Virus record (IMG/VR): IMGVR_UViG_3300010938_000950
Location: 1-64,000 of that record
DNA: 64,000 nucleotides
Source: a virus
Reading direction: 5' to 3' (one strand)
Below, piece by piece: positions 1 to 64,000 of the stretch. Each line of letters opens with the position of its first letter. Position 1 is the first letter of the stretch. A program made the position numbers and the translations under genes. The notes under the pieces are model-generated. The model did no database searches, was not told the origin of the DNA, and saw only the letters and a program-made list of their open reading frames with translations.

Positions 1-741
1 AATAAATCTGATTTTGAAACAAATTTCAAGCCATTTGCTAACCAACCATTAACCCCTAATAGTAACGTTATATTAGGATATACAACATCAGTTGGAAGTG
101 CATTAACTGTAATGAGAGCAACTGCTTATTTGGAACAAACTACTAATGCACAACGTTCTATACTATCTAGTGATACTAATGACACATCAGCAGGCACAGG
201 AGCTAGAACAGTTAAAATTACTTACTACGATCAAACAATGCTAGGACCATTTACTGAAATTGTAACGATGAATGGAACAACTCCAGTTAATACGGTTGCA
301 ACCAATATTTGTTTTATCGAAAAAATAGAAACTAATACTGTTGGAAGCCAGCTAAATAATGTAGGTACAATAACTTTGAAAGCCGCATCTGGTGGAGGGG
401 GTTCTACAATTGGAACTATTGCTCCGGGAGATGGTACTACGTATTGGTGTCATCACTATGTGGGGTCTAATAAAGTATTTCAATTAGTATCATTAATTGG
501 TTCAATTGATGGAATTAATAGTGGGGTATTAGAAGTTCATCGTACTACACCTACGATTGCTAATACTCCGGAAACAACCATTTCTCCAAAACTAAGGATA
601 ACACCAAATGCAACTGGTGAGTTAACATTTAATGTTCCAATTAGAGTTGCTGGTCCGGCTCTTGTAACTGTATATGGACGCTCTGACGCTTCCAGTGGTA
701 ATTTAGATTGGTTCTCTAAAATTGGATTTTATGAGGGATAA
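1..741 (+). CDS. Virion-type protein, tandem paralogue 1 (5' partial)
   Basis: The reading frame is open from base 1, so the gene starts upstream of the window. The first ATG in frame (112) is internal: residues around it (VMRATAYLEQ) align with internal segments of the next two proteins (VPVRATTYTEP and VLRATVYTEP). Shared blocks are RxVxITYYD, a GPF/Y-x-E segment, NGTTPVNTVATNI, GTIAxGDG and HHYV. The composition (Thr, Ser, Gly and Asn rich, no signal peptide or membrane segment) suggests a beta-rich structural protein, perhaps a fibre or capsid-surface component. The stop codon abuts the next ATG, so the three paralogues probably form one transcription unit. Function beyond a virion role is not recognised. 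Confidence 0.7.
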   Translation, partial: NKSDFETNFKPFANQPLTPNSNVILGYTTSVGSALTVMRATAYLEQTTNAQRSILSSDTNDTSAGTGARTVKITYYDQTMLGPFTEIVTMNGTTPVNTVATNICFIEKIETNTVGSQLNNVGTITLKAASGGGGSTIGTIAPGDGTTYWCHHYVGSNKVFQLVSLIGSIDGINSGVLEVHRTTPTIANTPETTISPKLRITPNATGELTFNVPIRVAGPALVTVYGRSDASSGNLDWFSKIGFYEG

Positions 742-1575
742 ATGCCTGTAAACGATAGACCCATAGAAAATACAATTTTATATAAAGAAGATGGTACGGC
801 TGTTTTAGTAGGTAGCCGAGGAGAAATTTATACTTCTGATTTATCCATTGCAGTTGGTCGTGGTTTAGCTACTGGAACATCTGGTATGGCTAAAGGATAT
901 GCATCTGTAAGCTCTACTGCTATTGTGCCGGTTAGAGCTACCACTTATACAGAACCAACATCCGCTGCTGCCCGTGAATTAATTTCTTCTAGTACACAAG
1001 ATGATGCAACTCCAGGAGGCACAGGAACTCGAAGAGTAAGAATTACATACTATGACAACAATATGTTGGGGCCATATATTGAAGATATTGATCTAAATGG
1101 TACTACGGCCGTTACTACCGTAGCTACAAATATCAGGTTTATAGAAAAAATGGAAAGTTTAATTGTCGGGTCCAACGGAACTAATGTGGGCACTATTACG
1201 ATACGAAATACGGGAGCAGGAGCTACTATCGGAACTATCGCAGCAAGTGACGGGTGTACGCATTGGGCACATCATTATGTAGCAGATGGCTACACTTCAT
1301 TTATTCAATCGCTAACCACAGGCATTATCGACAATGGATTGTTAGGATCTATTAGTTGTAGTATGTTTTTGCGCGCAGCTCTTCCTCTTACTGCAAACTC
1401 TTTTGAAAAGCAAATTACATTTTCATTTAGACAGCAAGGAAATCAGCCATCACAAACTCATAATGTTGTTAATGGCTTATGGGTTAGAGGTCCGGCCAGA
1501 ATAACTCTTTATGCCCGTGATGACAATACTACTGCTGGTACTGTGCACGGCGGCTTTACTTTCTATGATGTATAA
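742..1575 (+). CDS. Virion-type protein, tandem paralogue 2
   Basis: 277 residues. The ATG directly follows the TAA of the preceding gene, and a GAGGG motif about 5 bases upstream serves as ribosome binding site. It shares with both neighbours the blocks VRITYYDN, NGTTAVTTVATNIRFIEKM, GTIAASDG and HHYV. Its N-terminus (about 60 residues with a GSRGEIYTSDL segment) is not shared and may be the attachment part. The C-terminal half contains a segment, FEKQITFSFRQQGNQPSQ, matched in paralogue 3 by FDRQFTSAIRVVNAQPSQ. Beta-rich with no enzyme motif. It is probably a structural protein; no specific family name is recognised. Confidence 0.75.
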   Translation: MPVNDRPIENTILYKEDGTAVLVGSRGEIYTSDLSIAVGRGLATGTSGMAKGYASVSSTAIVPVRATTYTEPTSAAARELISSSTQDDATPGGTGTRRVRITYYDNNMLGPYIEDIDLNGTTAVTTVATNIRFIEKMESLIVGSNGTNVGTITIRNTGAGATIGTIAASDGCTHWAHHYVADGYTSFIQSLTTGIIDNGLLGSISCSMFLRAALPLTANSFEKQITFSFRQQGNQPSQTHNVVNGLWVRGPARITLYARDDNTTAGTVHGGFTFYDV

Positions 1576-1584
1576 GGTGGTTTG

Positions 1585-2316
1585 ATGTCTATTATGTCTA
1601 TAAATTTAGGACAAGCAATTGCAAAAGATATAATTATCAACGGCATTAATGATACTGTAGCCGCCTATGTTGTAACTGCCAGCACTACACCCACTGTCCT
1701 ACGAGCAACGGTATATACTGAACCTTCTTCTGCTCAACAAATGAGATTAGTATCTAGTAGCACCAGTGATTCATCTGCCGGCACAGGATCAAGAACTGTT
1801 AGGATAACTTATTATGACGGCTCCATGAATGGTCCTTTCACTGAAGATTTAACTATGAACGGTACTACGCCCGTTAATACAGTGGCCACAAATATCAGAT
1901 TTATAGAAAGTATTGTATCACTAACTATTGGATCTAATGGTACAAACGTAGGAACGATATCATTACAAAATACTGCAGGATCACAAACATTTGGTACTAT
2001 TGCAGCAGGAGATGGTAGAACTTATTGGGGACATCATTATGTTGGTGTTGATAGGAAGTGTTTTATTGAAAGATTAATTCTTGGATGTACCGGAAATAAT
2101 GGTCTAGTTATGTTAAGATCAACATCAGTACTAACTGCTGATTCTTTTGATAGACAATTTACCTCAGCTATACGTGTAGTTAATGCGCAGCCATCACAAG
2201 TTTATGATATGAATCCAATATATATCAACGGTCCATGCAGATTAACTTTGTATTGGGACGCCGATAGTGCTACTGCAGCAACATGTTATGCAACAATGAT
2301 TATTGTTGATGCGTAA
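1585..2316 (+). CDS. Virion-type protein, tandem paralogue 3
   Basis: 243 residues from ATG 1585, which has AAGGTGG just upstream. A TTG at 1582 is also in frame but offers nothing better. The protein is homologous over its length to the two upstream proteins: VLRATVYTEPSSAQ, RTVRITYYDGSMNGPF, NTVATNIRFIES, GTIAAGDGRTYWGHHYVG. The variable N-terminus is shorter than in paralogue 2. The repeated gene suggests divergence after tandem duplication, as often seen for surface-exposed phage proteins. It is the last gene before a promoter-like sequence at 2321. Confidence 0.75.
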   Translation: MSIMSINLGQAIAKDIIINGINDTVAAYVVTASTTPTVLRATVYTEPSSAQQMRLVSSSTSDSSAGTGSRTVRITYYDGSMNGPFTEDLTMNGTTPVNTVATNIRFIESIVSLTIGSNGTNVGTISLQNTAGSQTFGTIAAGDGRTYWGHHYVGVDRKCFIERLILGCTGNNGLVMLRSTSVLTADSFDRQFTSAIRVVNAQPSQVYDMNPIYINGPCRLTLYWDADSATAATCYATMIIVDA

Positions 2317-2320
2317 TTTA

Positions 2321-2349
2321 TTGATACTATCATTATTGAAACATATAAT
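2321..2349 (+). promoter_or_regulatory. Sigma70-type promoter upstream of the GH18-like gene
   Basis: TTGATA (2321-2326) and TATAAT (2344-2349) are separated by exactly 17 bases, one mismatch from the bacterial housekeeping consensus. Transcription would start near 2356, leaving a leader of about 34 bases before the start codon at 2390. It begins immediately after the stop of the preceding gene. This is the best promoter match noticed in the window. Confidence 0.7.
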
Positions 2350-2389
2350 TTGAGAAAGAGAACACACAACTATGCCAAAGGGGAATAAC

Positions 2390-3307
2390 ATGGTAGTAAA
2401 TGCATTAACTAATCGTCCGGTTCCACCAAATTCAAACATGAACCGTGCAATGTTTGTTTGGGTAACCGCAACCGCATCTCAAGATCCGCTAGATACCGAT
2501 AATGATCAGCAAGCACTCTTAAATTTCTGTGGCACTAACGGTGTTAACGTAATCTTCTTAGATATGTGGAGATATTTGGGCGGAGCAAACTGGACTAACG
2601 CTAAGCGTGATAGAATTAAGCTTTTCAATGATGCTGCTCACCGCTCTGGTATTAAAGTATATGCTCTTTGTGGTGATTTGGGTTGGGGAACTCTCCAACA
2701 ATGGGTTCTAAAGAATATTTTAAACCCAATTCAAGCATACAACTCTATGTGCACTAAGACTTCTGAACAGTTTGATGGAATTATGTTAGATGTTGAATAT
2801 TGGACAGATGAAGTCAACTATCCAGCAGCAACACATCTTCCAGGTTTCTGTGATTTAGTAAAAGCTATGCGTACTGCATCAGATGGTGAACTAGCTATTG
2901 GATGCTTTGCTGGTTTCTTTTTGAAGGACAGCTCTGGTACTCGTACACTAATTGATTATAACGGCAAATTAGCTCAAGATGGCGAACACATGATGGATGT
3001 TTGTGACTTCGTTGTTGTTGGTGCTTATCGTGATCACGCCAATGATAATGGTACTGATGGTCCTGGTCAAATTACTTTGTTCCAGCCATGGTATGATTAC
3101 GCAGCTAACCAAGGTAAGAATTTTGGATTGTATTGCGGATCTGAAACCATTAACGTAACCCCAACTTACATTACGTATTTTGGTGCTACTAAGGCCGCAA
3201 TGGAAGCTGAGCACACCTTGATTTCCAACACTTTCAAAGTTGAAACTAATTCTGTTTTCTTAGGACAAGCAGTTCACAGCTATGATGGCTGGAAAGCAAT
3301 GACCTAA
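2390..3307 (+). CDS. GH18-like TIM-barrel protein, putative polysaccharide hydrolase
   Basis: 305 residues from ATG 2390, chosen because AAAGGGGA lies 5 bases upstream. An in-frame ATG at 2372 would add six residues but has a poorer site. Alternating beta strands and helices fit a (beta/alpha)8 barrel: MFVWV, VNVIFLDMW, IKVYALCGD, FDGIMLDVEYW, LAIGCFAGFF, CDFVVVGAY, NFGLYCG, VFLGQAVHSYDGW. The fourth strand resembles the GH18 signature DxxDxDxE, with D129, D134 and E136 present and Met in place of the middle Asp. Family knowledge would make E136 the proton donor; that it cleaves a GlcNAc polymer such as peptidoglycan or a capsule is inference. There is no signal peptide. It lies between its own promoter and terminator, so it is probably expressed independently of the virion genes. 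Confidence 0.6.
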   Translation: MVVNALTNRPVPPNSNMNRAMFVWVTATASQDPLDTDNDQQALLNFCGTNGVNVIFLDMWRYLGGANWTNAKRDRIKLFNDAAHRSGIKVYALCGDLGWGTLQQWVLKNILNPIQAYNSMCTKTSEQFDGIMLDVEYWTDEVNYPAATHLPGFCDLVKAMRTASDGELAIGCFAGFFLKDSSGTRTLIDYNGKLAQDGEHMMDVCDFVVVGAYRDHANDNGTDGPGQITLFQPWYDYAANQGKNFGLYCGSETINVTPTYITYFGATKAAMEAEHTLISNTFKVETNSVFLGQAVHSYDGWKAMT

Positions 3308-3332
3308 TCAGTTTTAAATATCAATTAATATA

Positions 3333-3360
3333 GAAAACGGCGCTTTTAGGCGCCGTTTTC
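3333..3360 (+). terminator. Rho-independent terminator, possibly bidirectional
   Basis: Perfect 11 bp stem, GAAAACGGCGC (3333-3343) pairing with GCGCCGTTTTC (3350-3360), with a 6-base loop TTTTAG. The GC core is flanked by A and T runs, so it can act in both directions. It sits 25 bases after the stop of the GH18-like gene. Confidence 0.85.
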
Positions 3361-3417
3361 ATTTGTATCTTACTATTCCGATATATCTTTTAAGGGGGCT
3401 ACATTTAGTGAGGTTTA

Positions 3418-4278
3418 ATGCGAGCACTAGTTCTATCTGGCGGAGGATCTAAAGGAGCTTATCAGGTAGGTGCGCTCGAATACATATTAGGAGAAAAACG
3501 CGTAGTTTACGATGCTTTTTGTGGAGTCAGTGTTGGCGCAATCAATGCAGCGTTTCTTTCTATGTATAAATCAGGTGAAGAGCTGGATGCCATTCTTCAT
3601 CTTTCAGAAATGTGGTCAAAATTAGATAATTCTAAAATATACAAGCGTTGGTTTCCTTTTGGTCGTTGGCATGCTATTTGGAAGAAGAGCTTTTTTGATA
3701 GTTCTCCATTGCATGACCTTTTAAAAAGCGGAATCAGCTTACAAAAAATTAGAGAAAGTGGTAAACGGGTCAATGTAGGTGTGGTTTCTCTTAGTTCTGG
3801 TAAATATACTATTTTTGATCAAACTTCTGAGCATTTTATTGATGCTGTTATTGCTTCGGCATCATTCCCAGGCATGTTAACGCCTGTAAGTTTTTTAGGG
3901 CAATTATGGACTGATGGTGGAGTTAAAGAAATATCACCTATTAAGAAAGCTGTAGAGCTTGGGGCGGACATTATTGATGTAATTATCACTAATCCTCAGA
4001 CGAGAGCTAAGAAATTTATTGAAAATCCCACTACTGTAGATGTTTTAAAGCGAAGTTTAGACCTTTCTACTGATAAAATTATGGCAAATGATATTGAAAA
4101 GGTAGAAATGTACAATATTTTAGCTCAAAATGGCTTAACTGAGAAGAAATATGTGCAACTTAATATTGTTCGTCCCGATCTTAACCTAATTGAAGATTTA
4201 TTGGATTTTAGACAAGAAAAAATACAGGAAATGATGGAGAAAGGGTATAATGATGCGAAGAACAAGTACATAATGTAA
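3418..4278 (+). CDS. Patatin-like phospholipase
   Basis: 286 residues; GAGG lies 5 bases before the ATG. Patatin-family acyl hydrolases use a Ser-Asp dyad to release fatty acids from phospholipids or other esters. All three hallmarks are visible: the oxyanion loop SGGGSKGAYQVGAL at 7-20, the nucleophile elbow GVSVG at 36-40 (Ser38), and DGG at 166-168 (Asp166). The protein resembles the short bacterial RssA/YchK-type members in length. There is no signal peptide or membrane helix, so it would act in the cytoplasm or as a virion passenger. It follows the terminator at 3333-3360 and probably heads a small operon. The role in the phage cycle, whether membrane damage at lysis or lipid remodelling, is not shown by the sequence. 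Confidence 0.88.
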   Translation: MRALVLSGGGSKGAYQVGALEYILGEKRVVYDAFCGVSVGAINAAFLSMYKSGEELDAILHLSEMWSKLDNSKIYKRWFPFGRWHAIWKKSFFDSSPLHDLLKSGISLQKIRESGKRVNVGVVSLSSGKYTIFDQTSEHFIDAVIASASFPGMLTPVSFLGQLWTDGGVKEISPIKKAVELGADIIDVIITNPQTRAKKFIENPTTVDVLKRSLDLSTDKIMANDIEKVEMYNILAQNGLTEKKYVQLNIVRPDLNLIEDLLDFRQEKIQEMMEKGYNDAKNKYIM

Positions 4279-4308
4279 TAATTCTACATACTAGTACGAG
4301 GTATTTCG

Positions 4309-4665
4309 ATGAGTTTTCCTTACGACCGCTCTAATAATCCAAGAGGACCAATCCAATACGGTAAAGATTTTAATTTCTTTAGGAACGTTACTCCAAGCTC
4401 ATCTGGATCTGGTGTTTTTGCCGCCAATTGTGATATAGTTATTACTTTTCCAACATATACAGTTACTTTTTGGATGGGCTCTGGTTTAGGCGCTGGTACT
4501 GTACAATATTCTTTCAATGGGACCGATATTCATGGTACTTTAGACAGTACAGGAAGTACTGCTCCAGCTACTTTAACTTTTGAAAATAGACAACTTTCTA
4601 AGATTTGGTTTTCAACGATTTCAGGAACTCCAGTTGTTCGTGTCGAGGCTTGGGGCACCCGTTGA
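4309..4665 (+). CDS. Small beta-rich hypothetical protein
   Basis: 118 residues, GAGG 8 bases before the ATG. The sequence is rich in Thr, Ser, Gly and Phe with alternating hydrophobic residues (VTFWMGSGLGAGTVQYSFNG), which suggests a small beta-sandwich. There are no catalytic motifs, cysteine pairs or membrane segments. The composition matches the fibre-type proteins in this window, so a minor virion or decoration protein is plausible. The family is not recognised. Confidence 0.6.
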   Translation: MSFPYDRSNNPRGPIQYGKDFNFFRNVTPSSSGSGVFAANCDIVITFPTYTVTFWMGSGLGAGTVQYSFNGTDIHGTLDSTGSTAPATLTFENRQLSKIWFSTISGTPVVRVEAWGTR

Positions 4666-4674
4666 TCTGATATA

Positions 4675-5015
4675 AGTAAGTGCATGAGTAAGTTGATCAA
4701 AAATAAATGTGAAATAGAATCTTGTAATGTTACGGACCCTAAGCTACTAGAATTGCATCACATTATAGAAAGAACGGAGTTAAACACGACCAATCATGAT
4801 TTTAATCTAGCGATTTTATGCGCTAATTGTCATGCAATGACTCATACTGGTCGTCTTAAAATTATCGGTGTTTATCCATCTACACTGCCCCCAAATGGAA
4901 GAACTCTTATCTATGAATTAGATGGAAAACGAAACATCGAAGGTATCGATAGGCCATATATAGAATTCAAAAATAAATCCTTCAAAATCAGGAGTAAGTA
5001 AATGAGTAAGTTAAT
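4675..5015 (+). repeat. Imperfect direct repeats flanking the HNH gene
   Basis: A 23-base sequence at 4675-4697 recurs at 4993-5015 with 20 of 23 bases identical; the common core is ATGAGTAAGTT. Each copy spans the upstream region and first codons of a gene, so the HNH protein and the next protein both begin MSKLI. The spacing of 318 bases equals the length of the HNH gene. Confidence 0.6.
4684..5001 (+). CDS. HNH endonuclease
   Basis: 105 residues. The HNH/beta-beta-alpha-metal fold is shown by Cys9 and Cys14, LHHI at 24-27 (His25, His26), Asn41, and NLAILCANCHAMTH at 41-54 with Cys46, Cys49, His50 and His54. Cys pairs of this kind bind structural zinc, while His and Asn coordinate the catalytic metal. 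Small free-standing HNH proteins in phages are commonly homing endonucleases. The flanking direct repeat supports an inserted gene. The ribosome binding site is weak. The stop is immediately followed by the next ATG. Confidence 0.85.
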   Translation: MSKLIKNKCEIESCNVTDPKLLELHHIIERTELNTTNHDFNLAILCANCHAMTHTGRLKIIGVYPSTLPPNGRTLIYELDGKRNIEGIDRPYIEFKNKSFKIRSK

Positions 5016-5361
5016 TGGTTCATCTAAATTTCATATGGATACTACTAATCCGGATGATGTAAGTAGTAGAGTTACTGATGAGAAGGAAACTCGTAAGAAA
5101 TTTTTAACAGTTTCTAGGTGGGCGGGACGCGAAAGAGATATGCTAATACTCTTTGCTAAGTTTGACAAACTTCAAAGAGAAACCAATGATCCAGAAAAGC
5201 AAAAAGATATTGCTAAAATTGGAGCTGTTGAAGTGTACAAACTATTGGGCGAATGTTTTGCTTCATTAAAATCAAGCGGCGCCCTTGCTATTCCAGGTTT
5301 GGACTCTCATATGGGAGAACTTTGGGTGGATGGCGAGTTAGTATATAAGGACAAGAAATGA
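5002..5361 (+). CDS. Helical hypothetical protein
   Basis: 119 residues with AGGAG 7 bases before the ATG. The middle of the protein (about residues 30-95) is charged and helix-forming, for example RKKFLTVSRWAGRERDMLIL and QKDIAKIGAVEVYKLLGEC. There are no membrane segments, zinc motifs or known catalytic residues. Its first five residues match those of the HNH protein upstream, which seems to reflect DNA duplication rather than homology. It overlaps the cold-shock gene by ATGA, so the two are translationally coupled. No function is recognised. Confidence 0.6.
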   Translation: MSKLIGSSKFHMDTTNPDDVSSRVTDEKETRKKFLTVSRWAGRERDMLILFAKFDKLQRETNDPEKQKDIAKIGAVEVYKLLGECFASLKSSGALAIPGLDSHMGELWVDGELVYKDKK

Positions 5362-5591
5362 CCGACGAAAAGTTTTATGGCGAAGTATTATGGTTTGATC
5401 CTAAACGCGGTTTTGGTTTCATTGGATGGGAAAAAGAAGGCGTCAAACAAAAAGACATGTTTGTACACTTCTCTGATATTTCCTGTGAAGGATTCAAAAC
5501 GCTCTACAAACACCAAAAGGTATCTTTCGGACTCGGTGTTAACAAACACGGCACTCCAAAAGCTGTTAATGTGGAAATAATGAAGAACTAA
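5358..5591 (+). CDS. Cold-shock domain protein
   Basis: 77 residues, the usual size of CspA-type proteins. The single cold-shock domain carries RNP1 as RGFGFI at 17-22 and RNP2 as FVHFS at 35-39, with the usual N-terminal strand GEVLWFD. These aromatic residues stack on single-stranded RNA or DNA, and the family acts as an RNA chaperone or ssDNA binder. The ATG lies inside the stop of the upstream gene (ATGA) and has AAGGA upstream. The gene ends exactly where a convergent minus-strand gene ends. Confidence 0.9.
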   Translation: MTDEKFYGEVLWFDPKRGFGFIGWEKEGVKQKDMFVHFSDISCEGFKTLYKHQKVSFGLGVNKHGTPKAVNVEIMKN

Positions 5592-5602
5592 TTACTTCTT
5601 CA
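5581..5602. other. Palindrome spanning two abutting convergent stop codons
   Basis: TGAAGAA and TTCTTCA form a 7 bp inverted repeat around CTAATTAC, whose core TAATTA contains both stop codons. The stem is AT-rich, so it is a weak candidate for a bidirectional terminator. It also explains why both proteins end in similar codons. Confidence 0.35.
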
Positions 5603-5903
5603 AGAAAATCTGAATAATTTGTGCTACTAAAGCCAATAGTCCAGTAACGAATAGTACTTGAATTTTAAATAACTCTTTGGAAGTTTCTTCTGATTTTTCC
5701 AAAATCTTATCTAATTTCTCTTCAATTTGTTCTTGGGATTTTTGGTTATCATTAAGTAAGCCAATGATCTCTTCATTCTGATCGGCTACTGCTGTTTCAA
5801 TTTCTACAGCTTTACGATTCACTTCTAGAATGATCTCTAAATCCCTTTTATTGAGCCGTTCGGCCAACGGGATGATTCTATCCTTGTCTTTGTCAATAGG
5901 CAT
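5592..5903 (-). CDS. Coiled-coil protein with C-terminal membrane anchor (XhlA-like?)
   Basis: 103 residues. Residues about 20-78 are a charged helix with heptad-like spacing (QSQEQIEEKLDKILEKSEET is within the coiled coil), followed by one hydrophobic segment at about 82-101 (VLFVTGLLALVAQIIQIFL) and a Lys-Lys end. A coiled coil with a C-terminal anchor is the layout of XhlA-type phage lysis accessory proteins, and the length fits, but the match is architectural only. The start codon shares a base with the stop of the upstream gene (TAATG). It ends head-on against the cold-shock gene. Confidence 0.6.
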   Translation of the reverse strand: MPIDKDKDRIIPLAERLNKRDLEIILEVNRKAVEIETAVADQNEEIIGLLNDNQKSQEQIEEKLDKILEKSEETSKELFKIQVLFVTGLLALVAQIIQIFLKK

Positions 5904-6100
5904 TAGCCCCCAGATTTTTGAGTGGTTTTCTTACTCTTTTTCTTGCCTTTCCTGTCTTTAATTTTGACAATTGTGGCTTCACACTTGTCATTCAACTTCT
6001 TATAATCTTCAACTATTGAAGACTCAACCTCTTCAAGTTGTTCTTTCTCTGTTGTAATAATTTGATCGATTACGTTAGCCAACCGTTTGCGAGAATGCAT
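5903..6100 (-). CDS. Small basic helical protein
   Basis: 65 residues with AAGGTG 5 bases before the ATG. The N-terminal 50 residues are predicted helical and charged (TEKEQLEEVESSIVEDYKKL), and the C-terminus is a Lys-rich tail (KDRKGKKKSKKTTQKSGG). There are no cysteines or membrane segments. It lies between two other minus-strand genes with gaps of 0-2 bases, so all three are co-transcribed. The basic tail could bind nucleic acid or acidic lipids; this is a guess. Confidence 0.55.
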   Translation of the reverse strand: MHSRKRLANVIDQIITTEKEQLEEVESSIVEDYKKLNDKCEATIVKIKDRKGKKKSKKTTQKSGG

Positions 6101-6102
6101 AG

Positions 6103-6531
6103 TTACACCTTCTTAGGGGGATTGACAACACTTCTCTGGATATCAATTTCAACCAGATCGGCGTTCTCTTTAGCGAAAATTTCATCTTGCTTTTTCTGGT
6201 CTTCCTCTGAAACTTTAAGCTCATCGTATTCTTGTTCCTCAATTTGAAAAAGAGAACGCATTCTGTCAGGAATAATGGCACCATATACAATTGGTACTTT
6301 ATTCTTTTCCGGATCAGGAGGCGGAATATGTCTTACTACAATTTTATCTCTCTTTTTAAATAGAGAACCAGATTCTTTTGATTTTAGAAGTTGCTCTAAT
6401 GTATATTTATAGTGCTTTTTATCCAATAGATTAACAGTGGAGAATGCCTTGATATTCAAGGCTAAATCTGCCAGCGTTACATTCATTGCTGATACATTAG
6501 TTACCCAAAAGGTTTGCTCTTTAGTTTTCAT
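6103..6531 (-). CDS. Conserved-type phage protein of unknown function
   Basis: 142 residues, first gene of the minus-strand trio. The N-terminal half (WVTNVSAMNVTLADLALNI, then FSTVNLLDKKHYKYTLEQL) looks like a small beta-containing domain and resembles a type of protein seen near virion genes of large phages. The C-terminal half is acidic and probably helical or disordered. No catalytic motif. The upstream region to 6620 is shared with the divergent + strand gene. A minor virion protein is possible but not shown. Confidence 0.6.
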   Translation of the reverse strand: MKTKEQTFWVTNVSAMNVTLADLALNIKAFSTVNLLDKKHYKYTLEQLLKSKESGSLFKKRDKIVVRHIPPPDPEKNKVPIVYGAIIPDRMRSLFQIEEQEYDELKVSEEDQKKQDEIFAKENADLVEIDIQRSVVNPPKKV

Positions 6532-6620
6532 AATTTACTCATTAATGCTTATATATTGATAAATTGGAGCTATACTACTATTTGAGTATTTATACAGCGT
6601 TAGCAAATTAGGGAGAAAAT
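6532..6620. promoter_or_regulatory. Divergent intergenic region, probable promoters both ways
   Basis: 89 bases separate the divergent starts at 6531 (minus) and 6621 (plus), so each side needs transcription from here or from a distant promoter. On the + strand, TTGGAG (6564-6569), 17 bases, then TATTTA (6587-6592) is a weak sigma70-like match. No convincing match was found on the minus strand. The + strand ribosome site AGGGAG is strong. Confidence 0.35.
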
Positions 6621-7085
6621 ATGAGTAAAACCAATACTTGGGAGAGCGACCTTTTAAAACTTGTATTTAATAATACTACTGCGTCTTTAATTGGTGACGC
6701 TACCGGGTTGGTTGGTTCAAGCACGGCCGGTGTTTTATATGTAAGTTTACATACGGCAGATCCTGGTGAAGGAGGGGATCAGACAACCAATGAAGTTTTA
6801 GTTTCTAATTATACTGGGTATGCTAGAGTAGCAGTTGCCCGTACAACAGGCGGGTGGACAGTTACTACAGTAGATGTTGGCCCTTCCACTGTCACTAATG
6901 CTAGCCAGGTAAATTTCCCACAATGTACTGCTGGTACTAGCACTATTACACATGTAGGCGTAGGTACAAGCTCATCAGGCGCTGGTAAACTATTGTATAA
7001 AGGTGCTTTAGCATCTTCTTTGGCTGTGTCTCAAAATATTACTCCAAGTTTTGCGGCAGGTACTTTGGTAATTACTGAAGCATAA
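6621..7085 (+). CDS. Virion/fibre-associated protein with LHTADPG motif
   Basis: 154 residues with AGGGAG 6 bases before the ATG. The segment YVSLHTADPGEGGDQTTNEV followed by YTGYARVAVAR is a pattern seen in many phage proteins encoded near fibre genes, usually annotated only as tail fibre or structural protein. The rest is Thr, Ser and Gly rich and probably beta-structured, with no enzyme motif. It lies 20 bases upstream of a 1066-residue fibre gene and is probably co-expressed with it. The exact position in the virion is unknown. Confidence 0.65.
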   Translation: MSKTNTWESDLLKLVFNNTTASLIGDATGLVGSSTAGVLYVSLHTADPGEGGDQTTNEVLVSNYTGYARVAVARTTGGWTVTTVDVGPSTVTNASQVNFPQCTAGTSTITHVGVGTSSSGAGKLLYKGALASSLAVSQNITPSFAAGTLVITEA

Positions 7086-7105
7086 TTAATTAATGTGGAG
7101 ATGAG

Positions 7106-10100
7106 ATGGCTGAACAGTTTGCAAATAATGCAGCCTCCACATTAAATGGAGCAATTAACAATTCTACTACCACCATTGTCGTAGCTACTGGTGAAGGATC
7201 CCGTTTTCCTTCAGTTGGTAACTTTAGATTAATGATTGGTTTAGATCCATTTACTGCGGAAATAGTTTTAGCCACTGCTCGTTCTGGTGACACTATCACA
7301 GTTGTTCGTGGACAAGAGGGGACTTCAGCCCAATCGTGGGGTAATGGCACTTCAGTTACCCATATTGTTACTGCTGGTGCAATTGAGCAAATTAGAACAC
7401 AATTTGTTACCTCTGGCGCTGAAATATACACCACTAATACAGTTTCAATTGATCCAAATGGAACCGTAGCTTCTTCTCATGGTGATGGCACTAGCAAACT
7501 ATATGTCAATGGCAATGTACAAGCTCTTAGATATTCTGCTGGTGAAATGGCAGCAGTTACTCAAGGTTTTGGATATGTATCCGATACTTTACAATCATTC
7601 GTTGTTCCTACTGGCGTAACTAGTCTTAAAGTAAAGATGTGGGGGCCTGGTGGTGGTACTGGCAGCTATAGTGCCTCTGGTGGAGGTGGCCCAGGTGGAT
7701 ATACGACTGGATTTCTCTCAGTAACACCAGGAGAAACACTATTATTAGCTGTTGGTAGTGGTGGTAAAAAACCAGTTTCTAGTACGGGTAATGGTGGTTT
7801 GGGAGGATGGCCCGGTGGTGGATTTGGTACTAGAGGAGATGCTTCTGGAGGCGGTGGAGGTGGTTTAACTGGAATTTTCACTAGCTCTATGACACAAGCA
7901 AATGCTCTTATGATTGCTGGTGGAGGTGGTGGATCCACAGGATTTGGTAATTTTGGTGCTGGTGGTGGAGGAGGTTTGACCGGAGGTTCTGGTACTAGCG
8001 GCTCTGGAGCTGGAGGTAGCCAAGTCGCCGGTGGTCTTGGAGGTGGCACCTTAAATACTTCTCCATCTGTTGGTACTGCGCTTGCGGGAGGAACTGCTTT
8101 TACCGATAATACTACTTCACAAACCAATGACTGTGGTGGTGGTGGCTCTGGATATTGGGGCGGCGGTGCTGGTCAAGGTGACGGCCGTGCTGGTGGAGGT
8201 GGTTCTGGTTTTATACATGCTACTCGTGTTTCTAGCGGGTCTACTACTACTGGAAATAATGCTGTAAGTGGTAACGCTCAGACACTACCGCCTAATACAA
8301 CGGATCCTAATTATATAGCGGGCGTGGGAGTTGGTGCAGCGACAGGTTTAACTGGTGTTGGTAATGATGGTGGTGATGGCTACATAGTCTTCCAATGGGG
8401 CGGCCAAACATCTATGGATTTAGATTCCATTAATTTTAGCAACGGCTCTATTATTAGTATTCCTGATAATCATGTTTCTATAGCTTCGGGAGGTGGTAAT
8501 GTTGTTTTATCTCCTGGAAGTAGCTCAATTACTTTACAAAGTGCTACTGATTTTATCTTATCTACACTTACAGATACTAGATTTGATATTAGTTCATCAC
8601 AAAAATTCAAAATGTATTCTTCAGGAGCAGTTGTTATTGGTACAGCAACCAATAATGATACGTCTGCTGAGGCTCAAGCCGGTATTACCGGACCAATAAT
8701 TAATATCAGCTCATCTACAGGATCTATAAGTACAACTACAAATCAAGCGACTATTTTTAATCAATCGGGAGCACTTTACTTACAAGGCAATACTGAAGTT
8801 AGATTTGCTACAAGTACGTCTACTAAGGGGTATTTTGATGTAAATGGTATTTTTAGAGCCGGACCAAGTGCCTCTTCTACGGCTACACTACAAGGTGCCA
8901 CATGGCCAATCACTGGTACCGATTATTTTTGGATGTATAATGCTAGTGGTAGTTCATGGGCCGAAATAGTTGCTGGTGGTTCTGTTAATAGATCAGCCAT
9001 TCAAGTTCTTAATAATGCAACTAGTAATACTTGTGGTGTATCATTATTTGGTGCGGGCACTGGACATGGCACGGCAGAATATGCTGGTAATGGAACTATT
9101 GAGCAATCTGGCAATAGTACATCAGCATTAGTATTTACGAAGAGAAATGGAACAGATGGTTTAAGTTTTGCATCAACTGGTGCTATTTGGCAATCTGGCG
9201 CTTGGACTATTGGTAGAGCAACTAATAATGATACCTCCTCAGAAGCACAGGCCGGATTAACTGGACCACTTTTAAATATTACACAAACTACTGGTGGAAC
9301 TCTTACTACAGTTGCCAATCAATCTTTATTATATAATTCTGCCGGGGTTAATATTTCACAGGGCCATTCCGGTGTAAGACAAATTGTAGGAACAACTACA
9401 ATTTTAGATACTACATCTACTGGAACTACAATTACCGGATTAGTTACTGCAACTAATAAATTTGTTGTGGGTACATCTGGGCCTACCATTACTCAGGGTA
9501 CTGGTGTTCCAGCAACATCTGAAAATAATGGATCTATCTTCTTGAGAACTGATGGTACGGCCAGTACAGGAATATATACGAGACAAGGTGGAGCTTGGTA
9601 TTCTATTAATTCAAGATACACTCCAACGGATAGTAATACTATAATTAACTGGAAGTTTGATGAAACTGCGGCCCCATATGTAAATTCTGGTTCGGGCTCG
9701 TCTCTCTCATTAACTACTTTTACTGGAACGCCAGTTAGTATAACTGGTTTATTTAACAAAGGTCTTGGGTGTTCGCTTTCAACTATTACGACTGGTAATA
9801 CCTCTGTTAATGAGCCCACTGGTAATTCATTGACCGTTTCTGCTTGGGTTAAAGCTCGTAGTTATGCAACATTTGCTACTGTTATTAATAAGGCTTATAG
9901 AAATGACAATACATGGTCATCGCCTTTCGTAGCTCTTTATTTAAGTTTAACTAATTCTGGCGATGGATCATGGGGTCCAGCAATTACTACAACCGGAGGA
10001 GTATTAACACAACCAGCAATAGGAGGCGCATTTAGGGTGCCATTACATGTTTGGACGCTATTGTCATATACATATGATGGAACAACTTTGCGCTCATATA

Positions 10101-10306
10101 TTAATGGTGCACTTGCACATAGCGTAAATGTTTCTGGATCTATAGATTATGGCACTCATGGGCCTTGGGATGTTGGTGGTGTTTCTAATGCTAGTGTTGG
10201 ACAATTCTGGGATGGACACATAGATGATGTTAGAGTTGAAAATGTAGTGCGCTCTCAAGCTTATTTTGAAGAAATGTATAAGAGAGGAATTGGTCAACCA
10301 GACTAA
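7106..10306 (+). CDS. Tail fibre/adhesin with Gly-rich domain and C-terminal LamG domain
   Basis: 1066 residues with GGAG upstream. Domains in order: an N-terminal fibre domain (about 1-100, including VVATGEGSRFPSVGNFRLMI and TVVRGQEGTSAQSW); a glycine-rich domain (about 170-435) with GGGG loops ending GGDGYIVFQWG; a beta-rich stalk with two copies of a roughly 55-residue repeat marked TNNDTS(A/S)EAQAG; and a C-terminal laminin-G/concanavalin-like domain (about 845-1060) with INWKFDETAAP, LTVSAWVKARS and HIDDVRVENVVRS. Glycine-rich tips and LamG folds in phage fibres bind cell-surface sugars or proteins. This makes it a strong receptor-binding candidate. Minus-strand open frames opposite the Gly codons are compositional shadows. 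Confidence 0.85.
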   Translation: MAEQFANNAASTLNGAINNSTTTIVVATGEGSRFPSVGNFRLMIGLDPFTAEIVLATARSGDTITVVRGQEGTSAQSWGNGTSVTHIVTAGAIEQIRTQFVTSGAEIYTTNTVSIDPNGTVASSHGDGTSKLYVNGNVQALRYSAGEMAAVTQGFGYVSDTLQSFVVPTGVTSLKVKMWGPGGGTGSYSASGGGGPGGYTTGFLSVTPGETLLLAVGSGGKKPVSSTGNGGLGGWPGGGFGTRGDASGGGGGGLTGIFTSSMTQANALMIAGGGGGSTGFGNFGAGGGGGLTGGSGTSGSGAGGSQVAGGLGGGTLNTSPSVGTALAGGTAFTDNTTSQTNDCGGGGSGYWGGGAGQGDGRAGGGGSGFIHATRVSSGSTTTGNNAVSGNAQTLPPNTTDPNYIAGVGVGAATGLTGVGNDGGDGYIVFQWGGQTSMDLDSINFSNGSIISIPDNHVSIASGGGNVVLSPGSSSITLQSATDFILSTLTDTRFDISSSQKFKMYSSGAVVIGTATNNDTSAEAQAGITGPIINISSSTGSISTTTNQATIFNQSGALYLQGNTEVRFATSTSTKGYFDVNGIFRAGPSASSTATLQGATWPITGTDYFWMYNASGSSWAEIVAGGSVNRSAIQVLNNATSNTCGVSLFGAGTGHGTAEYAGNGTIEQSGNSTSALVFTKRNGTDGLSFASTGAIWQSGAWTIGRATNNDTSSEAQAGLTGPLLNITQTTGGTLTTVANQSLLYNSAGVNISQGHSGVRQIVGTTTILDTTSTGTTITGLVTATNKFVVGTSGPTITQGTGVPATSENNGSIFLRTDGTASTGIYTRQGGAWYSINSRYTPTDSNTIINWKFDETAAPYVNSGSGSSLSLTTFTGTPVSITGLFNKGLGCSLSTITTGNTSVNEPTGNSLTVSAWVKARSYATFATVINKAYRNDNTWSSPFVALYLSLTNSGDGSWGPAITTTGGVLTQPAIGGAFRVPLHVWTLLSYTYDGTTLRSYINGALAHSVNVSGSIDYGTHGPWDVGGVSNASVGQFWDGHIDDVRVENVVRSQAYFEEMYKRGIGQPD
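8634..9371 (+). repeat. Duplicated stalk module inside the 7106-10306 fibre gene
   Basis: Two copies (about 8634-8795 and 9204-9371) encode matching segments: ATNNDTSAEAQAGITGP and ATNNDTSSEAQAGLTGP, each followed by a similar stretch ending in LYLQ or NISQ. The copies differ at many bases, so the duplication is old. Confidence 0.65.
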
Positions 10307-10317
10307 TAAGGTGAATT

Positions 10318-11625
10318 ATGTCTTTTGTTGGTCAACTCGGAATACCAGAAAGTAGGCCAGGTAATATACAACTTGGTATTGTTTCCTCTGTTTCTCAGAT
10401 CAGCGCAACTATAGATTGTGTTTCAACAACTTCAGGCTCATTATTAGGTGCGGGATCTATAGTTGCACAATCTGACGGCTCATCCACTATTGTTGCGCCT
10501 ATTATCGGATACATACCTGCAACTTCTACAATTGATGGGTTTACTACAGTATCTGGATCTATTTTTGGTACTGCGACCATTTCTAGTTCAATAAATGGTA
10601 TTGCAGAATTTACACCTACTATCTTAGCTGGTGGTAGTTTATCTTCTACTATAGATTGTATATCTACTTATACTGCAGTCGTTTTAGGATTAGGAGCAGT
10701 CATTTCAACTATAGATGGTTTGGCAACCTTTTCTGGATCTTTACTTGCAAGTGGAGATTTAGTAGGCACTATTTCTGGGGTCGCTAACTTATCAGCTTCC
10801 ATTTCGGCTAGCGGATCTTTATCAGGAACTATTGATGGTATTTCTGATTTATTAACTAATATAAATGGCATTGGTATCATTACTTCGACCATAGATGGTT
10901 TAGCAAATTTTTCTAGTACAATATTGGCTACTGGAAACTTACAATCAACATCTAGTAGCATCGCTACTATGTCTGCAACTATTTTGGCAAGTGGCAATCT
11001 AACGTTTACGCAAATTAATGGAACATCTACTATTATTGCTCCTATTAATGGCATCGCTGCGGCATCATCTTCTGTTTCAGGAAATTCTGAATTAGTATCT
11101 AACTTAGTTGGAATTGCACACATATTATCTAATATCAATGGCACGTCTACAATTAATAGTTTGTTAGTTGGGTTTGCGTCAATTACTGCACAAATTAATG
11201 GTACATCTAATTTTACTGCCGGTTTCTTATTTGGAGAAGTATTAATTAGTGGATCATCTGCTATATTTGCTAGACTAGTTAATTTCTTACAAGATAAAGC
11301 CATAGAAGATCCTATTGATTTAATTAAAAGCAATCAACATCAGGATCCATTCTGCCCACCAATAACAATTACTCTATGTCCAGTTCAACCATTTCCATTG
11401 GTAGAAGAAACGGATCCATTACCTCCAGCACCTGAACTACCAGGGCCAACTGTGTTAGTCCCTCCTCCATTGGTTGATTCAAATGTTCCAGCAAGTTTAG
11501 CGACTGTTCAAGCATTTACTTTGGTTAAAGTGACTCCACCACCTCCTCCCGAACCGCCACCGCCGCCACAACCAGCACCAGAAGATATTCCTATAGTAAG
11601 TTCCGGCATTAAACTTCTGCATTAA
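10318..11625 (+). CDS. Repeat-rich fibre-type protein with Pro-rich tail
   Basis: 435 residues with AAGGTG before the ATG. Residues about 20-320 are built from short degenerate repeats of roughly 20 residues, each carrying a core like STIDGLA or TINGTS followed by an alternating Ser/hydrophobic strand and LLASG or ILATG. Such regular repeats suggest a beta-solenoid or fibrous shaft. The C-terminal 110 residues are rich in proline (PPPPPEPPPPPQPAPE at about 405-420) and probably extended. No enzyme motif. Its place between a large fibre and small virion genes supports a structural role. The reverse strand is open for 221 codons here, which is a by-product of the repeats. Confidence 0.7.
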   Translation: MSFVGQLGIPESRPGNIQLGIVSSVSQISATIDCVSTTSGSLLGAGSIVAQSDGSSTIVAPIIGYIPATSTIDGFTTVSGSIFGTATISSSINGIAEFTPTILAGGSLSSTIDCISTYTAVVLGLGAVISTIDGLATFSGSLLASGDLVGTISGVANLSASISASGSLSGTIDGISDLLTNINGIGIITSTIDGLANFSSTILATGNLQSTSSSIATMSATILASGNLTFTQINGTSTIIAPINGIAAASSSVSGNSELVSNLVGIAHILSNINGTSTINSLLVGFASITAQINGTSNFTAGFLFGEVLISGSSAIFARLVNFLQDKAIEDPIDLIKSNQHQDPFCPPITITLCPVQPFPLVEETDPLPPAPELPGPTVLVPPPLVDSNVPASLATVQAFTLVKVTPPPPPEPPPPPQPAPEDIPIVSSGIKLLH

Positions 11626-11649
11626 ATTGTATAAGAATTAAGGAACACT

Positions 11650-12018
11650 ATGTCAACTCTGCTCTATTATTTCCCAGGACAAAAAGCTACTATTTTCCTA
11701 GAAACTAAGGACGGTTATGGCCAGCGCGGGGATAACAACACGTCATTTGATGGTTATTTAACTCCAGTTATTACAAGAGTTATCTTTCCTGACCTGTCTC
11801 TAGCAGCCGGGTTCCCCCAACCAATGGTTAAGTTAGATACAGGTCTTTATTTCTTCCAATTTACCGTTCCAGTTGGTGGAAAATCTGTTGGTAGTTTTCT
11901 GATAGATGTTACGTATAATAATCCGGGAAATCCTCTAGATTTGACTCAAACGTATCAATTAGTAGTAACGGCTCCGTTCGGTAATTACGGGGTTACAACC
12001 TTTGGGAGTGCAACGTGA
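11650..12018 (+). CDS. Small Ig-like virion protein
   Basis: 122 residues with AAGGA upstream. The chain looks like one immunoglobulin-like beta-sandwich: KATIFLETKDGYGQRGD, then MVKLDTGLYFFQFTVPVGG and GSFLIDVTYNNPG. The next protein has a matching segment (VSTGKYSFVFTVPINGPYG), so the two share a domain. The stop overlaps the GTG start of the next gene. It is probably a minor structural protein of the tail or neck; the exact role is not known. Confidence 0.65.
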   Translation: MSTLLYYFPGQKATIFLETKDGYGQRGDNNTSFDGYLTPVITRVIFPDLSLAAGFPQPMVKLDTGLYFFQFTVPVGGKSVGSFLIDVTYNNPGNPLDLTQTYQLVVTAPFGNYGVTTFGSAT

Positions 12019-12914
12019 CCATTAAGGCTCGCGGTGAGTTAATTGACGTCACAGATCAAGTTAATTTAACCGTACAATTTAAAGATCAGTTCGGGAACCC
12101 CATTGACACGGATTCCTTCCCGACAATTTCTATTGTTCAGCCAAGTGGCTTAGTAGCACTAGCTCCAACTTCAGCCGGCGTTACACGTGTATCAACCGGC
12201 AAATATTCTTTTGTTTTTACGGTTCCAATCAATGGCCCCTATGGGGCTTTTAATGATATTTGGGTTGGGTACATCAATGGATTTCGTGTTGAAACTACTT
12301 TTACATTTGTAGTCGCACATACACAAATTCCAAGCATAAATTCAGATGGTTATGTACATTTAGGTGATGATCCTGGTTTTAGTTATTCGCAATGTGCCAC
12401 TATTAATATCAATAAGCTAATAAAATCTCTTAAAGCAAGATTAAACAGTGCCGGTAAAGCAAAATCATCGGATGCCTATGGAAACACTATCTATGTCGAT
12501 TGTGATATTTTCTCTATTGCTATGCTTACAACTTTTCTCGCTACTGCTTTATGGGATTTCAACCAAGTACCTTACTTCACATTCTTCAAATTCGATGATG
12601 ATGATTTCGTTGATCAGTTTGGTGAAATTCTGGTAGAGGGAGCCACTCTATACGCATTAGCATCTAAAGCATTAATTGAGCGTGGTCGTGAATTTCAAAT
12701 CACGGATAACGGTTTGAGCTTTAATCCTCCAACAGTTTCTGAATTGATGCAAACGCAATATAGCACACTACTATCTCACTACTGGGAAAAACTAAAGTAC
12801 ATAAAGAATAGCTTACGTCCAGCACCAAGAGGATTGGGCGTGTTCAGCATGAATAGTGCTATTAATCCGGCTTTTGCTAGATTGAGACACTTAAGAGCCA
12901 GAAGATTGATATGA
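12015..12914 (+). CDS. Virion protein: Ig-like N-domain plus helical C-domain
   Basis: 299 residues, starting at a GTG that overlaps the upstream stop (GTGA). Residues about 1-105 are an Ig-like domain related to the preceding protein. Residues about 125-299 are largely helical (INKLIKSLKARLNSAGKA, ILVEGATLYALASKALIERG, YSTLLSHYWEKLKYIKNSL) and end in a basic stretch, RLRHLRARRLI. A beta domain fused to a helical bundle suits a neck or connector-type protein, but no family is recognised. It overlaps the next gene by ATGA. Confidence 0.6.
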   Translation: MTIKARGELIDVTDQVNLTVQFKDQFGNPIDTDSFPTISIVQPSGLVALAPTSAGVTRVSTGKYSFVFTVPINGPYGAFNDIWVGYINGFRVETTFTFVVAHTQIPSINSDGYVHLGDDPGFSYSQCATININKLIKSLKARLNSAGKAKSSDAYGNTIYVDCDIFSIAMLTTFLATALWDFNQVPYFTFFKFDDDDFVDQFGEILVEGATLYALASKALIERGREFQITDNGLSFNPPTVSELMQTQYSTLLSHYWEKLKYIKNSLRPAPRGLGVFSMNSAINPAFARLRHLRARRLI

Positions 12915-13228
12915 AGTATGATGAGTTGGTAAGAAAATGTGAAATGTTTTATAAAACAGCCGTTTCACATCTCTCAGAATTAACAATTGATCCATCAGGC
13001 ATGCGTGATGAATCATTAGAACTAGTACGTAAACAACGCAAATCTAATGTAAAAATGAGGCCGATAGAAATAGAAATCTATCCTGGACACAAACCATTTT
13101 TAGCAGACGGTAGGCACAGACTATCTATTGCCAAAGAGCGTGGCGATAAAACTATTGATGCTATTGTGCGCTATTATGATGAAGAAGCAAATGTAATCAA
13201 AACTGATAAAATTGTTCTAAGTATTTAA
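12911..13228 (+). CDS. ParB/sulfiredoxin-like domain protein
   Basis: 105 residues. The central part, MRPIEIEIYPGHKPFLADG then RHRLSIAKERG (about 49-78), fits the ParB N-terminal nuclease-like fold: a strand giving the preferred parameters, then D/N-G-x-H-R and a helix. In this superfamily the G-x-R-R/H motif binds nucleotides or DNA. The protein is shorter than true ParB and lacks a helix-turn-helix, so it is one of the small phage-encoded members of unknown target. It overlaps the upstream gene by ATGA and its stop overlaps the convergent gene within TTAA. Confidence 0.65.
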   Translation: MKYDELVRKCEMFYKTAVSHLSELTIDPSGMRDESLELVRKQRKSNVKMRPIEIEIYPGHKPFLADGRHRLSIAKERGDKTIDAIVRYYDEEANVIKTDKIVLSI

Positions 13229-13842
13229 CGTTCTATTTTTCTTCGCTCTTTAGATGGAATCAAAAAGTCCTGTAAAGGATTTCCAGCAATCTTCTCGAAG
13301 ATTTCAATCTTTTTGAGCAGCAAAGCATTTTTGTCTATGTTTGGTCCAGCGAGTGGAAACGTAACAAAAATACGATCATCCCCGTGGTCCCCGCCCCATA
13401 ACACAATTTCTGAAACCACGAACTCTACTGGATGAAACTTCTCATCATCTGGTTTTTCATCCGCATACGCTAAAGTAACATGTGGTTTGAAGTCTTTGAA
13501 GGTCTTGGAAAACTCTATTTTTTCTTCATCAAAGTTATCAGCTAACTTTTTGCGCAATTTCATTAGTTCATCTGACTCTACCTTGCCAATAATTGGCACC
13601 TTACCTTCTGGATTCTTTGAAAAAGAAGTCATTTTACCAATGGAAACTAAGAATGGATGAAATTTAGATACCACATCGTAGGTGACCTCAATAGATTTAC
13701 TTAATTCTGAAATTGGCCACTCACTTTGAAAATGTAAGAGAGTAATATGCATCTCAGATGTACTGATTTTTTCACCTGGAACATCAATTTGAGCAAGTAA
13801 ACGTCCAGTTTCGTGTGGTATTCGTATTCCTAGAAAAGCCAT
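13225..13842 (-). CDS. 2H phosphoesterase (2'-5' RNA ligase-like)
   Basis: 205 residues with GAGG 5 bases before the ATG. Two HxT motifs define the family: MHITLLHF (His32, Thr34) and PHVTLAY (His121, Thr123), about 90 residues apart as usual. The paired histidines hydrolyse 2'-5' bonds, cyclic phosphodiesters or RNA ends. In phages, members degrade 2'-5' oligoadenylates or CBASS cyclic nucleotides (Acb1), and others act in RNA repair. The substrate here cannot be told from the sequence. About 40 basic residues extend beyond the core fold at the C-terminus. It is the only minus-strand gene in this part of the window and appears to be an accessory insertion. Confidence 0.85.
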   Translation of the reverse strand: MAFLGIRIPHETGRLLAQIDVPGEKISTSEMHITLLHFQSEWPISELSKSIEVTYDVVSKFHPFLVSIGKMTSFSKNPEGKVPIIGKVESDELMKLRKKLADNFDEEKIEFSKTFKDFKPHVTLAYADEKPDDEKFHPVEFVVSEIVLWGGDHGDDRIFVTFPLAGPNIDKNALLLKKIEIFEKIAGNPLQDFLIPSKERRKIER

Positions 13843-13878
13843 GCTGCCTCGATAATATGACTATTTAGCCATAAATGT

Positions 13879-14403
13879 ATGGGTTCTAATAAAGAAGAGA
13901 AAATTCCACTTTCTCAAGTCAAAAAGCTGCCTTATAAGTCTTTAAATCGCATGATTAAAAAGATGCGCGAATACCTCAAACAAAATGAGGTAGTTCAAAA
14001 GATGTTTGAAGAATATGAAGTGGATATTAGCGAAATTGATCTTATTCCGATGATGTTTGGCAATTTAGATGTATCTGCCAAAACCGATCATGGTGTTATT
14101 ATTTTCAATTACAAACTTTTAACTGATGGTGATTGGTTTAAGGATTTTTCTTACGGTGTTCATGAGATGACTCATTGGTTACAACAAACAACCGGTACCA
14201 AAGCGACTAAAAGTTCTGATGATGGTAGCTATTTGGACAACCCATATGAACAAGAGGGCTTTCAAAACCAAGTTGAGTATATTGCTGATCAATTTGGCGA
14301 AGATGAAGCCGAACAATACGTGGATGACCTATTAGAGCACCATGAAGTTGAAGATAAAAAGGAAATCAAGGAAAAGAAAGAAACCTTGATGGCAAAAGTC
14401 TAA
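13879..14403 (+). CDS. Putative zinc metalloprotease (HExxH)
   Basis: 174 residues. HEMTHWLQ at 95-102 supplies the zinc-binding HExxH (His95, Glu96, His99). Acidic residues downstream in YEQEGFQNQVEYIADQFG (Glu124, Glu126, Glu133) can supply the third ligand, as in gluzincin-type enzymes. The C-terminal 25 residues are highly charged and probably helical. There is no signal peptide. The start has no obvious Shine-Dalgarno sequence, and the upstream gap to the divergent gene is only 36 bases. Possible targets include virion proteins or host factors. Confidence 0.78.
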   Translation: MGSNKEEKIPLSQVKKLPYKSLNRMIKKMREYLKQNEVVQKMFEEYEVDISEIDLIPMMFGNLDVSAKTDHGVIIFNYKLLTDGDWFKDFSYGVHEMTHWLQQTTGTKATKSSDDGSYLDNPYEQEGFQNQVEYIADQFGEDEAEQYVDDLLEHHEVEDKKEIKEKKETLMAKV

Positions 14404-14457
14404 TCATTCCGCTATTGCGTGTCCAGTCCTCGGCTAATAAAATCGAATTAGAGTATC

Positions 14458-16035
14458 ATGGTCCACTACTCTAATCCCATTATGTCTGGTTTGGATGCTG
14501 TTCGCTCTCTTGGGGACGGCCATACTATAAATATGGCTTGGTTTCCAGCACGTCCAGACTCTCCAACAAACCAGATTGCCTATCATCTTTATTATTCTAC
14601 AGATAGGAGAACTGTGTTCTCTGAAGGGGTTAAATTTGTCATTGTGGATGGATCTACATCTGCAAACATTACTGATTTGGTTCCCGGACAAAATTATTGG
14701 TTTTCTATGAGGCCAGTAGAATACAATCCATCGATTATAACGTTTTTGCAAAATCTTCCAGTTGCTCACGATAACGTGCGCTTCTATCCAAGCACTATGT
14801 TGAGAAATAATATCACCAGTAGTGATTTAATCATTCCACTGATTGATGTAGATGGATTTCCTAGTACCGGTATTATTAAAATTGGAGTTGAACTCATTTT
14901 ATATTTAGCAGTAGATATTGTAAATAGAAATCTAATCGTGCCTGCCAATGGAAGAGGTTATAATTTAACACCTATCACTTTACACACAGTATCTGGTTTT
15001 GATGGATACAATACTTGGAGCCCAATCGTTAGCATGTTTGCGATTGAGGAGGATGAAGGTTGGGATGCTATTTTTGCATGTCAATCGCGTTTTGAATACC
15101 CTAATTATCCATTTACAATAATTGATGGTTATCATCAAGTTGCTAAAGATTTATTGTCTACAGATTTAAGTGCAGCAGATGCTGCAAATGTACAATTTCC
15201 ACGATATGATTTCGCTGGGTATCATAGAACAGATCCTGTACAGCTTTTAAATGGAACGTGTGTTGGAAGTTACATTGGCGGTGAAATGGGATGTATAGAT
15301 GCTTATGGAAATTTTAATATTTTCCGTGGTATGTCATTACAAGATCAAAATACACAACGCCAGGATCTTTTACTATCAGTGACTGGTCGCCCAGCCGTAT
15401 TACTTAGAAGAGTCAATACAGGAATTACCTGTTCTTGTTATTTGGCTTCTAGTGAATATCCTGATGACAGATGTCCATTCTGCTATGGCACTAAATTTGT
15501 CTTTGGCTATGAACAATATTTTAATCCTCGTAGATCAGATGGAAGAATCTTAGTTCGCCCAGGGCCAACGGCAGAAAATCTTAAAATGCATGAAGCTGGA
15601 TTAGAGTCAGAGTTTCCACTTGATCTTTGGACATTAACTGTTCCTACTATTAAAACTAGAGATGTTCTAATTCTTTTTGATCAGGATGATAATGAAGAGT
15701 TTAGGTATGAAGTAGCCGACGTAACTCGTAATAATACTATTAATGGTTTAGATGGTGGTCAGCACCTTAAAACATTTAGAATCCGTAAGTTTGATCCGGC
15801 CTATCAAATCAGGGCTTTCAGAAATACGTCAGAATTTCCATCTAAACTTAATACTAGTCTCGGATTTACTCCAGGAATTCCTCCTCACAGTCACGAAATT
15901 GTAATAAATGAAAAAGTTTTGTCAGTTTCACAAATTAATCAAACTACAGGAATATCTCAAGGCCATAACCATCCAATTGTAAATGGGCAAGTTATGGAAG
16001 TTTTAGGTCATACCCATACAATCATTTTGCCATAA
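14458..16035 (+). CDS. Virion protein with Cys cluster and His-x-His tip motifs
   Basis: 525 residues. The N-terminal 85 residues resemble a fibronectin type III domain (YHLYYSTDRR, then ITDLVPGQNYWFSMRPVE). Around residues 325-345 there is a C-x-C...C-P-F-C cluster (CSCYLASSEYPDDRCPFC), which suggests a metal site. The C-terminus has three His-x-His motifs: His477/His479, His503/His505 and His518/His520. In trimeric phage spikes and short fibres, such HxH sets bind Fe or Zn in the needle core. Here they suggest a trimeric metal-capped tip. It lies next to fibre genes and is probably part of the host-facing apparatus. Confidence 0.7.
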   Translation: MVHYSNPIMSGLDAVRSLGDGHTINMAWFPARPDSPTNQIAYHLYYSTDRRTVFSEGVKFVIVDGSTSANITDLVPGQNYWFSMRPVEYNPSIITFLQNLPVAHDNVRFYPSTMLRNNITSSDLIIPLIDVDGFPSTGIIKIGVELILYLAVDIVNRNLIVPANGRGYNLTPITLHTVSGFDGYNTWSPIVSMFAIEEDEGWDAIFACQSRFEYPNYPFTIIDGYHQVAKDLLSTDLSAADAANVQFPRYDFAGYHRTDPVQLLNGTCVGSYIGGEMGCIDAYGNFNIFRGMSLQDQNTQRQDLLLSVTGRPAVLLRRVNTGITCSCYLASSEYPDDRCPFCYGTKFVFGYEQYFNPRRSDGRILVRPGPTAENLKMHEAGLESEFPLDLWTLTVPTIKTRDVLILFDQDDNEEFRYEVADVTRNNTINGLDGGQHLKTFRIRKFDPAYQIRAFRNTSEFPSKLNTSLGFTPGIPPHSHEIVINEKVLSVSQINQTTGISQGHNHPIVNGQVMEVLGHTHTIILP

Positions 16036-16076
16036 TGCAATAAGTCGGCATAATATAGGAAATTTAAGGGAAATAC

Positions 16077-17846
16077 ATGAGTCCAATTAACCCTAACTTT
16101 AAACCTGGCGTTGGCCACCTAGTTACCGATAGATTTGATTTTCAAAAACATATCGATGGGGAAAACTTTAGGCATGAAGCAGGTTCTATAGACTTAAATC
16201 CAAGTGTTACTATTGGTTCAACTGTAATTACAGATGTTCAAACGGCTATTGCTGCCCTAGCTGGTACTATCATAGTCCCATCAGTACCAGATGCAACTAC
16301 AGTAAGTAAGGGTGTTATTCAATTAGGTGGAGACCTATTTGGTACAGGAACAACAGCCGTCGCTCCTAAAGTAAGTGGACTGCAAGGATTTCCTGTCAGT
16401 GCAGCTACTCCAGCAACTAATCAAGTTTTGACATGGACAGGAACCACATGGGCGCCTTCTGTCATTGTTAACGCAACATCAGCAGTTTTTGGTACTATTA
16501 AATTATTGGGCGATTTAAATGCTGGTACAGCTAGTTCGCCAGTAGTTACTGGCATTCAAACTCGTCCTGTTAGTGCAGTGGCTCCTCTTTCTGGTCAAGC
16601 TTTGGTATGGAATGGTTCTGTTTGGATTCCAACCGGTATTCCAACTACTCCAACAGGTACTGGTTTTGCTACTTTAACGGGCGGCACTTATGATGCCTCT
16701 GCTACGGCGAATATTAGGTATACTGGTGGCAAATTACAGACTGATACTAACATTCAGTTCAAAAATGCCGCTATTACTGGGGATTTAGCGTGGACTCCTA
16801 CAGGCGTTAACAAAACAATAACTTTACCGGACACTACTGACACGCTTATTGGTTTGTCAACAACTGACGTATTAGCCAACAAAACCATTAATGCAACAAC
16901 CAATACTATTACTGATACTGGAGCTGCTTTGGGAGATATTTTAGCCGTAGTTTCTGGTACTAAATTTACCAGATTAGCTAAAGGTGCTAACGGTACATTC
17001 TTGGGCGTTTCTGGTGGTGTTCTTGGATATTTTACTCCGTCTGGTAGTACTCCAGCAGGTACCGGTTTTGCTACGGTAACTGGTGGTGTATTTGATTCAA
17101 ATGCAACAGCAAATATTAGATATACAAGCGGTAAATTCCAAACTGACGTATCTTTACAATTTAAAAACGGTGGTATTACCGGAGATTTAGCTTGGTCACC
17201 ATCTATTTCAAATAAAACACTAACTTTGCCAAATGCTAATGATACATTGGTTGGTCAAAATACAACAGATGCTTTAACTAATAAAATTCTTGTGGCCTCT
17301 TCAAATACCATCACTGATACTGGTATAGCGCTTGGTGATTTATTAAAGAGCAATGGTACTTCATTTGTACGATTTGCTAGAGGATCAGCATTACAGGTTT
17401 TGAGAACTAATTCAGGTGGTACTGACTTAGAATGGGCGACGGTATCATTCCCTCCAACATATGTATCAATAAACCAGAGTGGTGCAGGTCAGCTTAATAA
17501 TATTCCAAGTGATAGCGTTGGAGATACAACAGGTAATCCTGCCGTTTGTATAAGATTTACTGGTGATGGTGCAGGAACTGACATTCTACTTAGTGGAATT
17601 AATCGTTTACCATTAGATTCTACTAATGTCAGAAGAATTGTTTTAATGCCAGTAAGTACATCCAGATTAATTCTTTCTAATTTAGACCCTAACAGTAGCT
17701 CCAGTAACCAAATTAAGTTTTTTAATAATACTGCTAGCGCACAATACGTTGTTGGAGCTGATGGATATTCTTGTGAAGTTATGTACGATAGTTCTTCACT
17801 CAAATGGAGACTAGTCAATGATTACAGGTCAGTACAATTAGCATGA
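16077..17846 (+). CDS. Repetitive tail fibre protein
   Basis: 589 residues with AAGGGA before the ATG. After a 45-residue head (FKPGVGHLVTDRFDFQKHID) come two approximately 58-residue repeats, each with a K-G-V/T-I-x-L-x-G-D-L core, a motif common in phage head and tail fibres. Two approximately 115-residue repeats follow, each starting GTGFAT(L/V)TGG and containing TANIRYT, ITGDLAW and TNTITDTG. The C-terminal 120 residues form a distinct beta-rich domain ending with a YD-SSLKWRLVN strand typical of fibre ends. There are no catalytic residues. This is a trimeric-fibre-like shaft and tip, probably structural or receptor-binding. Confidence 0.82.
   Translation: MSPINPNFKPGVGHLVTDRFDFQKHIDGENFRHEAGSIDLNPSVTIGSTVITDVQTAIAALAGTIIVPSVPDATTVSKGVIQLGGDLFGTGTTAVAPKVSGLQGFPVSAATPATNQVLTWTGTTWAPSVIVNATSAVFGTIKLLGDLNAGTASSPVVTGIQTRPVSAVAPLSGQALVWNGSVWIPTGIPTTPTGTGFATLTGGTYDASATANIRYTGGKLQTDTNIQFKNAAITGDLAWTPTGVNKTITLPDTTDTLIGLSTTDVLANKTINATTNTITDTGAALGDILAVVSGTKFTRLAKGANGTFLGVSGGVLGYFTPSGSTPAGTGFATVTGGVFDSNATANIRYTSGKFQTDVSLQFKNGGITGDLAWSPSISNKTLTLPNANDTLVGQNTTDALTNKILVASSNTITDTGIALGDLLKSNGTSFVRFARGSALQVLRTNSGGTDLEWATVSFPPTYVSINQSGAGQLNNIPSDSVGDTTGNPAVCIRFTGDGAGTDILLSGINRLPLDSTNVRRIVLMPVSTSRLILSNLDPNSSSSNQIKFFNNTASAQYVVGADGYSCEVMYDSSSLKWRLVNDYRSVQLA
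16278..17403 (+). repeat. Two families of internal repeats in the 16077-17846 fibre gene
   Basis: The short repeats lie at about 16278-16455 and 16465-16632; the long repeats at about 16656-17002 and 17058-17403. The DNA copies have diverged while the encoded motifs are kept, as expected for old duplications that build fibre length. Confidence 0.65.
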
Positions 17847-17914
17847 TAAGTTTCTGTTTTCCATATCAATTCTTCCACATATCATAAAGAGTTTTGACTC
17901 GTGTAAGGAGTACT

Positions 17915-18412
17915 ATGGATGCATTAATACAAGCCTTTTTAAGTTGGCAATTTTTATTTTTCTGCCTAGCAATTGGTGCTGTTGTCTTTGTTATTAGGCA
18001 AGTGGTTGAATATGGTATGGAAAATTGGTGGCCACTAAAACAATGGAAAGCGGCACATAAAGACGCAAAACTATGGAGAAGTTTGATTCTTCCAATTCTA
18101 CCAATTTTATTAGGACAAGCTGGGGCCCTTTTGGCAAAAAGCTATCCTTATCCTGAAGGCTTTTCCTCCACCAGTGGAAGAATTGTTTTTGGTCTAGTTG
18201 CTGGTTTTACTTCTGGTTTAATTGTCAGATTGTTTAGATCATTTTTGTCCGATAAAATTTCAGAATTTAAAAATAATATTCAGTATAGAATGACTAACCT
18301 TATGCCTCCAGCCCCTCCACCAACACCTGAGGTTCCTCAAATCAATAATGTAGTACAAATTAATAATACGAATGATGATCTTAAAGATGTTCCAAAAAGA
18401 GGTCAACCATAA
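17915..18412 (+). CDS. Three-helix membrane protein, holin candidate
   Basis: 165 residues from ATG 17915, chosen because AAGGAG ends 4 bases upstream; a TTG at 17894 is in frame but has no such site. Three hydrophobic segments lie at about 8-29, 55-74 and 89-107, separated by charged loops, followed by a Pro-rich linker (PPAPPPTPEVP) and a polar tail. Class I holins have this number of segments and a charged C-terminus, but are usually shorter. No lysin gene is adjacent. It could instead be another inner-membrane phage protein. Confidence 0.6.
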   Translation: MDALIQAFLSWQFLFFCLAIGAVVFVIRQVVEYGMENWWPLKQWKAAHKDAKLWRSLILPILPILLGQAGALLAKSYPYPEGFSSTSGRIVFGLVAGFTSGLIVRLFRSFLSDKISEFKNNIQYRMTNLMPPAPPPTPEVPQINNVVQINNTNDDLKDVPKRGQP

Positions 18413-18427
18413 CTAAGATTTAGTTAT
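18409..18427 (+). other. Hairpin over the stop codon before the large fibre gene
   Basis: ATAACTAA (18409-18416) and TTAGTTAT (18420-18427) form a perfect 8 bp AT-rich stem with a 3-base loop. The stem includes the stop codon of the membrane protein gene and ends 14 bases before the next ATG. It might affect translation coupling or mRNA stability, but it lacks the GC core of a terminator. Confidence 0.3.
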
Positions 18428-18441
18428 ATAATTGGTGAAAT

Positions 18442-21400
18442 ATGAGTAACTATCCAAACAATTTTGATGATGATTCAACCTTGCCGGTTGTAAACGATAA
18501 TCTCACAGAGATTGGTGGCGATGCTATCAATGCTTTGCGAGATGCTGTTTTTCAAATAGAGCAAGCATTAGGTCTAAATATTGCTGGAGTTACTCCATCA
18601 TTAGCTGCCCGTCTTGGTGTATTTATTAATCCAGATGGCTCACCCAATGCATCTGTTTTGACTAGTTTGGGGCTAGTTACTCTACCAATCAGAAATGACC
18701 AAATTGCGGAAGCGGCTGGTATTCCAGAATCTAAACTACGTCTTGACTTTAGAACTCAAGATTTATTTAATTACATACGAGATTTATCTCTTGACATAAA
18801 TACTACTCTTGGATGGATTAATACTCAAGGTATCAAACTAGAGCCTCATTTGATTGGCGCAATCTATCGCCATACCATGGATCAGATAGATGTTAGCAAT
18901 AGCACCGGCGACTTCTTAAGCAATGTTTTCCGTACTCTTAGAGACAATACACAATCATACACTCTTGTTAAAGATATAAATGCAGAGTTACTAGCTCATC
19001 AATGGGCCGATGGATCTCCGTTTGGTACCGAGAAAACCATTGTAACCAATAATGGCTCCGTTTACACAACTGATTTTGCACACGTTGGTAGCGGAATTTT
19101 TATTAATCCAAGTAGATTCAATAACATTCCTCAGACACTGGATAATCTTCAGTTGTTTGCTGAATTTATTGACAGTGCCAGTATTTTTCTCTTGGGCACA
19201 AGAATTCAGAACTTGTATACTAGTGGTATTTCTAGAGTATCTGAATCTTCTAATTTAACAGTGGATGGTTATGGACAGTTCCTTGTTCCTCCAACTCCAG
19301 CTAGTGCATTCCTACTAAATATTGGTAACGCAAGTGGACCATTTGATGATATCAACACTGGTGATGATATTGTTGTATTTAATCCGCCAGCCGATCTACA
19401 AACCAATAATTATTTCGATTCTCTATTCTCTTTGGTTAAGCCCGGCGACATTATCAGAGTTCATTATGGTGACGGTTATAATATAGAAGTTCCATACGTA
19501 ATTAGAGAGAAGAAATATAATCCTACCGTTGGTAATAAGAAATATCTTGTCAGAATTGCTGGTAAGAACCAAGCTTACTCACCAAATGCTATTGCGAGAA
19601 TTGATAAACCATTAGCTAATAATAATAAGTATGGAGAGCTATCTATTTCTCCTGTTAATAATGCATTTAGCGCTACACCAAGCTTGATTATCAATAATCC
19701 GCGTGGTGCTCAGGCAACAGGCGTTGGATTTGCTCCTGATCAGTTTGATGAAACGCATTACATGCTATATCTAGCGTTTTATCCAACAGGACACGCTACA
19801 GATGGGTATGTTTTCTTACCAGGAATTGATGTAACAGGTAATCAAGGAACTACACCAGGTGCGTATACTCTTGAGTCCATTGTTCAAGCTACCAACAATG
19901 CATTCCGTAAAGTAGGATACAACTATAGATTTACTGCTTTTGCGTTTGGTGGAGAGTTTGGTATCTGTCTAGCAGATTCGTACCACAACAGCGCATTTTC
20001 TATTATAAGTACTGCAATTGCACCGGATGGGTCAATTGATACACTAAGTAATAGTATCAATTTCCCAAATAATGTTATTTCGATAGTACCGACTGTTGGA
20101 ACTGTCGCAGCAGATCCATTGGGATTTGGGCCAACTGGTTCAGGCGTAGCAAGTCCTCCATTTATGACTTCTTATGGCTCGCCTGCTGCCGCTCTCAACC
20201 CAACCAAGTTATTTATTCCGCTCAGAAGAAATAACTACTATGTTAACGGCTCTGAAACCGAAAGACTTGCGAAAGAAGACTCTCAAGCTTTAGATGGTTA
20301 TGGAGATGGTTATTGGGTAGCAACCGTACAAGATATTCAAGTTCAACCAGGTCGAGTACAAACTACTTATCGTATTCCTCTTAATTTAGATACTTCTGGA
20401 TTAAAGATTGGAAAAACTATTGTTGTTCAATCACTCGGCGTTGGAAACTTAGTAGATTTTGGTAGATATATTATTCAATCTGTAAATATAAACTGTGCAC
20501 CAAATGTTTATACAGATATCACGGTTTATGATTCTGTTCACGCCAAAGGCTTCTCGCCAACAGCCACACTACAGCCATTTTCTCAGGTCGCGATTTATTT
20601 TGGATCAGACTCTGTTTCGTTTAGTACGGAATCGGCAACTGATTTTACTGTTGCAACTCCATTCAAGAGACATTTTGAAGTATATGTAGACCAAAATGGA
20701 AAAACTTTCACTCATGAACGCGGCAGACTAACACTTAGTGGTGGCAACATAACCGTTAATGGTACTACATTATACGGATATGCACAACTTAATAAATTAG
20801 ATATTGTTACCATATCTCCTAAATTAAGAGGCTATCAGTTTGGTTCTATAAACAAGATTTCTTTGAGAATGTTCAACTTCTCCAGTACCACTGGAGTATT
20901 TGACGGATATTTAGCATCATATGATGGAACCAATTTCACTCATTTTGGTCCGCGCACCACTGGTAAGAAGGGCGATGTTGTTAGATTCTATGATGAAACA
21001 CATGTTGACTACATTGACGTTATTATAGATCCAAATACCGTTGTTAATGATTTTACTGATCAAGTAATTGACTTTCAATTATTCCCATCACTTCAATTAG
21101 ATACTGAATTAATGTTGATTGGTACATGCCAAGTCAATGACACTACTCAGGTAGTTAGCAAGATCATTGATAGGCGCCAATTCGGCAATACAAGCGAAAA
21201 AGATTTAAGTGATTCAGTATTTGATTATATGGCGGTACCTGAAAAGCTATTGCACTCTAATGGAGTTATTAGAGGATTCGATATTTTCAATGTGTATGAT
21301 GGTGCTGCCGGTATCATTAATTTTACCGGAGGTGTTGTCTTAGTTGATGGCAAAATCATTAATATCAACAATGATTCTTTGTCTATACCTCTCGTTAAAG

Positions 21401-22980
21401 AGTCATTTAATTTTGTCAATTATAATATCAATTGGGCAGTCTGTATAAATAAAGATGGCGATTATGATGCCATTCCTTTATTAGATTTTGACTCTAGTCT
21501 ATCTACGCCAAGCAATACAAATAGAACATTCACTGCATTTGATGTAGTTAGCTCTACTTCATATGTTTTGCCTGCAACTACATTCTCCGATCTAATAAAT
21601 AAGAGAACCGATTTAACATTATTATATGTAGTATCTTCAACCGTTTCCGGATCGGGCTCAGGCGCAACTATTGATTTGCAAACAGTAGATGCTAGAAAAT
21701 TTGTTGCTAAAAAAGATTGGGGAGAGATAGCTACCCTTTGTGTTGATGCAAATAATGGGGAATTTAGAAGTTTCGATGCATTAGAAACATGGATCAACTT
21801 TAATGCAAAATATAATAGCCTAATACATGTTAAAGGAACATTTACTTCTCTACCATCTACACTTACCTATAATAATCCAGTTAGATTTATTGGTGATGGC
21901 ACAACAGTATTTAGTCCTACTAGTGCATTATCTGTTTTGAATGTTGAGTTTAGTAATATTACTTTGAATGTCAATACGTTTGATTTTAATGGTTCTCCAA
22001 TGGATAGATGCATCATTAATTTCAATCCAACTCCAAGTGGACATTTGGTTACGCTTAACACATTGATTACTAACACTACCATTAATTTCTCTGGTAGTGG
22101 CGGCCCAATCAACTTCTTAGCAAATACTAGACTTGAAAATGTTACAATCAATGTTACTGGAGCAAACGAAGCAGTAACACTCAGCGGATGTATTGCTAAA
22201 GATTGTACTTTTAACATTACTGGCACCGGATGTACATTAACTATTGATTCTAATGCAACTATTGAAAGCTGCACATTTAATATGAATGCAAGTAGTACAA
22301 CCTGGAGTTTCCAAGGTTCAGCAATCAATTGTACATTCAATTTTAATGCTGTTGGCACTCAGTTGCCTGTATCGGCAAGCAGCTCTTCTACTACAGGATT
22401 TAATTTCTCTGGAAATAGATTTATTGTTAATGCAGTATCTACTCCTCCAAGTAGTATAATTTCAGTATCTAATGGTTCTAACGGCAATATAATTGATAAC
22501 TTCTTCTTTAGATCAGGAACTACACTTACTAATGGATATATTTTAGCCCCTGCAACAGGCACAGTAACAGTTGTGGGCAACTTCTTTGATAGTACCACTT
22601 ACAATGGTACTGATCTTAACTTAGTTAAAAGTTTACCATTAACTTGGATCTACCAAAACAACCTCAATACGCCAACTACCAGAAATCTACGTAGAATTAC
22701 TGGAGGCAGCTCGTACACGGTAGTGCCAGTTGATCATATATTGTCTTTTGATTTAACAACCGGCCCTATGACGGTCAGCTTGCCATCGGTCAGCTTGGGT
22801 CCGCCAGGCAGAATATTAGTAATCAAAGATGCTACTGGTAATGCAGATATTAGACCAATTACGCTGGCCAGAGCAAATGTCAGTGAAACTATTGAAGGAC
22901 TAGCATCTGATTACGTATATAATATTCCATTCGGTTCCATCACATTAATAGCAGATTCTGGTGGATGGGTTATAATATGA
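18442..22980 (+). CDS. Large tail fibre/spike protein with beta-helix region
   Basis: 1512 residues. The N-terminal 150 residues (NFDDDSTLPVVNDNLTEIGG, DAINALRDAVFQIEQALG, LPIRNDQIAEAAGIPESKL) look like an attachment domain seen on other large phage fibres. The middle is a set of beta-rich domains. Residues about 1130-1395 carry regular Asn/Thr/Ile-rich rungs (NTTINFSG, ENVTINVTG, KDCTFNITG, ESCTFNMN) typical of a right-handed parallel beta-helix, as in tailspikes. The C-terminal 90 residues (ILSFDLTTGPMTVSLP to GGWVII) are a common fibre-end domain. Beta-helix spikes often degrade polysaccharide, but no catalytic residues can be named. Six DGY tripeptides are present. Confidence 0.82.
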   Translation: MSNYPNNFDDDSTLPVVNDNLTEIGGDAINALRDAVFQIEQALGLNIAGVTPSLAARLGVFINPDGSPNASVLTSLGLVTLPIRNDQIAEAAGIPESKLRLDFRTQDLFNYIRDLSLDINTTLGWINTQGIKLEPHLIGAIYRHTMDQIDVSNSTGDFLSNVFRTLRDNTQSYTLVKDINAELLAHQWADGSPFGTEKTIVTNNGSVYTTDFAHVGSGIFINPSRFNNIPQTLDNLQLFAEFIDSASIFLLGTRIQNLYTSGISRVSESSNLTVDGYGQFLVPPTPASAFLLNIGNASGPFDDINTGDDIVVFNPPADLQTNNYFDSLFSLVKPGDIIRVHYGDGYNIEVPYVIREKKYNPTVGNKKYLVRIAGKNQAYSPNAIARIDKPLANNNKYGELSISPVNNAFSATPSLIINNPRGAQATGVGFAPDQFDETHYMLYLAFYPTGHATDGYVFLPGIDVTGNQGTTPGAYTLESIVQATNNAFRKVGYNYRFTAFAFGGEFGICLADSYHNSAFSIISTAIAPDGSIDTLSNSINFPNNVISIVPTVGTVAADPLGFGPTGSGVASPPFMTSYGSPAAALNPTKLFIPLRRNNYYVNGSETERLAKEDSQALDGYGDGYWVATVQDIQVQPGRVQTTYRIPLNLDTSGLKIGKTIVVQSLGVGNLVDFGRYIIQSVNINCAPNVYTDITVYDSVHAKGFSPTATLQPFSQVAIYFGSDSVSFSTESATDFTVATPFKRHFEVYVDQNGKTFTHERGRLTLSGGNITVNGTTLYGYAQLNKLDIVTISPKLRGYQFGSINKISLRMFNFSSTTGVFDGYLASYDGTNFTHFGPRTTGKKGDVVRFYDETHVDYIDVIIDPNTVVNDFTDQVIDFQLFPSLQLDTELMLIGTCQVNDTTQVVSKIIDRRQFGNTSEKDLSDSVFDYMAVPEKLLHSNGVIRGFDIFNVYDGAAGIINFTGGVVLVDGKIININNDSLSIPLVKESFNFVNYNINWAVCINKDGDYDAIPLLDFDSSLSTPSNTNRTFTAFDVVSSTSYVLPATTFSDLINKRTDLTLLYVVSSTVSGSGSGATIDLQTVDARKFVAKKDWGEIATLCVDANNGEFRSFDALETWINFNAKYNSLIHVKGTFTSLPSTLTYNNPVRFIGDGTTVFSPTSALSVLNVEFSNITLNVNTFDFNGSPMDRCIINFNPTPSGHLVTLNTLITNTTINFSGSGGPINFLANTRLENVTINVTGANEAVTLSGCIAKDCTFNITGTGCTLTIDSNATIESCTFNMNASSTTWSFQGSAINCTFNFNAVGTQLPVSASSSSTTGFNFSGNRFIVNAVSTPPSSIISVSNGSNGNIIDNFFFRSGTTLTNGYILAPATGTVTVVGNFFDSTTYNGTDLNLVKSLPLTWIYQNNLNTPTTRNLRRITGGSSYTVVPVDHILSFDLTTGPMTVSLPSVSLGPPGRILVIKDATGNADIRPITLARANVSETIEGLASDYVYNIPFGSITLIADSGGWVII

Positions 22981-22989
22981 AAGGTAAAT

Positions 22990-24084
22990 ATGAGTAGCCC
23001 TAGACTTTTTAAACAATTTTTTACAACACCAACTTCTTTATTAGGAGCAGGAAGCATTCTTTACACAACAGTAACGGCCGCTTCAAATAACGTTGTGTTA
23101 CCAACTGGTACTATTAATGTTAACTCTACCGCTGGATTCCCAACTAGCGGGCAAATAGGTGTACAAGTTATCATAAACTTTTCTTATGCTTATGTAACAG
23201 TTAACTATACTGGAATTACCGCTACTAGTTTTACAGGATGTACTGGCGGATCTGGTACTATGGTTACTGGCTCTCAAATTGGTGCAATCGGATCTATTGT
23301 AACTGGTACTTGGACTTGTCCTGCTGGCGTCAAATATGCTATTGTTACTGGTTGTGGTGGTGGCGGTGGCGGAGGAGGTGGTGCCAGTTCTTCAGGAAGA
23401 AGCATTACCTATTTTGCAGGCGGTGGTAGCGGAGGACATCCTGCGCCAACATCAACTCAAATAGTTCAAGTTACACCTGGAGTAGTTTATACTATTTCTG
23501 TTGGTCAGGGAGGTATAGGCGGAACTTCAAACTGTGTAGCCAATATCGTAAGCCCAAGCGGTGGTGGTACAAAACCTGGTAATCCTGGATCAGATGGATC
23601 TGCTAGTATATTTGGTTCTCTTATATTTCCAGGTGGTAAGGGAGGTAGAGAGGGGCAATTAATTTCTATCAACACTCTTACATTCCCTGTTGGAGCAGAC
23701 TGTTCTAATGCTGCCTTCTCTGGTTCTACTAACCCAACACCACAAAATATTCAGGCGGCAGCCGAACGCGCCCCATTTACTCCTGCTGGTGCTTTGCAAG
23801 GAATAGCGCATGCAGTCAATCGCGCTTCAAATCAATACTCTTTATCTGGTGGAGGAACCGCAGGAGGAGTATCCAATAATCATTTATCAACTGCAGGAAA
23901 TGGTGGGCAAGGAGCACAAGGATTTGATGGATACCCATTCGCCGGCTACGGAGGTAATGGTACCTATGGTGGAGGCGGAGGAGGTGCTGGCGGAGGAGAG
24001 AACTGGGACTATAATAATACTCATGACGGCGGTCTCGGTGGTTGGGGAGGCTCCGGATTTATTGAAGTAGCATGGATGGCATAA
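22990..24084 (+). CDS. Gly-rich adhesin protein
   Basis: 364 residues with AAAGG before the ATG. Residues 1-100 form a beta-rich domain (VTAASNNVVLPTGTINVNS). From about residue 115 the chain is dominated by glycine runs (GGGGGGGGG, GGGKGG-type loops, GGNGTYGGGGGGAGGG) and ends in GWGGSGFIEVAWM. This is the same Gly-rich domain type as in the 7106 fibre, ending with a similar strand. By analogy with Gly-rich phage adhesins such as gp38 of T-even relatives, it may cap a fibre and determine host range. It lies directly after the largest fibre gene, as adhesins often do. Confidence 0.78.
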   Translation: MSSPRLFKQFFTTPTSLLGAGSILYTTVTAASNNVVLPTGTINVNSTAGFPTSGQIGVQVIINFSYAYVTVNYTGITATSFTGCTGGSGTMVTGSQIGAIGSIVTGTWTCPAGVKYAIVTGCGGGGGGGGGASSSGRSITYFAGGGSGGHPAPTSTQIVQVTPGVVYTISVGQGGIGGTSNCVANIVSPSGGGTKPGNPGSDGSASIFGSLIFPGGKGGREGQLISINTLTFPVGADCSNAAFSGSTNPTPQNIQAAAERAPFTPAGALQGIAHAVNRASNQYSLSGGGTAGGVSNNHLSTAGNGGQGAQGFDGYPFAGYGGNGTYGGGGGGAGGGENWDYNNTHDGGLGGWGGSGFIEVAWMA

Positions 24085-24468
24085 ATGAAATACATTGCAT
24101 ATAAAACAGCACAAAATGACCCTAACTTACCAAACGGGTTTATTACTGAACATTTTGAAACAGATCAAGCGACTTTAGAGGGCTATACTGTTGTTACTTT
24201 GGAAGTTTTTAACGCGCTATATCAAAATAACGTTAATTTAGTCAGAAAAGCAGAAGCAGATAGAGGAATCATACCTCAACATCCTGCATTACCGGCCCCA
24301 GTATTAAGGCCGGCCTCAGACGTGGAACAAGTACCAGCAAATTTTGTTCCCCCACCTCCTGCTCAGGCTCCTGGAATGCCACAATCAGTAGATCCTTCTA
24401 ATCAAGAACTATTTAATCAGTTTTTGGCATGGGTTGCAGCAGGTAAACCTCCTGTAAATAACACATAA
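24085..24468 (+). CDS. Small protein after the adhesin, unknown
   Basis: 127 residues. The ATG abuts the stop of the adhesin gene, so translation is probably coupled. Residues 1-65 form a compact domain (MKYIAYKTAQNDPNLPNGF, ITEHFETDQATLEGYTVV), followed by a Pro-rich linker and a short helix (SNQELFNQFLAWVAAG). The position and size resemble fibre assembly chaperones, but the sequence does not match one that I recognise. No membrane or catalytic motif. Confidence 0.6.
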   Translation: MKYIAYKTAQNDPNLPNGFITEHFETDQATLEGYTVVTLEVFNALYQNNVNLVRKAEADRGIIPQHPALPAPVLRPASDVEQVPANFVPPPPAQAPGMPQSVDPSNQELFNQFLAWVAAGKPPVNNT

Positions 24469-24482
24469 TTTGACATTAATTT

Positions 24483-25310
24483 ATGTCGTCCAATAATTTC
24501 TTTAGATCAGACCTTTTTGGAATATACAATATCATCCAAGCATCGATGATTGTTTATCCAAAAGAGATAGTCATCGCTACACTGAGAGATTTCTTTTCTA
24601 AGGATAGTTATTATCATTTTTCAAAAGATCAATGGGGATTTCCTAATACGGTAGATCATACAGATTTACCTCCAGGGGCTGATCTGCCTTATGGGCCAGG
24701 TGCACAACCAGAATTAAATCCGCATCCTATTTTACCAACCCGCTTATTTATTGGGGAGAATTATCGTTATGATGGTATTTTCTATCCTGCGGTTTTGGTT
24801 AAAAGTGGTGGCAGCCGTTATGTACCTATTTCTATTAATAGAGATCAGGGATTAGTCAAATATGATAATATCCTTTATGTTGATGGATATGGCAATGAAA
24901 CAATTGTAAGAAAACCAATTGCCTTTTTGACATCTGGAGCTTGGGAAGGATCGATAATTATTGATGTAATGAGCCGCAGTTTACGCGCTAGGGACGATTT
25001 AGTTGAATTAATTGGAATGTGTTTTACTGAAGTACATTTTGATACACTTCATGAAATAGGAATTGTGGTTAAACCAATTTCAATTGGGGCACCATCAGAG
25101 ACGGATGATCGAAACGATAAGTTATTTAGGCAAAGTCTCACATTAGATATAAGAACTGAATGGGCAAGAGAAATACCGATATCCAATACAATCGACGCCA
25201 TTCTCTTTACAGCCAGTTTTGGTGATTTGTCAAAACCAAACAGTCCAATAGCGGCAAACCTAACTGTTAATACGGAAGTTAACACGTCAGATATGCTACT
25301 AAAACTGTAA
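24483..25310 (+). CDS. Probable tail-completion or neck protein
   Basis: 275 residues. The sequence begins with a helix (SDLFGIYNIIQASMIVYPKE), continues through strands (RLFIGENYRYDGIFYPAVLV, AWEGSIIIDVMSRSLRARDD) and ends in a beta-rich part (FRQSLTLDIRTEWAREIPIS). It lies immediately upstream of the tail sheath gene, where myoviruses often encode tail terminator or sheath-stabilising proteins, and the alternating strands fit such a role. This is inferred from place, not from a recognised motif. No good ribosome binding site is visible. Confidence 0.55.
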   Translation: MSSNNFFRSDLFGIYNIIQASMIVYPKEIVIATLRDFFSKDSYYHFSKDQWGFPNTVDHTDLPPGADLPYGPGAQPELNPHPILPTRLFIGENYRYDGIFYPAVLVKSGGSRYVPISINRDQGLVKYDNILYVDGYGNETIVRKPIAFLTSGAWEGSIIIDVMSRSLRARDDLVELIGMCFTEVHFDTLHEIGIVVKPISIGAPSETDDRNDKLFRQSLTLDIRTEWAREIPISNTIDAILFTASFGDLSKPNSPIAANLTVNTEVNTSDMLLKL

Positions 25311-25412
25311 AATACTGTGGCTGAATAGGGTGAAATTGAAAAGTTTAAGACCCAGCAAGTCAACAAAATGTGTTAATATAGCGTCAAGGATAGCAATATT
25401 ACTACATTTTAG

Positions 25413-25421
25413 TGATACAAT
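25413..25421 (+). promoter_or_regulatory. Extended -10 promoter candidate before the tail sheath
   Basis: TGATACAAT is an extended -10 element (TGn followed by TACAAT). No clear -35 is present. It lies in the 139-base gap 25311-25449, the longest gap in the tail block, and transcription would begin about 22 bases before the sheath ATG. The sheath is made in many copies, which would suit its own promoter. Confidence 0.4.
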
Positions 25422-25449
25422 CCACAAAACCGAGTGAGAAGGATTTAAC

Positions 25450-28275
25450 ATGGCAAATATACCAGGCGCAACAAATGCCTTACCAGGAGTATTCACCGAC
25501 GTAATTACCCAGTCAAGTGGTGTTGCGATCCCTGGAGGTTCTCGTGTCGTAGCTATGATCGGTCAAGGCTCGACAAACGAGATTCTAGTTTCTCAAGCTT
25601 TAGGCAGTGGTCAAGACGGACTCAATGCTACATATACCTCTAGTTCAGGTTCTGATGGTAGACACTTTTTACTTTCAAATTTTCCATTAATTCAGAACCG
25701 CACAACTCTATTTAAGAATGGAGTTCCATTAGTTGGGCTTGAACTTGGACCAATTACATCAACTACAACTTTTAGTTTTAAGTATGATTATCAATTAGAC
25801 CCAACAACCGGTCGTGTTCTATTACAAGCGGCCCATCTTCAAGATCAGGGTGGCTCATTTTACACTGCACTAAATACAAATGTCGGTTTAGGATCAATCA
25901 ATAGTTTAACTCTACAAGATAATAACTCTCCACCAGAAACTTGGACAATTCGTTGTATCTCAGTTCAAAGAAACCCAATGAACCAACCAATTGCTGGAAC
26001 TGCTAAGTTCTTAGCATTTGGATCCGTATCTGGCGCAAAGTTGGATGCAAATGGTAATCCAATTGTTTGGATTGCTAACGGACAAACCGTAAGCAACGGT
26101 GTATTGAGCTTTAACATCACAGAAACTGCAGTATCCAACGTGGTAGTATCTCCATTCCGTGAGGGTGATGCTTTCACCATTATTGTATCAAGTGGTGTTC
26201 TAGTTCGTGGAGATTCATTAACTGCAACTTGTATTCCATTACAAAATATCAATAACCCAACTCTAGTTCAAGGAATTTCTGATATTACAAACTTCAGCGG
26301 CCCAGCAAGCTTGACAAATAATCTTAGCTTGGGTGGTCAGCTATTGTTTGCTAATGGTGCCTCTTCTATGATTGCGGTGCAGGCAGCCCCTCCACTTCCA
26401 AGAAGAACTTCTTATGTAATGGACCCATCTGTTGATGCGCTATCAACTAACGTAGATGAATTTATCTTTCCATTCCCAATTGGTGTCGCTCCAGATTTGA
26501 ATGCTAATATTCATTTCTTTGTAACTAACCCAACTACTCAAGTTGAAACTCAGTTACTACCTAATAAGCACCCATATTATACTTTGGGTACTGCTGGTAA
26601 TCCAACTGTAACACAGTTTGTTTTTAGCGATCTACAGCCACCTTCTGGTTATTCCTTCGGTTACAGCGTCATTCAAAGTTTTGAAACTGTTGTCACAGGA
26701 TTTGATGGTTATGTTGGTAGATTACCTGCTTTCGGAACTCAAGCAGTCTTCCGTGCCGAAAGTGGTGGTTTTGATTCTACTTTTGTTGGTAAGCTAATCA
26801 AGATTATTGAGTCTAATAATAAAGCAAACATAGGAACATTTGAAATTACCGGTGTTTCCAATGGTCAATTAAGTATTCAGACTATCTTGACTGGTCAACC
26901 AGGTTATCCAACTCCATTCCCAAGCCCAACTGGATTCCCAGACTTTGTTTCACAAACAGGTACAGCCTTTGAATTAATTCAAATTTCAACTGGATTACCG
27001 GTTGCTGGAAAATCTGGAACTGATGGTACATTAGTTGCGCTATTAAATACTGCACAAGGTACATTAACTAGCACAGCAGTTAACTTTAATATACCAGATT
27101 TGGTTACTAACTATAGATTACAAATCAATGGATCATCTGTTGGAAATGATGGTTTGTACGATATCATAGGATATGATACATTTACTAACACACTCACCTT
27201 GCAGATGGCTTTCGTAAGTGAAACCAACACAAGATATGAAGTAATTGATCCTCTTGATGTAAGCACTTACTTAGTAGTAAACCATAACATTGTTCCAAAT
27301 GGATATCAATTAAGAGTTACTATTGTAGATGCAAGAGATGCCTCTTTCTTCGATGCTGGTTGGCTCAACGCTCTAGAAGTTCTAGAAACTGTCGAATGTG
27401 ATATTTTGGTACCACTACCAAACCAAACAATGTCAGTAATTTTCCAGAACTGTCTAAGCCATTGTATTACAATGAGCAATATTGCTAATAGAAAAGAGCG
27501 CGTGTTGTTCATTGGAGCTATCCAAGGTTTGACGCCTGCTAATTTGACTGGCGCACAACCAGCCGCTGTAGAAGATATTGGTATCCTAGAAGGTATCCAA
27601 GGTGATAATATCACTGATATCTTAGCAGGTAACGTTGAAGACTTAGCTAACTACTCCGTATCTAATTCTTACGGACAGACATTCCGTTGTGTATACTTCT
27701 ATCCAGATCAGATTGTTGTTCAGGCTGGAGCAGAGAATGTTCTTGTCGATGGTTTCTATATTGCAGCCGCTGCCGCAGGTTATGCAAATGCAGACTTAGC
27801 ACTACAGAATCCATTTACTAACAAGGTATTCAGTGGATTTACTATCTTAAGAAACAAGACCTTCTCTCCACTAGTTCTAACTCAACTAGCAGAAGCCGGT
27901 GTAACTACGCTGCAACCGGTTGCTGGTGGTGGTAGAGTTGTATGGGGTATCACAACTAGTCAGTCTGGATTCCCAGAAGAACAAGAAATTTCTATTGTCT
28001 TTATCAGAGATAGAGTTGCTAAGGTTCTACGTTCTGGTTTTGCAGGATTCATTGGAACTCCAGAGAGAGTCGATACGGCAACTCAATTGAGTACCGAAGC
28101 GGTTATCTTATTGAACTCCTTGATTTCTCAGGGACTAATCACTGCCTTCAGAGGACTAGCAGTACAAAGAGATTCAGTAGATCCTCGTCAGTGGAATATT
28201 GCAGTAAGTGTACAGCCAGTTTACCCAATTAACTGGATCTATATTAAGGTAACAGTTACCAATTTGGGAGCTTGA
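25450..28275 (+). CDS. Tail sheath protein
   Basis: 941 residues with AAGGA before the ATG. Sheath features are the N-terminal start PGVFTDVITQSSGVAIPGGS, the middle part with ETVECDILVPLPNQTMSVIF, and the C-terminal domain FGFAGFIGTPERV-type segment through SQGLITAFRGLAVQRD to YPINWIYIKVTV. These match contractile sheath proteins of the gp18 type. It is about 280 residues longer than T4 gp18. The extra material is mainly a beta-rich insertion at about 417-600 that resembles modules in the baseplate proteins. It packs around the tube and contracts at infection. The tube gene follows after 28 bases. Confidence 0.93.
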   Translation: MANIPGATNALPGVFTDVITQSSGVAIPGGSRVVAMIGQGSTNEILVSQALGSGQDGLNATYTSSSGSDGRHFLLSNFPLIQNRTTLFKNGVPLVGLELGPITSTTTFSFKYDYQLDPTTGRVLLQAAHLQDQGGSFYTALNTNVGLGSINSLTLQDNNSPPETWTIRCISVQRNPMNQPIAGTAKFLAFGSVSGAKLDANGNPIVWIANGQTVSNGVLSFNITETAVSNVVVSPFREGDAFTIIVSSGVLVRGDSLTATCIPLQNINNPTLVQGISDITNFSGPASLTNNLSLGGQLLFANGASSMIAVQAAPPLPRRTSYVMDPSVDALSTNVDEFIFPFPIGVAPDLNANIHFFVTNPTTQVETQLLPNKHPYYTLGTAGNPTVTQFVFSDLQPPSGYSFGYSVIQSFETVVTGFDGYVGRLPAFGTQAVFRAESGGFDSTFVGKLIKIIESNNKANIGTFEITGVSNGQLSIQTILTGQPGYPTPFPSPTGFPDFVSQTGTAFELIQISTGLPVAGKSGTDGTLVALLNTAQGTLTSTAVNFNIPDLVTNYRLQINGSSVGNDGLYDIIGYDTFTNTLTLQMAFVSETNTRYEVIDPLDVSTYLVVNHNIVPNGYQLRVTIVDARDASFFDAGWLNALEVLETVECDILVPLPNQTMSVIFQNCLSHCITMSNIANRKERVLFIGAIQGLTPANLTGAQPAAVEDIGILEGIQGDNITDILAGNVEDLANYSVSNSYGQTFRCVYFYPDQIVVQAGAENVLVDGFYIAAAAAGYANADLALQNPFTNKVFSGFTILRNKTFSPLVLTQLAEAGVTTLQPVAGGGRVVWGITTSQSGFPEEQEISIVFIRDRVAKVLRSGFAGFIGTPERVDTATQLSTEAVILLNSLISQGLITAFRGLAVQRDSVDPRQWNIAVSVQPVYPINWIYIKVTVTNLGA

Positions 28276-28303
28276 TATATAATATCTTAGGGAGTTAAAT
28301 AAT

Positions 28304-28987
28304 ATGGTTACAGGCTATCCACAAACAGGTTCACTACTTAATCTAGGTGACGGATTTGGTACTAATACTACCAATACTGCAATTTCAACTAACATCTTAT
28401 TAGCTGTGAGAACTCCAAGTGGTTATCAACCAATTGGTGCAGTTCAATCTATGGCAATTTCTGAAAAGAGATCAATTAAGATGATTGATGAAGTTGGAAC
28501 TGATGGTCACATTGATTCTGTACCAAACCAATCAACTAACATCACTGGAACTTGTCAAAGAGTAAGATTCCAGAAATTAAGAGTAGCAGAAGCTTTTGAC
28601 AGAGGCTTTTTGCATGTAGCGTCACAAGTTTATCCTTTTGATATTGTTATTTTCGATAAGCAGAAATTTCAAGTAAATGCTCAAGTAACTACAATTATCA
28701 AAAACGTATGGATTTCTGGTATTGATTATACTTATCAAGTAAGTGATTGGGTGATCACTGATAGTTTAACTTGGGAAGCAGAGCACATTTATAGTACAGT
28801 TAATGGTGGCCCTGCTGCTGTTGGCGGTCAGAATAACTTGTATAAACCATTCGGTGGCGCTTCTAATCCAAATTGGATTGAGTCTCAAACTGACACCGGA
28901 GCAAGTGGCAGAAGAGGATCTTTGGATGCTGCTGGTCTTATCGACATTGGTTCTGGTCAGTACCCAGGTTCTGTTGGAATCTTCTAA
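28304..28987 (+). CDS. Tail tube protein
   Basis: 227 residues with AGGGAG before the ATG. It follows the sheath and has the gp19-type tube pattern: a short beta-sandwich with AVQSMAISEKRSIKMIDEVG, then NITGTCQRVRFQKLRVAEAF and WISGIDYTYQVSDWVITDSL. Hexameric rings stack to form the DNA channel. The C-terminal 50 residues are Gly and Ser rich and probably flexible. A hairpin lies between this gene and the chaperone gene, which may limit transcription after the abundant sheath and tube genes. Confidence 0.9.
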   Translation: MVTGYPQTGSLLNLGDGFGTNTTNTAISTNILLAVRTPSGYQPIGAVQSMAISEKRSIKMIDEVGTDGHIDSVPNQSTNITGTCQRVRFQKLRVAEAFDRGFLHVASQVYPFDIVIFDKQKFQVNAQVTTIIKNVWISGIDYTYQVSDWVITDSLTWEAEHIYSTVNGGPAAVGGQNNLYKPFGGASNPNWIESQTDTGASGRRGSLDAAGLIDIGSGQYPGSVGIF

Positions 28988-29015
28988 TACTTTCTAATAT
29001 CCTTAGACTACTTAA

Positions 29016-29056
29016 AATAAGCCCTACTTTGATATATAGTCATTGTAGGGTTTATT
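29016..29056 (+). terminator. Hairpin after the tail tube gene, partial terminator
   Basis: A 12 bp stem (AATAAGCCCTAC at 29016-29027 with GTAGGGTTTATT at 29045-29056, one G-U pair) and a 17-base loop, followed by ATTT. The run of U is short, so it may act as an attenuator between the high-copy sheath and tube genes and the low-copy chaperone and tape measure genes. Confidence 0.55.
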
Positions 29057-29071
29057 ATTTGTGGAGTTATA

Positions 29072-29755
29072 ATGCCAAAGTTTGATAGTCCAATTGGAAG
29101 TAAACAATTTTCTAGTCCTCCTATGAGAGATTTTAGTGTGCCTGATGAAAGTGGTTATGAACCACCACCTCAAATGCCACATCGTCCAGCGAGGCATATG
29201 AATGAACCTCCTGTATTTGATGAAATGGCTATGAGAGAATTTCAAGCACAAATGCAGCCTCCAATGGGCTCTCCGGTTCGAGAAATAACAGACGTAGAAA
29301 AGAATATTTTAGCAGCAAAGAAAGCCAAGCGTGAAGGTAAAGAAAGGCTATCAGAAGGCGCTAAACGACGTATAGAAATGCTGATAGGCATGATTAGACT
29401 GTCCAGGGAGGTTGATATTGGTGGACAAATGTATAAGTTGCAAACGTTGACTTCGCAAGAGTTGCGTGATGCGCTTGTAGCCACTGCTGAGTTTGACGGA
29501 ACTGTGGAATTCATTTTTGAAACTAGAAAACAATTACTTGCCCGTTCTTTAGTTGTAGTATCTGGAGTTGAAATAGAACAATTTTTACACTCTAGAGAAT
29601 TAGAGGATAAATTATATTTTATTGAATTACTAGACCATGCTCTTTTAACAAGATTATATAATGAATATTTAGAATTAGCAAAAGAAGCTCAAGATAAATA
29701 TAGCCCCAAGACTGATGCTCAGGTCAAGGAGGTTGTGGAAGACCTAAAAAAATAA
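29072..29755 (+). CDS. Tail assembly chaperone, first frame
   Basis: 227 residues with GGAG before the ATG. The N-terminal 75 residues are Pro-rich and disordered (PPPQMPHRPARH); the rest is helical and charged (LTSQELRDALVATAEFDGTV, ELLDHALLTRLYNEYLELAK). It sits between tube and tape measure genes, the fixed place for lambda gpG/gpGT-type chaperones that coat the tape measure during assembly. Its last codons contain A AAA AAA directly before the TAA stop, and the -1 frame then stays open for 119 codons. Ribosomes slipping there would make a 346-residue fusion. Confidence 0.85.
   Translation: MPKFDSPIGSKQFSSPPMRDFSVPDESGYEPPPQMPHRPARHMNEPPVFDEMAMREFQAQMQPPMGSPVREITDVEKNILAAKKAKREGKERLSEGAKRRIEMLIGMIRLSREVDIGGQMYKLQTLTSQELRDALVATAEFDGTVEFIFETRKQLLARSLVVVSGVEIEQFLHSRELEDKLYFIELLDHALLTRLYNEYLELAKEAQDKYSPKTDAQVKEVVEDLKK
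29746..29752 (+). promoter_or_regulatory. Slippery heptamer A AAA AAA for -1 frameshifting
   Basis: Seven A at 29746-29752 are phased as A AAA AAA in the chaperone frame, the X XXY YYZ arrangement used for -1 slips, with the stop TAA next. After a slip the frame reads IINEPEHRFHWYLM and continues through the next gene. No stop interrupts the junction. Confidence 0.85.
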
Positions 29756-30111
29756 TAAATGAACCGGAACATCGTTTTCATTGGTATTTGATGAAAATGA
29801 AGAATACTATCCATGTAGATGATCCTGAAATTGTCGAAATGGATCCGGTTCGTAAAATGTGGCTTTTTGAACAATGGTTGGGCGATCATCGTGATGATGC
29901 CGAACTAGCTAAAAATCACGCATATCTATTAGGGTCTTTCTGGAATGCTGAGGCAGTCCAGCAGATGCTTAATGATAATGTTCATGAATCCTCAGATGAA
30001 GATATGGAAGAATCCATGCGAATGGTTACGGAAGGTTTGCCTGGAATATTTGATGTACCACAAGAAAAACCTCTACCTAGAAGAAAACGTAGAGCCGCTC
30101 TAAAGGAATAA
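29752..30111 (+). CDS. Tail assembly chaperone, -1 frameshift extension
   Basis: 119 codons in the -1 frame, ending 3 bases before the tape measure gene. It is probably made mainly as the C-terminal part of the fusion: no Shine-Dalgarno sequence precedes its possible starts (TTG 29788, ATG 29791, ATG 29797), and the frame is open back to the slippery site. The chain is acidic and helical (FEQWLGDHRDDAELAKNHAY, VQQMLNDNVHESSDEDMEES) with a basic end (LPRRKRRAALKE). In lambda the equivalent T domain recruits the tail tube protein to the chaperone-coated tape measure; the same is inferred here. Confidence 0.82.
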   Translation: MINEPEHRFHWYLMKMKNTIHVDDPEIVEMDPVRKMWLFEQWLGDHRDDAELAKNHAYLLGSFWNAEAVQQMLNDNVHESSDEDMEESMRMVTEGLPGIFDVPQEKPLPRRKRRAALKE

Positions 30112-30114
30112 TAA

Positions 30115-32472
30115 ATGGCCGATCCACCAACCCCATCAGATCCAACAACTACAGTAGCAGCTCCTACTGAAAGTCAGCTTGATGCATGGCAAGCATTAGA
30201 TAGATATGCTGCTGCTTCTGGTGCAACATTACAGGGTGTGGGAACTATAAGCTCTGCTGTTGGTGATATTTTTACTGGCCTATCTGATTCTCTTAAAAAA
30301 GCCGGACTTTCACTTAATAGCTTGTCAGATAGTTCCAGTGTTGCAGCTAGACAAGCCGGATTGCTGACCACAGCTTTCTTGGGTGCTAGGGAGGCTTTTG
30401 TTAATATCGCTAATGTTGATTCATCTAGATTAGTTACTACTGGAGATCAGCTTAGAGATTTATATGAAATTATCAAAACAGGTCCTGGAACTGCGTTGGC
30501 AGCTAAAGCCATTGAAACAGTACTAGGAGCAATGACGTCTCTTGGAGCATCTTCCGATACAACCAGGAAAGCACAACAAGAATTAAAAAGCGGAGTAATG
30601 AATACTGCAATGGCGTTTTTTACTAGCGCTGATAATGTTAAGCGTCTACAAAACTCCATGATACAAATGACGGTCAGTGGAAGCGGACTTGATAGTTTAT
30701 TAAAAGCCGTTGGATCAGATTTTCAAAATCTAGATAAAGTAAATCAACAGTATGTATCAACTTTAAATAAAGTCACAACAGCTTTAGGTGGAACTAAAAA
30801 AGCACAAGAATTAGCCGCATCATATATGGCAACTATTAATCAAATTCCTGGTGGCTTATCATTACTAACCAAAAATACAGAAATCGCCGGTAAACAGACG
30901 GACCTATTAACAGCAACACTAAATATTGCATCTGCCTCTGGAAGAGATGAAAAAGAAGTATTAGCAGACATTACCTCTGTTGTTAGAAGCTACAAATCTG
31001 CTTTAGATGATTCCAATGAGGTTGCTGGTGCTGCCGCTACACTTACAAGTAGAATGGGAGAAATAGCTGGACATCTAGGGGCTAATATTAAGGATGTACA
31101 TAGTGCCCTAATGGAATCTACAGACGCTTTTAAAATGTACGTTATGGACGGTGCCGATGCTGCTAAAATGACACAAGGCATGGCACAGGCGATGGAAAAT
31201 TATACTTCTAGTTTAGAAGCAGTTGGTGTACCAGCAGCAAATGCTATTGAAATGTTCAAAAACTACACCAATGTTATGAAGAATATGAACACTGGTCAAC
31301 TAGCATTTATTTCTACAATGTCTGGAGGCGCTGGGGGCTTACGAGGCGCTCTTAAAATGCAAGAAGATATTGCCAAAGGAAATATTGATGAAATAAGGCA
31401 AAGAGTAGAGGCAACTATCAAGAGAATAAGCGGCCCACTTATTACCAGAGAAGAAGGTATGAGAAGTGAGGCTGGAGCTGCCCAATATATGAGGCAAGTA
31501 CAAATTTTACAACAGGGCCCCCTCAGCAGTATGGCTCGTTCTCCAGCCGAAGCAGAAGCTCTTATTAGAGCAATGAAAGAGGGAAGAAGACTTCCAGCAA
31601 CAGAGGCAGCTAGGGCAGAAGACCCTATGAAGGGTATGCAAGATGCTATGAAAGCTGGCCAGAAAATACAAAAAGACTCGTATAGTGTTTTAGTTGACAT
31701 TAACGCCTCTCTCAATGAGTTGGTTATGCAAGCCGGCTTAGCTAATCGTAAAACCGAAAGAGAAATTCTAGGAACTAGGAATCTCGGAGCTTATGGTGGT
31801 GGAATTGGTGGTGGTGGCGGAGGTATTACACCTAGTCCAACCGGTGTAGTAGGCCCTACTACTACAGATTTAAGCAAAATTTCAGATATTGCTATCAGTT
31901 TACCTAAAACTGTTAAAGATGCTTGGGATTCTTTTAAAGAGGTATTAGGAACAGGCAACAAAGAATCTATACAAAAAGCTAATGATAAAATGTTAGCTGC
32001 CATTAAAGAGCAACAAGCCGTTTGGGGCTCCTTGTCGGACAGTCAAAAATCTGCAATGACAACTGTTCAACAAGCATTTAATGCAGCCAAAACAGAGACT
32101 GCAACAACAACACCACCAACTACTGCCACTAGACCGGGCACTACTGGTCCGGCCGTATCCCCTACAGGTACAAGACCGACCACCGCTGCTCCAAGAATTA
32201 ATTTTACACCAATAGAAAACTATGCAAGACCAGGACAAAGAATACCCGCGCCATTACCACCAACAACTAATGCACCTGCTACCACGGCAGGTACGGCAGC
32301 AAGACCAACTGGTGGCCTTGGAACGGGCGCTCCTGGACAAGCAGTTCCAGTCACTTTAGCACCAGGATCTGCAATAACCGTCAATTTTACTGGCGCATGT
32401 CCTCACTGTGGAGGAAATATCCGTCACGGCACAAATGGTGTAGTTTCACCACAATCTGATCATCCACACTAA
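30115..32472 (+). CDS. Tape measure protein
   Basis: 785 residues with AAGGA before the ATG. Long amphipathic helices fill residues about 20-570 (QAGLLTTAFLGAREAFVNIA, GSGLDSLLKAVGSDFQNLDK), with several small-residue and hydrophobic stretches, followed by a Thr/Pro/Gly-rich linker at about 640-760. At roughly 1.5 angstrom per residue a fully helical protein would set a tail near 115-120 nm. The C-terminus has Cys762, Cys765, His771, His783 and His785, which could bind zinc. Its place after the frameshifted chaperone supports the call. It controls tube length and enters the cell with the DNA in known systems. Confidence 0.85.
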   Translation: MADPPTPSDPTTTVAAPTESQLDAWQALDRYAAASGATLQGVGTISSAVGDIFTGLSDSLKKAGLSLNSLSDSSSVAARQAGLLTTAFLGAREAFVNIANVDSSRLVTTGDQLRDLYEIIKTGPGTALAAKAIETVLGAMTSLGASSDTTRKAQQELKSGVMNTAMAFFTSADNVKRLQNSMIQMTVSGSGLDSLLKAVGSDFQNLDKVNQQYVSTLNKVTTALGGTKKAQELAASYMATINQIPGGLSLLTKNTEIAGKQTDLLTATLNIASASGRDEKEVLADITSVVRSYKSALDDSNEVAGAAATLTSRMGEIAGHLGANIKDVHSALMESTDAFKMYVMDGADAAKMTQGMAQAMENYTSSLEAVGVPAANAIEMFKNYTNVMKNMNTGQLAFISTMSGGAGGLRGALKMQEDIAKGNIDEIRQRVEATIKRISGPLITREEGMRSEAGAAQYMRQVQILQQGPLSSMARSPAEAEALIRAMKEGRRLPATEAARAEDPMKGMQDAMKAGQKIQKDSYSVLVDINASLNELVMQAGLANRKTEREILGTRNLGAYGGGIGGGGGGITPSPTGVVGPTTTDLSKISDIAISLPKTVKDAWDSFKEVLGTGNKESIQKANDKMLAAIKEQQAVWGSLSDSQKSAMTTVQQAFNAAKTETATTTPPTTATRPGTTGPAVSPTGTRPTTAAPRINFTPIENYARPGQRIPAPLPPTTNAPATTAGTAARPTGGLGTGAPGQAVPVTLAPGSAITVNFTGACPHCGGNIRHGTNGVVSPQSDHPH

Positions 32473-32482
32473 GGATACTTAA

Positions 32483-33439
32483 ATGGCAAATTTTTCTCTT
32501 GATGATGCAATTGAAGGAATTAATAGTGTTCAGTCCACTTTAAATGGAATGAATCCTCTTACACAAAGTCAATTAGCATCTTTCCGTTCAAATGGATTTT
32601 TAGTTTCTTCTACTCCATCCGCAGATGGAAATGGTTTGCCATATACCAAAATTGCTCCTGGTGTGGCTGGAAAGATTGGAAGAAATATCATCACCTGGTT
32701 CGTTCCACAATTTGGTACTGTGAGAATGTTTATTAATCCACAAAACATTACTTACACTCACAAAAAACTAATTAGTAAAGATAGAACTAAGGGTGGATAT
32801 ACATTACAATACTGGGGAGAAGAGTTAAGTCAATTAAATATTAGTGGTACAACTGGCAGTTCAGGTATTGAAGGAATTAATATGTTGTATGAATTATATC
32901 GTGCTGAACAATATGCATTTGATGCTGTTGGATTAACACTTGCTGCTAATAATGCTGCTGCTGATTTAGCAAATAATTTAGTACAAGGTATTGGTGGTGC
33001 TATTGGTCGTGCTATTGGTGGTAATAATGTAACTGCGGAAGCGAGTGGAGCTGGTTTGCTTGGAGGTATTCTTGGTTTAGATTCTCCAAATAATAATTTA
33101 TCCGCTAGAAATATTCCATCGTTGGCAGCGCTAGCATTTGGTGTAGAAATGTATTATAACGGTTGGGTTTATCGTGGATTTTTTGATAGTATGACTATTA
33201 CCGAAAGAGCAGATAACTTCCTATTAGACTACAATATGGTATTTATGGTAACTCAAAGAAGAGGATATCGTACAAATTACTTTCCATGGCACAACAGCCC
33301 AGTTAGTGGCCCAAGTCAGTATAATACGCCTGGTTCTTTCAATGGAAATACTCAATTGAATACAAATGATAGTATTGCCAATATCGCAAATCCTGGCAAC
33401 GCTGGTGGTATAGTAGGAGCATTAGCAGGACTTCTATGA
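32483..33439 (+). CDS. Tube-to-hub adaptor / baseplate protein
   Basis: 318 residues with AAGGA before the ATG. The order tape measure, this gene, hub fits the tail-tube initiator and hub adaptor genes of myoviruses. Core segments are MFINPQNITYTHKKLISKDR, TKGGYTLQYWGEELSQLNIS and a C-terminal strand pair LAFGVEMYYNGWVYRGFFDS with VFMVTQRRGYRTNYFPWH. A Gly/Asn-rich middle (about 150-200) and tail look flexible. It overlaps the hub gene by ATGA, so the two are made together. The family name is not certain. Confidence 0.65.
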   Translation: MANFSLDDAIEGINSVQSTLNGMNPLTQSQLASFRSNGFLVSSTPSADGNGLPYTKIAPGVAGKIGRNIITWFVPQFGTVRMFINPQNITYTHKKLISKDRTKGGYTLQYWGEELSQLNISGTTGSSGIEGINMLYELYRAEQYAFDAVGLTLAANNAAADLANNLVQGIGGAIGRAIGGNNVTAEASGAGLLGGILGLDSPNNNLSARNIPSLAALAFGVEMYYNGWVYRGFFDSMTITERADNFLLDYNMVFMVTQRRGYRTNYFPWHNSPVSGPSQYNTPGSFNGNTQLNTNDSIANIANPGNAGGIVGALAGLL

Positions 33440-36400
33440 GTTTTTTGGGCGATCTAGCAGATCAAATTAGTAGCCAATTTAATCTAGGCGAGAATACTAC
33501 AACATCTTTGGACGCAGTAATTGATGGACAAAATGTAAAGTATGGCTCTTTGGGTGATTTTGCATCAAAATTTGATCAATCTGCAGAGAGAAGATATGTA
33601 GAAGAAGGATATCTTAGGAAAGATCCTTATAATACAGATCCAAAACAATTTGAAACGCTATGGCAAGAGCCCAATGCTACCGTTTTAGTAAAGAAGAGAA
33701 TGTTTTCCTCTATTGCGGAAAACTATCGACCTGATTTTATGGATGCGGATGAAAAGCTTTATTATAAAGCTATGCGTATTCTTTTTCAGAACAAATGTAA
33801 TCAAATATCTGCACTAGAGAAATTAAGCAAGATTCAGAAAATTACTGCTGCTGTTGGCGATGTTAATGCACAATTAGTTCCACTAATTATTTCACTAGCA
33901 GACACTGCCAACAATGGGTTTGGCAGTGGAAGTAATTTATTTGGACTTTTCCCAAGTGGTGGAAACCCATTCAGTACACAGGATAGCTCTAATTTTATTA
34001 AAGTGGTAGATAGATTACGAACTTTACAAGCTTATAATCAAACTAATGCGTATACTACTTGGATAACAGATCCTACTAATTTATTTAAGTCTACTTTTGG
34101 TACTGGTACTGGTGTAATCGAAGTTACCAATTTTACTAGAATTAGCACCACAACTACTACTGATATCAAATCTCCAGGAAGATTTAGTCTTTCTATATCG
34201 GATCCATATGAATCAATGTTGATTACCGAATATGATATAGAAGTAGCCCTTAGCGATGCGACCAACTTATTTTACAATAGCAAGGCGTTTCAATTCGGTG
34301 TTACTTCATCCAATGAGGTATTGCGTAATCAACAAAATAGATTAAATAGCATTAGGCATGCTAGAAATGCCAGCCCAATTACTTTTAAAGTAGAACCAGA
34401 TACATTGTTAGGTAAAAGAGTTAGAGCAATTATTGATCGTTTGGGTGTAGAAATTCAATTTGATTATAATCCATTGGGCGCATTGAGTATAGGTGGTTCT
34501 GGCGGCGTTGATGTTAATGGGTCTTTTCTAAAAGGCGGTGACATTGCGGGATATGATGGCTTGGATACGGGGCCAGGTTATACTGGATTCCCATGGACCA
34601 ATAATGCTCGCAGTAAAAGCCACGGTAATTCAGAATTGCAAGCATTTCAATCTATCATTGGAACAATCTATCAGCAATTAACGCTACTAGCTAATTCGAA
34701 GGGTAATTTTACAGCCAATAACAACTCTTATAATTATGCGCGTAGAAAACTACGTTTTAATTTCGCTGGCAAACTTATTATACAACCAATGGATGTAGTC
34801 CATGTGTATATGAAATCAAAAAGTCAATTTGACAATAAAATATTGTCTGGATTGACACAGATGTTTAGCGGGTTTGGAATTCTACAAAATATAAACAATA
34901 CTTTAACTGCAATCACTAATGCTACAGACACATTATTTAATCCATCAGCCAATATTGCTGTTCAAGCAGAAAAGAATATGTTTGTAGGACCTGATTTTCC
35001 TAATTACCTCTGGGCAACTATGAGAGGAGAGTTTGTTAGCGAAAAAGAAGGAACGCATGTTTTTGCGGGTGTAGTTGAAACCGCATTGGATAATTGGAGT
35101 GGTGGTAAATTTACTATCGATGTTAGCGGATCTGATAACTCTATTTATTTTAGACAGGGTAAAGTAAATTTCAAGCCTGGCGCTGATAATTTCAATGGTT
35201 TAATTTTTGATCCACTTACTCCATTTAAATCAAATTTTGATTCTATCACTGTTAATAATGCAGTGCCTGGTAGTACACCTCAATTACTAGATGAGAATGT
35301 TTATTTGTTATCTCAAACAGGATCATCATCTCTAGTTAAATATAAAAGAGGCGCTCTAACTGGAGAAAAAGCCACTCAAGGAAACTATATTCAAGATCAA
35401 AGCATCGATCCGGCTACTGGACGATTAACCAGAGTATTCTATGCTCCAGATGGTCTTGCCTACAAATGGAAACAGGGAATTGGAATTTTCGTGCAAAATG
35501 GTACGATTAATACTATTAATGACCCCAATTTAGTTGGCATCACTAATCCATATCAACAACCATTTGCTGGATTAGATGTAATGAATGTCATTTCATTGTT
35601 AATTACTGGAACGCCGTATAACTATGCCACATATTTTAGGGCTACTCAAAATTTGTATGGTATTAATGGTGATCCTCAAACACAACAAGATCCATCATAC
35701 TCATTCATTAATTCTTTAAGAAGCAGTTTGACAAAAACTAATGCGCTTTGGGGTAATTTCATACCATTCAAAAACTTAATTATGAGTGAAGCTGCCATTG
35801 CACAGTCAATGCAAGCACAAGCAACCATTACCCAAAAGAATGCTGATTTAGACAATAAACTTCAACAACTTGCAGAATATCAAAGAGCATTAGTAAACTT
35901 AGGTGCAATTAATGCACTATCTACTAGTTTGCCAGATCAGGTTGGTATATCTACAAAATCTGCCATTAAAGATTTAGAGGCAAAAGTAGAAAATCTTAAG
36001 AAGAATATTAATACTTCCATAGAACAGTTTCAATCAGCCACCCAACAATTTTTTAATCAGGTAGATGTTAGTAAGTCTTACGATAGTAATTACTTAATTG
36101 ATGGTAAAAATAATCCATCAGATTCCAAAGCTCGTAAAAATTTGCGCAAACAAACCAACTATCTAACTAGGCGCATGTCTTATGATGTCCGAGGTAATAC
36201 TGATAAAAATCTATTTATCGTAGATGATTATTATGATGTCGATTACGATATTGCAGCTTTCAATAAAGCACTTTCAAAAGGTGCAGAAATGTATGCTACC
36301 GAATATAGTGATGTAGCTACACAAATTACTCATGTAGCTGACTTATTAAATTTGGAAGTATTTTGCGATTCGCAAGGTCATATAAGAGCAAGACCACCAC

Positions 36401-38487
36401 AATATAATAGAATGCCAAGTTCGGTGTTTAACAGAATGATATATCTAAAAAAGGCGCTAGGTGTTAGAATATTTCCTGCCTTCTTAGATCAGTTATTTGT
36501 TGATCAACTAACAACATTAAAAAATCGCATTGAGGTTATTGAAGATCAAATTAGATTAGATTGTGCAATTTTAGGTCATTTCCCAAGTATTGATGATGAA
36601 GGTGATATTAGAGCATCTGATTTCTTGGCTGACGCACAAGTTACTAGTGCTAAAAGTGGTACATTTAATTTCATTTCTAATTCTAGCGGAGAAATTACTA
36701 ACGTAAATAATTTGGTTACTCAAGCAAATCAAGAGGCCAAGGAAGGGACAGTTGGTAAATCATTTTCTGACTATGATCGTATTGCAAATAGTGGAACCAT
36801 AACAAAACAATTATTTGGTAATTCTGAAAAATATATTATATTACGACAAGCTTTACAGGCACAGATTGATGCTCAAAAGGGAATAAATACTGGCAGCGCA
36901 CCATCCACTTCTATATTTCAACAAAGCGTTGTACAGCAGCTCATTACACGTATTCAAACAAAATCTGGGCAATATATTACGAGTAAAGATTATTTAACAT
37001 CAGCAGGACCAAATCAAGCCATTGAAGTTAATACTGGACAGACTATAGATGTATTTAAAGTTGTTAATGAGTTAACATCTTTTATTCAAGAGTGGCAAGC
37101 AGCCGTTAAATTATTTTATCATACGATAAAAAATGCAGCAGAATTTAAATCGCTGGATGATGACGCTACTACATCTAATAGTCTATTAAATCCTGGTACC
37201 TTTAATAATGCCTATATACCAGAAGTATTTGAGCATATGATTGAAGATGAAACATATGATGATTATGGTCCAGGTTCTGGTACTAGATATGTAATTAAGA
37301 GAGCACAAATTCGTAGTTTAAGAATTGGTGAACGCGCCCCTAACTATACAAGCGTTGAAGTTCATGGAACTTTACCATTCTTTTCAGAAAATGAAGGCGG
37401 TGGTGGTCCTCCTGGATTGAATAACTTCCCAGGTGGAGGTAATGGGTTGGTTACGGCTATTGCTATAGACTATGATATGTGGCGTAACTATGGATTTAAA
37501 CAGCCCTATGTAATTAATGTTCCTTTCCTTACAGATCCTCAATCTCAATTGGGTCCGTATGCGGCCATGATACTTGCTCGTGATAGACACAATATTTTAA
37601 GCGGATCTCTTACTATTTCTGGTAATGAGTACATGCAGCCAGGTGAAGTTATTTTCTTAGAAGATCGTAATATGCTATTTTATGTTACTTCTGTAACTCA
37701 TTCACTAGATGTGGGATCTGGATTCACTACATCTTTAGAGTTATCTTATGGCCATACTATGGGCGAGTATATTCCGACTGTAATGGATACAATTGGCAAA
37801 CTTATATACAAGAATAAAGATATTGCTGATATGGTTGTTCACAGACAGGGCTCTTCTGCTAATGAAGAGAATATTGGAGTATTTCAATTATCATCACCAA
37901 ATGCTACGATACAGGTTAATACAGGACAAGAAGATAAGTCTATTGATTCATTTACGACAACTAATACTAAAGTGTTTAATAATATTCTTTATAATACCCA
38001 ATATATATTAAACTTGAATGATTCTGTTGGTAACAATGTTAAAGCTAAGATTGAGCTAAGAATTTATCACGATAATTCTACTTCTGTCAGCTCTAATTTA
38101 CAAAAGCAAGCACAAGGAATAGCAAATCAACTATTAGATCCCAATGGCGGCCCCACACAAATTGGTTATCAAAATCAACCAATTCAAAGTCGAGGACTGC
38201 CAAAAGGTTCAGTTACAGTTGTAGCTGTCAACATGGATGATCAATCATTGAGGCTGTCGCCGTCTCAGAAAGCTATAGATGCAGCTAGAAATCAAATGGC
38301 TAATAATTCTACTAATTCTGGTTCAGCCAGCTCTTCTAATCCAATAGGAAATGATGATGGTACTGATGCTTCGGCAATTTCTGCAAACAATAACGCTTTA
38401 AGAAAAGCCCTATTCAGTTATATAATTGATTGTTGGGTTACTTTTGAACAAGTTTCTTCTGAAGTAGCAAATTCAACTATAGCCTAA
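33436..38487 (+). CDS. Baseplate hub protein (gp27/gpD-like), very large
   Basis: 1683 residues. Hub-type parts are recognisable in the second half: DLLNLEVFCDSQGHIRARPP at about 970-990, and SGSLTISGNEYMQPGEVIF through FYVTSVTHSLDVGSGFTTSL at about 1387-1435, the strand pattern of hub domains that bind tube and spike. A coiled coil lies at about 790-880 (KNADLDNKLQQLAEYQRALV, DLEAKVENLKKNINTSIEQF). Hubs such as T4 gp27 or P2 gpD are about 390 residues, so this one carries many extra domains. It is followed by the spike gene, as expected. The C-terminal 100 residues are Ser/Asn rich. Confidence 0.75.
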   Translation: MSFLGDLADQISSQFNLGENTTTSLDAVIDGQNVKYGSLGDFASKFDQSAERRYVEEGYLRKDPYNTDPKQFETLWQEPNATVLVKKRMFSSIAENYRPDFMDADEKLYYKAMRILFQNKCNQISALEKLSKIQKITAAVGDVNAQLVPLIISLADTANNGFGSGSNLFGLFPSGGNPFSTQDSSNFIKVVDRLRTLQAYNQTNAYTTWITDPTNLFKSTFGTGTGVIEVTNFTRISTTTTTDIKSPGRFSLSISDPYESMLITEYDIEVALSDATNLFYNSKAFQFGVTSSNEVLRNQQNRLNSIRHARNASPITFKVEPDTLLGKRVRAIIDRLGVEIQFDYNPLGALSIGGSGGVDVNGSFLKGGDIAGYDGLDTGPGYTGFPWTNNARSKSHGNSELQAFQSIIGTIYQQLTLLANSKGNFTANNNSYNYARRKLRFNFAGKLIIQPMDVVHVYMKSKSQFDNKILSGLTQMFSGFGILQNINNTLTAITNATDTLFNPSANIAVQAEKNMFVGPDFPNYLWATMRGEFVSEKEGTHVFAGVVETALDNWSGGKFTIDVSGSDNSIYFRQGKVNFKPGADNFNGLIFDPLTPFKSNFDSITVNNAVPGSTPQLLDENVYLLSQTGSSSLVKYKRGALTGEKATQGNYIQDQSIDPATGRLTRVFYAPDGLAYKWKQGIGIFVQNGTINTINDPNLVGITNPYQQPFAGLDVMNVISLLITGTPYNYATYFRATQNLYGINGDPQTQQDPSYSFINSLRSSLTKTNALWGNFIPFKNLIMSEAAIAQSMQAQATITQKNADLDNKLQQLAEYQRALVNLGAINALSTSLPDQVGISTKSAIKDLEAKVENLKKNINTSIEQFQSATQQFFNQVDVSKSYDSNYLIDGKNNPSDSKARKNLRKQTNYLTRRMSYDVRGNTDKNLFIVDDYYDVDYDIAAFNKALSKGAEMYATEYSDVATQITHVADLLNLEVFCDSQGHIRARPPQYNRMPSSVFNRMIYLKKALGVRIFPAFLDQLFVDQLTTLKNRIEVIEDQIRLDCAILGHFPSIDDEGDIRASDFLADAQVTSAKSGTFNFISNSSGEITNVNNLVTQANQEAKEGTVGKSFSDYDRIANSGTITKQLFGNSEKYIILRQALQAQIDAQKGINTGSAPSTSIFQQSVVQQLITRIQTKSGQYITSKDYLTSAGPNQAIEVNTGQTIDVFKVVNELTSFIQEWQAAVKLFYHTIKNAAEFKSLDDDATTSNSLLNPGTFNNAYIPEVFEHMIEDETYDDYGPGSGTRYVIKRAQIRSLRIGERAPNYTSVEVHGTLPFFSENEGGGGPPGLNNFPGGGNGLVTAIAIDYDMWRNYGFKQPYVINVPFLTDPQSQLGPYAAMILARDRHNILSGSLTISGNEYMQPGEVIFLEDRNMLFYVTSVTHSLDVGSGFTTSLELSYGHTMGEYIPTVMDTIGKLIYKNKDIADMVVHRQGSSANEENIGVFQLSSPNATIQVNTGQEDKSIDSFTTTNTKVFNNILYNTQYILNLNDSVGNNVKAKIELRIYHDNSTSVSSNLQKQAQGIANQLLDPNGGPTQIGYQNQPIQSRGLPKGSVTVVAVNMDDQSLRLSPSQKAIDAARNQMANNSTNSGSASSSNPIGNDDGTDASAISANNNALRKALFSYIIDCWVTFEQVSSEVANSTIA

Positions 38488-38496
38488 TAGGAACAA

Positions 38497-40593
38497 ATGA
38501 CAACTATAAAAGCAGGCGTTAATATATTTGATCCACCACCAGGCATGCTACGTGCGGGATCTATTGTGGACTCTTCTGGCGATACTTTTCGTGTTCAGCT
38601 TACAGAAGTTCCTGCTATTAGAGGTAAGGCGCCTTCAGTTCCTATTCCTAGAGTTTTCCCACTCATAGATAGCTCTGGTTTATTTATTGGCTCTTTACCA
38701 GCCAAAAATACTCCAGTTACAGTAGCACAAAGTTTGGGTGGACAATATCATTTTGTTAATTACGAACCAGAAAATAGTAATATTATACCTGATTTGCAAC
38801 CTGGTCAATTACTTATTCGTTCAACAAATACTTCTAAGATTTTAATGGACCTTGAAAGTAATATTAAAATTGGTTCTGATGTCAACAATATCCATGTATT
38901 TGCTAGCAGCCAACGATTTCCTAAAAGCAATTTGGTAACTTTCAATTTCGAGAACGAAAACCATTTCACACAAGGCTATCGTGAAATTGGTGGACTCGTT
39001 AAAAGAGATTTAAGACCGAATCCCCAAGCATCTTCTTACAGCGGTAGTTCTAAACTAGAAGATGATAGTTATGATCCTATTTTTTCTTTTGTAGGTTTAG
39101 ATCCTACATCTACAGCTAATGATATTAAAGTTGGTCCAAACAAGAATCCTCCATTAGTTGAACACAGACAAATTATCTATGAATTCCAATATCAGTCTAA
39201 TATAGAAGATGATAAAATTGAGGCAAATAAGTACACCACTACATCGCAGTCAACTAATTTTTATACAACACCAAATAGACGCAGTAGTCGTGCTGATACA
39301 CTGAGTCTTAGTCTAGTTGCTCCTAATTTTTTAATAGAAGAAGTTAGAGGAACAACAGTTGATATTTTTGGTAACATACTTGATTTGAATAGATTGCCCC
39401 TTCCAGTGGGTTTAACTGCTGAAACCACATTGCGCACAAATGGAACAGTAGCCACTACCGACTCTAAAAAATCATTTATGAATATTAGGGCGCTAGAAAG
39501 AAAGAGCGTGGCATTCCATTTTGAACTCAACGCTCGTAAAGATCCACAACCCACGAACCAGGGAACTAAATTAACCATCAATGATGATAACTATAATGCA
39601 AAATTGCAGCGTAGTAGATTCTTTTTTGATATTGATAAAGAAGGACAATTCAAATTAAACGTTCCAGCTTCCAGTGAGTCTGGTAACATTCCATTGTTAG
39701 TTAGACCAGAAAATTATTCAACATTTGGAACTACCGATAGTGGTAATCCTAATCAGTTATGGTTTACTAAGAGTGGGCAACAAGTTAGTCAAGATATTTA
39801 TGTTGATTCTTTCGCGGCCCCAATGTTAGAAACTAGTGCCGCTGATGTTGGTGCCAAGCCCCAATTTGCGCATGGGTCTATTCAATTAATAGATGGTACC
39901 AATAATAATGATGCTGGTCCTCCGGATCGTATTAGCCAGTTTGTAGATAAAAGCCCTTACAATATAAGACATGGTACAGCTTATCATGATATTTTAAAAA
40001 CATGCACCTTACATCAAGATGGTAGGACTATAGAAAATTATCAACTACAAACAATGGAAGATCCAATTGATACATCTTATATTAAGGATCTTACTGATTT
40101 AGTTAGCACTAAAATTAAAGTGTCGGGTGCTGGAGCAAATGCTGGTGGGCGCAGTGGTTCTATTAATTTAGATGGATCATTAGAAATGAATATTGGCGCT
40201 AATACCGTAGATAGACAATCATTATGGTTAGATACAGCCGGTGGAATATTAGCTAATATTGGAAGAGACCGTAATAACAGAAGTGCTATGGTCAATTTTG
40301 ATGGAGATGTGTTTATCCAAATTGGAGGATTTGGAATTGCTGCGAGTGATGCAAGATTCCAAGGCAAAGATGGTGCCTGGATTGCGACCATGGACTTAAG
40401 AGTATTTGCTGGTGGTTATGCACATATGTTTAGAGTGGATGAAAAGGGTGTTACCGTTATGACTCCACAAGTGCTCAATCTTTATGGTGCACAAGGAATC
40501 AATATGAAGAGTGATGGTCCAATTTATATTGATGCAGATAAACTATATTTGAATCACAGAGAGGTTAATTTGATGCCTCCTACATCTATTTGA
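38497..40593 (+). CDS. Central spike protein (gpV/gp5-like)
   Basis: 698 residues with AGGAA before the ATG. An OB-fold-like N-terminus (GMLRAGSIVDSSGDTFRVQL) is followed by long beta-rich domains. Residues about 530-690 hold regular repeats (SINLDGSLEMNIGANTV, GGILANIGRDRNN, VNFDGDVFIQIGG), the pattern of a triple-stranded beta-helix needle. Such spikes sit under the hub and pierce the outer membrane. No lysozyme domain and no HxH metal tip are seen. Between hub and gp25-like genes, the context agrees. Confidence 0.75.
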   Translation: MTTIKAGVNIFDPPPGMLRAGSIVDSSGDTFRVQLTEVPAIRGKAPSVPIPRVFPLIDSSGLFIGSLPAKNTPVTVAQSLGGQYHFVNYEPENSNIIPDLQPGQLLIRSTNTSKILMDLESNIKIGSDVNNIHVFASSQRFPKSNLVTFNFENENHFTQGYREIGGLVKRDLRPNPQASSYSGSSKLEDDSYDPIFSFVGLDPTSTANDIKVGPNKNPPLVEHRQIIYEFQYQSNIEDDKIEANKYTTTSQSTNFYTTPNRRSSRADTLSLSLVAPNFLIEEVRGTTVDIFGNILDLNRLPLPVGLTAETTLRTNGTVATTDSKKSFMNIRALERKSVAFHFELNARKDPQPTNQGTKLTINDDNYNAKLQRSRFFFDIDKEGQFKLNVPASSESGNIPLLVRPENYSTFGTTDSGNPNQLWFTKSGQQVSQDIYVDSFAAPMLETSAADVGAKPQFAHGSIQLIDGTNNNDAGPPDRISQFVDKSPYNIRHGTAYHDILKTCTLHQDGRTIENYQLQTMEDPIDTSYIKDLTDLVSTKIKVSGAGANAGGRSGSINLDGSLEMNIGANTVDRQSLWLDTAGGILANIGRDRNNRSAMVNFDGDVFIQIGGFGIAASDARFQGKDGAWIATMDLRVFAGGYAHMFRVDEKGVTVMTPQVLNLYGAQGINMKSDGPIYIDADKLYLNHREVNLMPPTSI

Positions 40594-40612
40594 AAGGATA
40601 TATAATTAAACA

Positions 40613-42808
40613 ATGTGTCCTTGTAATCCAAATGATGTATCATTTCCATCACCTTCTGGCCCGAGTGGTCCTTCTATTCCACCGTTTGGCGTTCCATCTG
40701 TTTTGCCAGTGCCATCCATTCCATTTCCTGATGGATTTCCAGAAGATTTATTGGATTTAATGAATAGGCTTCAAATGCTTATTCCCCCAGGGGCATTAAA
40801 GCCTCAACTTAATCCTAATTTTGGTAAAGATGTTTATGATGCTATCATGAAATTGCTTGATCAGTTCATGCCATTTCTGATGTTATACAAATTCTTTTTA
40901 CCAATTTTAAATCTTATTATTTGTATTATAGAAGTTTTATGCGCACTAATGAATCCGTTTGCGCTAATTTCTGCACTCAATAGATTATTCACACAGTGTA
41001 TTCCAGAATTTTTAAATCTATTTCCTATATTTGCTTTGATCTTAATGATCATTTCATTATTACTATTATTGTTGGCTTTAATATTATACATTATTGATCA
41101 GATTTTAAAGTTTATCAAAGCTATTCTTAGAAACATTAATGCGCTGGCAAAGGCTTTCAATTCGGCAAATGCCACTAGTGTACTAGCAATTGCAAAAAAA
41201 CTAGGAGCACTACTCTGTATTTTCCAAAATCTTTTCGTTCTTCTGGCATTATTTGGAATTATCATTCAGGTTATTAAAGATATCTTGAGTCTAATTTTCT
41301 CTATTCCTCCGTGTGATGGTGGTGGTCCAGGAAGCACTGATGGATGCTGTGCTGCAACCTACTGCCCAACTATAGTACAGGGACAAATTAATAACAAAAC
41401 AGGTACACTACAATATCTACCACAAGCGGGATATCAGACTAATGTTCCTCTCGGCTCACTATTTTTAACTTCTGATTTGCGATCTGAAAGTTGGCAATTG
41501 TTTGATGCTCAACAAAGTCAAATTCAAGCGTTCTATAATATTGTTGATGCTTTTGATGTTTCTCCAACAGTTATTCCAAAGCCAGTATATTTCCCAACAG
41601 ATGCAAATTATACTGCTGCCACGCCTCCTGGTCAAGCCGCTTACACTGTAGATTTAAGATTATTTTATAATCCAGCACAATGGGGTAGAGCCGGAGATCC
41701 ACAATACATCAGATTTAAAGATTGTATAGTGTTGAAAGTTCCATCTCAAAGTTTAAATACATACAATAATGGAACGGCTAATATTACTACGGGAGTTTTG
41801 GCTATTGCGGGCGGATTTGGGTATTTAGATGATGGCACCACAAAATTAACTGGATTTGCTCCAGATGGTGTAACCCCAATTGCTGATCAAGCTACTCTTA
41901 ATAACTTTTTGCATAAAGAAGGACAGTTTTCTACTAACCCAGTTCTGACACCAAATGATGGTTATACTTTCTTTGATATGGAGTATACCTTCAAACCAAA
42001 TCTACCAGTACTGCTACAAAAGAATTTAGTGAATGCAAGATGCATGCCAGCCATTGCTCAAAATCAGGCATTTTTAAGTTCAGTAGTATTTTCTCAAGTA
42101 GGATTCCAGGCTGCTGCACTTTCCGATCAAGTAAATGGAAGAAATGGTAGAACTTTCCCAGATCCAAATGGCGCCTTGGAGTGTTTGAATACAGCTATCT
42201 CTAATTTACGATCTAATATGACCGTACAAGGAGTAGCAGATTTTCAAACTACTTGTTTTACATGCCTGGATAAATTACAACAGGATACTAAAGATGCCAT
42301 TTTTGGGCTCATTGGCATAGGATTTAATCCATGTAAGAGTGATTTCAGTATTAGTCCAGTTACACAGTTTACTACCCAACCAATTGTGGTGACAGTTAAT
42401 ATAAACGAAAATGGTGGTTTGCCTATTACGAATGGTATTCCCGAGGATGTTGCAGCTAATATTGCTCGAAACATTAAGGCAACACCAACAGTTGGCACTA
42501 TTGGGCCATTCTCATACGATGGTTATCAAGCATTTACTGCCAATTTGTCAAGCCCAGATCCTGGTAAGGGAGAAATTATGGTCTCTTTCTTGAATCAGGT
42601 ATTTTGTAAAGATACACTTGGAACAGTCAACGATGCTACTGGAGAGTTGACCACGCCTCCATCTCACGTTCTTCAGAATTTGAGTTATGAATTTGTATTC
42701 TCTCCACATGCTCCTGGTAATATTCCTCTCACTGGCGAAGGCGATACCACTGGTACTCAACCACGTCGTGATGCTGGTGATTTACTTAGAGATAAGGATA
42801 ACGGCTAA
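40613..42808 (+). CDS. Baseplate-block protein with hydrophobic membrane-like domain
   Basis: 731 residues. After a Cys and Pro-rich start (MCPCNP, then PSGPSGPSIPPFG), residues about 84-230 contain three long hydrophobic stretches: about 84-112, 133-163 (ALILMIISLLLLLLALILYI) and 198-230. The remaining 500 residues are soluble-looking and beta-rich with scattered Cys pairs (CFTC, CC). A long membrane-type domain is unusual in a baseplate operon. It could form a pore in the host membrane at injection, or anchor assembly at the membrane; both are inference. AAAGGA lies 14 bases from the ATG, a long spacing. The stop overlaps the next start (TAATG). Confidence 0.7.
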   Translation: MCPCNPNDVSFPSPSGPSGPSIPPFGVPSVLPVPSIPFPDGFPEDLLDLMNRLQMLIPPGALKPQLNPNFGKDVYDAIMKLLDQFMPFLMLYKFFLPILNLIICIIEVLCALMNPFALISALNRLFTQCIPEFLNLFPIFALILMIISLLLLLLALILYIIDQILKFIKAILRNINALAKAFNSANATSVLAIAKKLGALLCIFQNLFVLLALFGIIIQVIKDILSLIFSIPPCDGGGPGSTDGCCAATYCPTIVQGQINNKTGTLQYLPQAGYQTNVPLGSLFLTSDLRSESWQLFDAQQSQIQAFYNIVDAFDVSPTVIPKPVYFPTDANYTAATPPGQAAYTVDLRLFYNPAQWGRAGDPQYIRFKDCIVLKVPSQSLNTYNNGTANITTGVLAIAGGFGYLDDGTTKLTGFAPDGVTPIADQATLNNFLHKEGQFSTNPVLTPNDGYTFFDMEYTFKPNLPVLLQKNLVNARCMPAIAQNQAFLSSVVFSQVGFQAAALSDQVNGRNGRTFPDPNGALECLNTAISNLRSNMTVQGVADFQTTCFTCLDKLQQDTKDAIFGLIGIGFNPCKSDFSISPVTQFTTQPIVVTVNINENGGLPITNGIPEDVAANIARNIKATPTVGTIGPFSYDGYQAFTANLSSPDPGKGEIMVSFLNQVFCKDTLGTVNDATGELTTPPSHVLQNLSYEFVFSPHAPGNIPLTGEGDTTGTQPRRDAGDLLRDKDNG

Positions 42809-44664
42809 TGACTGATACTGGAATTGATACACCACAGGACAATTTCATTAGTAATCAGAATTTTGATCCTGATGTTAAGAAGATGTTTAAACATTTTGTC
42901 ACTGGTGGTCATACACCTGATGATAATGAAACCACTCAAAATATCGGAATAGATGATATTAGGGGACAGATTAGTGTATCTATTACGGGCGATACTACAA
43001 AGAACCTAATCAAATCCTTAAATATTAATCCGGCCAGTAATACTATTGCTGGGACACCAAATACGACTACTCCTGTTCAATTGGCACAGGAGAGTAGGTG
43101 CCATGCCTTTTATAGGATTATTGGGTTTCCGGTAGTTAATTCTGACCAGAGTGATTTTTATAATCCAGGTCTAGATATTGTTAAGGGCAAAGGCATTACT
43201 CGTGAAGTTACATTGGAAAGAAAATTACGAATTGCTAGTAATGTTGGGGCAAAATTTGAAGCATTGTCGCAAGCAAGAGAACAATATGCATCACAGTGTT
43301 CTCAAATATTTTCAGTTCCTACGTCTATAGAAGCTGGAGTGTTAGCTTTAACATCAGGAACGTTTGGAAATAAAGGAAATGTTAATAAGCGCAAATTTGC
43401 ACAACCTTTTGAAAAAAGTAAAGAGCCATTTGATTATGATCCTGAAAAACAATCATACTCTTCCCCTGGTGATATCACGTCCACTTTTAGTTTAGTTGGT
43501 AACAATGAAGTATTACTGTCTGACTATCAAGACCCTGACGCTTCATCTGATGAAAATTTTAAACCCAAAGTAGCGACAGGCGGTGGTATTTTATTTGGGC
43601 ACCGACATATCATAAAGCCATTTATAGTAGATCCTAGAATTGATTTTAGTATATGGTCTTCTGAATCAAAAACTTCTAGTGGTGTTTCTAGGCGTATCGC
43701 AGTACCGTTTGTTCCTGACGCTAGTTATTTAAGAACTAGCAGCACTGCCACGGCAGAAAGACCATTGCTAGAAAAAATTATTACAGAAAGATTTGCTGTT
43801 ACCAAAGTACAAGATGCTGGAACTGCTTCAAGTAATTTAATCGAGTATGTAATGAGCTTTAAAGACATACAAAGTATAAATATTGGTAGTACGCCTATTT
43901 CTGATATTTTCAGTGGTAATGTATTTAAGCTGTCACAGCAGCAAGCTTTCGCTCAATATTTATCTACTATACAGGCATTAATGTTCAAACTGGTAGACGC
44001 TATGAGAATAGTTCATGCCAGACAGGGCAGTTATTATTGGCTTCCAATCCCTGATGTATCTGGGCCTGAAGGCGGCTGTAGTACCCGAGATGTGCCTATA
44101 AGACTAGGTACTAATTTGGATAGAAACTTACTTACAGTTAATGATTTTGATATTATAGAAAAACAAGCATCTACACTTTTATCTAATCTACATAGTTCTA
44201 TTTTACAAACTAACAACAAACCAGTGTCTGATGTGGGTGGATATGCATTTTCTAACTATAAACTTACACCAGATCCTGGCAATTCAGACTCGTATGGCAA
44301 TTTGAGCCAGAAAACCCAAAATAATCTAGAATCTATTAGATCAACGTCTTTGAATCAAGCAGCCGACGCTCTACAAATAATTGAAATGATTATGGGCGAA
44401 TTTAGCGGATTAGGATTGGCAGATATTGTTGCTATTATAGGATCTTTGTACGTAATGCCAATTAATGATTTACTGGGGTTTTTGGATGATGATGCTATTG
44501 TTAGGGCTGAAACTTCGTTAAAACAACAGTCAGGAAGTTTAAAGGGCAATAGATCGGGCATAGTTCCGGCTATGACGTCTTTGTGCAATACTGTCAATGG
44601 TTTCTATCAAATTATGGATAAGATTTTTGAGGACTATATAAACAATAATGCTCTCAGCCTTTAA
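42808..44664 (+). CDS. Baseplate-block protein of unknown function
   Basis: 618 residues. The start overlaps the upstream stop. The N-terminal 250 residues are polar with few predicted structural marks (HFVTGGHTPDDNETTQN). The middle and C-terminal parts are helical (VFKLSQQQAFAQYLSTIQAL, QAADALQIIEMIMGEFSGLG, LADIVAIIGSLYVMPINDLL). No recognised motif. The location between the hydrophobic protein and the gp25-like gene, in one tight operon, makes a baseplate or tail-assembly role likely. It is possibly a partner of the hydrophobic protein encoded just before it. Confidence 0.6.
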   Translation: MTDTGIDTPQDNFISNQNFDPDVKKMFKHFVTGGHTPDDNETTQNIGIDDIRGQISVSITGDTTKNLIKSLNINPASNTIAGTPNTTTPVQLAQESRCHAFYRIIGFPVVNSDQSDFYNPGLDIVKGKGITREVTLERKLRIASNVGAKFEALSQAREQYASQCSQIFSVPTSIEAGVLALTSGTFGNKGNVNKRKFAQPFEKSKEPFDYDPEKQSYSSPGDITSTFSLVGNNEVLLSDYQDPDASSDENFKPKVATGGGILFGHRHIIKPFIVDPRIDFSIWSSESKTSSGVSRRIAVPFVPDASYLRTSSTATAERPLLEKIITERFAVTKVQDAGTASSNLIEYVMSFKDIQSINIGSTPISDIFSGNVFKLSQQQAFAQYLSTIQALMFKLVDAMRIVHARQGSYYWLPIPDVSGPEGGCSTRDVPIRLGTNLDRNLLTVNDFDIIEKQASTLLSNLHSSILQTNNKPVSDVGGYAFSNYKLTPDPGNSDSYGNLSQKTQNNLESIRSTSLNQAADALQIIEMIMGEFSGLGLADIVAIIGSLYVMPINDLLGFLDDDAIVRAETSLKQQSGSLKGNRSGIVPAMTSLCNTVNGFYQIMDKIFEDYINNNALSL

Positions 44665-44709
44665 TCCTTCGAATTACCTAATAATTTCGTATTACAGGGT
44701 GGAGCAGGT

Positions 44710-45141
44710 ATGTCTTTCGATCTAAAAATAGTTAACGGTGACCTAGTAATTAATCAGGGAGCCTTACAAACCGTTGAAGATAGCGAAAAGCTTATTCAAG
44801 ATATTTTAAAGATTTGCCTAACGGATGTTGGTGGCAATCCATTGCATCCATCCTATGGATCATTTTTGTCGAGATCAGTTGTGGGAAATGCCCAACAAAC
44901 ACAAATGATTGTACAGATAGCTAAATCACAATTAAATACTTGTTTAACTAATCTACAGCATTTACAAAAACTACAGATTCAATCTTTACAAAAAGTGAGC
45001 GCTGATGAACAACTTGCAGCAATAACAGGTATATCTGTAGTAAGAAGTGCATTTGATCCAAGACTTTTCAACGTTAAAATTAGTGCTGTGACTAAAGGTT
45101 TTAAACCAATCACCACTGCTTTTAGCATATCAACAATCTAA
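44710..45141 (+). CDS. Baseplate wedge protein, gp25/gpW-like
   Basis: 143 residues, close to T4 gp25 (132) in size, with GGAG upstream. The gp25 pattern is visible in order: DLKIVNGDLVINQGALQTVE, then KLIQDILKICLTDVGG, PLHPSYGSFLSRSVVG, and a C-terminal strand FDPRLFNVKISAVTKG. The family forms the core of the wedge with gp6 and gp53 and starts sheath assembly. The next gene is a baseplate-J-like protein, the usual partner. Confidence 0.88.
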   Translation: MSFDLKIVNGDLVINQGALQTVEDSEKLIQDILKICLTDVGGNPLHPSYGSFLSRSVVGNAQQTQMIVQIAKSQLNTCLTNLQHLQKLQIQSLQKVSADEQLAAITGISVVRSAFDPRLFNVKISAVTKGFKPITTAFSISTI

Positions 45142-45150
45142 GGATAGCTT

Positions 45151-48100
45151 ATGGTCACAATAAGATCAGTAAATGAAATTATTGCCAACCTGATAGACTT
45201 TTTCAGAATGGCTCAGCCCAACTTGGATACTAAACCAGGTACAGTAGCTAGAGATTTATTTATCGAAGGTCCATCAGCGCAGTTGTCTTTATTGTATGAT
45301 GAATTACAGGGCGTATCTAATAAGCAGTCTTTGAGACTTTCCATTGGTACTGATTTAGATAAATTAGGTAAAAACTTTGGATTAACTAGAAAACAATCTA
45401 CTCCATCTACTGGTGTTGCATTGCTTACTTTTTCTTCACTTAATGCAACTATCAATATCAACCCCGGCGCCCCAATTTATACTTCAGGAGGACTAGGTTT
45501 TACCGTCATCAATGGTATATCCATCGTTCCATCCAACATTAACTTCTATCGTTCAGTAGCCACTAAGTTTGCGGCTCAGCTTGCATTTGCTGGTATTACA
45601 GATCAATATGCAGTTGAAGTAAGTGTAATTGCTTCGGCTCCCGGATCCTCCGGCAATATTGGGCAGTATACTCTTGCGAAGGTTAATATTCCTGGTATTA
45701 GCAACGTAACTAACGTAGCTAGTTTTGCTGGAGGTACTGACCAAGAAACCGATGCTGCTTTCAGAAATCGTATTTTATCTACTTTCAGTGGATCTAGCGT
45801 GGGCACTCAGCTTGGTTATTTAAACGCCGCACTAAGTGTAACTGGAGTACAAGATGCAGTAGTTATTGAGCCGGGTGATCCTTTAATGACACGTGATGGT
45901 TCTGTAGTAGAAACTATTAATGGTGTTTTAACTGTAGTACAAGAAGGTGCGGGCGGTAAAGTAGATGTAGTTGTCTTAGGAACCAACGATGTTGCTAATA
46001 CAGATACTTTTATCTATCAAGATAAGAGCAACAACAACGATCCAACCAGCTCTAAAAATAATTTTGTGTTGGGGCAAATTGCTTCCGATGCTAACTTAAG
46101 TATCTCTCAAAAAAGAGTAAAAAATATCAAAAACGGACAAACGCCAGCGCAACCAGTTAGCTCCATTATACAGGTTACAGGTTCAAGTAGTGGATCCAAT
46201 TTTATTCCATACACAGTTGATCAATATGGGCGTGGCACTGGAAATTATCTTTTGGTCAAAGATACCGGTGTTTATGGAGGAAGCCCATTTGGATTTGATA
46301 CTTTTGTATGGAAAAATGATCAGATTGAATTCCAAGAGGATATTATCAAGGGACAATCTAATGGACAGGACCCAACAACATTCACCGAAGTCCAGAAAAT
46401 TTCCAATGCGCAACAGCAACTTAGTGTAACCAATGAAAATAGTTTGGTTACTAGTGATCGCTCTATTATTCAATTGTTACATTATCCCGCTACCAACGTA
46501 ACTAGAGTTTTTAACACCAATACTGGTGAAAGATATCTAATTACTAATCAAAATGTAGACAATACATCCCCATATAACTCAACAGGAAGAATTCAAGTTT
46601 CTGGAAATACATTACCATCACCAAGTGATGTACTACAGGTGGACTATACCTGGGTATTGGATTACGATAGATATTCAGATTTCGATGGCCTAGAACATAC
46701 ACAAAATCCAAGATCCGTTACTGATAGTATAGATTGGGGATATCCTTCATCCATCAAAAATGAAGTAATTGAATTTTCTTTAAGCCCAGGAAACAATTTT
46801 TATATCGGCACAGCATCTCATCCTGTAGATACAATTATTTCTACAGACAGTTTTCTGCAAGTAGATGGATATGTACAAATTATTGGTTCTGGTGCCTTTG
46901 TTAATAGATTATCTGTAACTTTATTAAATCTTGCAGACCCTTCTACATCTGTTGATTCTGTTGTTTGGAAAAATAACAGCACTGAACTTTATAAAACTGA
47001 TCAGCTCGACGGATCTTTTTCTAATGTTGCCGGAGTAGTTGGTATCAATGTTCTTTATACTACTACCATTATCTTACCAACAGATACACCAGCTCAAATT
47101 GGTGATAGAGTAACTGTCTATTTAAACAGCACTAATATTTTCCAATCTAATACTCTTCAGGGTAGCAGCAATGGAACACAAATTACTATTCCTTCATCGT
47201 TAGTTAATTCCACGGCAAACAGAATTAATTTAAGGGTAACTTACATTGCAAACGTTAATGATTTGTTCTCATCTGTAACTACAGTACTACCAACCAGCCG
47301 TATAGGAAATGGGTACGCCCTTTCTAATAATAGTGGATTTAATAATTTCAGTATTGCTAATATATCAAGAAGAGAAAATCAAGTTGTTCAAGTTAACTTA
47401 AGCAATCAATCATTTGTTGAATTAAGTTTACCAATCTCAGATTATAGCTTGTCAGCCGATAATGTTTTATCAGTGGTAAGATTAACAGATGGCAAAGAAC
47501 TATGGAACTCAGATAATAAAGGAACAGTAATAAATGGTGTGAGCGGCAACTATCAACTTATCCTAACAGGATTTAATACTCCTGCCGCGGCTGATCGCGT
47601 ATTAGTTATTTACTATGCTACAGATATTAGAAGATTTCAGCCATTTAGTTTTACTAATAGGGTTATTAAAACTCGTATTAATAATTTAAGTGAAGATCCT
47701 ATCACGAAAAACTTTACGGTTCCACTAGTTCAATTTACTGCACAATCTAGTGGACTAAAATTTGACGTAGTTGAAACAAATAGTAACACTATTTTGTTTA
47801 GTGTAACCGACGGCTATTTAACTCCAATTAGTTCTACGCAAGCCAATCTTAATAGCTTGACTGTTAATTTTTCAGGTTTGCCAGATTTAACTAATAAAGT
47901 AGTTAAGATTACAGGGGCGACGGCACCTAATAATGATGGTTATTATGAAATCGTATCTTATAATATAAGCACAAATAATATCACCATTACCACCACTCTA
48001 AATAATATTACTGCAAATCAAATTTCAGTCGTTAGATTATTAGATGGAAAAGAGCTGTGGAATTACACCGGAACTATAGATCTAGCTAATAATAGATTAA

Positions 48101-49245
48101 TTATCCCAAAATCTACAAATGCACTGGCTGGTGATTTAGTTTACGTTATGTTCTTTAATTTTAACAATCTGCGTAAAGCCCCAACGCGCATTATAGGTAC
48201 CATTGTAGATCAAATAGTTAATACTGGAGTAGTGTCTGTTGTTGGAACAACAATGGCTTTAGCAACAGATGTAATCTTTACTGCAACCAGCACTGGTTTA
48301 CAGCAAAATCTACAAGAAGCATTACGAAAAGCTTTAAATCTTAGTTCGACAGCCAGTATCCCTAGTACGATTAAAATAGCAAAAATTGTTAAAGCTGAAA
48401 AAGTTACGACATTTTCGGCAGGTAGCGATATTGTAACTAGCGTATTGACAACTTATGATACAGTTGGTACAACAATTTCTAGTAACCTATTCTTCTCAGA
48501 CACAATGAGAGAGAATCCATTATTATCAGGGGTTGATTTTATATTGCCATCTACCACTAATAATACATTAACTGGATCAATTAATAACTTACCAACAGTG
48601 GGAGATTTAATTAGAGTTACTTTCTATTATACAACTGAAAATGATTCTGAAAATCTTGCATATACTAGAATTGGTTCGTTATATACAAATAAGAAGTTTG
48701 CTTTAATAAATCAGATTTATGTAAATAGTGGGTTTCAGTCTTCCCAGGCCACAAAGTTTACGGCAACTTCATTTACTAAACCAAGTGTTGGTGCCAGATA
48801 TACGGCTTTTTACAACTATAAAGCACCAAAACAAAACGAGAGAATTCTCATACAGTACAACTATAATAAGTTGATCTCAGATACAACTTTTGCTATTGAG
48901 AGTAGTCGTCCAATTAATGCAGATGTGCTGGTTAGATCGGCCAAGTTAATACTAATTGATTTAACTATGAATGTAGTAATTAATCCAAATTTCCTAACTA
49001 CATCATCTACAGTTCTGCAAAATTTGCGCAATCAGCTTGTAGCTACACTCACGAGCACTCAGTTAGGACAAACGATAGATCAAATTACATTAATCAACAT
49101 AGCACAGGGAGTACAAGGTATAGATAGAGCTAGAATACTTTTCTTCAATAAAACTGGGCTACCAGGCCAAGTATTAAGTATTACGGCCGCTGAAGATGAA
49201 TATTTCCAGTCGAATACTATCACTATCAATACTGAAACCAGATGA
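45151..49245 (+). CDS. Baseplate wedge protein, baseplate-J/gp6-like, extended
   Basis: 1364 residues with AAGGA before the ATG. The N-terminal 250 residues match baseplate-J: RMAQPNLDTKPGTVARDLFI, LDKLGKNFGLTRKQ, then GTDQETDAAFRNRILSTF and GYLNAALSVTGVQDAVVIEP. The C-terminal 150 residues (RPINADVLVRSAKLILIDL, LRNQLVATLTSTQLGQTID) match the family's end. P2 gpJ is about 300 residues and T4 gp6 660, so hundreds of beta-rich residues have been inserted between. These include repeated modules with VVRLxDGKELWN at about 773 and 959. It forms the ring linking the wedges. Confidence 0.85.
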   Translation: MVTIRSVNEIIANLIDFFRMAQPNLDTKPGTVARDLFIEGPSAQLSLLYDELQGVSNKQSLRLSIGTDLDKLGKNFGLTRKQSTPSTGVALLTFSSLNATININPGAPIYTSGGLGFTVINGISIVPSNINFYRSVATKFAAQLAFAGITDQYAVEVSVIASAPGSSGNIGQYTLAKVNIPGISNVTNVASFAGGTDQETDAAFRNRILSTFSGSSVGTQLGYLNAALSVTGVQDAVVIEPGDPLMTRDGSVVETINGVLTVVQEGAGGKVDVVVLGTNDVANTDTFIYQDKSNNNDPTSSKNNFVLGQIASDANLSISQKRVKNIKNGQTPAQPVSSIIQVTGSSSGSNFIPYTVDQYGRGTGNYLLVKDTGVYGGSPFGFDTFVWKNDQIEFQEDIIKGQSNGQDPTTFTEVQKISNAQQQLSVTNENSLVTSDRSIIQLLHYPATNVTRVFNTNTGERYLITNQNVDNTSPYNSTGRIQVSGNTLPSPSDVLQVDYTWVLDYDRYSDFDGLEHTQNPRSVTDSIDWGYPSSIKNEVIEFSLSPGNNFYIGTASHPVDTIISTDSFLQVDGYVQIIGSGAFVNRLSVTLLNLADPSTSVDSVVWKNNSTELYKTDQLDGSFSNVAGVVGINVLYTTTIILPTDTPAQIGDRVTVYLNSTNIFQSNTLQGSSNGTQITIPSSLVNSTANRINLRVTYIANVNDLFSSVTTVLPTSRIGNGYALSNNSGFNNFSIANISRRENQVVQVNLSNQSFVELSLPISDYSLSADNVLSVVRLTDGKELWNSDNKGTVINGVSGNYQLILTGFNTPAAADRVLVIYYATDIRRFQPFSFTNRVIKTRINNLSEDPITKNFTVPLVQFTAQSSGLKFDVVETNSNTILFSVTDGYLTPISSTQANLNSLTVNFSGLPDLTNKVVKITGATAPNNDGYYEIVSYNISTNNITITTTLNNITANQISVVRLLDGKELWNYTGTIDLANNRLIIPKSTNALAGDLVYVMFFNFNNLRKAPTRIIGTIVDQIVNTGVVSVVGTTMALATDVIFTATSTGLQQNLQEALRKALNLSSTASIPSTIKIAKIVKAEKVTTFSAGSDIVTSVLTTYDTVGTTISSNLFFSDTMRENPLLSGVDFILPSTTNNTLTGSINNLPTVGDLIRVTFYYTTENDSENLAYTRIGSLYTNKKFALINQIYVNSGFQSSQATKFTATSFTKPSVGARYTAFYNYKAPKQNERILIQYNYNKLISDTTFAIESSRPINADVLVRSAKLILIDLTMNVVINPNFLTTSSTVLQNLRNQLVATLTSTQLGQTIDQITLINIAQGVQGIDRARILFFNKTGLPGQVLSITAAEDEYFQSNTITINTETR

Positions 49246-52200
49246 CAACACTCAGAATCGTTAATGTAGTAATAAACAGCAGCACAAGTATAGATGTTTC
49301 ATTTACTGAAACGTTAACTGGTAATTTGTTGCCTGCAAATGCTTCTATTATTTCTCAAACGGAAAATATACCCGATTCTGAAGTATTAGAAGTGTCAATA
49401 ACTGGTAATGTATTTTCTATCACATGTCAGCCGCTAACTCCATATGCTGCTTATTATCTGCAGTTTCAATCAACAGATACACATCCATTTACTTCAATAA
49501 ATGGCGATGTAAAACTTTCTGAAGATGGTGTTTCTAATAGGATTATTATTACTGGCCCTCTGCCAGCAGATAATCCTGTTAATGATTATTTACAATCATT
49601 TTATCAGAATAACATATATAAAGCCAGCGATAGTACAACAATTATAAACAAATATCTACAATCTATTGCTGTGAATTTTTCAAAGGCATTATATGATATT
49701 AGACAGCTTGCCAATGAAAATTACCTCTCTTTTACGGTAGTAGACGAATTTCACACTAAAGGTGAAACTCCCTTTGAAAGATTATATGAAGAAGCGGCCT
49801 ATGAAGTATTTAGAGTAGGATTCGGTGCTACTTCTGCTCCAGTACCTAATACTTTCATTTTTGATAGTTTCCCTTCATACCCTGTTACATTACAAAGACA
49901 ATCTGCTGTAGAAATTATTAAACCATCTTCTAATGATGCTAGTGGCACTTTTGACATCAATAATTTAATTTTTAATCTTAGTAACAAGCCAGTTACCAAA
50001 GTTAATAAGATTACTTTTACTCTGACCACTACTAATCCAGTTTTTGAATATGATATTTCTAAATTAGGATATCAAATATTAGATTCTAGATTTGATCAAG
50101 ACTATGCATCTAGCTATCTTTTGTTAGAAAATAATCAAGTAAAAATAAATGAATCTATATTGGAGGACCCTGATTTTTCGTTGGATCAAATTTTTCATAT
50201 AATGGTCGAATATGAATATAAGGGCCTAGGAATTCAAATTGATCCTGACTCTGTAAGTACATATACTACATTACAGTCGGTTAGAGAGGTTTTGCCTCCT
50301 ATCATAAATATATTTAGTTTGGAACATGCACCAATTACTGATATTAATAATACAATTCCAAAGATTGGTGGTGTTACATTTATCGATCCTAATTCTGGCA
50401 CTGGAATGCCTCATCCGGCATTTCTAACAGAAATACCATTCAGTTTGAGTGCGTTACCATCTTCTCCTGGCGTATACTCTATTGATTATACAACAGGCAC
50501 TGTATACGTATATGGAGAAAATAGCAATAATGATGGCACCGGCCCTTCTCCACCGCTGGCAACTTACTATTACAAATTTACATTCACGCCAGAAATTGAT
50601 TATGTCTATGATAGTGATTTAAGAGAGATAGTTGCATTACCTTTGGGTAACTTAGTAAATCAACCGGGTACAATTTCATTTAACTATGAACAAGTTTTAG
50701 TACCAGGTGTAGATTACGAAGCTAATACTCATAAAGAATCAATAAATGAAAGAGTTGGAAATCAATTAACCGCTCTCAACTCGCTGAGAACTGCTAACTC
50801 GCCTATTACAAATGTTTTCCAGGTTTTTAATGAAACTTCTGGTGAAATCTATCTTATAGATAGATGGAATGAAAATACTGTTTATTTTAGATTTAACAAG
50901 CCGCCTAGAGTTTTACAGCGAACTGGTGAAGTAGCCACATTTGAAACTGTTACCAACGAACTATTAGGAATAAATACCACTAGCACAAACGCTAACAGTC
51001 TACGTATTTTTACTATATTTTTGGCCAATAATACAATTATTAATTCATCACAAGATGGAATTGGCGCTTCTTTTAACACCAGCGTAACATTTACAAATGG
51101 AAATGTTTTTGTTACAGAAATGTGGTATGATCAGGAGTTTAGCTCAACTACAAATATTAACGGTCTCAAAAATATAGGTGAGTATACGATCGACTATAAA
51201 AATGGAATTGTATATGTTGCAGTTTCAAATAATCAAAGTAATGATATTGGTACGGTAACGTACAAGAAAAATAGTATTACACCAAACTTTCCTCACGTAA
51301 TTAGTGTTGATGACCTATACTATCGTATAAGTATTTTAAACCCCAAAAATAAACAATTTTCTTACATTTCATTTGAAGATGGAGCTATAGTTCCAGACGG
51401 CTTAGAAGTTTCTGATGAGGCATTTTTAAATGGTGTTATAGGCGCACCATATCAGATTTTTCAAAATCAAGTTGGCGCTTTTGTAGATTCTACATTTGTG
51501 CCCGGAGTTACTAACGTTGTTAAATTTGTTAGAAGCGTTTATGAGTTTAATGACTTATCTAATAGTTCTAATCCTATTAATTTTGGATTTGTAAGTACTG
51601 CAAATAATTTTAACATCACTGTAGGTACGATAAACAAGCAATCTTTCGAAACTGTACAGTTTGATGGAATGAATTATTTCATTTTACTTAATGAAAATAT
51701 TCCTTATTTATCGCCAGGTATAAATTACACTTTTAATGTAACCAGAACATCAGACTCTCAATCGTTGTGGAACGGATCGGGAACTATTGTTCCTGGTAAT
51801 CCATTAAAACTCATTCTTCCAGGAATTGGTTCCCCACAAATAGGCGATTTAGTTAGCGTTACTTATTCGTTTTCTATTATACCATTGCAAAGAGTAATAG
51901 TAGACTACAATAAAGGTGATTTCTTTGTTGATTATACTTATGTTGCGGATGAAATTTTAGTTAGTTATGAATATGGTGATAATGTAATCGATTTCCGCAA
52001 GAATCTTAATTTACCTACAGGATCTGATTATTATGTATCATATAAAGTAGGTGCCTTACGAGATGCTCTTCTCAAAAATTTTGGAACTCTAGTAAATGTT
52101 CCAACCCTTTCTAATTTTGATCTTAGTTTAAATAGAGAAAGATATCGTGAAGCTTTACAGGCCGCCTTGTCATCGTTTATTCAAGGACCAACTGTTGCTG

Positions 52201-55200
52201 CTATTAAAAACATCGGGCAAATAATTACTCACGTAGAGCCAGAGGTAATTGAGTCTGCTTTTGAAATTTGGTCATTAGGTAGTAGCTTACTATTTCCTAT
52301 TGGCGTAGAAACCACCGGAGATTTCCAATTATTACCAGCTCATTATGGTAATGGTGTATTACTAGACCAACCAGATCAAACCATTACTATGCCGATAAAT
52401 TCTAATCTAAGATTAGAAGAGGGCACATTTGAAACATGGATTCTTCCTCAGTGGAATGGAATCGACAATGATGCCATTTTGAATTTTAATATTACTAGAG
52501 ATGGATACGCTATTGATCCATTCAGAGTATTTATTGGTGGCTCTGAGTATCATCCAACTCTAGATTCCAAAAAACAATTTACTCTGGATAAAAAGTCAAA
52601 TGTTACTGGCCGCCCTAACAAAAATAAAGACGGTATCTTCATATTTTATGACAAAGATATTTCAGGTAGCTTCTATCGTTGGTATGTGGAAGTTATCGAT
52701 GGATATGTGGCTCCTAACAATCATACTTACCAACTCCAAATTTTCTCCACGGGTAAATTCTATGATGTTAAATCTATTAGTCCAATTAAGCCGGCTAATA
52801 TGACTACATTTACAGGTACCAGCAAAGTTAATTTAACTTTGCGTCCAAGAATAGATGGATATGGTATCGATGAAGGAATCACATTCGTATCTGACATTGA
52901 ACATTACATTTTAGATTTTGGCAAAACCAAAGATTCTAGTAGGCTATCTATTTTCAAAGATGTGAGCGGTTACATAAACTTCCGAGTTTATGATAGAGAT
53001 CATAAGATGTGGAATATTAGCGCCGATGTCTCTTCCTGGAGAGTTAATGTTCCTCACATGATTGCTGCATCATGGAAACTGAACACAAGAAATAATCGTG
53101 ATGAAATGCACTTATTTATTGATGGTTTGGAAGTTCCAAATATCATTAAATATGGACAAAAACTACAACCATATCTACACGAAAAATTCAGAACTGTTAA
53201 CCCAGAAGAAATAGTGGGCCTTGCAACTCGTGATATTGTAGGCTCTAACGATTTATCTACTACTGCTGGTTCATCGTTGGTTACATCCAGTATTAATTTT
53301 AGTCAGTTTAATATTTTTGTGGGAGATACCATTTTAATTAAAGAGGAAGGATTCGACCCGCTAGGCTACACAATTATTGGTATTAATGGTCAAGAGCTAA
53401 CTTTGAATACTATATTGCCAATTACAATGAGTGGCGGTGAATTTTCCATTAATCAAACTGATTATTTTGTTTCGTCGGACATCAATATCGTGCCAAATAT
53501 TGCGGTAACAACTATCCACACTTTCGTTGAAGGTATGGATCTTATTACTACTGCAGGCTCTGCAACAGTTACCTCCCCAGGCACTAATTTTACTACACTT
53601 AATGTTAAACCAGGATTTTTGCTTAGAATAGATAATTCTTCATTTGCACTTACTTATAGTATTCTACAAGTAAGTGGAAACTCTCTTACTATTACGGATT
53701 CGGCCCCGATCAGTTTGTCAGGAGCTACTTTCCAAGTATATTCTAATACAGAAAATGAAATACCTGGAGTTAGAGCACTCAAGCCATCTTACAGCATTAG
53801 TCAAGACAATAATTTTAATAATATTTTAACTATTTCAAATGATGTTTTTGCTAACGATCTAATCCTTATAAGAACATTAGGCTTAAATTACAGAGATGTA
53901 AAAAAGCAATACTATGTTTGGAGTTCGCAATTAGAAAATGTTTTGCAGACTCAATTGCCGCCGCCAATTAATCTAGATGAAGCCGCAATCACCAGAATAA
54001 TAACTCCAACGACAGCTATTGGCCCATCAAATTCTACTTTAATGAGTGGGGTATTCGTATCAAACTATCTTCCAACTGCTGCACCATCAAATGCTCAAAT
54101 TGGTAGAACTATTCAAGCTACAATTAGTGGTACCAATGTAGATTTTTCTACGCCAGTTCAAGTAACTATTAATGGTGTTTCTGGAATAAATACTATTAGT
54201 GAAACGATTACATTTACAGATTATGGCACGTTAGATTTTACAAATACATTTGTCTCACTGAATTATATGTGGGTAAATGTTAAGCCACTAAATTCTAGCA
54301 AAAATGCATTAGCTGTCGAATTAAGAGAAAAATATCCAATTACTCACAGTGAGTCTAGTGGATTTGTTCCTGTTGTTAAATACAGCTATCACATTAATGG
54401 TGGATATAATCTTTCTGGCGATGGAACAAACAATATTGTAACAGATCTAAATAATACATTTAGTGCATTAGATATTGGTAATACTCTGATCATACACACT
54501 CCTCCTACTGTTGCTGGCTTCTACAAGGTTATTGGTTTATCATCTGATAGACATTCTTTGATTATAGAATCTACCGCAGCATCATTTCCGGTACCACTTC
54601 CAGCTTTTACTGGTGCAAAATATCAAGTACTTAATACCACTCAATATCGTAGTGGATTACAAAATGGATTTTTTACATTAGAAGCTAGTGTACTACCAAG
54701 CCAGCAGTATTTCTTAGATCAAGGATTTTATGAGTTAGAATATTCTACATATGCTAGAATTAAGTTTGATTCATTAAATGGTAAAATGTATTTTGGTAGT
54801 GATTTCCAGGGCAATAACCAAGCTAATGCTATTATGGATCACGCTACTATTTATTCTATTATGTTAACAGACACTAGAGTAGGAGAAGTAGTTTCTCTTA
54901 ATAAGCGTTCCGTAACTAAAGATTACAATACACTAAAGCCATTTAAACCAGATTCAAATACTCTGGTCTTGATAGATTTTGATAGTTTTCCATTCGACAA
55001 TATTGCTAAATTCTATGCTAGCACTAATAATGATCATAAACATTTCCAGTCCGATTTTACTGTTAATGATAATTTCAGTGAAAGTATAGTAATTCTAGAT
55101 GAGCCAATTGTATTATCTAACGATGGAATTTTGGATGCTAGAAATCAGGGAACCATTGAATTCTGGATGAGCCCTCTTTTTGATACAGCTAATGATCCAA

Positions 55201-56393
55201 ATCTAAGATACTATTTTGATGCATATGGTGCTGTCAAAGAAACGGTCACCAGCGTTAATAATGTGTCAGTTAAAATCTCATCACCAGCATCTAAGATACT
55301 CAGTGTAACTTTAGAGGCTGGAGATCCTAAGATCGACTATTTTGCTGGTGGTAAATTAGAGATTGATACTCAGCAAGCAATACAAGAAGATACTGTAGTT
55401 GCCGGCACATCTGTTCTTATTGTTTCCCAACCTATACTACAAGTTATTTCTGTGAAAGTAATTGGAGACTTTACAGAAAAGGATTATTTTGCAGGTGGGT
55501 CGGTGGGCGCAGACCGAAAGACTGTTTTTCTAGGAACGGCATTACCACAACCAAATATGCAAGTTCTTGTTACGTATCAAACTACGAATAATAACAATGT
55601 TACTATCAATACTCAAGTTATTCGATTAAATAGAAAACTGCCCGCCCAAAATTCTAAGGTTGTTGTAACATATTTGCCAACGGGACTCCAAGGTGACCGC
55701 ATCTCAATTTATAAGGATCTATACGGCTATATAAATTTCCAAATCAGAGCATCTGGGTTTGATTACGTAGTACGTGGCCCAACTCGCTGGGCCAAGAATA
55801 CTTGGCACCGTGTCAAGGCTAGCTATAAAATTAATGGAAGTGTTGGCAGTGATGAAATGCGTCTATTCTTGGATGGATATCAATATACGGATGTTTTATA
55901 CGGCCAAGAATTACAATTTGGTAAATTCCCAATGGTTTATGGTTCAGTTACCGTAGGAGATGGTTATGGTTTAATTGGAAGCATTCCATTTAAAGATCCA
56001 ATTAACATTTTAAATATTGGGGCAGATTATCAAAAAAATAATCCAATCTTTACTTTGCTGGATAATTTTAGGGTTAGCAATATGTCTAGGCCAATTTATG
56101 CTCCATATGGTGAACCACTAGATGCTAACTTTAGTAATAATTTAAGTACTGTTTTCCCGGTTACCAAAGACCTATATACTACTTTGTTGTTAGATTTTGA
56201 CAGGTTAAATGCCCTAAATACCAATTTTGCTACATTGATTAATAGAGCAACCGGCGCATTTGATTTTACTGTAAATATCTTCGATTCTTTTGGTATAGTA
56301 AGTAGTAGCGCTAAAGTTAAAGAAGTACTTGAAAACCTTATTAATATCCTGAAGCCAGCTAACTCCAGGGTGTTTATCAAGTATATTACCTGA
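49242..56393 (+). CDS. Giant baseplate/tail protein with two LamG-like domains
   Basis: 2383 residues, the longest gene here; its ATG overlaps the upstream stop. Residues about 105-185 (VNDYLQSFYQNNIYKASDST, FSKALYDIRQLANENYL) look like a wedge-binding helical region. Two LamG/concanavalin-like regions follow: about 1040-1320 (RLEEGTFETWILPQWNG, DEMHLFIDGLEVPN) and about 1950-2240 (NQGTIEFWMSPLFD, DEMRLFLDGYQYTD). Between them are three copies of a roughly 75-residue beta module starting with LxTTAGS or a similar strand. The C-terminus (AKVKEVLENLINILKPANSR) is helical. It probably links baseplate and fibres, and LamG domains suggest sugar or protein binding at the host surface. Confidence 0.75.
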   Translation: MTTLRIVNVVINSSTSIDVSFTETLTGNLLPANASIISQTENIPDSEVLEVSITGNVFSITCQPLTPYAAYYLQFQSTDTHPFTSINGDVKLSEDGVSNRIIITGPLPADNPVNDYLQSFYQNNIYKASDSTTIINKYLQSIAVNFSKALYDIRQLANENYLSFTVVDEFHTKGETPFERLYEEAAYEVFRVGFGATSAPVPNTFIFDSFPSYPVTLQRQSAVEIIKPSSNDASGTFDINNLIFNLSNKPVTKVNKITFTLTTTNPVFEYDISKLGYQILDSRFDQDYASSYLLLENNQVKINESILEDPDFSLDQIFHIMVEYEYKGLGIQIDPDSVSTYTTLQSVREVLPPIINIFSLEHAPITDINNTIPKIGGVTFIDPNSGTGMPHPAFLTEIPFSLSALPSSPGVYSIDYTTGTVYVYGENSNNDGTGPSPPLATYYYKFTFTPEIDYVYDSDLREIVALPLGNLVNQPGTISFNYEQVLVPGVDYEANTHKESINERVGNQLTALNSLRTANSPITNVFQVFNETSGEIYLIDRWNENTVYFRFNKPPRVLQRTGEVATFETVTNELLGINTTSTNANSLRIFTIFLANNTIINSSQDGIGASFNTSVTFTNGNVFVTEMWYDQEFSSTTNINGLKNIGEYTIDYKNGIVYVAVSNNQSNDIGTVTYKKNSITPNFPHVISVDDLYYRISILNPKNKQFSYISFEDGAIVPDGLEVSDEAFLNGVIGAPYQIFQNQVGAFVDSTFVPGVTNVVKFVRSVYEFNDLSNSSNPINFGFVSTANNFNITVGTINKQSFETVQFDGMNYFILLNENIPYLSPGINYTFNVTRTSDSQSLWNGSGTIVPGNPLKLILPGIGSPQIGDLVSVTYSFSIIPLQRVIVDYNKGDFFVDYTYVADEILVSYEYGDNVIDFRKNLNLPTGSDYYVSYKVGALRDALLKNFGTLVNVPTLSNFDLSLNRERYREALQAALSSFIQGPTVAAIKNIGQIITHVEPEVIESAFEIWSLGSSLLFPIGVETTGDFQLLPAHYGNGVLLDQPDQTITMPINSNLRLEEGTFETWILPQWNGIDNDAILNFNITRDGYAIDPFRVFIGGSEYHPTLDSKKQFTLDKKSNVTGRPNKNKDGIFIFYDKDISGSFYRWYVEVIDGYVAPNNHTYQLQIFSTGKFYDVKSISPIKPANMTTFTGTSKVNLTLRPRIDGYGIDEGITFVSDIEHYILDFGKTKDSSRLSIFKDVSGYINFRVYDRDHKMWNISADVSSWRVNVPHMIAASWKLNTRNNRDEMHLFIDGLEVPNIIKYGQKLQPYLHEKFRTVNPEEIVGLATRDIVGSNDLSTTAGSSLVTSSINFSQFNIFVGDTILIKEEGFDPLGYTIIGINGQELTLNTILPITMSGGEFSINQTDYFVSSDINIVPNIAVTTIHTFVEGMDLITTAGSATVTSPGTNFTTLNVKPGFLLRIDNSSFALTYSILQVSGNSLTITDSAPISLSGATFQVYSNTENEIPGVRALKPSYSISQDNNFNNILTISNDVFANDLILIRTLGLNYRDVKKQYYVWSSQLENVLQTQLPPPINLDEAAITRIITPTTAIGPSNSTLMSGVFVSNYLPTAAPSNAQIGRTIQATISGTNVDFSTPVQVTINGVSGINTISETITFTDYGTLDFTNTFVSLNYMWVNVKPLNSSKNALAVELREKYPITHSESSGFVPVVKYSYHINGGYNLSGDGTNNIVTDLNNTFSALDIGNTLIIHTPPTVAGFYKVIGLSSDRHSLIIESTAASFPVPLPAFTGAKYQVLNTTQYRSGLQNGFFTLEASVLPSQQYFLDQGFYELEYSTYARIKFDSLNGKMYFGSDFQGNNQANAIMDHATIYSIMLTDTRVGEVVSLNKRSVTKDYNTLKPFKPDSNTLVLIDFDSFPFDNIAKFYASTNNDHKHFQSDFTVNDNFSESIVILDEPIVLSNDGILDARNQGTIEFWMSPLFDTANDPNLRYYFDAYGAVKETVTSVNNVSVKISSPASKILSVTLEAGDPKIDYFAGGKLEIDTQQAIQEDTVVAGTSVLIVSQPILQVISVKVIGDFTEKDYFAGGSVGADRKTVFLGTALPQPNMQVLVTYQTTNNNNVTINTQVIRLNRKLPAQNSKVVVTYLPTGLQGDRISIYKDLYGYINFQIRASGFDYVVRGPTRWAKNTWHRVKASYKINGSVGSDEMRLFLDGYQYTDVLYGQELQFGKFPMVYGSVTVGDGYGLIGSIPFKDPINILNIGADYQKNNPIFTLLDNFRVSNMSRPIYAPYGEPLDANFSNNLSTVFPVTKDLYTTLLLDFDRLNALNTNFATLINRATGAFDFTVNIFDSFGIVSSSAKVKEVLENLINILKPANSRVFIKYIT
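53224..54650 (+). repeat. Three copies of a beta module inside the giant baseplate gene
   Basis: The copies are at about 53224-53460, 53500-53745 and 54410-54650. Each encodes the order: strand with TTAGS or a related turn, a VGDT-like or IGNTL-like turn, a YTIxGxxxxxLTL-like strand pair, then a final (E/A)FxI or KYQV strand. Identity between copies is low, so the pattern is clearest at protein level. Confidence 0.55.
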
Positions 56394-56401
56394 GAGACAT
56401 A

Positions 56402-59400
56402 ATGACAAAGCGAGCCCCCGTATCTATACAAAGACCAATTTGGTATGATGCCCAACAGGTAGATGAAACTGATCTGTCCTCTGAGCAAACAGCTAATGAT
56501 ACCATAGATGCTGCTATTATTAATAATCATGTTGGCGATGGAGTTCTTCCAGAAAATTTGGTAGCCAGAGTATTGTTTGATTCAAGTCAAGCGATAGGGT
56601 TTTTGGATGGTCTTCCAATACAAACACAAAATCAACCATCTGATAATAATTTTGGTAATCAGCTTTCTATATCTCTTACGGGCTCTAAAGCTTCAGGCCA
56701 TCGTACGATCAAAATTGGTATCATTGGTCTAGATTTTCAATCTAATCTACAGTTTGAAACTTTTTATTTTAAAAAGAATGAAACCCAAACAAGTCGCAAG
56801 CACTTTACTCAAATTTTAGTTTTACTATTTAATGATTTTATTGGCGATCCACAACTATCTTTCAATCTAGGCGGAAGAATTATCATTTCTGAAGCTTTAC
56901 CAATGACTGTGTCTAGAGACGTTGTAATGATTGCTCAAGACCAACAACCAAATTTATTCTTTAGAGATTTCTTTCTCGATCCATCTGTAAATACTGTTTC
57001 CGTAGAAGGTATGTTGCAAAACGCATTACCTCTCTATAATATAGATAGTTTAAATATCTTATCTTCCCCAGTTGATTTACTTCCAATTTTGAGTGGAGAT
57101 GTTACTACTCAAATTGGCCAAAAGTTTCAAGCAACAACTAACAGTGTTCAAAAGATTACATTGCTTTTGGCTGTTAGAAATCAAGTTGCGGGACAGCAAA
57201 ATAATTTAGTTTGGAATGGAGATATTGTTGTTAGCATTTATCCATTACAAACTAGTATAGATTGTCCAACAGATTTCTTACCAAATCTTCCGATAGATTT
57301 TTCACCATCTAATATTCCAATAGCACAAATTAGCTATAACTACAATAGTCTTCAGGATGCCGGTATAGTTTTGGATTCAGTTCCGCAACCAGTTGATTTT
57401 GTATTTAGCAATAGCCCAATTGCTGGCGGCAATGTCATGGTGCCCGGCCAATATTATGCATTAGCCATTAAACGTTCTGGCTCTGCTAACCAATGTGATA
57501 TTTTAGTTGCTACTGGTCAAAATCTAATAGATAATTCCAGAATTACCACTTTTACTGGAACACTATGGGTGGACATCCCAGATCAAGATTTATGGTTTGT
57601 AGTATGGACAGATGCTGCAAAAATATCTGACGGCCAAGCTTATGATCAGGGTCACGGTGTTACTATTCCTAAAACTACGCTGGATCCGACCACTCAATCC
57701 ACCATTGATAATGTATTTGGCGCAAAACAATTTGTAGGTAATGATGTATTTCGTGCGGTTCTCCAGGCCGTAACTGATGTTTCCGATCCTGTTCCAGATC
57801 AAAGAACTGGTAATCCAGTAGATTCTCGTCAGCAGTATGTTCCTCAAGTTACATTGATGAATACTATTGATATTGTTAATCTGGAAAAAACTTCCGAACC
57901 ACTAATTTTAGGAGCTATTTCCGATAAGAATATCAAATTCTTTGATACCAGCCAGCAAATTATTAACTCTACATTGTACAGTGCAACAATGGTTAGAGAT
58001 GAGATTGTTATTAGAGTAGTAGATGATCCAACTGATACTGTCAGATTTGATTTGGCTGTTAGTGGTTTAGCAACTAGTTTATTAAATGGCGATCTAGTGG
58101 GGGCCATAGTAAGACCCGATTCGGCGGCTCCATTTACAGCATATCGTATCGCTGATGCTAAATTATGTTCTATGATTCTCGGAGATGTCGATGGTAATGG
58201 AATCATAGACGAGAATGATTTAGCACTATTAAATACTTTTGTCGGCTATAATATGAATGTTGGCTTGCCACTTCATACTAATATTGTTACCGATGGTTAT
58301 TCTACTGTTGTACAAAATGGTTATCAAACTTTGACGCAACCATTTGCTAATTTGTTTGGTATTAGTTTTCAATTATTAAATCCAAATGATGGTTACGTGG
58401 TTGCTTCAGCTTCTGATGGTGTTTTAGTTGCCAATCCAAATGATCCGTCTTTGGCTCAATTTACTAGTGCAACCATACAATTTAATACTATCGTAGGTTT
58501 GAGTTCTTACAAACTAGTTATTTTAGATAGTGGTTCTATGGAAGCAGATTGGGGCGCTTGGAACATTGTTGCATTAGATTCTAGTTTGGATGTTCTTACA
58601 ATACAAAAGATTTATTTAACTGGTGATGTATTTGCTCAAATGATGCGAGCAGATATTAATGGCGATTTTGCTATCACTACAGCGGATGGTTATCTGTTAA
58701 ATAGCTATATCGATAGACTACCAAGTACTGCAATTCCTCCTGCTACATACCCAGCACCAAGCACCAATCCATATACTAAGATTGGTACACGATTTAATGT
58801 TATTAGATTAAGAGTAGAGAAGTTAGTAGATAGAACAGATGATTACACTGCCAATCCTGCTGACAGGGCTGATACAGTACATCCTCCACAAGATATCTTT
58901 ATAGGTGATGGTTATTTTGCTAGCCATGATTTTTATGCATCACCAATTCAAATATCTTTCACTAAACAGCTAATATGGGATCCATCTTTAGTTGTAACTA
59001 CTGCACATCCAAAATTAGTGCCTAGTGTATTTACTTCGGAAAATGGCGTAGTTCATAATGTATGTGAAATTGAAGGTATACAGTGTAATGTTTATCCGGT
59101 TCCGCAAACATTTGACCCTGGTAAAGTAGATTTCTTCGTTCCAAATAACCTTATCATTGGAGATGGAGAATTACAGAGGCCAGATGGATATTATTATAAA
59201 GTAGACTTTGAAGTTGGAACTATAGTTCTAGAAATCCCAGATGGTTTGTTTGGATCAGAAAGAACTATTGATATTATGAATGACTTTATTGCAGATTATA
59301 CTGGCAATGGAGCTACACGTCTCGGATTCCCGTCCATGAGATTCGCTGATTGTTCATATGTTCAAAGAGATGCTTTAGCAAAAGATCAAATAAGATTCTC

Positions 59401-60427
59401 GGTTTCTGTACAATCGTTCTCTCCAAATACTAATGGTTTGAGTCCAGACGGATACACTGGGGCCATTGTAGATGGTAAAATGGGTGTAAGCATAGATTTT
59501 GAAACCGGATTACTTACCTTAAACTTCACGAATTTGTATCAGGACGCTACTTTGCGTACTTTAAGTACAAAAGTACAGGTACATGTATTCTTGAAAAAAG
59601 GTGGATTTAATAACGAACCATTATTCGTAAATGCCACTAAAGTACAAAATATGCTCAGTCTAATAAGTGTATTTAGTGGTGCTAATGACGGCGGCCCATC
59701 TGCTTTGGTAGATTTAGGTAACGATGTGACTGGTATTTTACCAATTTTGAATGGTGGTACTGGTCTTAATGATGTCGGGCCATTTGGCACCGTTCTTACG
59801 AGTAATGGAAGTGGATTAAGTTATCAATTCGTTAATACATTACTTAATGTTATTCCATTCTCCACTGGTATTCCAGATGCTGATAAAGTACCAAAATTAG
59901 ATGGTTATGGATTCTTAGACCCAAGTTTTATGTACAAACAACCGATGTACATACCTATAGTTTCTGGTACATACTCTAATGATGGTTATACTCCAGCCGC
60001 AATCGGTGCCTGCATATTTAGATTTGATAGTTTCATATTAGAAGGTCTTGATTCTATCAAACTAGAATGCATTTTAGAAACAACTAACGTAGCTAGTGCG
60101 GCCGTAATTAGATTATATAATGTTAATACTAACAGCTACATATTACTAAATGGCATAAGCCCAACACTAACTACAAATAATGTTCAAGCAACTTATGTGG
60201 TTTCTCAAGACTTGAAATCACTGCTTTCTGCTGGTGCTACTAATTGGATTTATGAAGTTCATTTGAATGCCGATCCGGGTGGCAGCCTTGATACTGCTAT
60301 TTGTAAAATGGCTAGATTGGTTATGACTTATAATAATTTGACCTTGAACGGATCATCGGAAATAGCTCCTCCATTAGCTCATAGTTATAACTTTGTACCA
60401 TTCTTACCAAGCCCGACACCATCATAA
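56402..60427 (+). CDS. Giant baseplate/tail protein with two dockerin-type calcium loops
   Basis: 1341 residues. The N-terminal segment (RPIWYDAQQVDETDLSSEQT) is followed by beta-rich domains. Two dockerin-like F-hand loops are seen: D595 to D606 (DVDGNGIIDENDLALL) and D751 to D762 (DINGDFAITTADGYLL), each with acidic or Asn residues at positions 1, 3, 5 and 12. Residues near 1120-1140 contain LPILNGGTGLNDVG, a motif frequent in fibre proteins. The C-terminal 150 residues are another beta domain. It follows the LamG protein by 8 bases and probably attaches to it. Eight DGY tripeptides occur. A structural or fibre-connecting role is likely. Confidence 0.7.
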   Translation: MTKRAPVSIQRPIWYDAQQVDETDLSSEQTANDTIDAAIINNHVGDGVLPENLVARVLFDSSQAIGFLDGLPIQTQNQPSDNNFGNQLSISLTGSKASGHRTIKIGIIGLDFQSNLQFETFYFKKNETQTSRKHFTQILVLLFNDFIGDPQLSFNLGGRIIISEALPMTVSRDVVMIAQDQQPNLFFRDFFLDPSVNTVSVEGMLQNALPLYNIDSLNILSSPVDLLPILSGDVTTQIGQKFQATTNSVQKITLLLAVRNQVAGQQNNLVWNGDIVVSIYPLQTSIDCPTDFLPNLPIDFSPSNIPIAQISYNYNSLQDAGIVLDSVPQPVDFVFSNSPIAGGNVMVPGQYYALAIKRSGSANQCDILVATGQNLIDNSRITTFTGTLWVDIPDQDLWFVVWTDAAKISDGQAYDQGHGVTIPKTTLDPTTQSTIDNVFGAKQFVGNDVFRAVLQAVTDVSDPVPDQRTGNPVDSRQQYVPQVTLMNTIDIVNLEKTSEPLILGAISDKNIKFFDTSQQIINSTLYSATMVRDEIVIRVVDDPTDTVRFDLAVSGLATSLLNGDLVGAIVRPDSAAPFTAYRIADAKLCSMILGDVDGNGIIDENDLALLNTFVGYNMNVGLPLHTNIVTDGYSTVVQNGYQTLTQPFANLFGISFQLLNPNDGYVVASASDGVLVANPNDPSLAQFTSATIQFNTIVGLSSYKLVILDSGSMEADWGAWNIVALDSSLDVLTIQKIYLTGDVFAQMMRADINGDFAITTADGYLLNSYIDRLPSTAIPPATYPAPSTNPYTKIGTRFNVIRLRVEKLVDRTDDYTANPADRADTVHPPQDIFIGDGYFASHDFYASPIQISFTKQLIWDPSLVVTTAHPKLVPSVFTSENGVVHNVCEIEGIQCNVYPVPQTFDPGKVDFFVPNNLIIGDGELQRPDGYYYKVDFEVGTIVLEIPDGLFGSERTIDIMNDFIADYTGNGATRLGFPSMRFADCSYVQRDALAKDQIRFSVSVQSFSPNTNGLSPDGYTGAIVDGKMGVSIDFETGLLTLNFTNLYQDATLRTLSTKVQVHVFLKKGGFNNEPLFVNATKVQNMLSLISVFSGANDGGPSALVDLGNDVTGILPILNGGTGLNDVGPFGTVLTSNGSGLSYQFVNTLLNVIPFSTGIPDADKVPKLDGYGFLDPSFMYKQPMYIPIVSGTYSNDGYTPAAIGACIFRFDSFILEGLDSIKLECILETTNVASAAVIRLYNVNTNSYILLNGISPTLTTNNVQATYVVSQDLKSLLSAGATNWIYEVHLNADPGGSLDTAICKMARLVMTYNNLTLNGSSEIAPPLAHSYNFVPFLPSPTPS

Positions 60428-60460
60428 TGTGCGGAACCCCTTGACATCCTAATTTTTTGA

Positions 60461-60497
60461 ACTAGGTTGCTCCTCATGTAAAGGAGCGGACTATCCG
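60461..60497 (+). promoter_or_regulatory. Two mutually overlapping hairpins in the leader of the 60511 gene
   Basis: GCTCCT with AGGAGC (60469-60486) forms a 6 bp stem with a 7-base loop. GCGGA with TCCGC (60485-60497) forms a 5 bp stem with a 3-base loop. The stems share the GC at 60485-60486, so only one can form. TTGACA lies upstream at 60441 but no good -10 is spaced for it. No U run follows, so a simple terminator is unlikely. Confidence 0.35.
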
Positions 60498-60510
60498 CAG
60501 AATTTAGGAA

Positions 60511-61206
60511 ATGAAAAGAATAAAATTATGGAAAATTTTCCATCTACCCTCTCCTAAGGAGTTAGGTTGGTCAAAAGGCAATGCTCTTCCAGTAGCATTG
60601 TTCAAGCAACCTAATGATAACACTCCAACTTGGGAAGACTGGGACGCAAAGATGCGACAAGAATATCCAGTTAGATATTTCTTTGCAGAAACATTACCAT
60701 TCTGGTTCAAAAATCAGATTCAAAGACGCATCAAAGATACGATATATTTTATCAAATGTCATGTGCTTCCGAGCCATCGTTATCATATGTTAGATTTGAG
60801 ACAGCCCAAGAAAAAAGGTGAATACAGCTATCGCTGGGGCTGGTTAGATTCTGATAGCAAAATTGTTTATGCTTTGTTTAATATTCTAAATACTTTCGTA
60901 AGGGATGAGCTGCCCGATATGCACTGTCCAAGCGAAGAAGAAGTGCAAGCAAATCCATATTTGCTCTCTCAGCGTAATAATTATTTGGAAATAAAAGCAA
61001 TTCATTATTGGTGGAATGTAGAACGAGTTCGTCAAAGTCAAGCGCATGATGAGATGTTAACAAAGTGGGCTGAGGCTAAACGCACCAATGATCCAAATGA
61101 ACATCAGCTTTGGGGCGATTTGCAGAAAATAGAAGCGGAAGCAGAAGCAAAAGAAGAAGAAATGATTATAAGACTTATCAAAATCCGTCGTTCACTTTGG
61201 ACTTGA
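60511..61206 (+). CDS. Conserved-type phage protein, unknown function
   Basis: 231 residues with TAGGAA before the ATG. Aromatic- and charge-rich, with segments WEDWDAKMRQEYPVRYFFAE, FIKCHVLPSHRYHMLDLRQP and YSYRWGWLDSDSKIVYALFN that resemble a protein type I have seen in several large phages without assigned function. The C-terminal 60 residues are a long charged helix (LQKIEAEAEAKEEEMIIRLI). No membrane segment or catalytic motif. It begins a new operon with the glycosyltransferases after the tail block. Confidence 0.65.
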   Translation: MKRIKLWKIFHLPSPKELGWSKGNALPVALFKQPNDNTPTWEDWDAKMRQEYPVRYFFAETLPFWFKNQIQRRIKDTIYFIKCHVLPSHRYHMLDLRQPKKKGEYSYRWGWLDSDSKIVYALFNILNTFVRDELPDMHCPSEEEVQANPYLLSQRNNYLEIKAIHYWWNVERVRQSQAHDEMLTKWAEAKRTNDPNEHQLWGDLQKIEAEAEAKEEEMIIRLIKIRRSLWT

Positions 61207-61219
61207 TATAGATGGGTTC

Positions 61220-62365
61220 ATGAAAGTATGTTGGTTCGGTTTTCTCGCTAAAAATCATAGCTGGTCCATTGTTGCACAAAATTTATCTAGGGAGTTTATT
61301 AAACTCGGACATCAGGTAGATTTATTCTCCACAAATGGTTTACAACATTTTCCTGAAGATTTGAAACCATATTTAAAAGGGACCGTGACCGAAGAAGAGG
61401 GTGTTACTCCCGATCAATATTATGAAAAGGTAGCTTCCAAGCTCGATGCATCGTACGACATGCAAATGTCATACACGGCTCTACGTAATTTTTGTAATTA
61501 TTTTGTGAGGGGTAATAGAAACAGATTTGGCATTTGGAATTATGAAACTACCAAATTACCAACTGCTTTTTCTAAGTATGCAAAGTGTGTAGATTTAGTT
61601 TTGCCATCTTCTCAGTTTTCTAAAAAGGTGTTTACTAGTAATGGAATGTCTCCCGAAGTACAAGTGGTAGTTCCACATGGTATACATCTAGAAAGATTTG
61701 CCAATCTGGGTAAATACCCACTTAAAACTACCAAAAAATATAAGATTTTGGTTAATATTGCACAGCCTCATTTACGTAAAAATATTCCCGGATTACTGAA
61801 AGCCTTTGGTAAAGCTTTTACTAAAGAAGATGATGTATGTTTAGTTTTAAAAGTATCACGTAAAAGTGCCAACAATAACCTTATGGCATTTGATGTATCA
61901 TTTAATGATATCTATTCGCGCTGGCAAAAAGAATATCCTAAACATGCAGAAGTTGAAATCATTGACAAATTTATTGTAGATATTGAATCTCTCTACAATG
62001 CTTGCGATATCGTATTCACGATGACACACGCCGAATGTTTTTGGATGCCGGGCTTAGAGGGGTTTGCTGCTAATAAAATTGTGATTGCCCCTAGATATGG
62101 CGGCCAATTAGATTATATGAATGATGATAACTCAATTCTTATAGATGGTAAAATTATTAGAGCTGATATGAGAATGCAATATTGGGAACCGTCACCATAT
62201 GCAGAAGTTTTTGATCCTGATACAGATCAGGCGGCTGCTAAGCTTAAAGATGTAATTGCTAATTACGATGATTATTTGAAGAAGTTTTCTCCGGGTATGC
62301 AAGAAATGGCTCATAAATTTACTTGGGAAAATGCTGCAAAACAAATTATAGGACTGTGCAAATGA
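61220..62365 (+). CDS. Glycosyltransferase, GT4-like
   Basis: 381 residues with a GT-B-type plan. The N-terminal half starts WFGFLAKNHSWSIVAQNLS and holds the acceptor-binding region. The C-terminal half has NIAQPHLRKNIPGLLKAF and the donor site THAECFWMPGLEGFAANKIV (about 268-285), where the two Glu residues correspond to the E-x7-E of GT4 enzymes. It transfers a sugar from a nucleotide donor; the acceptor (DNA, virion protein or host envelope) is unknown. It overlaps the next gene by ATGA, which is also a glycosyltransferase. Confidence 0.85.
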   Translation: MKVCWFGFLAKNHSWSIVAQNLSREFIKLGHQVDLFSTNGLQHFPEDLKPYLKGTVTEEEGVTPDQYYEKVASKLDASYDMQMSYTALRNFCNYFVRGNRNRFGIWNYETTKLPTAFSKYAKCVDLVLPSSQFSKKVFTSNGMSPEVQVVVPHGIHLERFANLGKYPLKTTKKYKILVNIAQPHLRKNIPGLLKAFGKAFTKEDDVCLVLKVSRKSANNNLMAFDVSFNDIYSRWQKEYPKHAEVEIIDKFIVDIESLYNACDIVFTMTHAECFWMPGLEGFAANKIVIAPRYGGQLDYMNDDNSILIDGKIIRADMRMQYWEPSPYAEVFDPDTDQAAAKLKDVIANYDDYLKKFSPGMQEMAHKFTWENAAKQIIGLCK

Positions 62366-63054
62366 CAACTCTCAGTATTGTTATCCCGGTTTTTAACAAA
62401 TGGAATTTTACCAAATCCTGTCTAAATGATCTTGCACAACTACCAAAAGATCATCAAATTATTGTTATTGATAATGCCAGTACTGATGGTACGAGCATCG
62501 AACTTGATAAGCTGATCAAAGAATTATCATCTAAATATCCAGAGCGCGCAGAAATTGGCTATGTTGTGAATGATACGAATACTTTCCATTCCAAAGCGTG
62601 TAATCAAGGTGCCCAATTAGCACAAGGCGATTATATTTTGTTTTTGAACAATGATATCAGAGTTCGAAGTAATCATGCTAATTGGACAAAAACTATTATT
62701 GATGCTTGCGAATCTACCAATGGTCTTGTCGGTCCTACCATGGGTCTTTTAGACAAAAACCTTAATTTTGTTAAAGAGGCAAACGAACAATTAACTGGTA
62801 ATTCTTATTTGGGCGGCTGGTGTATTGCTGCCAAAAAAGATGTATGGCATAAGGTTGGGTTTTGGAATGAAGAATTCCCATTTTACTTTAACGATACCGA
62901 TCTAAGTTTTCGTGCCCGCCAGAAACAGATTCCAATTACTGTTGTACATTTACCAGATATCACGCATTTTGGTAAAATCTCAGCACAACAGATTAACATT
63001 CCGAAATTGTACCAAGAAGGACGAAACGTCTTTCTTAAGAAATGGAGTAAATGA
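62362..63054 (+). CDS. Glycosyltransferase, GT2
   Basis: 230 residues from ATG 62362, chosen because it overlaps the upstream stop (ATGA) and gives the normal GT-A start TTLSIVIPVFNKW. Motifs: VIDNASTDG at 35-43, the DxD-equivalent LNNDI at 95-99, and GGWCIAAKKDVWHKVGFWNE with NDTDLSFR (177-184) holding the catalytic acid. The family transfers sugar from UDP or dTDP donors with inversion. It is short, without membrane segments, and likely works with the GT4 enzyme on the same glycan. It overlaps the next gene region by a few bases. Confidence 0.88.
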   Translation: MTTLSIVIPVFNKWNFTKSCLNDLAQLPKDHQIIVIDNASTDGTSIELDKLIKELSSKYPERAEIGYVVNDTNTFHSKACNQGAQLAQGDYILFLNNDIRVRSNHANWTKTIIDACESTNGLVGPTMGLLDKNLNFVKEANEQLTGNSYLGGWCIAAKKDVWHKVGFWNEEFPFYFNDTDLSFRARQKQIPITVVHLPDITHFGKISAQQINIPKLYQEGRNVFLKKWSK

Positions 63055-63056
63055 TC

Positions 63057-63896
63057 ATGCCGGAAGGCCCTGAAGTTAAGTTAAGTGCCGATTTAATCAG
63101 ACCATTAGTAATTAATAGATCCATTATTAGTTTGGGAGTTACTGACAATAGTAGATACGCCAATTCTCCACCCGAAGGAATGAAGGCTTTTATAGATGCT
63201 ATTAGCTCTTCACCTAGCCCAACAACTGTTACTGAAGTGGAAGTTAGGGGCAAGTTTATGTACTGGGCCTTTAGTAATGGTTGGTATTTAATGAATTCTT
63301 TTGGTATGAGCGGGCAATGGTCTCCTAAAGAAGGAAAGCATCCTTGTTTCTTTTTAACCTTTGCCACACAACACGGACATGAGGACCAAATATATTTTAA
63401 TGACCCGCGTCATTTCGGAACAATAAAGTTTACAAATTCTGAAAAAGAACTCAACAAAAAACTTGATGAATTAGGTTGGGATCCGTTATCGATGCCACTT
63501 GACAAAAGTTTGCGGTGGCTTACATTTCAACTTTCCAAATCTAAAAAACCTATTGCAGAAGTTTTAATGGATCAATCACTTTTTTCTGGCGTAGGAAACT
63601 ATATCAGGGCCGAAGCGTTATATGCATGTAAGCTTTCTCCATGGAAAATTGCGAATCAGCTTTCCAAGGATCAAGTTGAATCGTTATGCATCGCTATTGT
63701 TGATGTGATGCAAGAATCATATCAACATCAGGGCGCCACCATTCATACTTATAAAACAGTGTATGGTGAAGAGGGGAATTACTCAACTAAGTTTAAAGTA
63801 TATGGCCAAAAACAAGATCCTTTAGGTCATAAAATTGTGAAACAGCAGACAGCAGATAAGCGAACGATTCACTGGTGTCCTGATATTCAATTATAA
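63057..63896 (+). CDS. Fpg/Nei-family DNA glycosylase without zinc cysteines
   Basis: 279 residues from ATG 63057, preferred over ATG 63051 because the family needs Met-Pro-Glu-Gly with Pro2 as nucleophile after Met removal. Visible features: PEGPE at 2-6 (Pro2, Glu3), Lys66 in RGKFMYW, the loop MSGQW, and the H2TH helix with SGVGNYIRAEALY. The C-terminal finger lacks three of the four zinc cysteines: only Cys274 (HWCPD) remains, while Arg269 keeps the family spacing. Such zincless fingers occur in NEIL1, plant Fpg and Mimivirus Nei. It removes oxidised bases and cuts the abasic site. Confidence 0.92.
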   Translation: MPEGPEVKLSADLIRPLVINRSIISLGVTDNSRYANSPPEGMKAFIDAISSSPSPTTVTEVEVRGKFMYWAFSNGWYLMNSFGMSGQWSPKEGKHPCFFLTFATQHGHEDQIYFNDPRHFGTIKFTNSEKELNKKLDELGWDPLSMPLDKSLRWLTFQLSKSKKPIAEVLMDQSLFSGVGNYIRAEALYACKLSPWKIANQLSKDQVESLCIAIVDVMQESYQHQGATIHTYKTVYGEEGNYSTKFKVYGQKQDPLGHKIVKQQTADKRTIHWCPDIQL

Positions 63897-63905
63897 GGTG
63901 TTATT

Positions 63906-64000
63906 ATGTCTCCTACTTTGGTAAAAATTCTCGTTGCTGTTGGTGCTGTACTTACTCTCGGCACCTTAATTTTTATTATCTATAGTGTGCAACAAATCAA
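63906..64000 (+). CDS. Small membrane protein (3' partial)
   Basis: The gene starts at ATG 63906 with AAGGTG 7 bases upstream and runs off the window. The visible residues, starting MSPTLVKILV, contain one hydrophobic segment (VKILVAVGAVLTLGTLIFII), consistent with a single N-terminal membrane helix. Nothing more can be said about function. Confidence 0.6.
   Translation, partial: MSPTLVKILVAVGAVLTLGTLIFIIYSVQQI

Follow-up and report, generated by a model that had tools for sequence, protein, structure and literature searches.

The window, meaning the whole stretch of 64,000 nucleotides that was analysed, is part of a 209,766-base IMG/VR virus record. All features described below are located on its plus strand. 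ORF1 (29072..29755) encodes a protein of 227 aa, which was assigned to the short form of a tail assembly chaperone (TAC-N, gpG/gp181-like) by its predicted fold, by hhalign matches and by the TAC PHROGs matched in its relatives. The gene ends with GAC CTA AAA AAA TAA, where the slippery heptamer A AAA AAA (29746..29752) has the canonical X|XXY|YYZ phasing and directly adjoins the zero-frame stop codon TAA (29753..29755); the next triplet, at 29756-29758, is another TAA. From stop to stop, the -1 frame is open at 29716-30108 and, counted from the slip, comprises 119 codons (29752-30108) ahead of the stop codon at 30109-30111. As ORF2 (29752..30111), this frame would supply a C-terminal extension of 119 aa (T-domain) after a -1 slip, resulting in a predicted fusion product of 346 aa. 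Both the heptamer followed by TAA and the 119 open codons up to the gene end had been proposed in an earlier sequence-only reading of this locus and could be confirmed. The earliest ATG, GTG or TTG of the -1 frame is a TTG at 29788, 12 codons past the slip, and no Shine-Dalgarno sequence was found before this first possible ORF2 start.

Both strands of the window were scanned for ORFs of at least 60 codons whose last 60 nt contain an in-frame slippery heptamer leading into a -1 frame open for at least 60 codons, and the end of ORF1 was the only one detected in the 64 kb. The gene order is sheath, tube, ORF1/ORF2 and tape measure, followed by more tail genes. The sheath gene was identified by a PHROG tail sheath match (E 5e-16), and no good family match was obtained for either the tube or the tape measure gene, so that these two are named by their position in the gene order. 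With this proviso, the placement of the chaperone between tube and tape measure in the sequence-only reading is right. The presumed tape measure gene (30115-32472) is short (785 aa), and its product ends C-terminally in a CPHCGG zinc-ribbon-like motif. Elsewhere in the 209.8 kb record, one tRNA gene was detected, a tRNA-Glu (TTC) at L225:1468-1542 (record position about 205468).

The assignment of both proteins rests largely on their homology to gp181 and gp182 of phage G. The AlphaFold model of ORF1 (pLDDT 81) was searched with Foldseek and matched phage G gp181 with an E-value of 6e-7 and a TM-score of 0.79 by target, as well as phage G gp182 and other annotated tail assembly chaperones. In hhalign comparisons with phage G, ORF1 reached a probability of 97% (E 8e-11), and the profile comparison of ORF2 with the frameshifted part of gp182 resulted in 89% (E 2e-6). 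Some relatives match TAC PHROGs, and PHROG_25000 was matched by seven of them with ORF2 (best E 3e-5). A PDB search with ORF1 revealed 3klu (YqbN) as a weak match (probability 0.69) that is not significant. The chaperone proteins gave no match in Pfam or NCBIfam, and the fold search with ORF2 yielded nothing usable. The conservation of the ORF2 protein (EPEHRFxW) starts three codons past the slip, ahead of any usable start codon. The homology of both halves to gp181 and gp182 supports a chaperone switch of the gpG-gpGT type, as the sequence-only reading had suggested.

Since ORF1 alone as a query found no relatives among viral contigs, these were gathered via the tube protein (62 loci) and via an ORF2 alignment (80 more), two sets that overlap. 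After removal of near-copies, 66 distinct main-clade sequences remained, all at least 10% apart in the signal region. The p-values and codon tests given below treat these representatives as independent; given the size of the effects, their non-independence should not alter the conclusion. Searches of an isolate phage collection with ORF1, ORF2, the tube protein and the proteins of the +1 clade described below found no relatives by sequence, and none were found in one scan of genome contigs. Three loci (L057, L017 and L053) were considered as exceptions and rejected, as they hold other genes or no recognisable chaperone beside the tube gene; in L017, the normal signal is present further along. 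In L057 (4935-6152), the place of the chaperone downstream of the tube gene is taken by unrelated coding sequence, perhaps of the homing-endonuclease type, in which Cys/His-rich segments are repeated.

In all 66 main-clade relatives, A AAA AAA is found in phase and ORF2 in the -1 frame. The stop codon directly follows the heptamer in 61 of them, and in the other five one sense codon (TCA, three times TCG, CCA) stands between. One sequence, a close relative of the window (L087:2333-3354), has lost the downstream stem P1 (see below) and carries the sense codon CCA ahead of the stop. Where the stop is the next codon, it is TAA or TAG and never TGA, which is explained by the coding need, as TGA would change the first -1 codon from Ile to Met. 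The Leu codon preceding the two Lys codons has the form NNA in 61 of 61 cases (background 0.615), and both heptamer Lys codons are AAA throughout (132/132, background 0.70). The first -1 codon encodes Ile in 65 of the 66 sequences, and 61 of these 65 codons are ATA (background 0.31). Because ATA at this place puts TAA or TAG onto the heptamer, the position of the stop is itself selected beyond the protein. Among the compared sequences, this codon choice shows selection on the nucleotides of the heptamer and the stop that goes beyond the coding need. The second -1 codon (in the 29744-29757 region) is likewise ATA in 50 of 51 Ile codons, which the stop does not require, and CTA, with 35 of 61 sequences, is far more frequent as the Leu codon ahead of the heptamer than its background share.

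An internal Shine-Dalgarno sequence, AAGGAGGT (29726..29733), is located 12 nt before the heptamer and is subject to selection at synonymous sites. The Glu codon at position -5, which makes GGAGG, is GAG in 53 of 56 sequences (background 0.315), whereas the Glu codon at position -2, three codons further on, is GAA in 51 of 52; this opposite choice indicates that the Shine-Dalgarno sequence is held at one distance. The Lys codon at position -6 is AAG in 31 of 46 sequences (background 0.30), and in some members the G-run is retained via a change from Glu to Gly (GGG). The motif is absent from about ten relatives. For bacterial -1 frameshifting, Shine-Dalgarno sequences have been searched at 6-17 nt (PMC4066793), and the 12 nt of the window are slightly outside a quoted spacing range of 8-11 nt (PMC6321510).

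Downstream, at a distance of 8 nt from the heptamer and 5 nt from the stop, the 5′ arm GAACCGG (29761..29767) of a stem termed P1 begins, and its 3′ arm CCGGTTC is located at 29845..29851. In the fold predicted for positions 29759-29853 of the window, P1 is the closing stem of a junction that contains two inner hairpins, and this RNA has a minimum free energy of -32.5 kcal/mol (z -4.96). Codon 5 (CCG) and codons 34-35 (CCG GTT) of ORF2 are frozen at their synonymous sites, and CCG is rare at other Pro codons. All seven pairs are formed in 51 of 63 sequences, and the two arms are lost jointly (Fisher p 4e-6). One relative (L049) carries a compensatory pair (GAATCGG/CCGATTC), and two others (L045 and L118) the G-U intermediate. 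In a scan of a region of about 390 columns, P1 was the sole pairing of 6-7 bp present in more than 75% of the 63 relatives. For the 51 members with P1, a mean z of -2.73 was obtained against synonymous-codon shuffles. RNAalifold predicted no structure for all 63 sequences because divergent members break P1, and assigned P1 a probability of about 1.0 for the 51 sequences with all pairs; about eight relatives are without the stem. Both AAGGAGGT and the downstream RNA junction, as judged from their conservation, are likely stimulators of slippage, and both are of types known from -1 frameshifting in bacteria. The upstream Shine-Dalgarno sequence and the strongly folded RNA had been missed by the sequence-only reading.

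A further segment inside ORF2, block 3 (GCTAAAAATCACGCATATCTATTAG, 29908..29932), is conserved at synonymous sites. No pairing partner or other role was found for it, and a weak TAATA/TATTA 5-mer was not accepted as a partner. The 18-mer AAAAATCACGCATATCTA of this block was found exactly in 63 viral stretches, many of them chaperone contigs already collected, and the 23-mer TAAAAATCACGCATATCTATTAG occurs only once in this virus record with up to three mismatches allowed.

In nine distinct sequences (L064-L067, L071, L072, L149, L150 and L155), ORF2 is located in the +1 frame. All nine have NNN AAA AGY where the main clade has AAA AAA, and the site contains only 4-5 A's. Past AAA AGY, the residues of the ORF2 frame are conserved (K V/A V/A R/K T/L P E/D; KVVRTPEH), whereas those of the ORF1 frame vary (SGQDT, SGTDA, SGEDA, SGANT, SGKNA, SGEAP, SS), which places the predicted frame change of this clade at AAA_AGY. 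The fusion junctions are collinear, with KK|IINEPEH in the main clade and K|VVRTPEH in the +1 clade. The upstream Shine-Dalgarno sequence is also present in the +1 clade, and a consistent downstream structure was not found there. Two other routes were rejected for this clade. A slip at NCC_TGA, resembling the antizyme site UCC UGA, does not occur in L071 and disagrees with the conservation of the ORF2 frame, and not the ORF1 frame, from AAA_AGY to the stop; a -2 shift would result in re-paired codons such as GGA, CCA or CGA. In the tree, one branch supported at 99% separates the -1 from the +1 sequences, so that one change of direction suffices. As a tentative reading, held with less than even confidence, the chaperone lineage may have changed direction once between -1 at A AAA AAA stop and +1 at AAA_AGY, with the same residue of the fused protein at the junction, the Shine-Dalgarno sequence kept and the downstream structure on the -1 side only.

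Taken together, a programmed -1 ribosomal frameshift very probably generates two forms of the tail assembly chaperone, where slippage in the cell and the function in the tail are deduced from sequence. The majority of ribosomes would terminate at the UAA after ORF1 and release the 227-aa short form, and a minority would slip by -1 on A AAA AAA and read 119 codons more into the 346-aa fusion. Like in lambda gpG/gpGT, the extension should connect the tube protein with the chaperone bound to the tape measure. Behind the ribosome, AAGGAGGT would pair with the 16S rRNA, and ahead of it the RNA junction closed by GAACCGG/CCGGTTC would be met, both aiding the slip. As the stop is the next codon, non-slipping ribosomes would terminate at once. 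Slippage may take place with the two Lys codons in the P and A sites or in the next step, when UAA has moved into the A site, and in the latter case it would compete with the release factor. It is plausible that termination and slippage compete at the stop in this way, and such a competition agrees with the selection seen for the stop position. When RF2 is absent, -1 slippage of 70S ribosomes is supported by a structure located 5 nt after an A-site UGA (PMC6321510), and the same spacing of 5 nt from stop to structure is found in the window. A stop after the slippery site makes frameshifting sensitive to the release factor (PMC4373837). Two published observations speak against this reading: in E. 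coli, shifting is weaker at A AAA AAA than at A AAA AAG (PMC5009743), and in the case of a modified HIV site, a next-codon stop reduced frameshifting (PMC4373837).

The fusion could also originate from transcriptional slippage, in which RNA polymerase adds one A in the A7 run and the A8 mRNAs are read straight through. The extra A would yield an identical protein, and A7 is invariant; the selected Shine-Dalgarno sequence and stem P1 are left unexplained by this mechanism, however, and the same proteins are fused in the sister clade, whose site has no more than 4-5 A's. Transcriptional slippage usually needs longer A runs, and its contribution here is considered very improbable. An error of sequencing or assembly in the homopolymer, with A8 and one fused gene as the true sequence, comes to mind for metagenome contigs with such a run. 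Its chance is negligible, as A7 is found in all 73 distinct sequences from many samples and the sister clade shows the same two-frame layout without a long homopolymer; going by the relatives, this explanation is already refuted.

Even less expected than polymerase slippage is the arrangement as two separate genes, with ORF2 translated by termination-reinitiation or from a weak start of its own, for example TAATAAATG followed by TGATG at 29789-29793. A mini-ORF of the window that starts with ATG (29759-29791) ends in this TGATG and overlaps an ATG in the ORF2 frame, but this ATG is not conserved, since codon 14 of ORF2 is Cys in 51 of 63 relatives. In addition, the conserved EPEHRFxW is located upstream of it, and the heptamer would be needless. 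The sequence-only reading had noted a second frame without a ribosome binding site and had regarded relatives with their own start and ribosome site as an argument against frameshifting; of the 66 relatives, one has a tetramer resembling a Shine-Dalgarno sequence close to the first start of ORF2, and 65 have none. The conserved heptamer that it had asked for in related phages is there in all 66 of these main-clade relatives, and the comparison strongly supports its interpretation.

The function of the programmed frameshift is of a known kind, and the layout of the signal and the switch of direction are new. This locus extends what is known of frameshifting in tail chaperones by a whole lineage of uncultured large phages, in which a three-part signal (Shine-Dalgarno sequence, heptamer on the stop, RNA junction) has been mapped and is conserved in more than 60 sequences. 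With a stop in the A site, it becomes directly testable whether bacterial ribosomes slip before the next codon has entered the A site or only afterwards. The +1 sister clade represents a natural experiment in which selection appears to hold the fusion constant and to let the direction vary.

Among known systems, the E. coli dnaX gene shares an A-rich heptamer, an upstream internal Shine-Dalgarno sequence and a downstream structure with the window. It differs in being a cellular gene with A AAA AAG and a shortened product, where the window has A AAA AAA and a lengthened one, and the Shine-Dalgarno spacing of the window (12 nt) is slightly longer than quoted for dnaX. The dnaX stop is not known to lie directly on its heptamer. 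A stop codon right after the slippery heptamer is known from eukaryotic viruses, in unrelated genes (PMC4373837). For the myovirus tail assembly chaperones of Vandenendeviridae and Andersonviridae (phage Adele), conservation of a -1 shift has likewise been shown by a comparison of many genomes; their motif is GTTTTT, and the parts of that report considered here do not mention a Shine-Dalgarno sequence or RNA structure (PMC12846349).

In lambda, the gpG/gpGT gene is likewise located between the major tail protein and the tape measure gene and has a -1 shift near its 3′ end, and the longer product is the minor form, as is predicted for the window. Lambda requires gpG and gpGT at about 30:1, and its T part is thought to recruit the tube protein (PMC5009743). 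The lambda heptamer G GGA AAG is different and lies 15 nt ahead of the stop, and in the SEA-PHAGES training set the mean distance between heptamer and stop is 26 nt (PMC10885494). The heptamer directly on the stop, called unusual in the sequence-only reading, is thus unusual compared with lambda and not compared with the Bacillus phage G (NC_023719), whose site GAA TTA AAA AAC TAG has the heptamer A AAA AAC on the stop as well. Its gp181/gp182, a short form and a joined long CDS annotated as tail assembly chaperone beside the tape measure gene, are homologous to both halves with a -1 shift, and a weak AAGGA 12 nt upstream and a folded downstream RNA (z -3.0) are also present. Phage G differs in the final C of the heptamer, in its long C-terminal extension and in a predicted fold without the GAACCGG/CCGGTTC stem, and at 22-26% identity it is a very distant relative.
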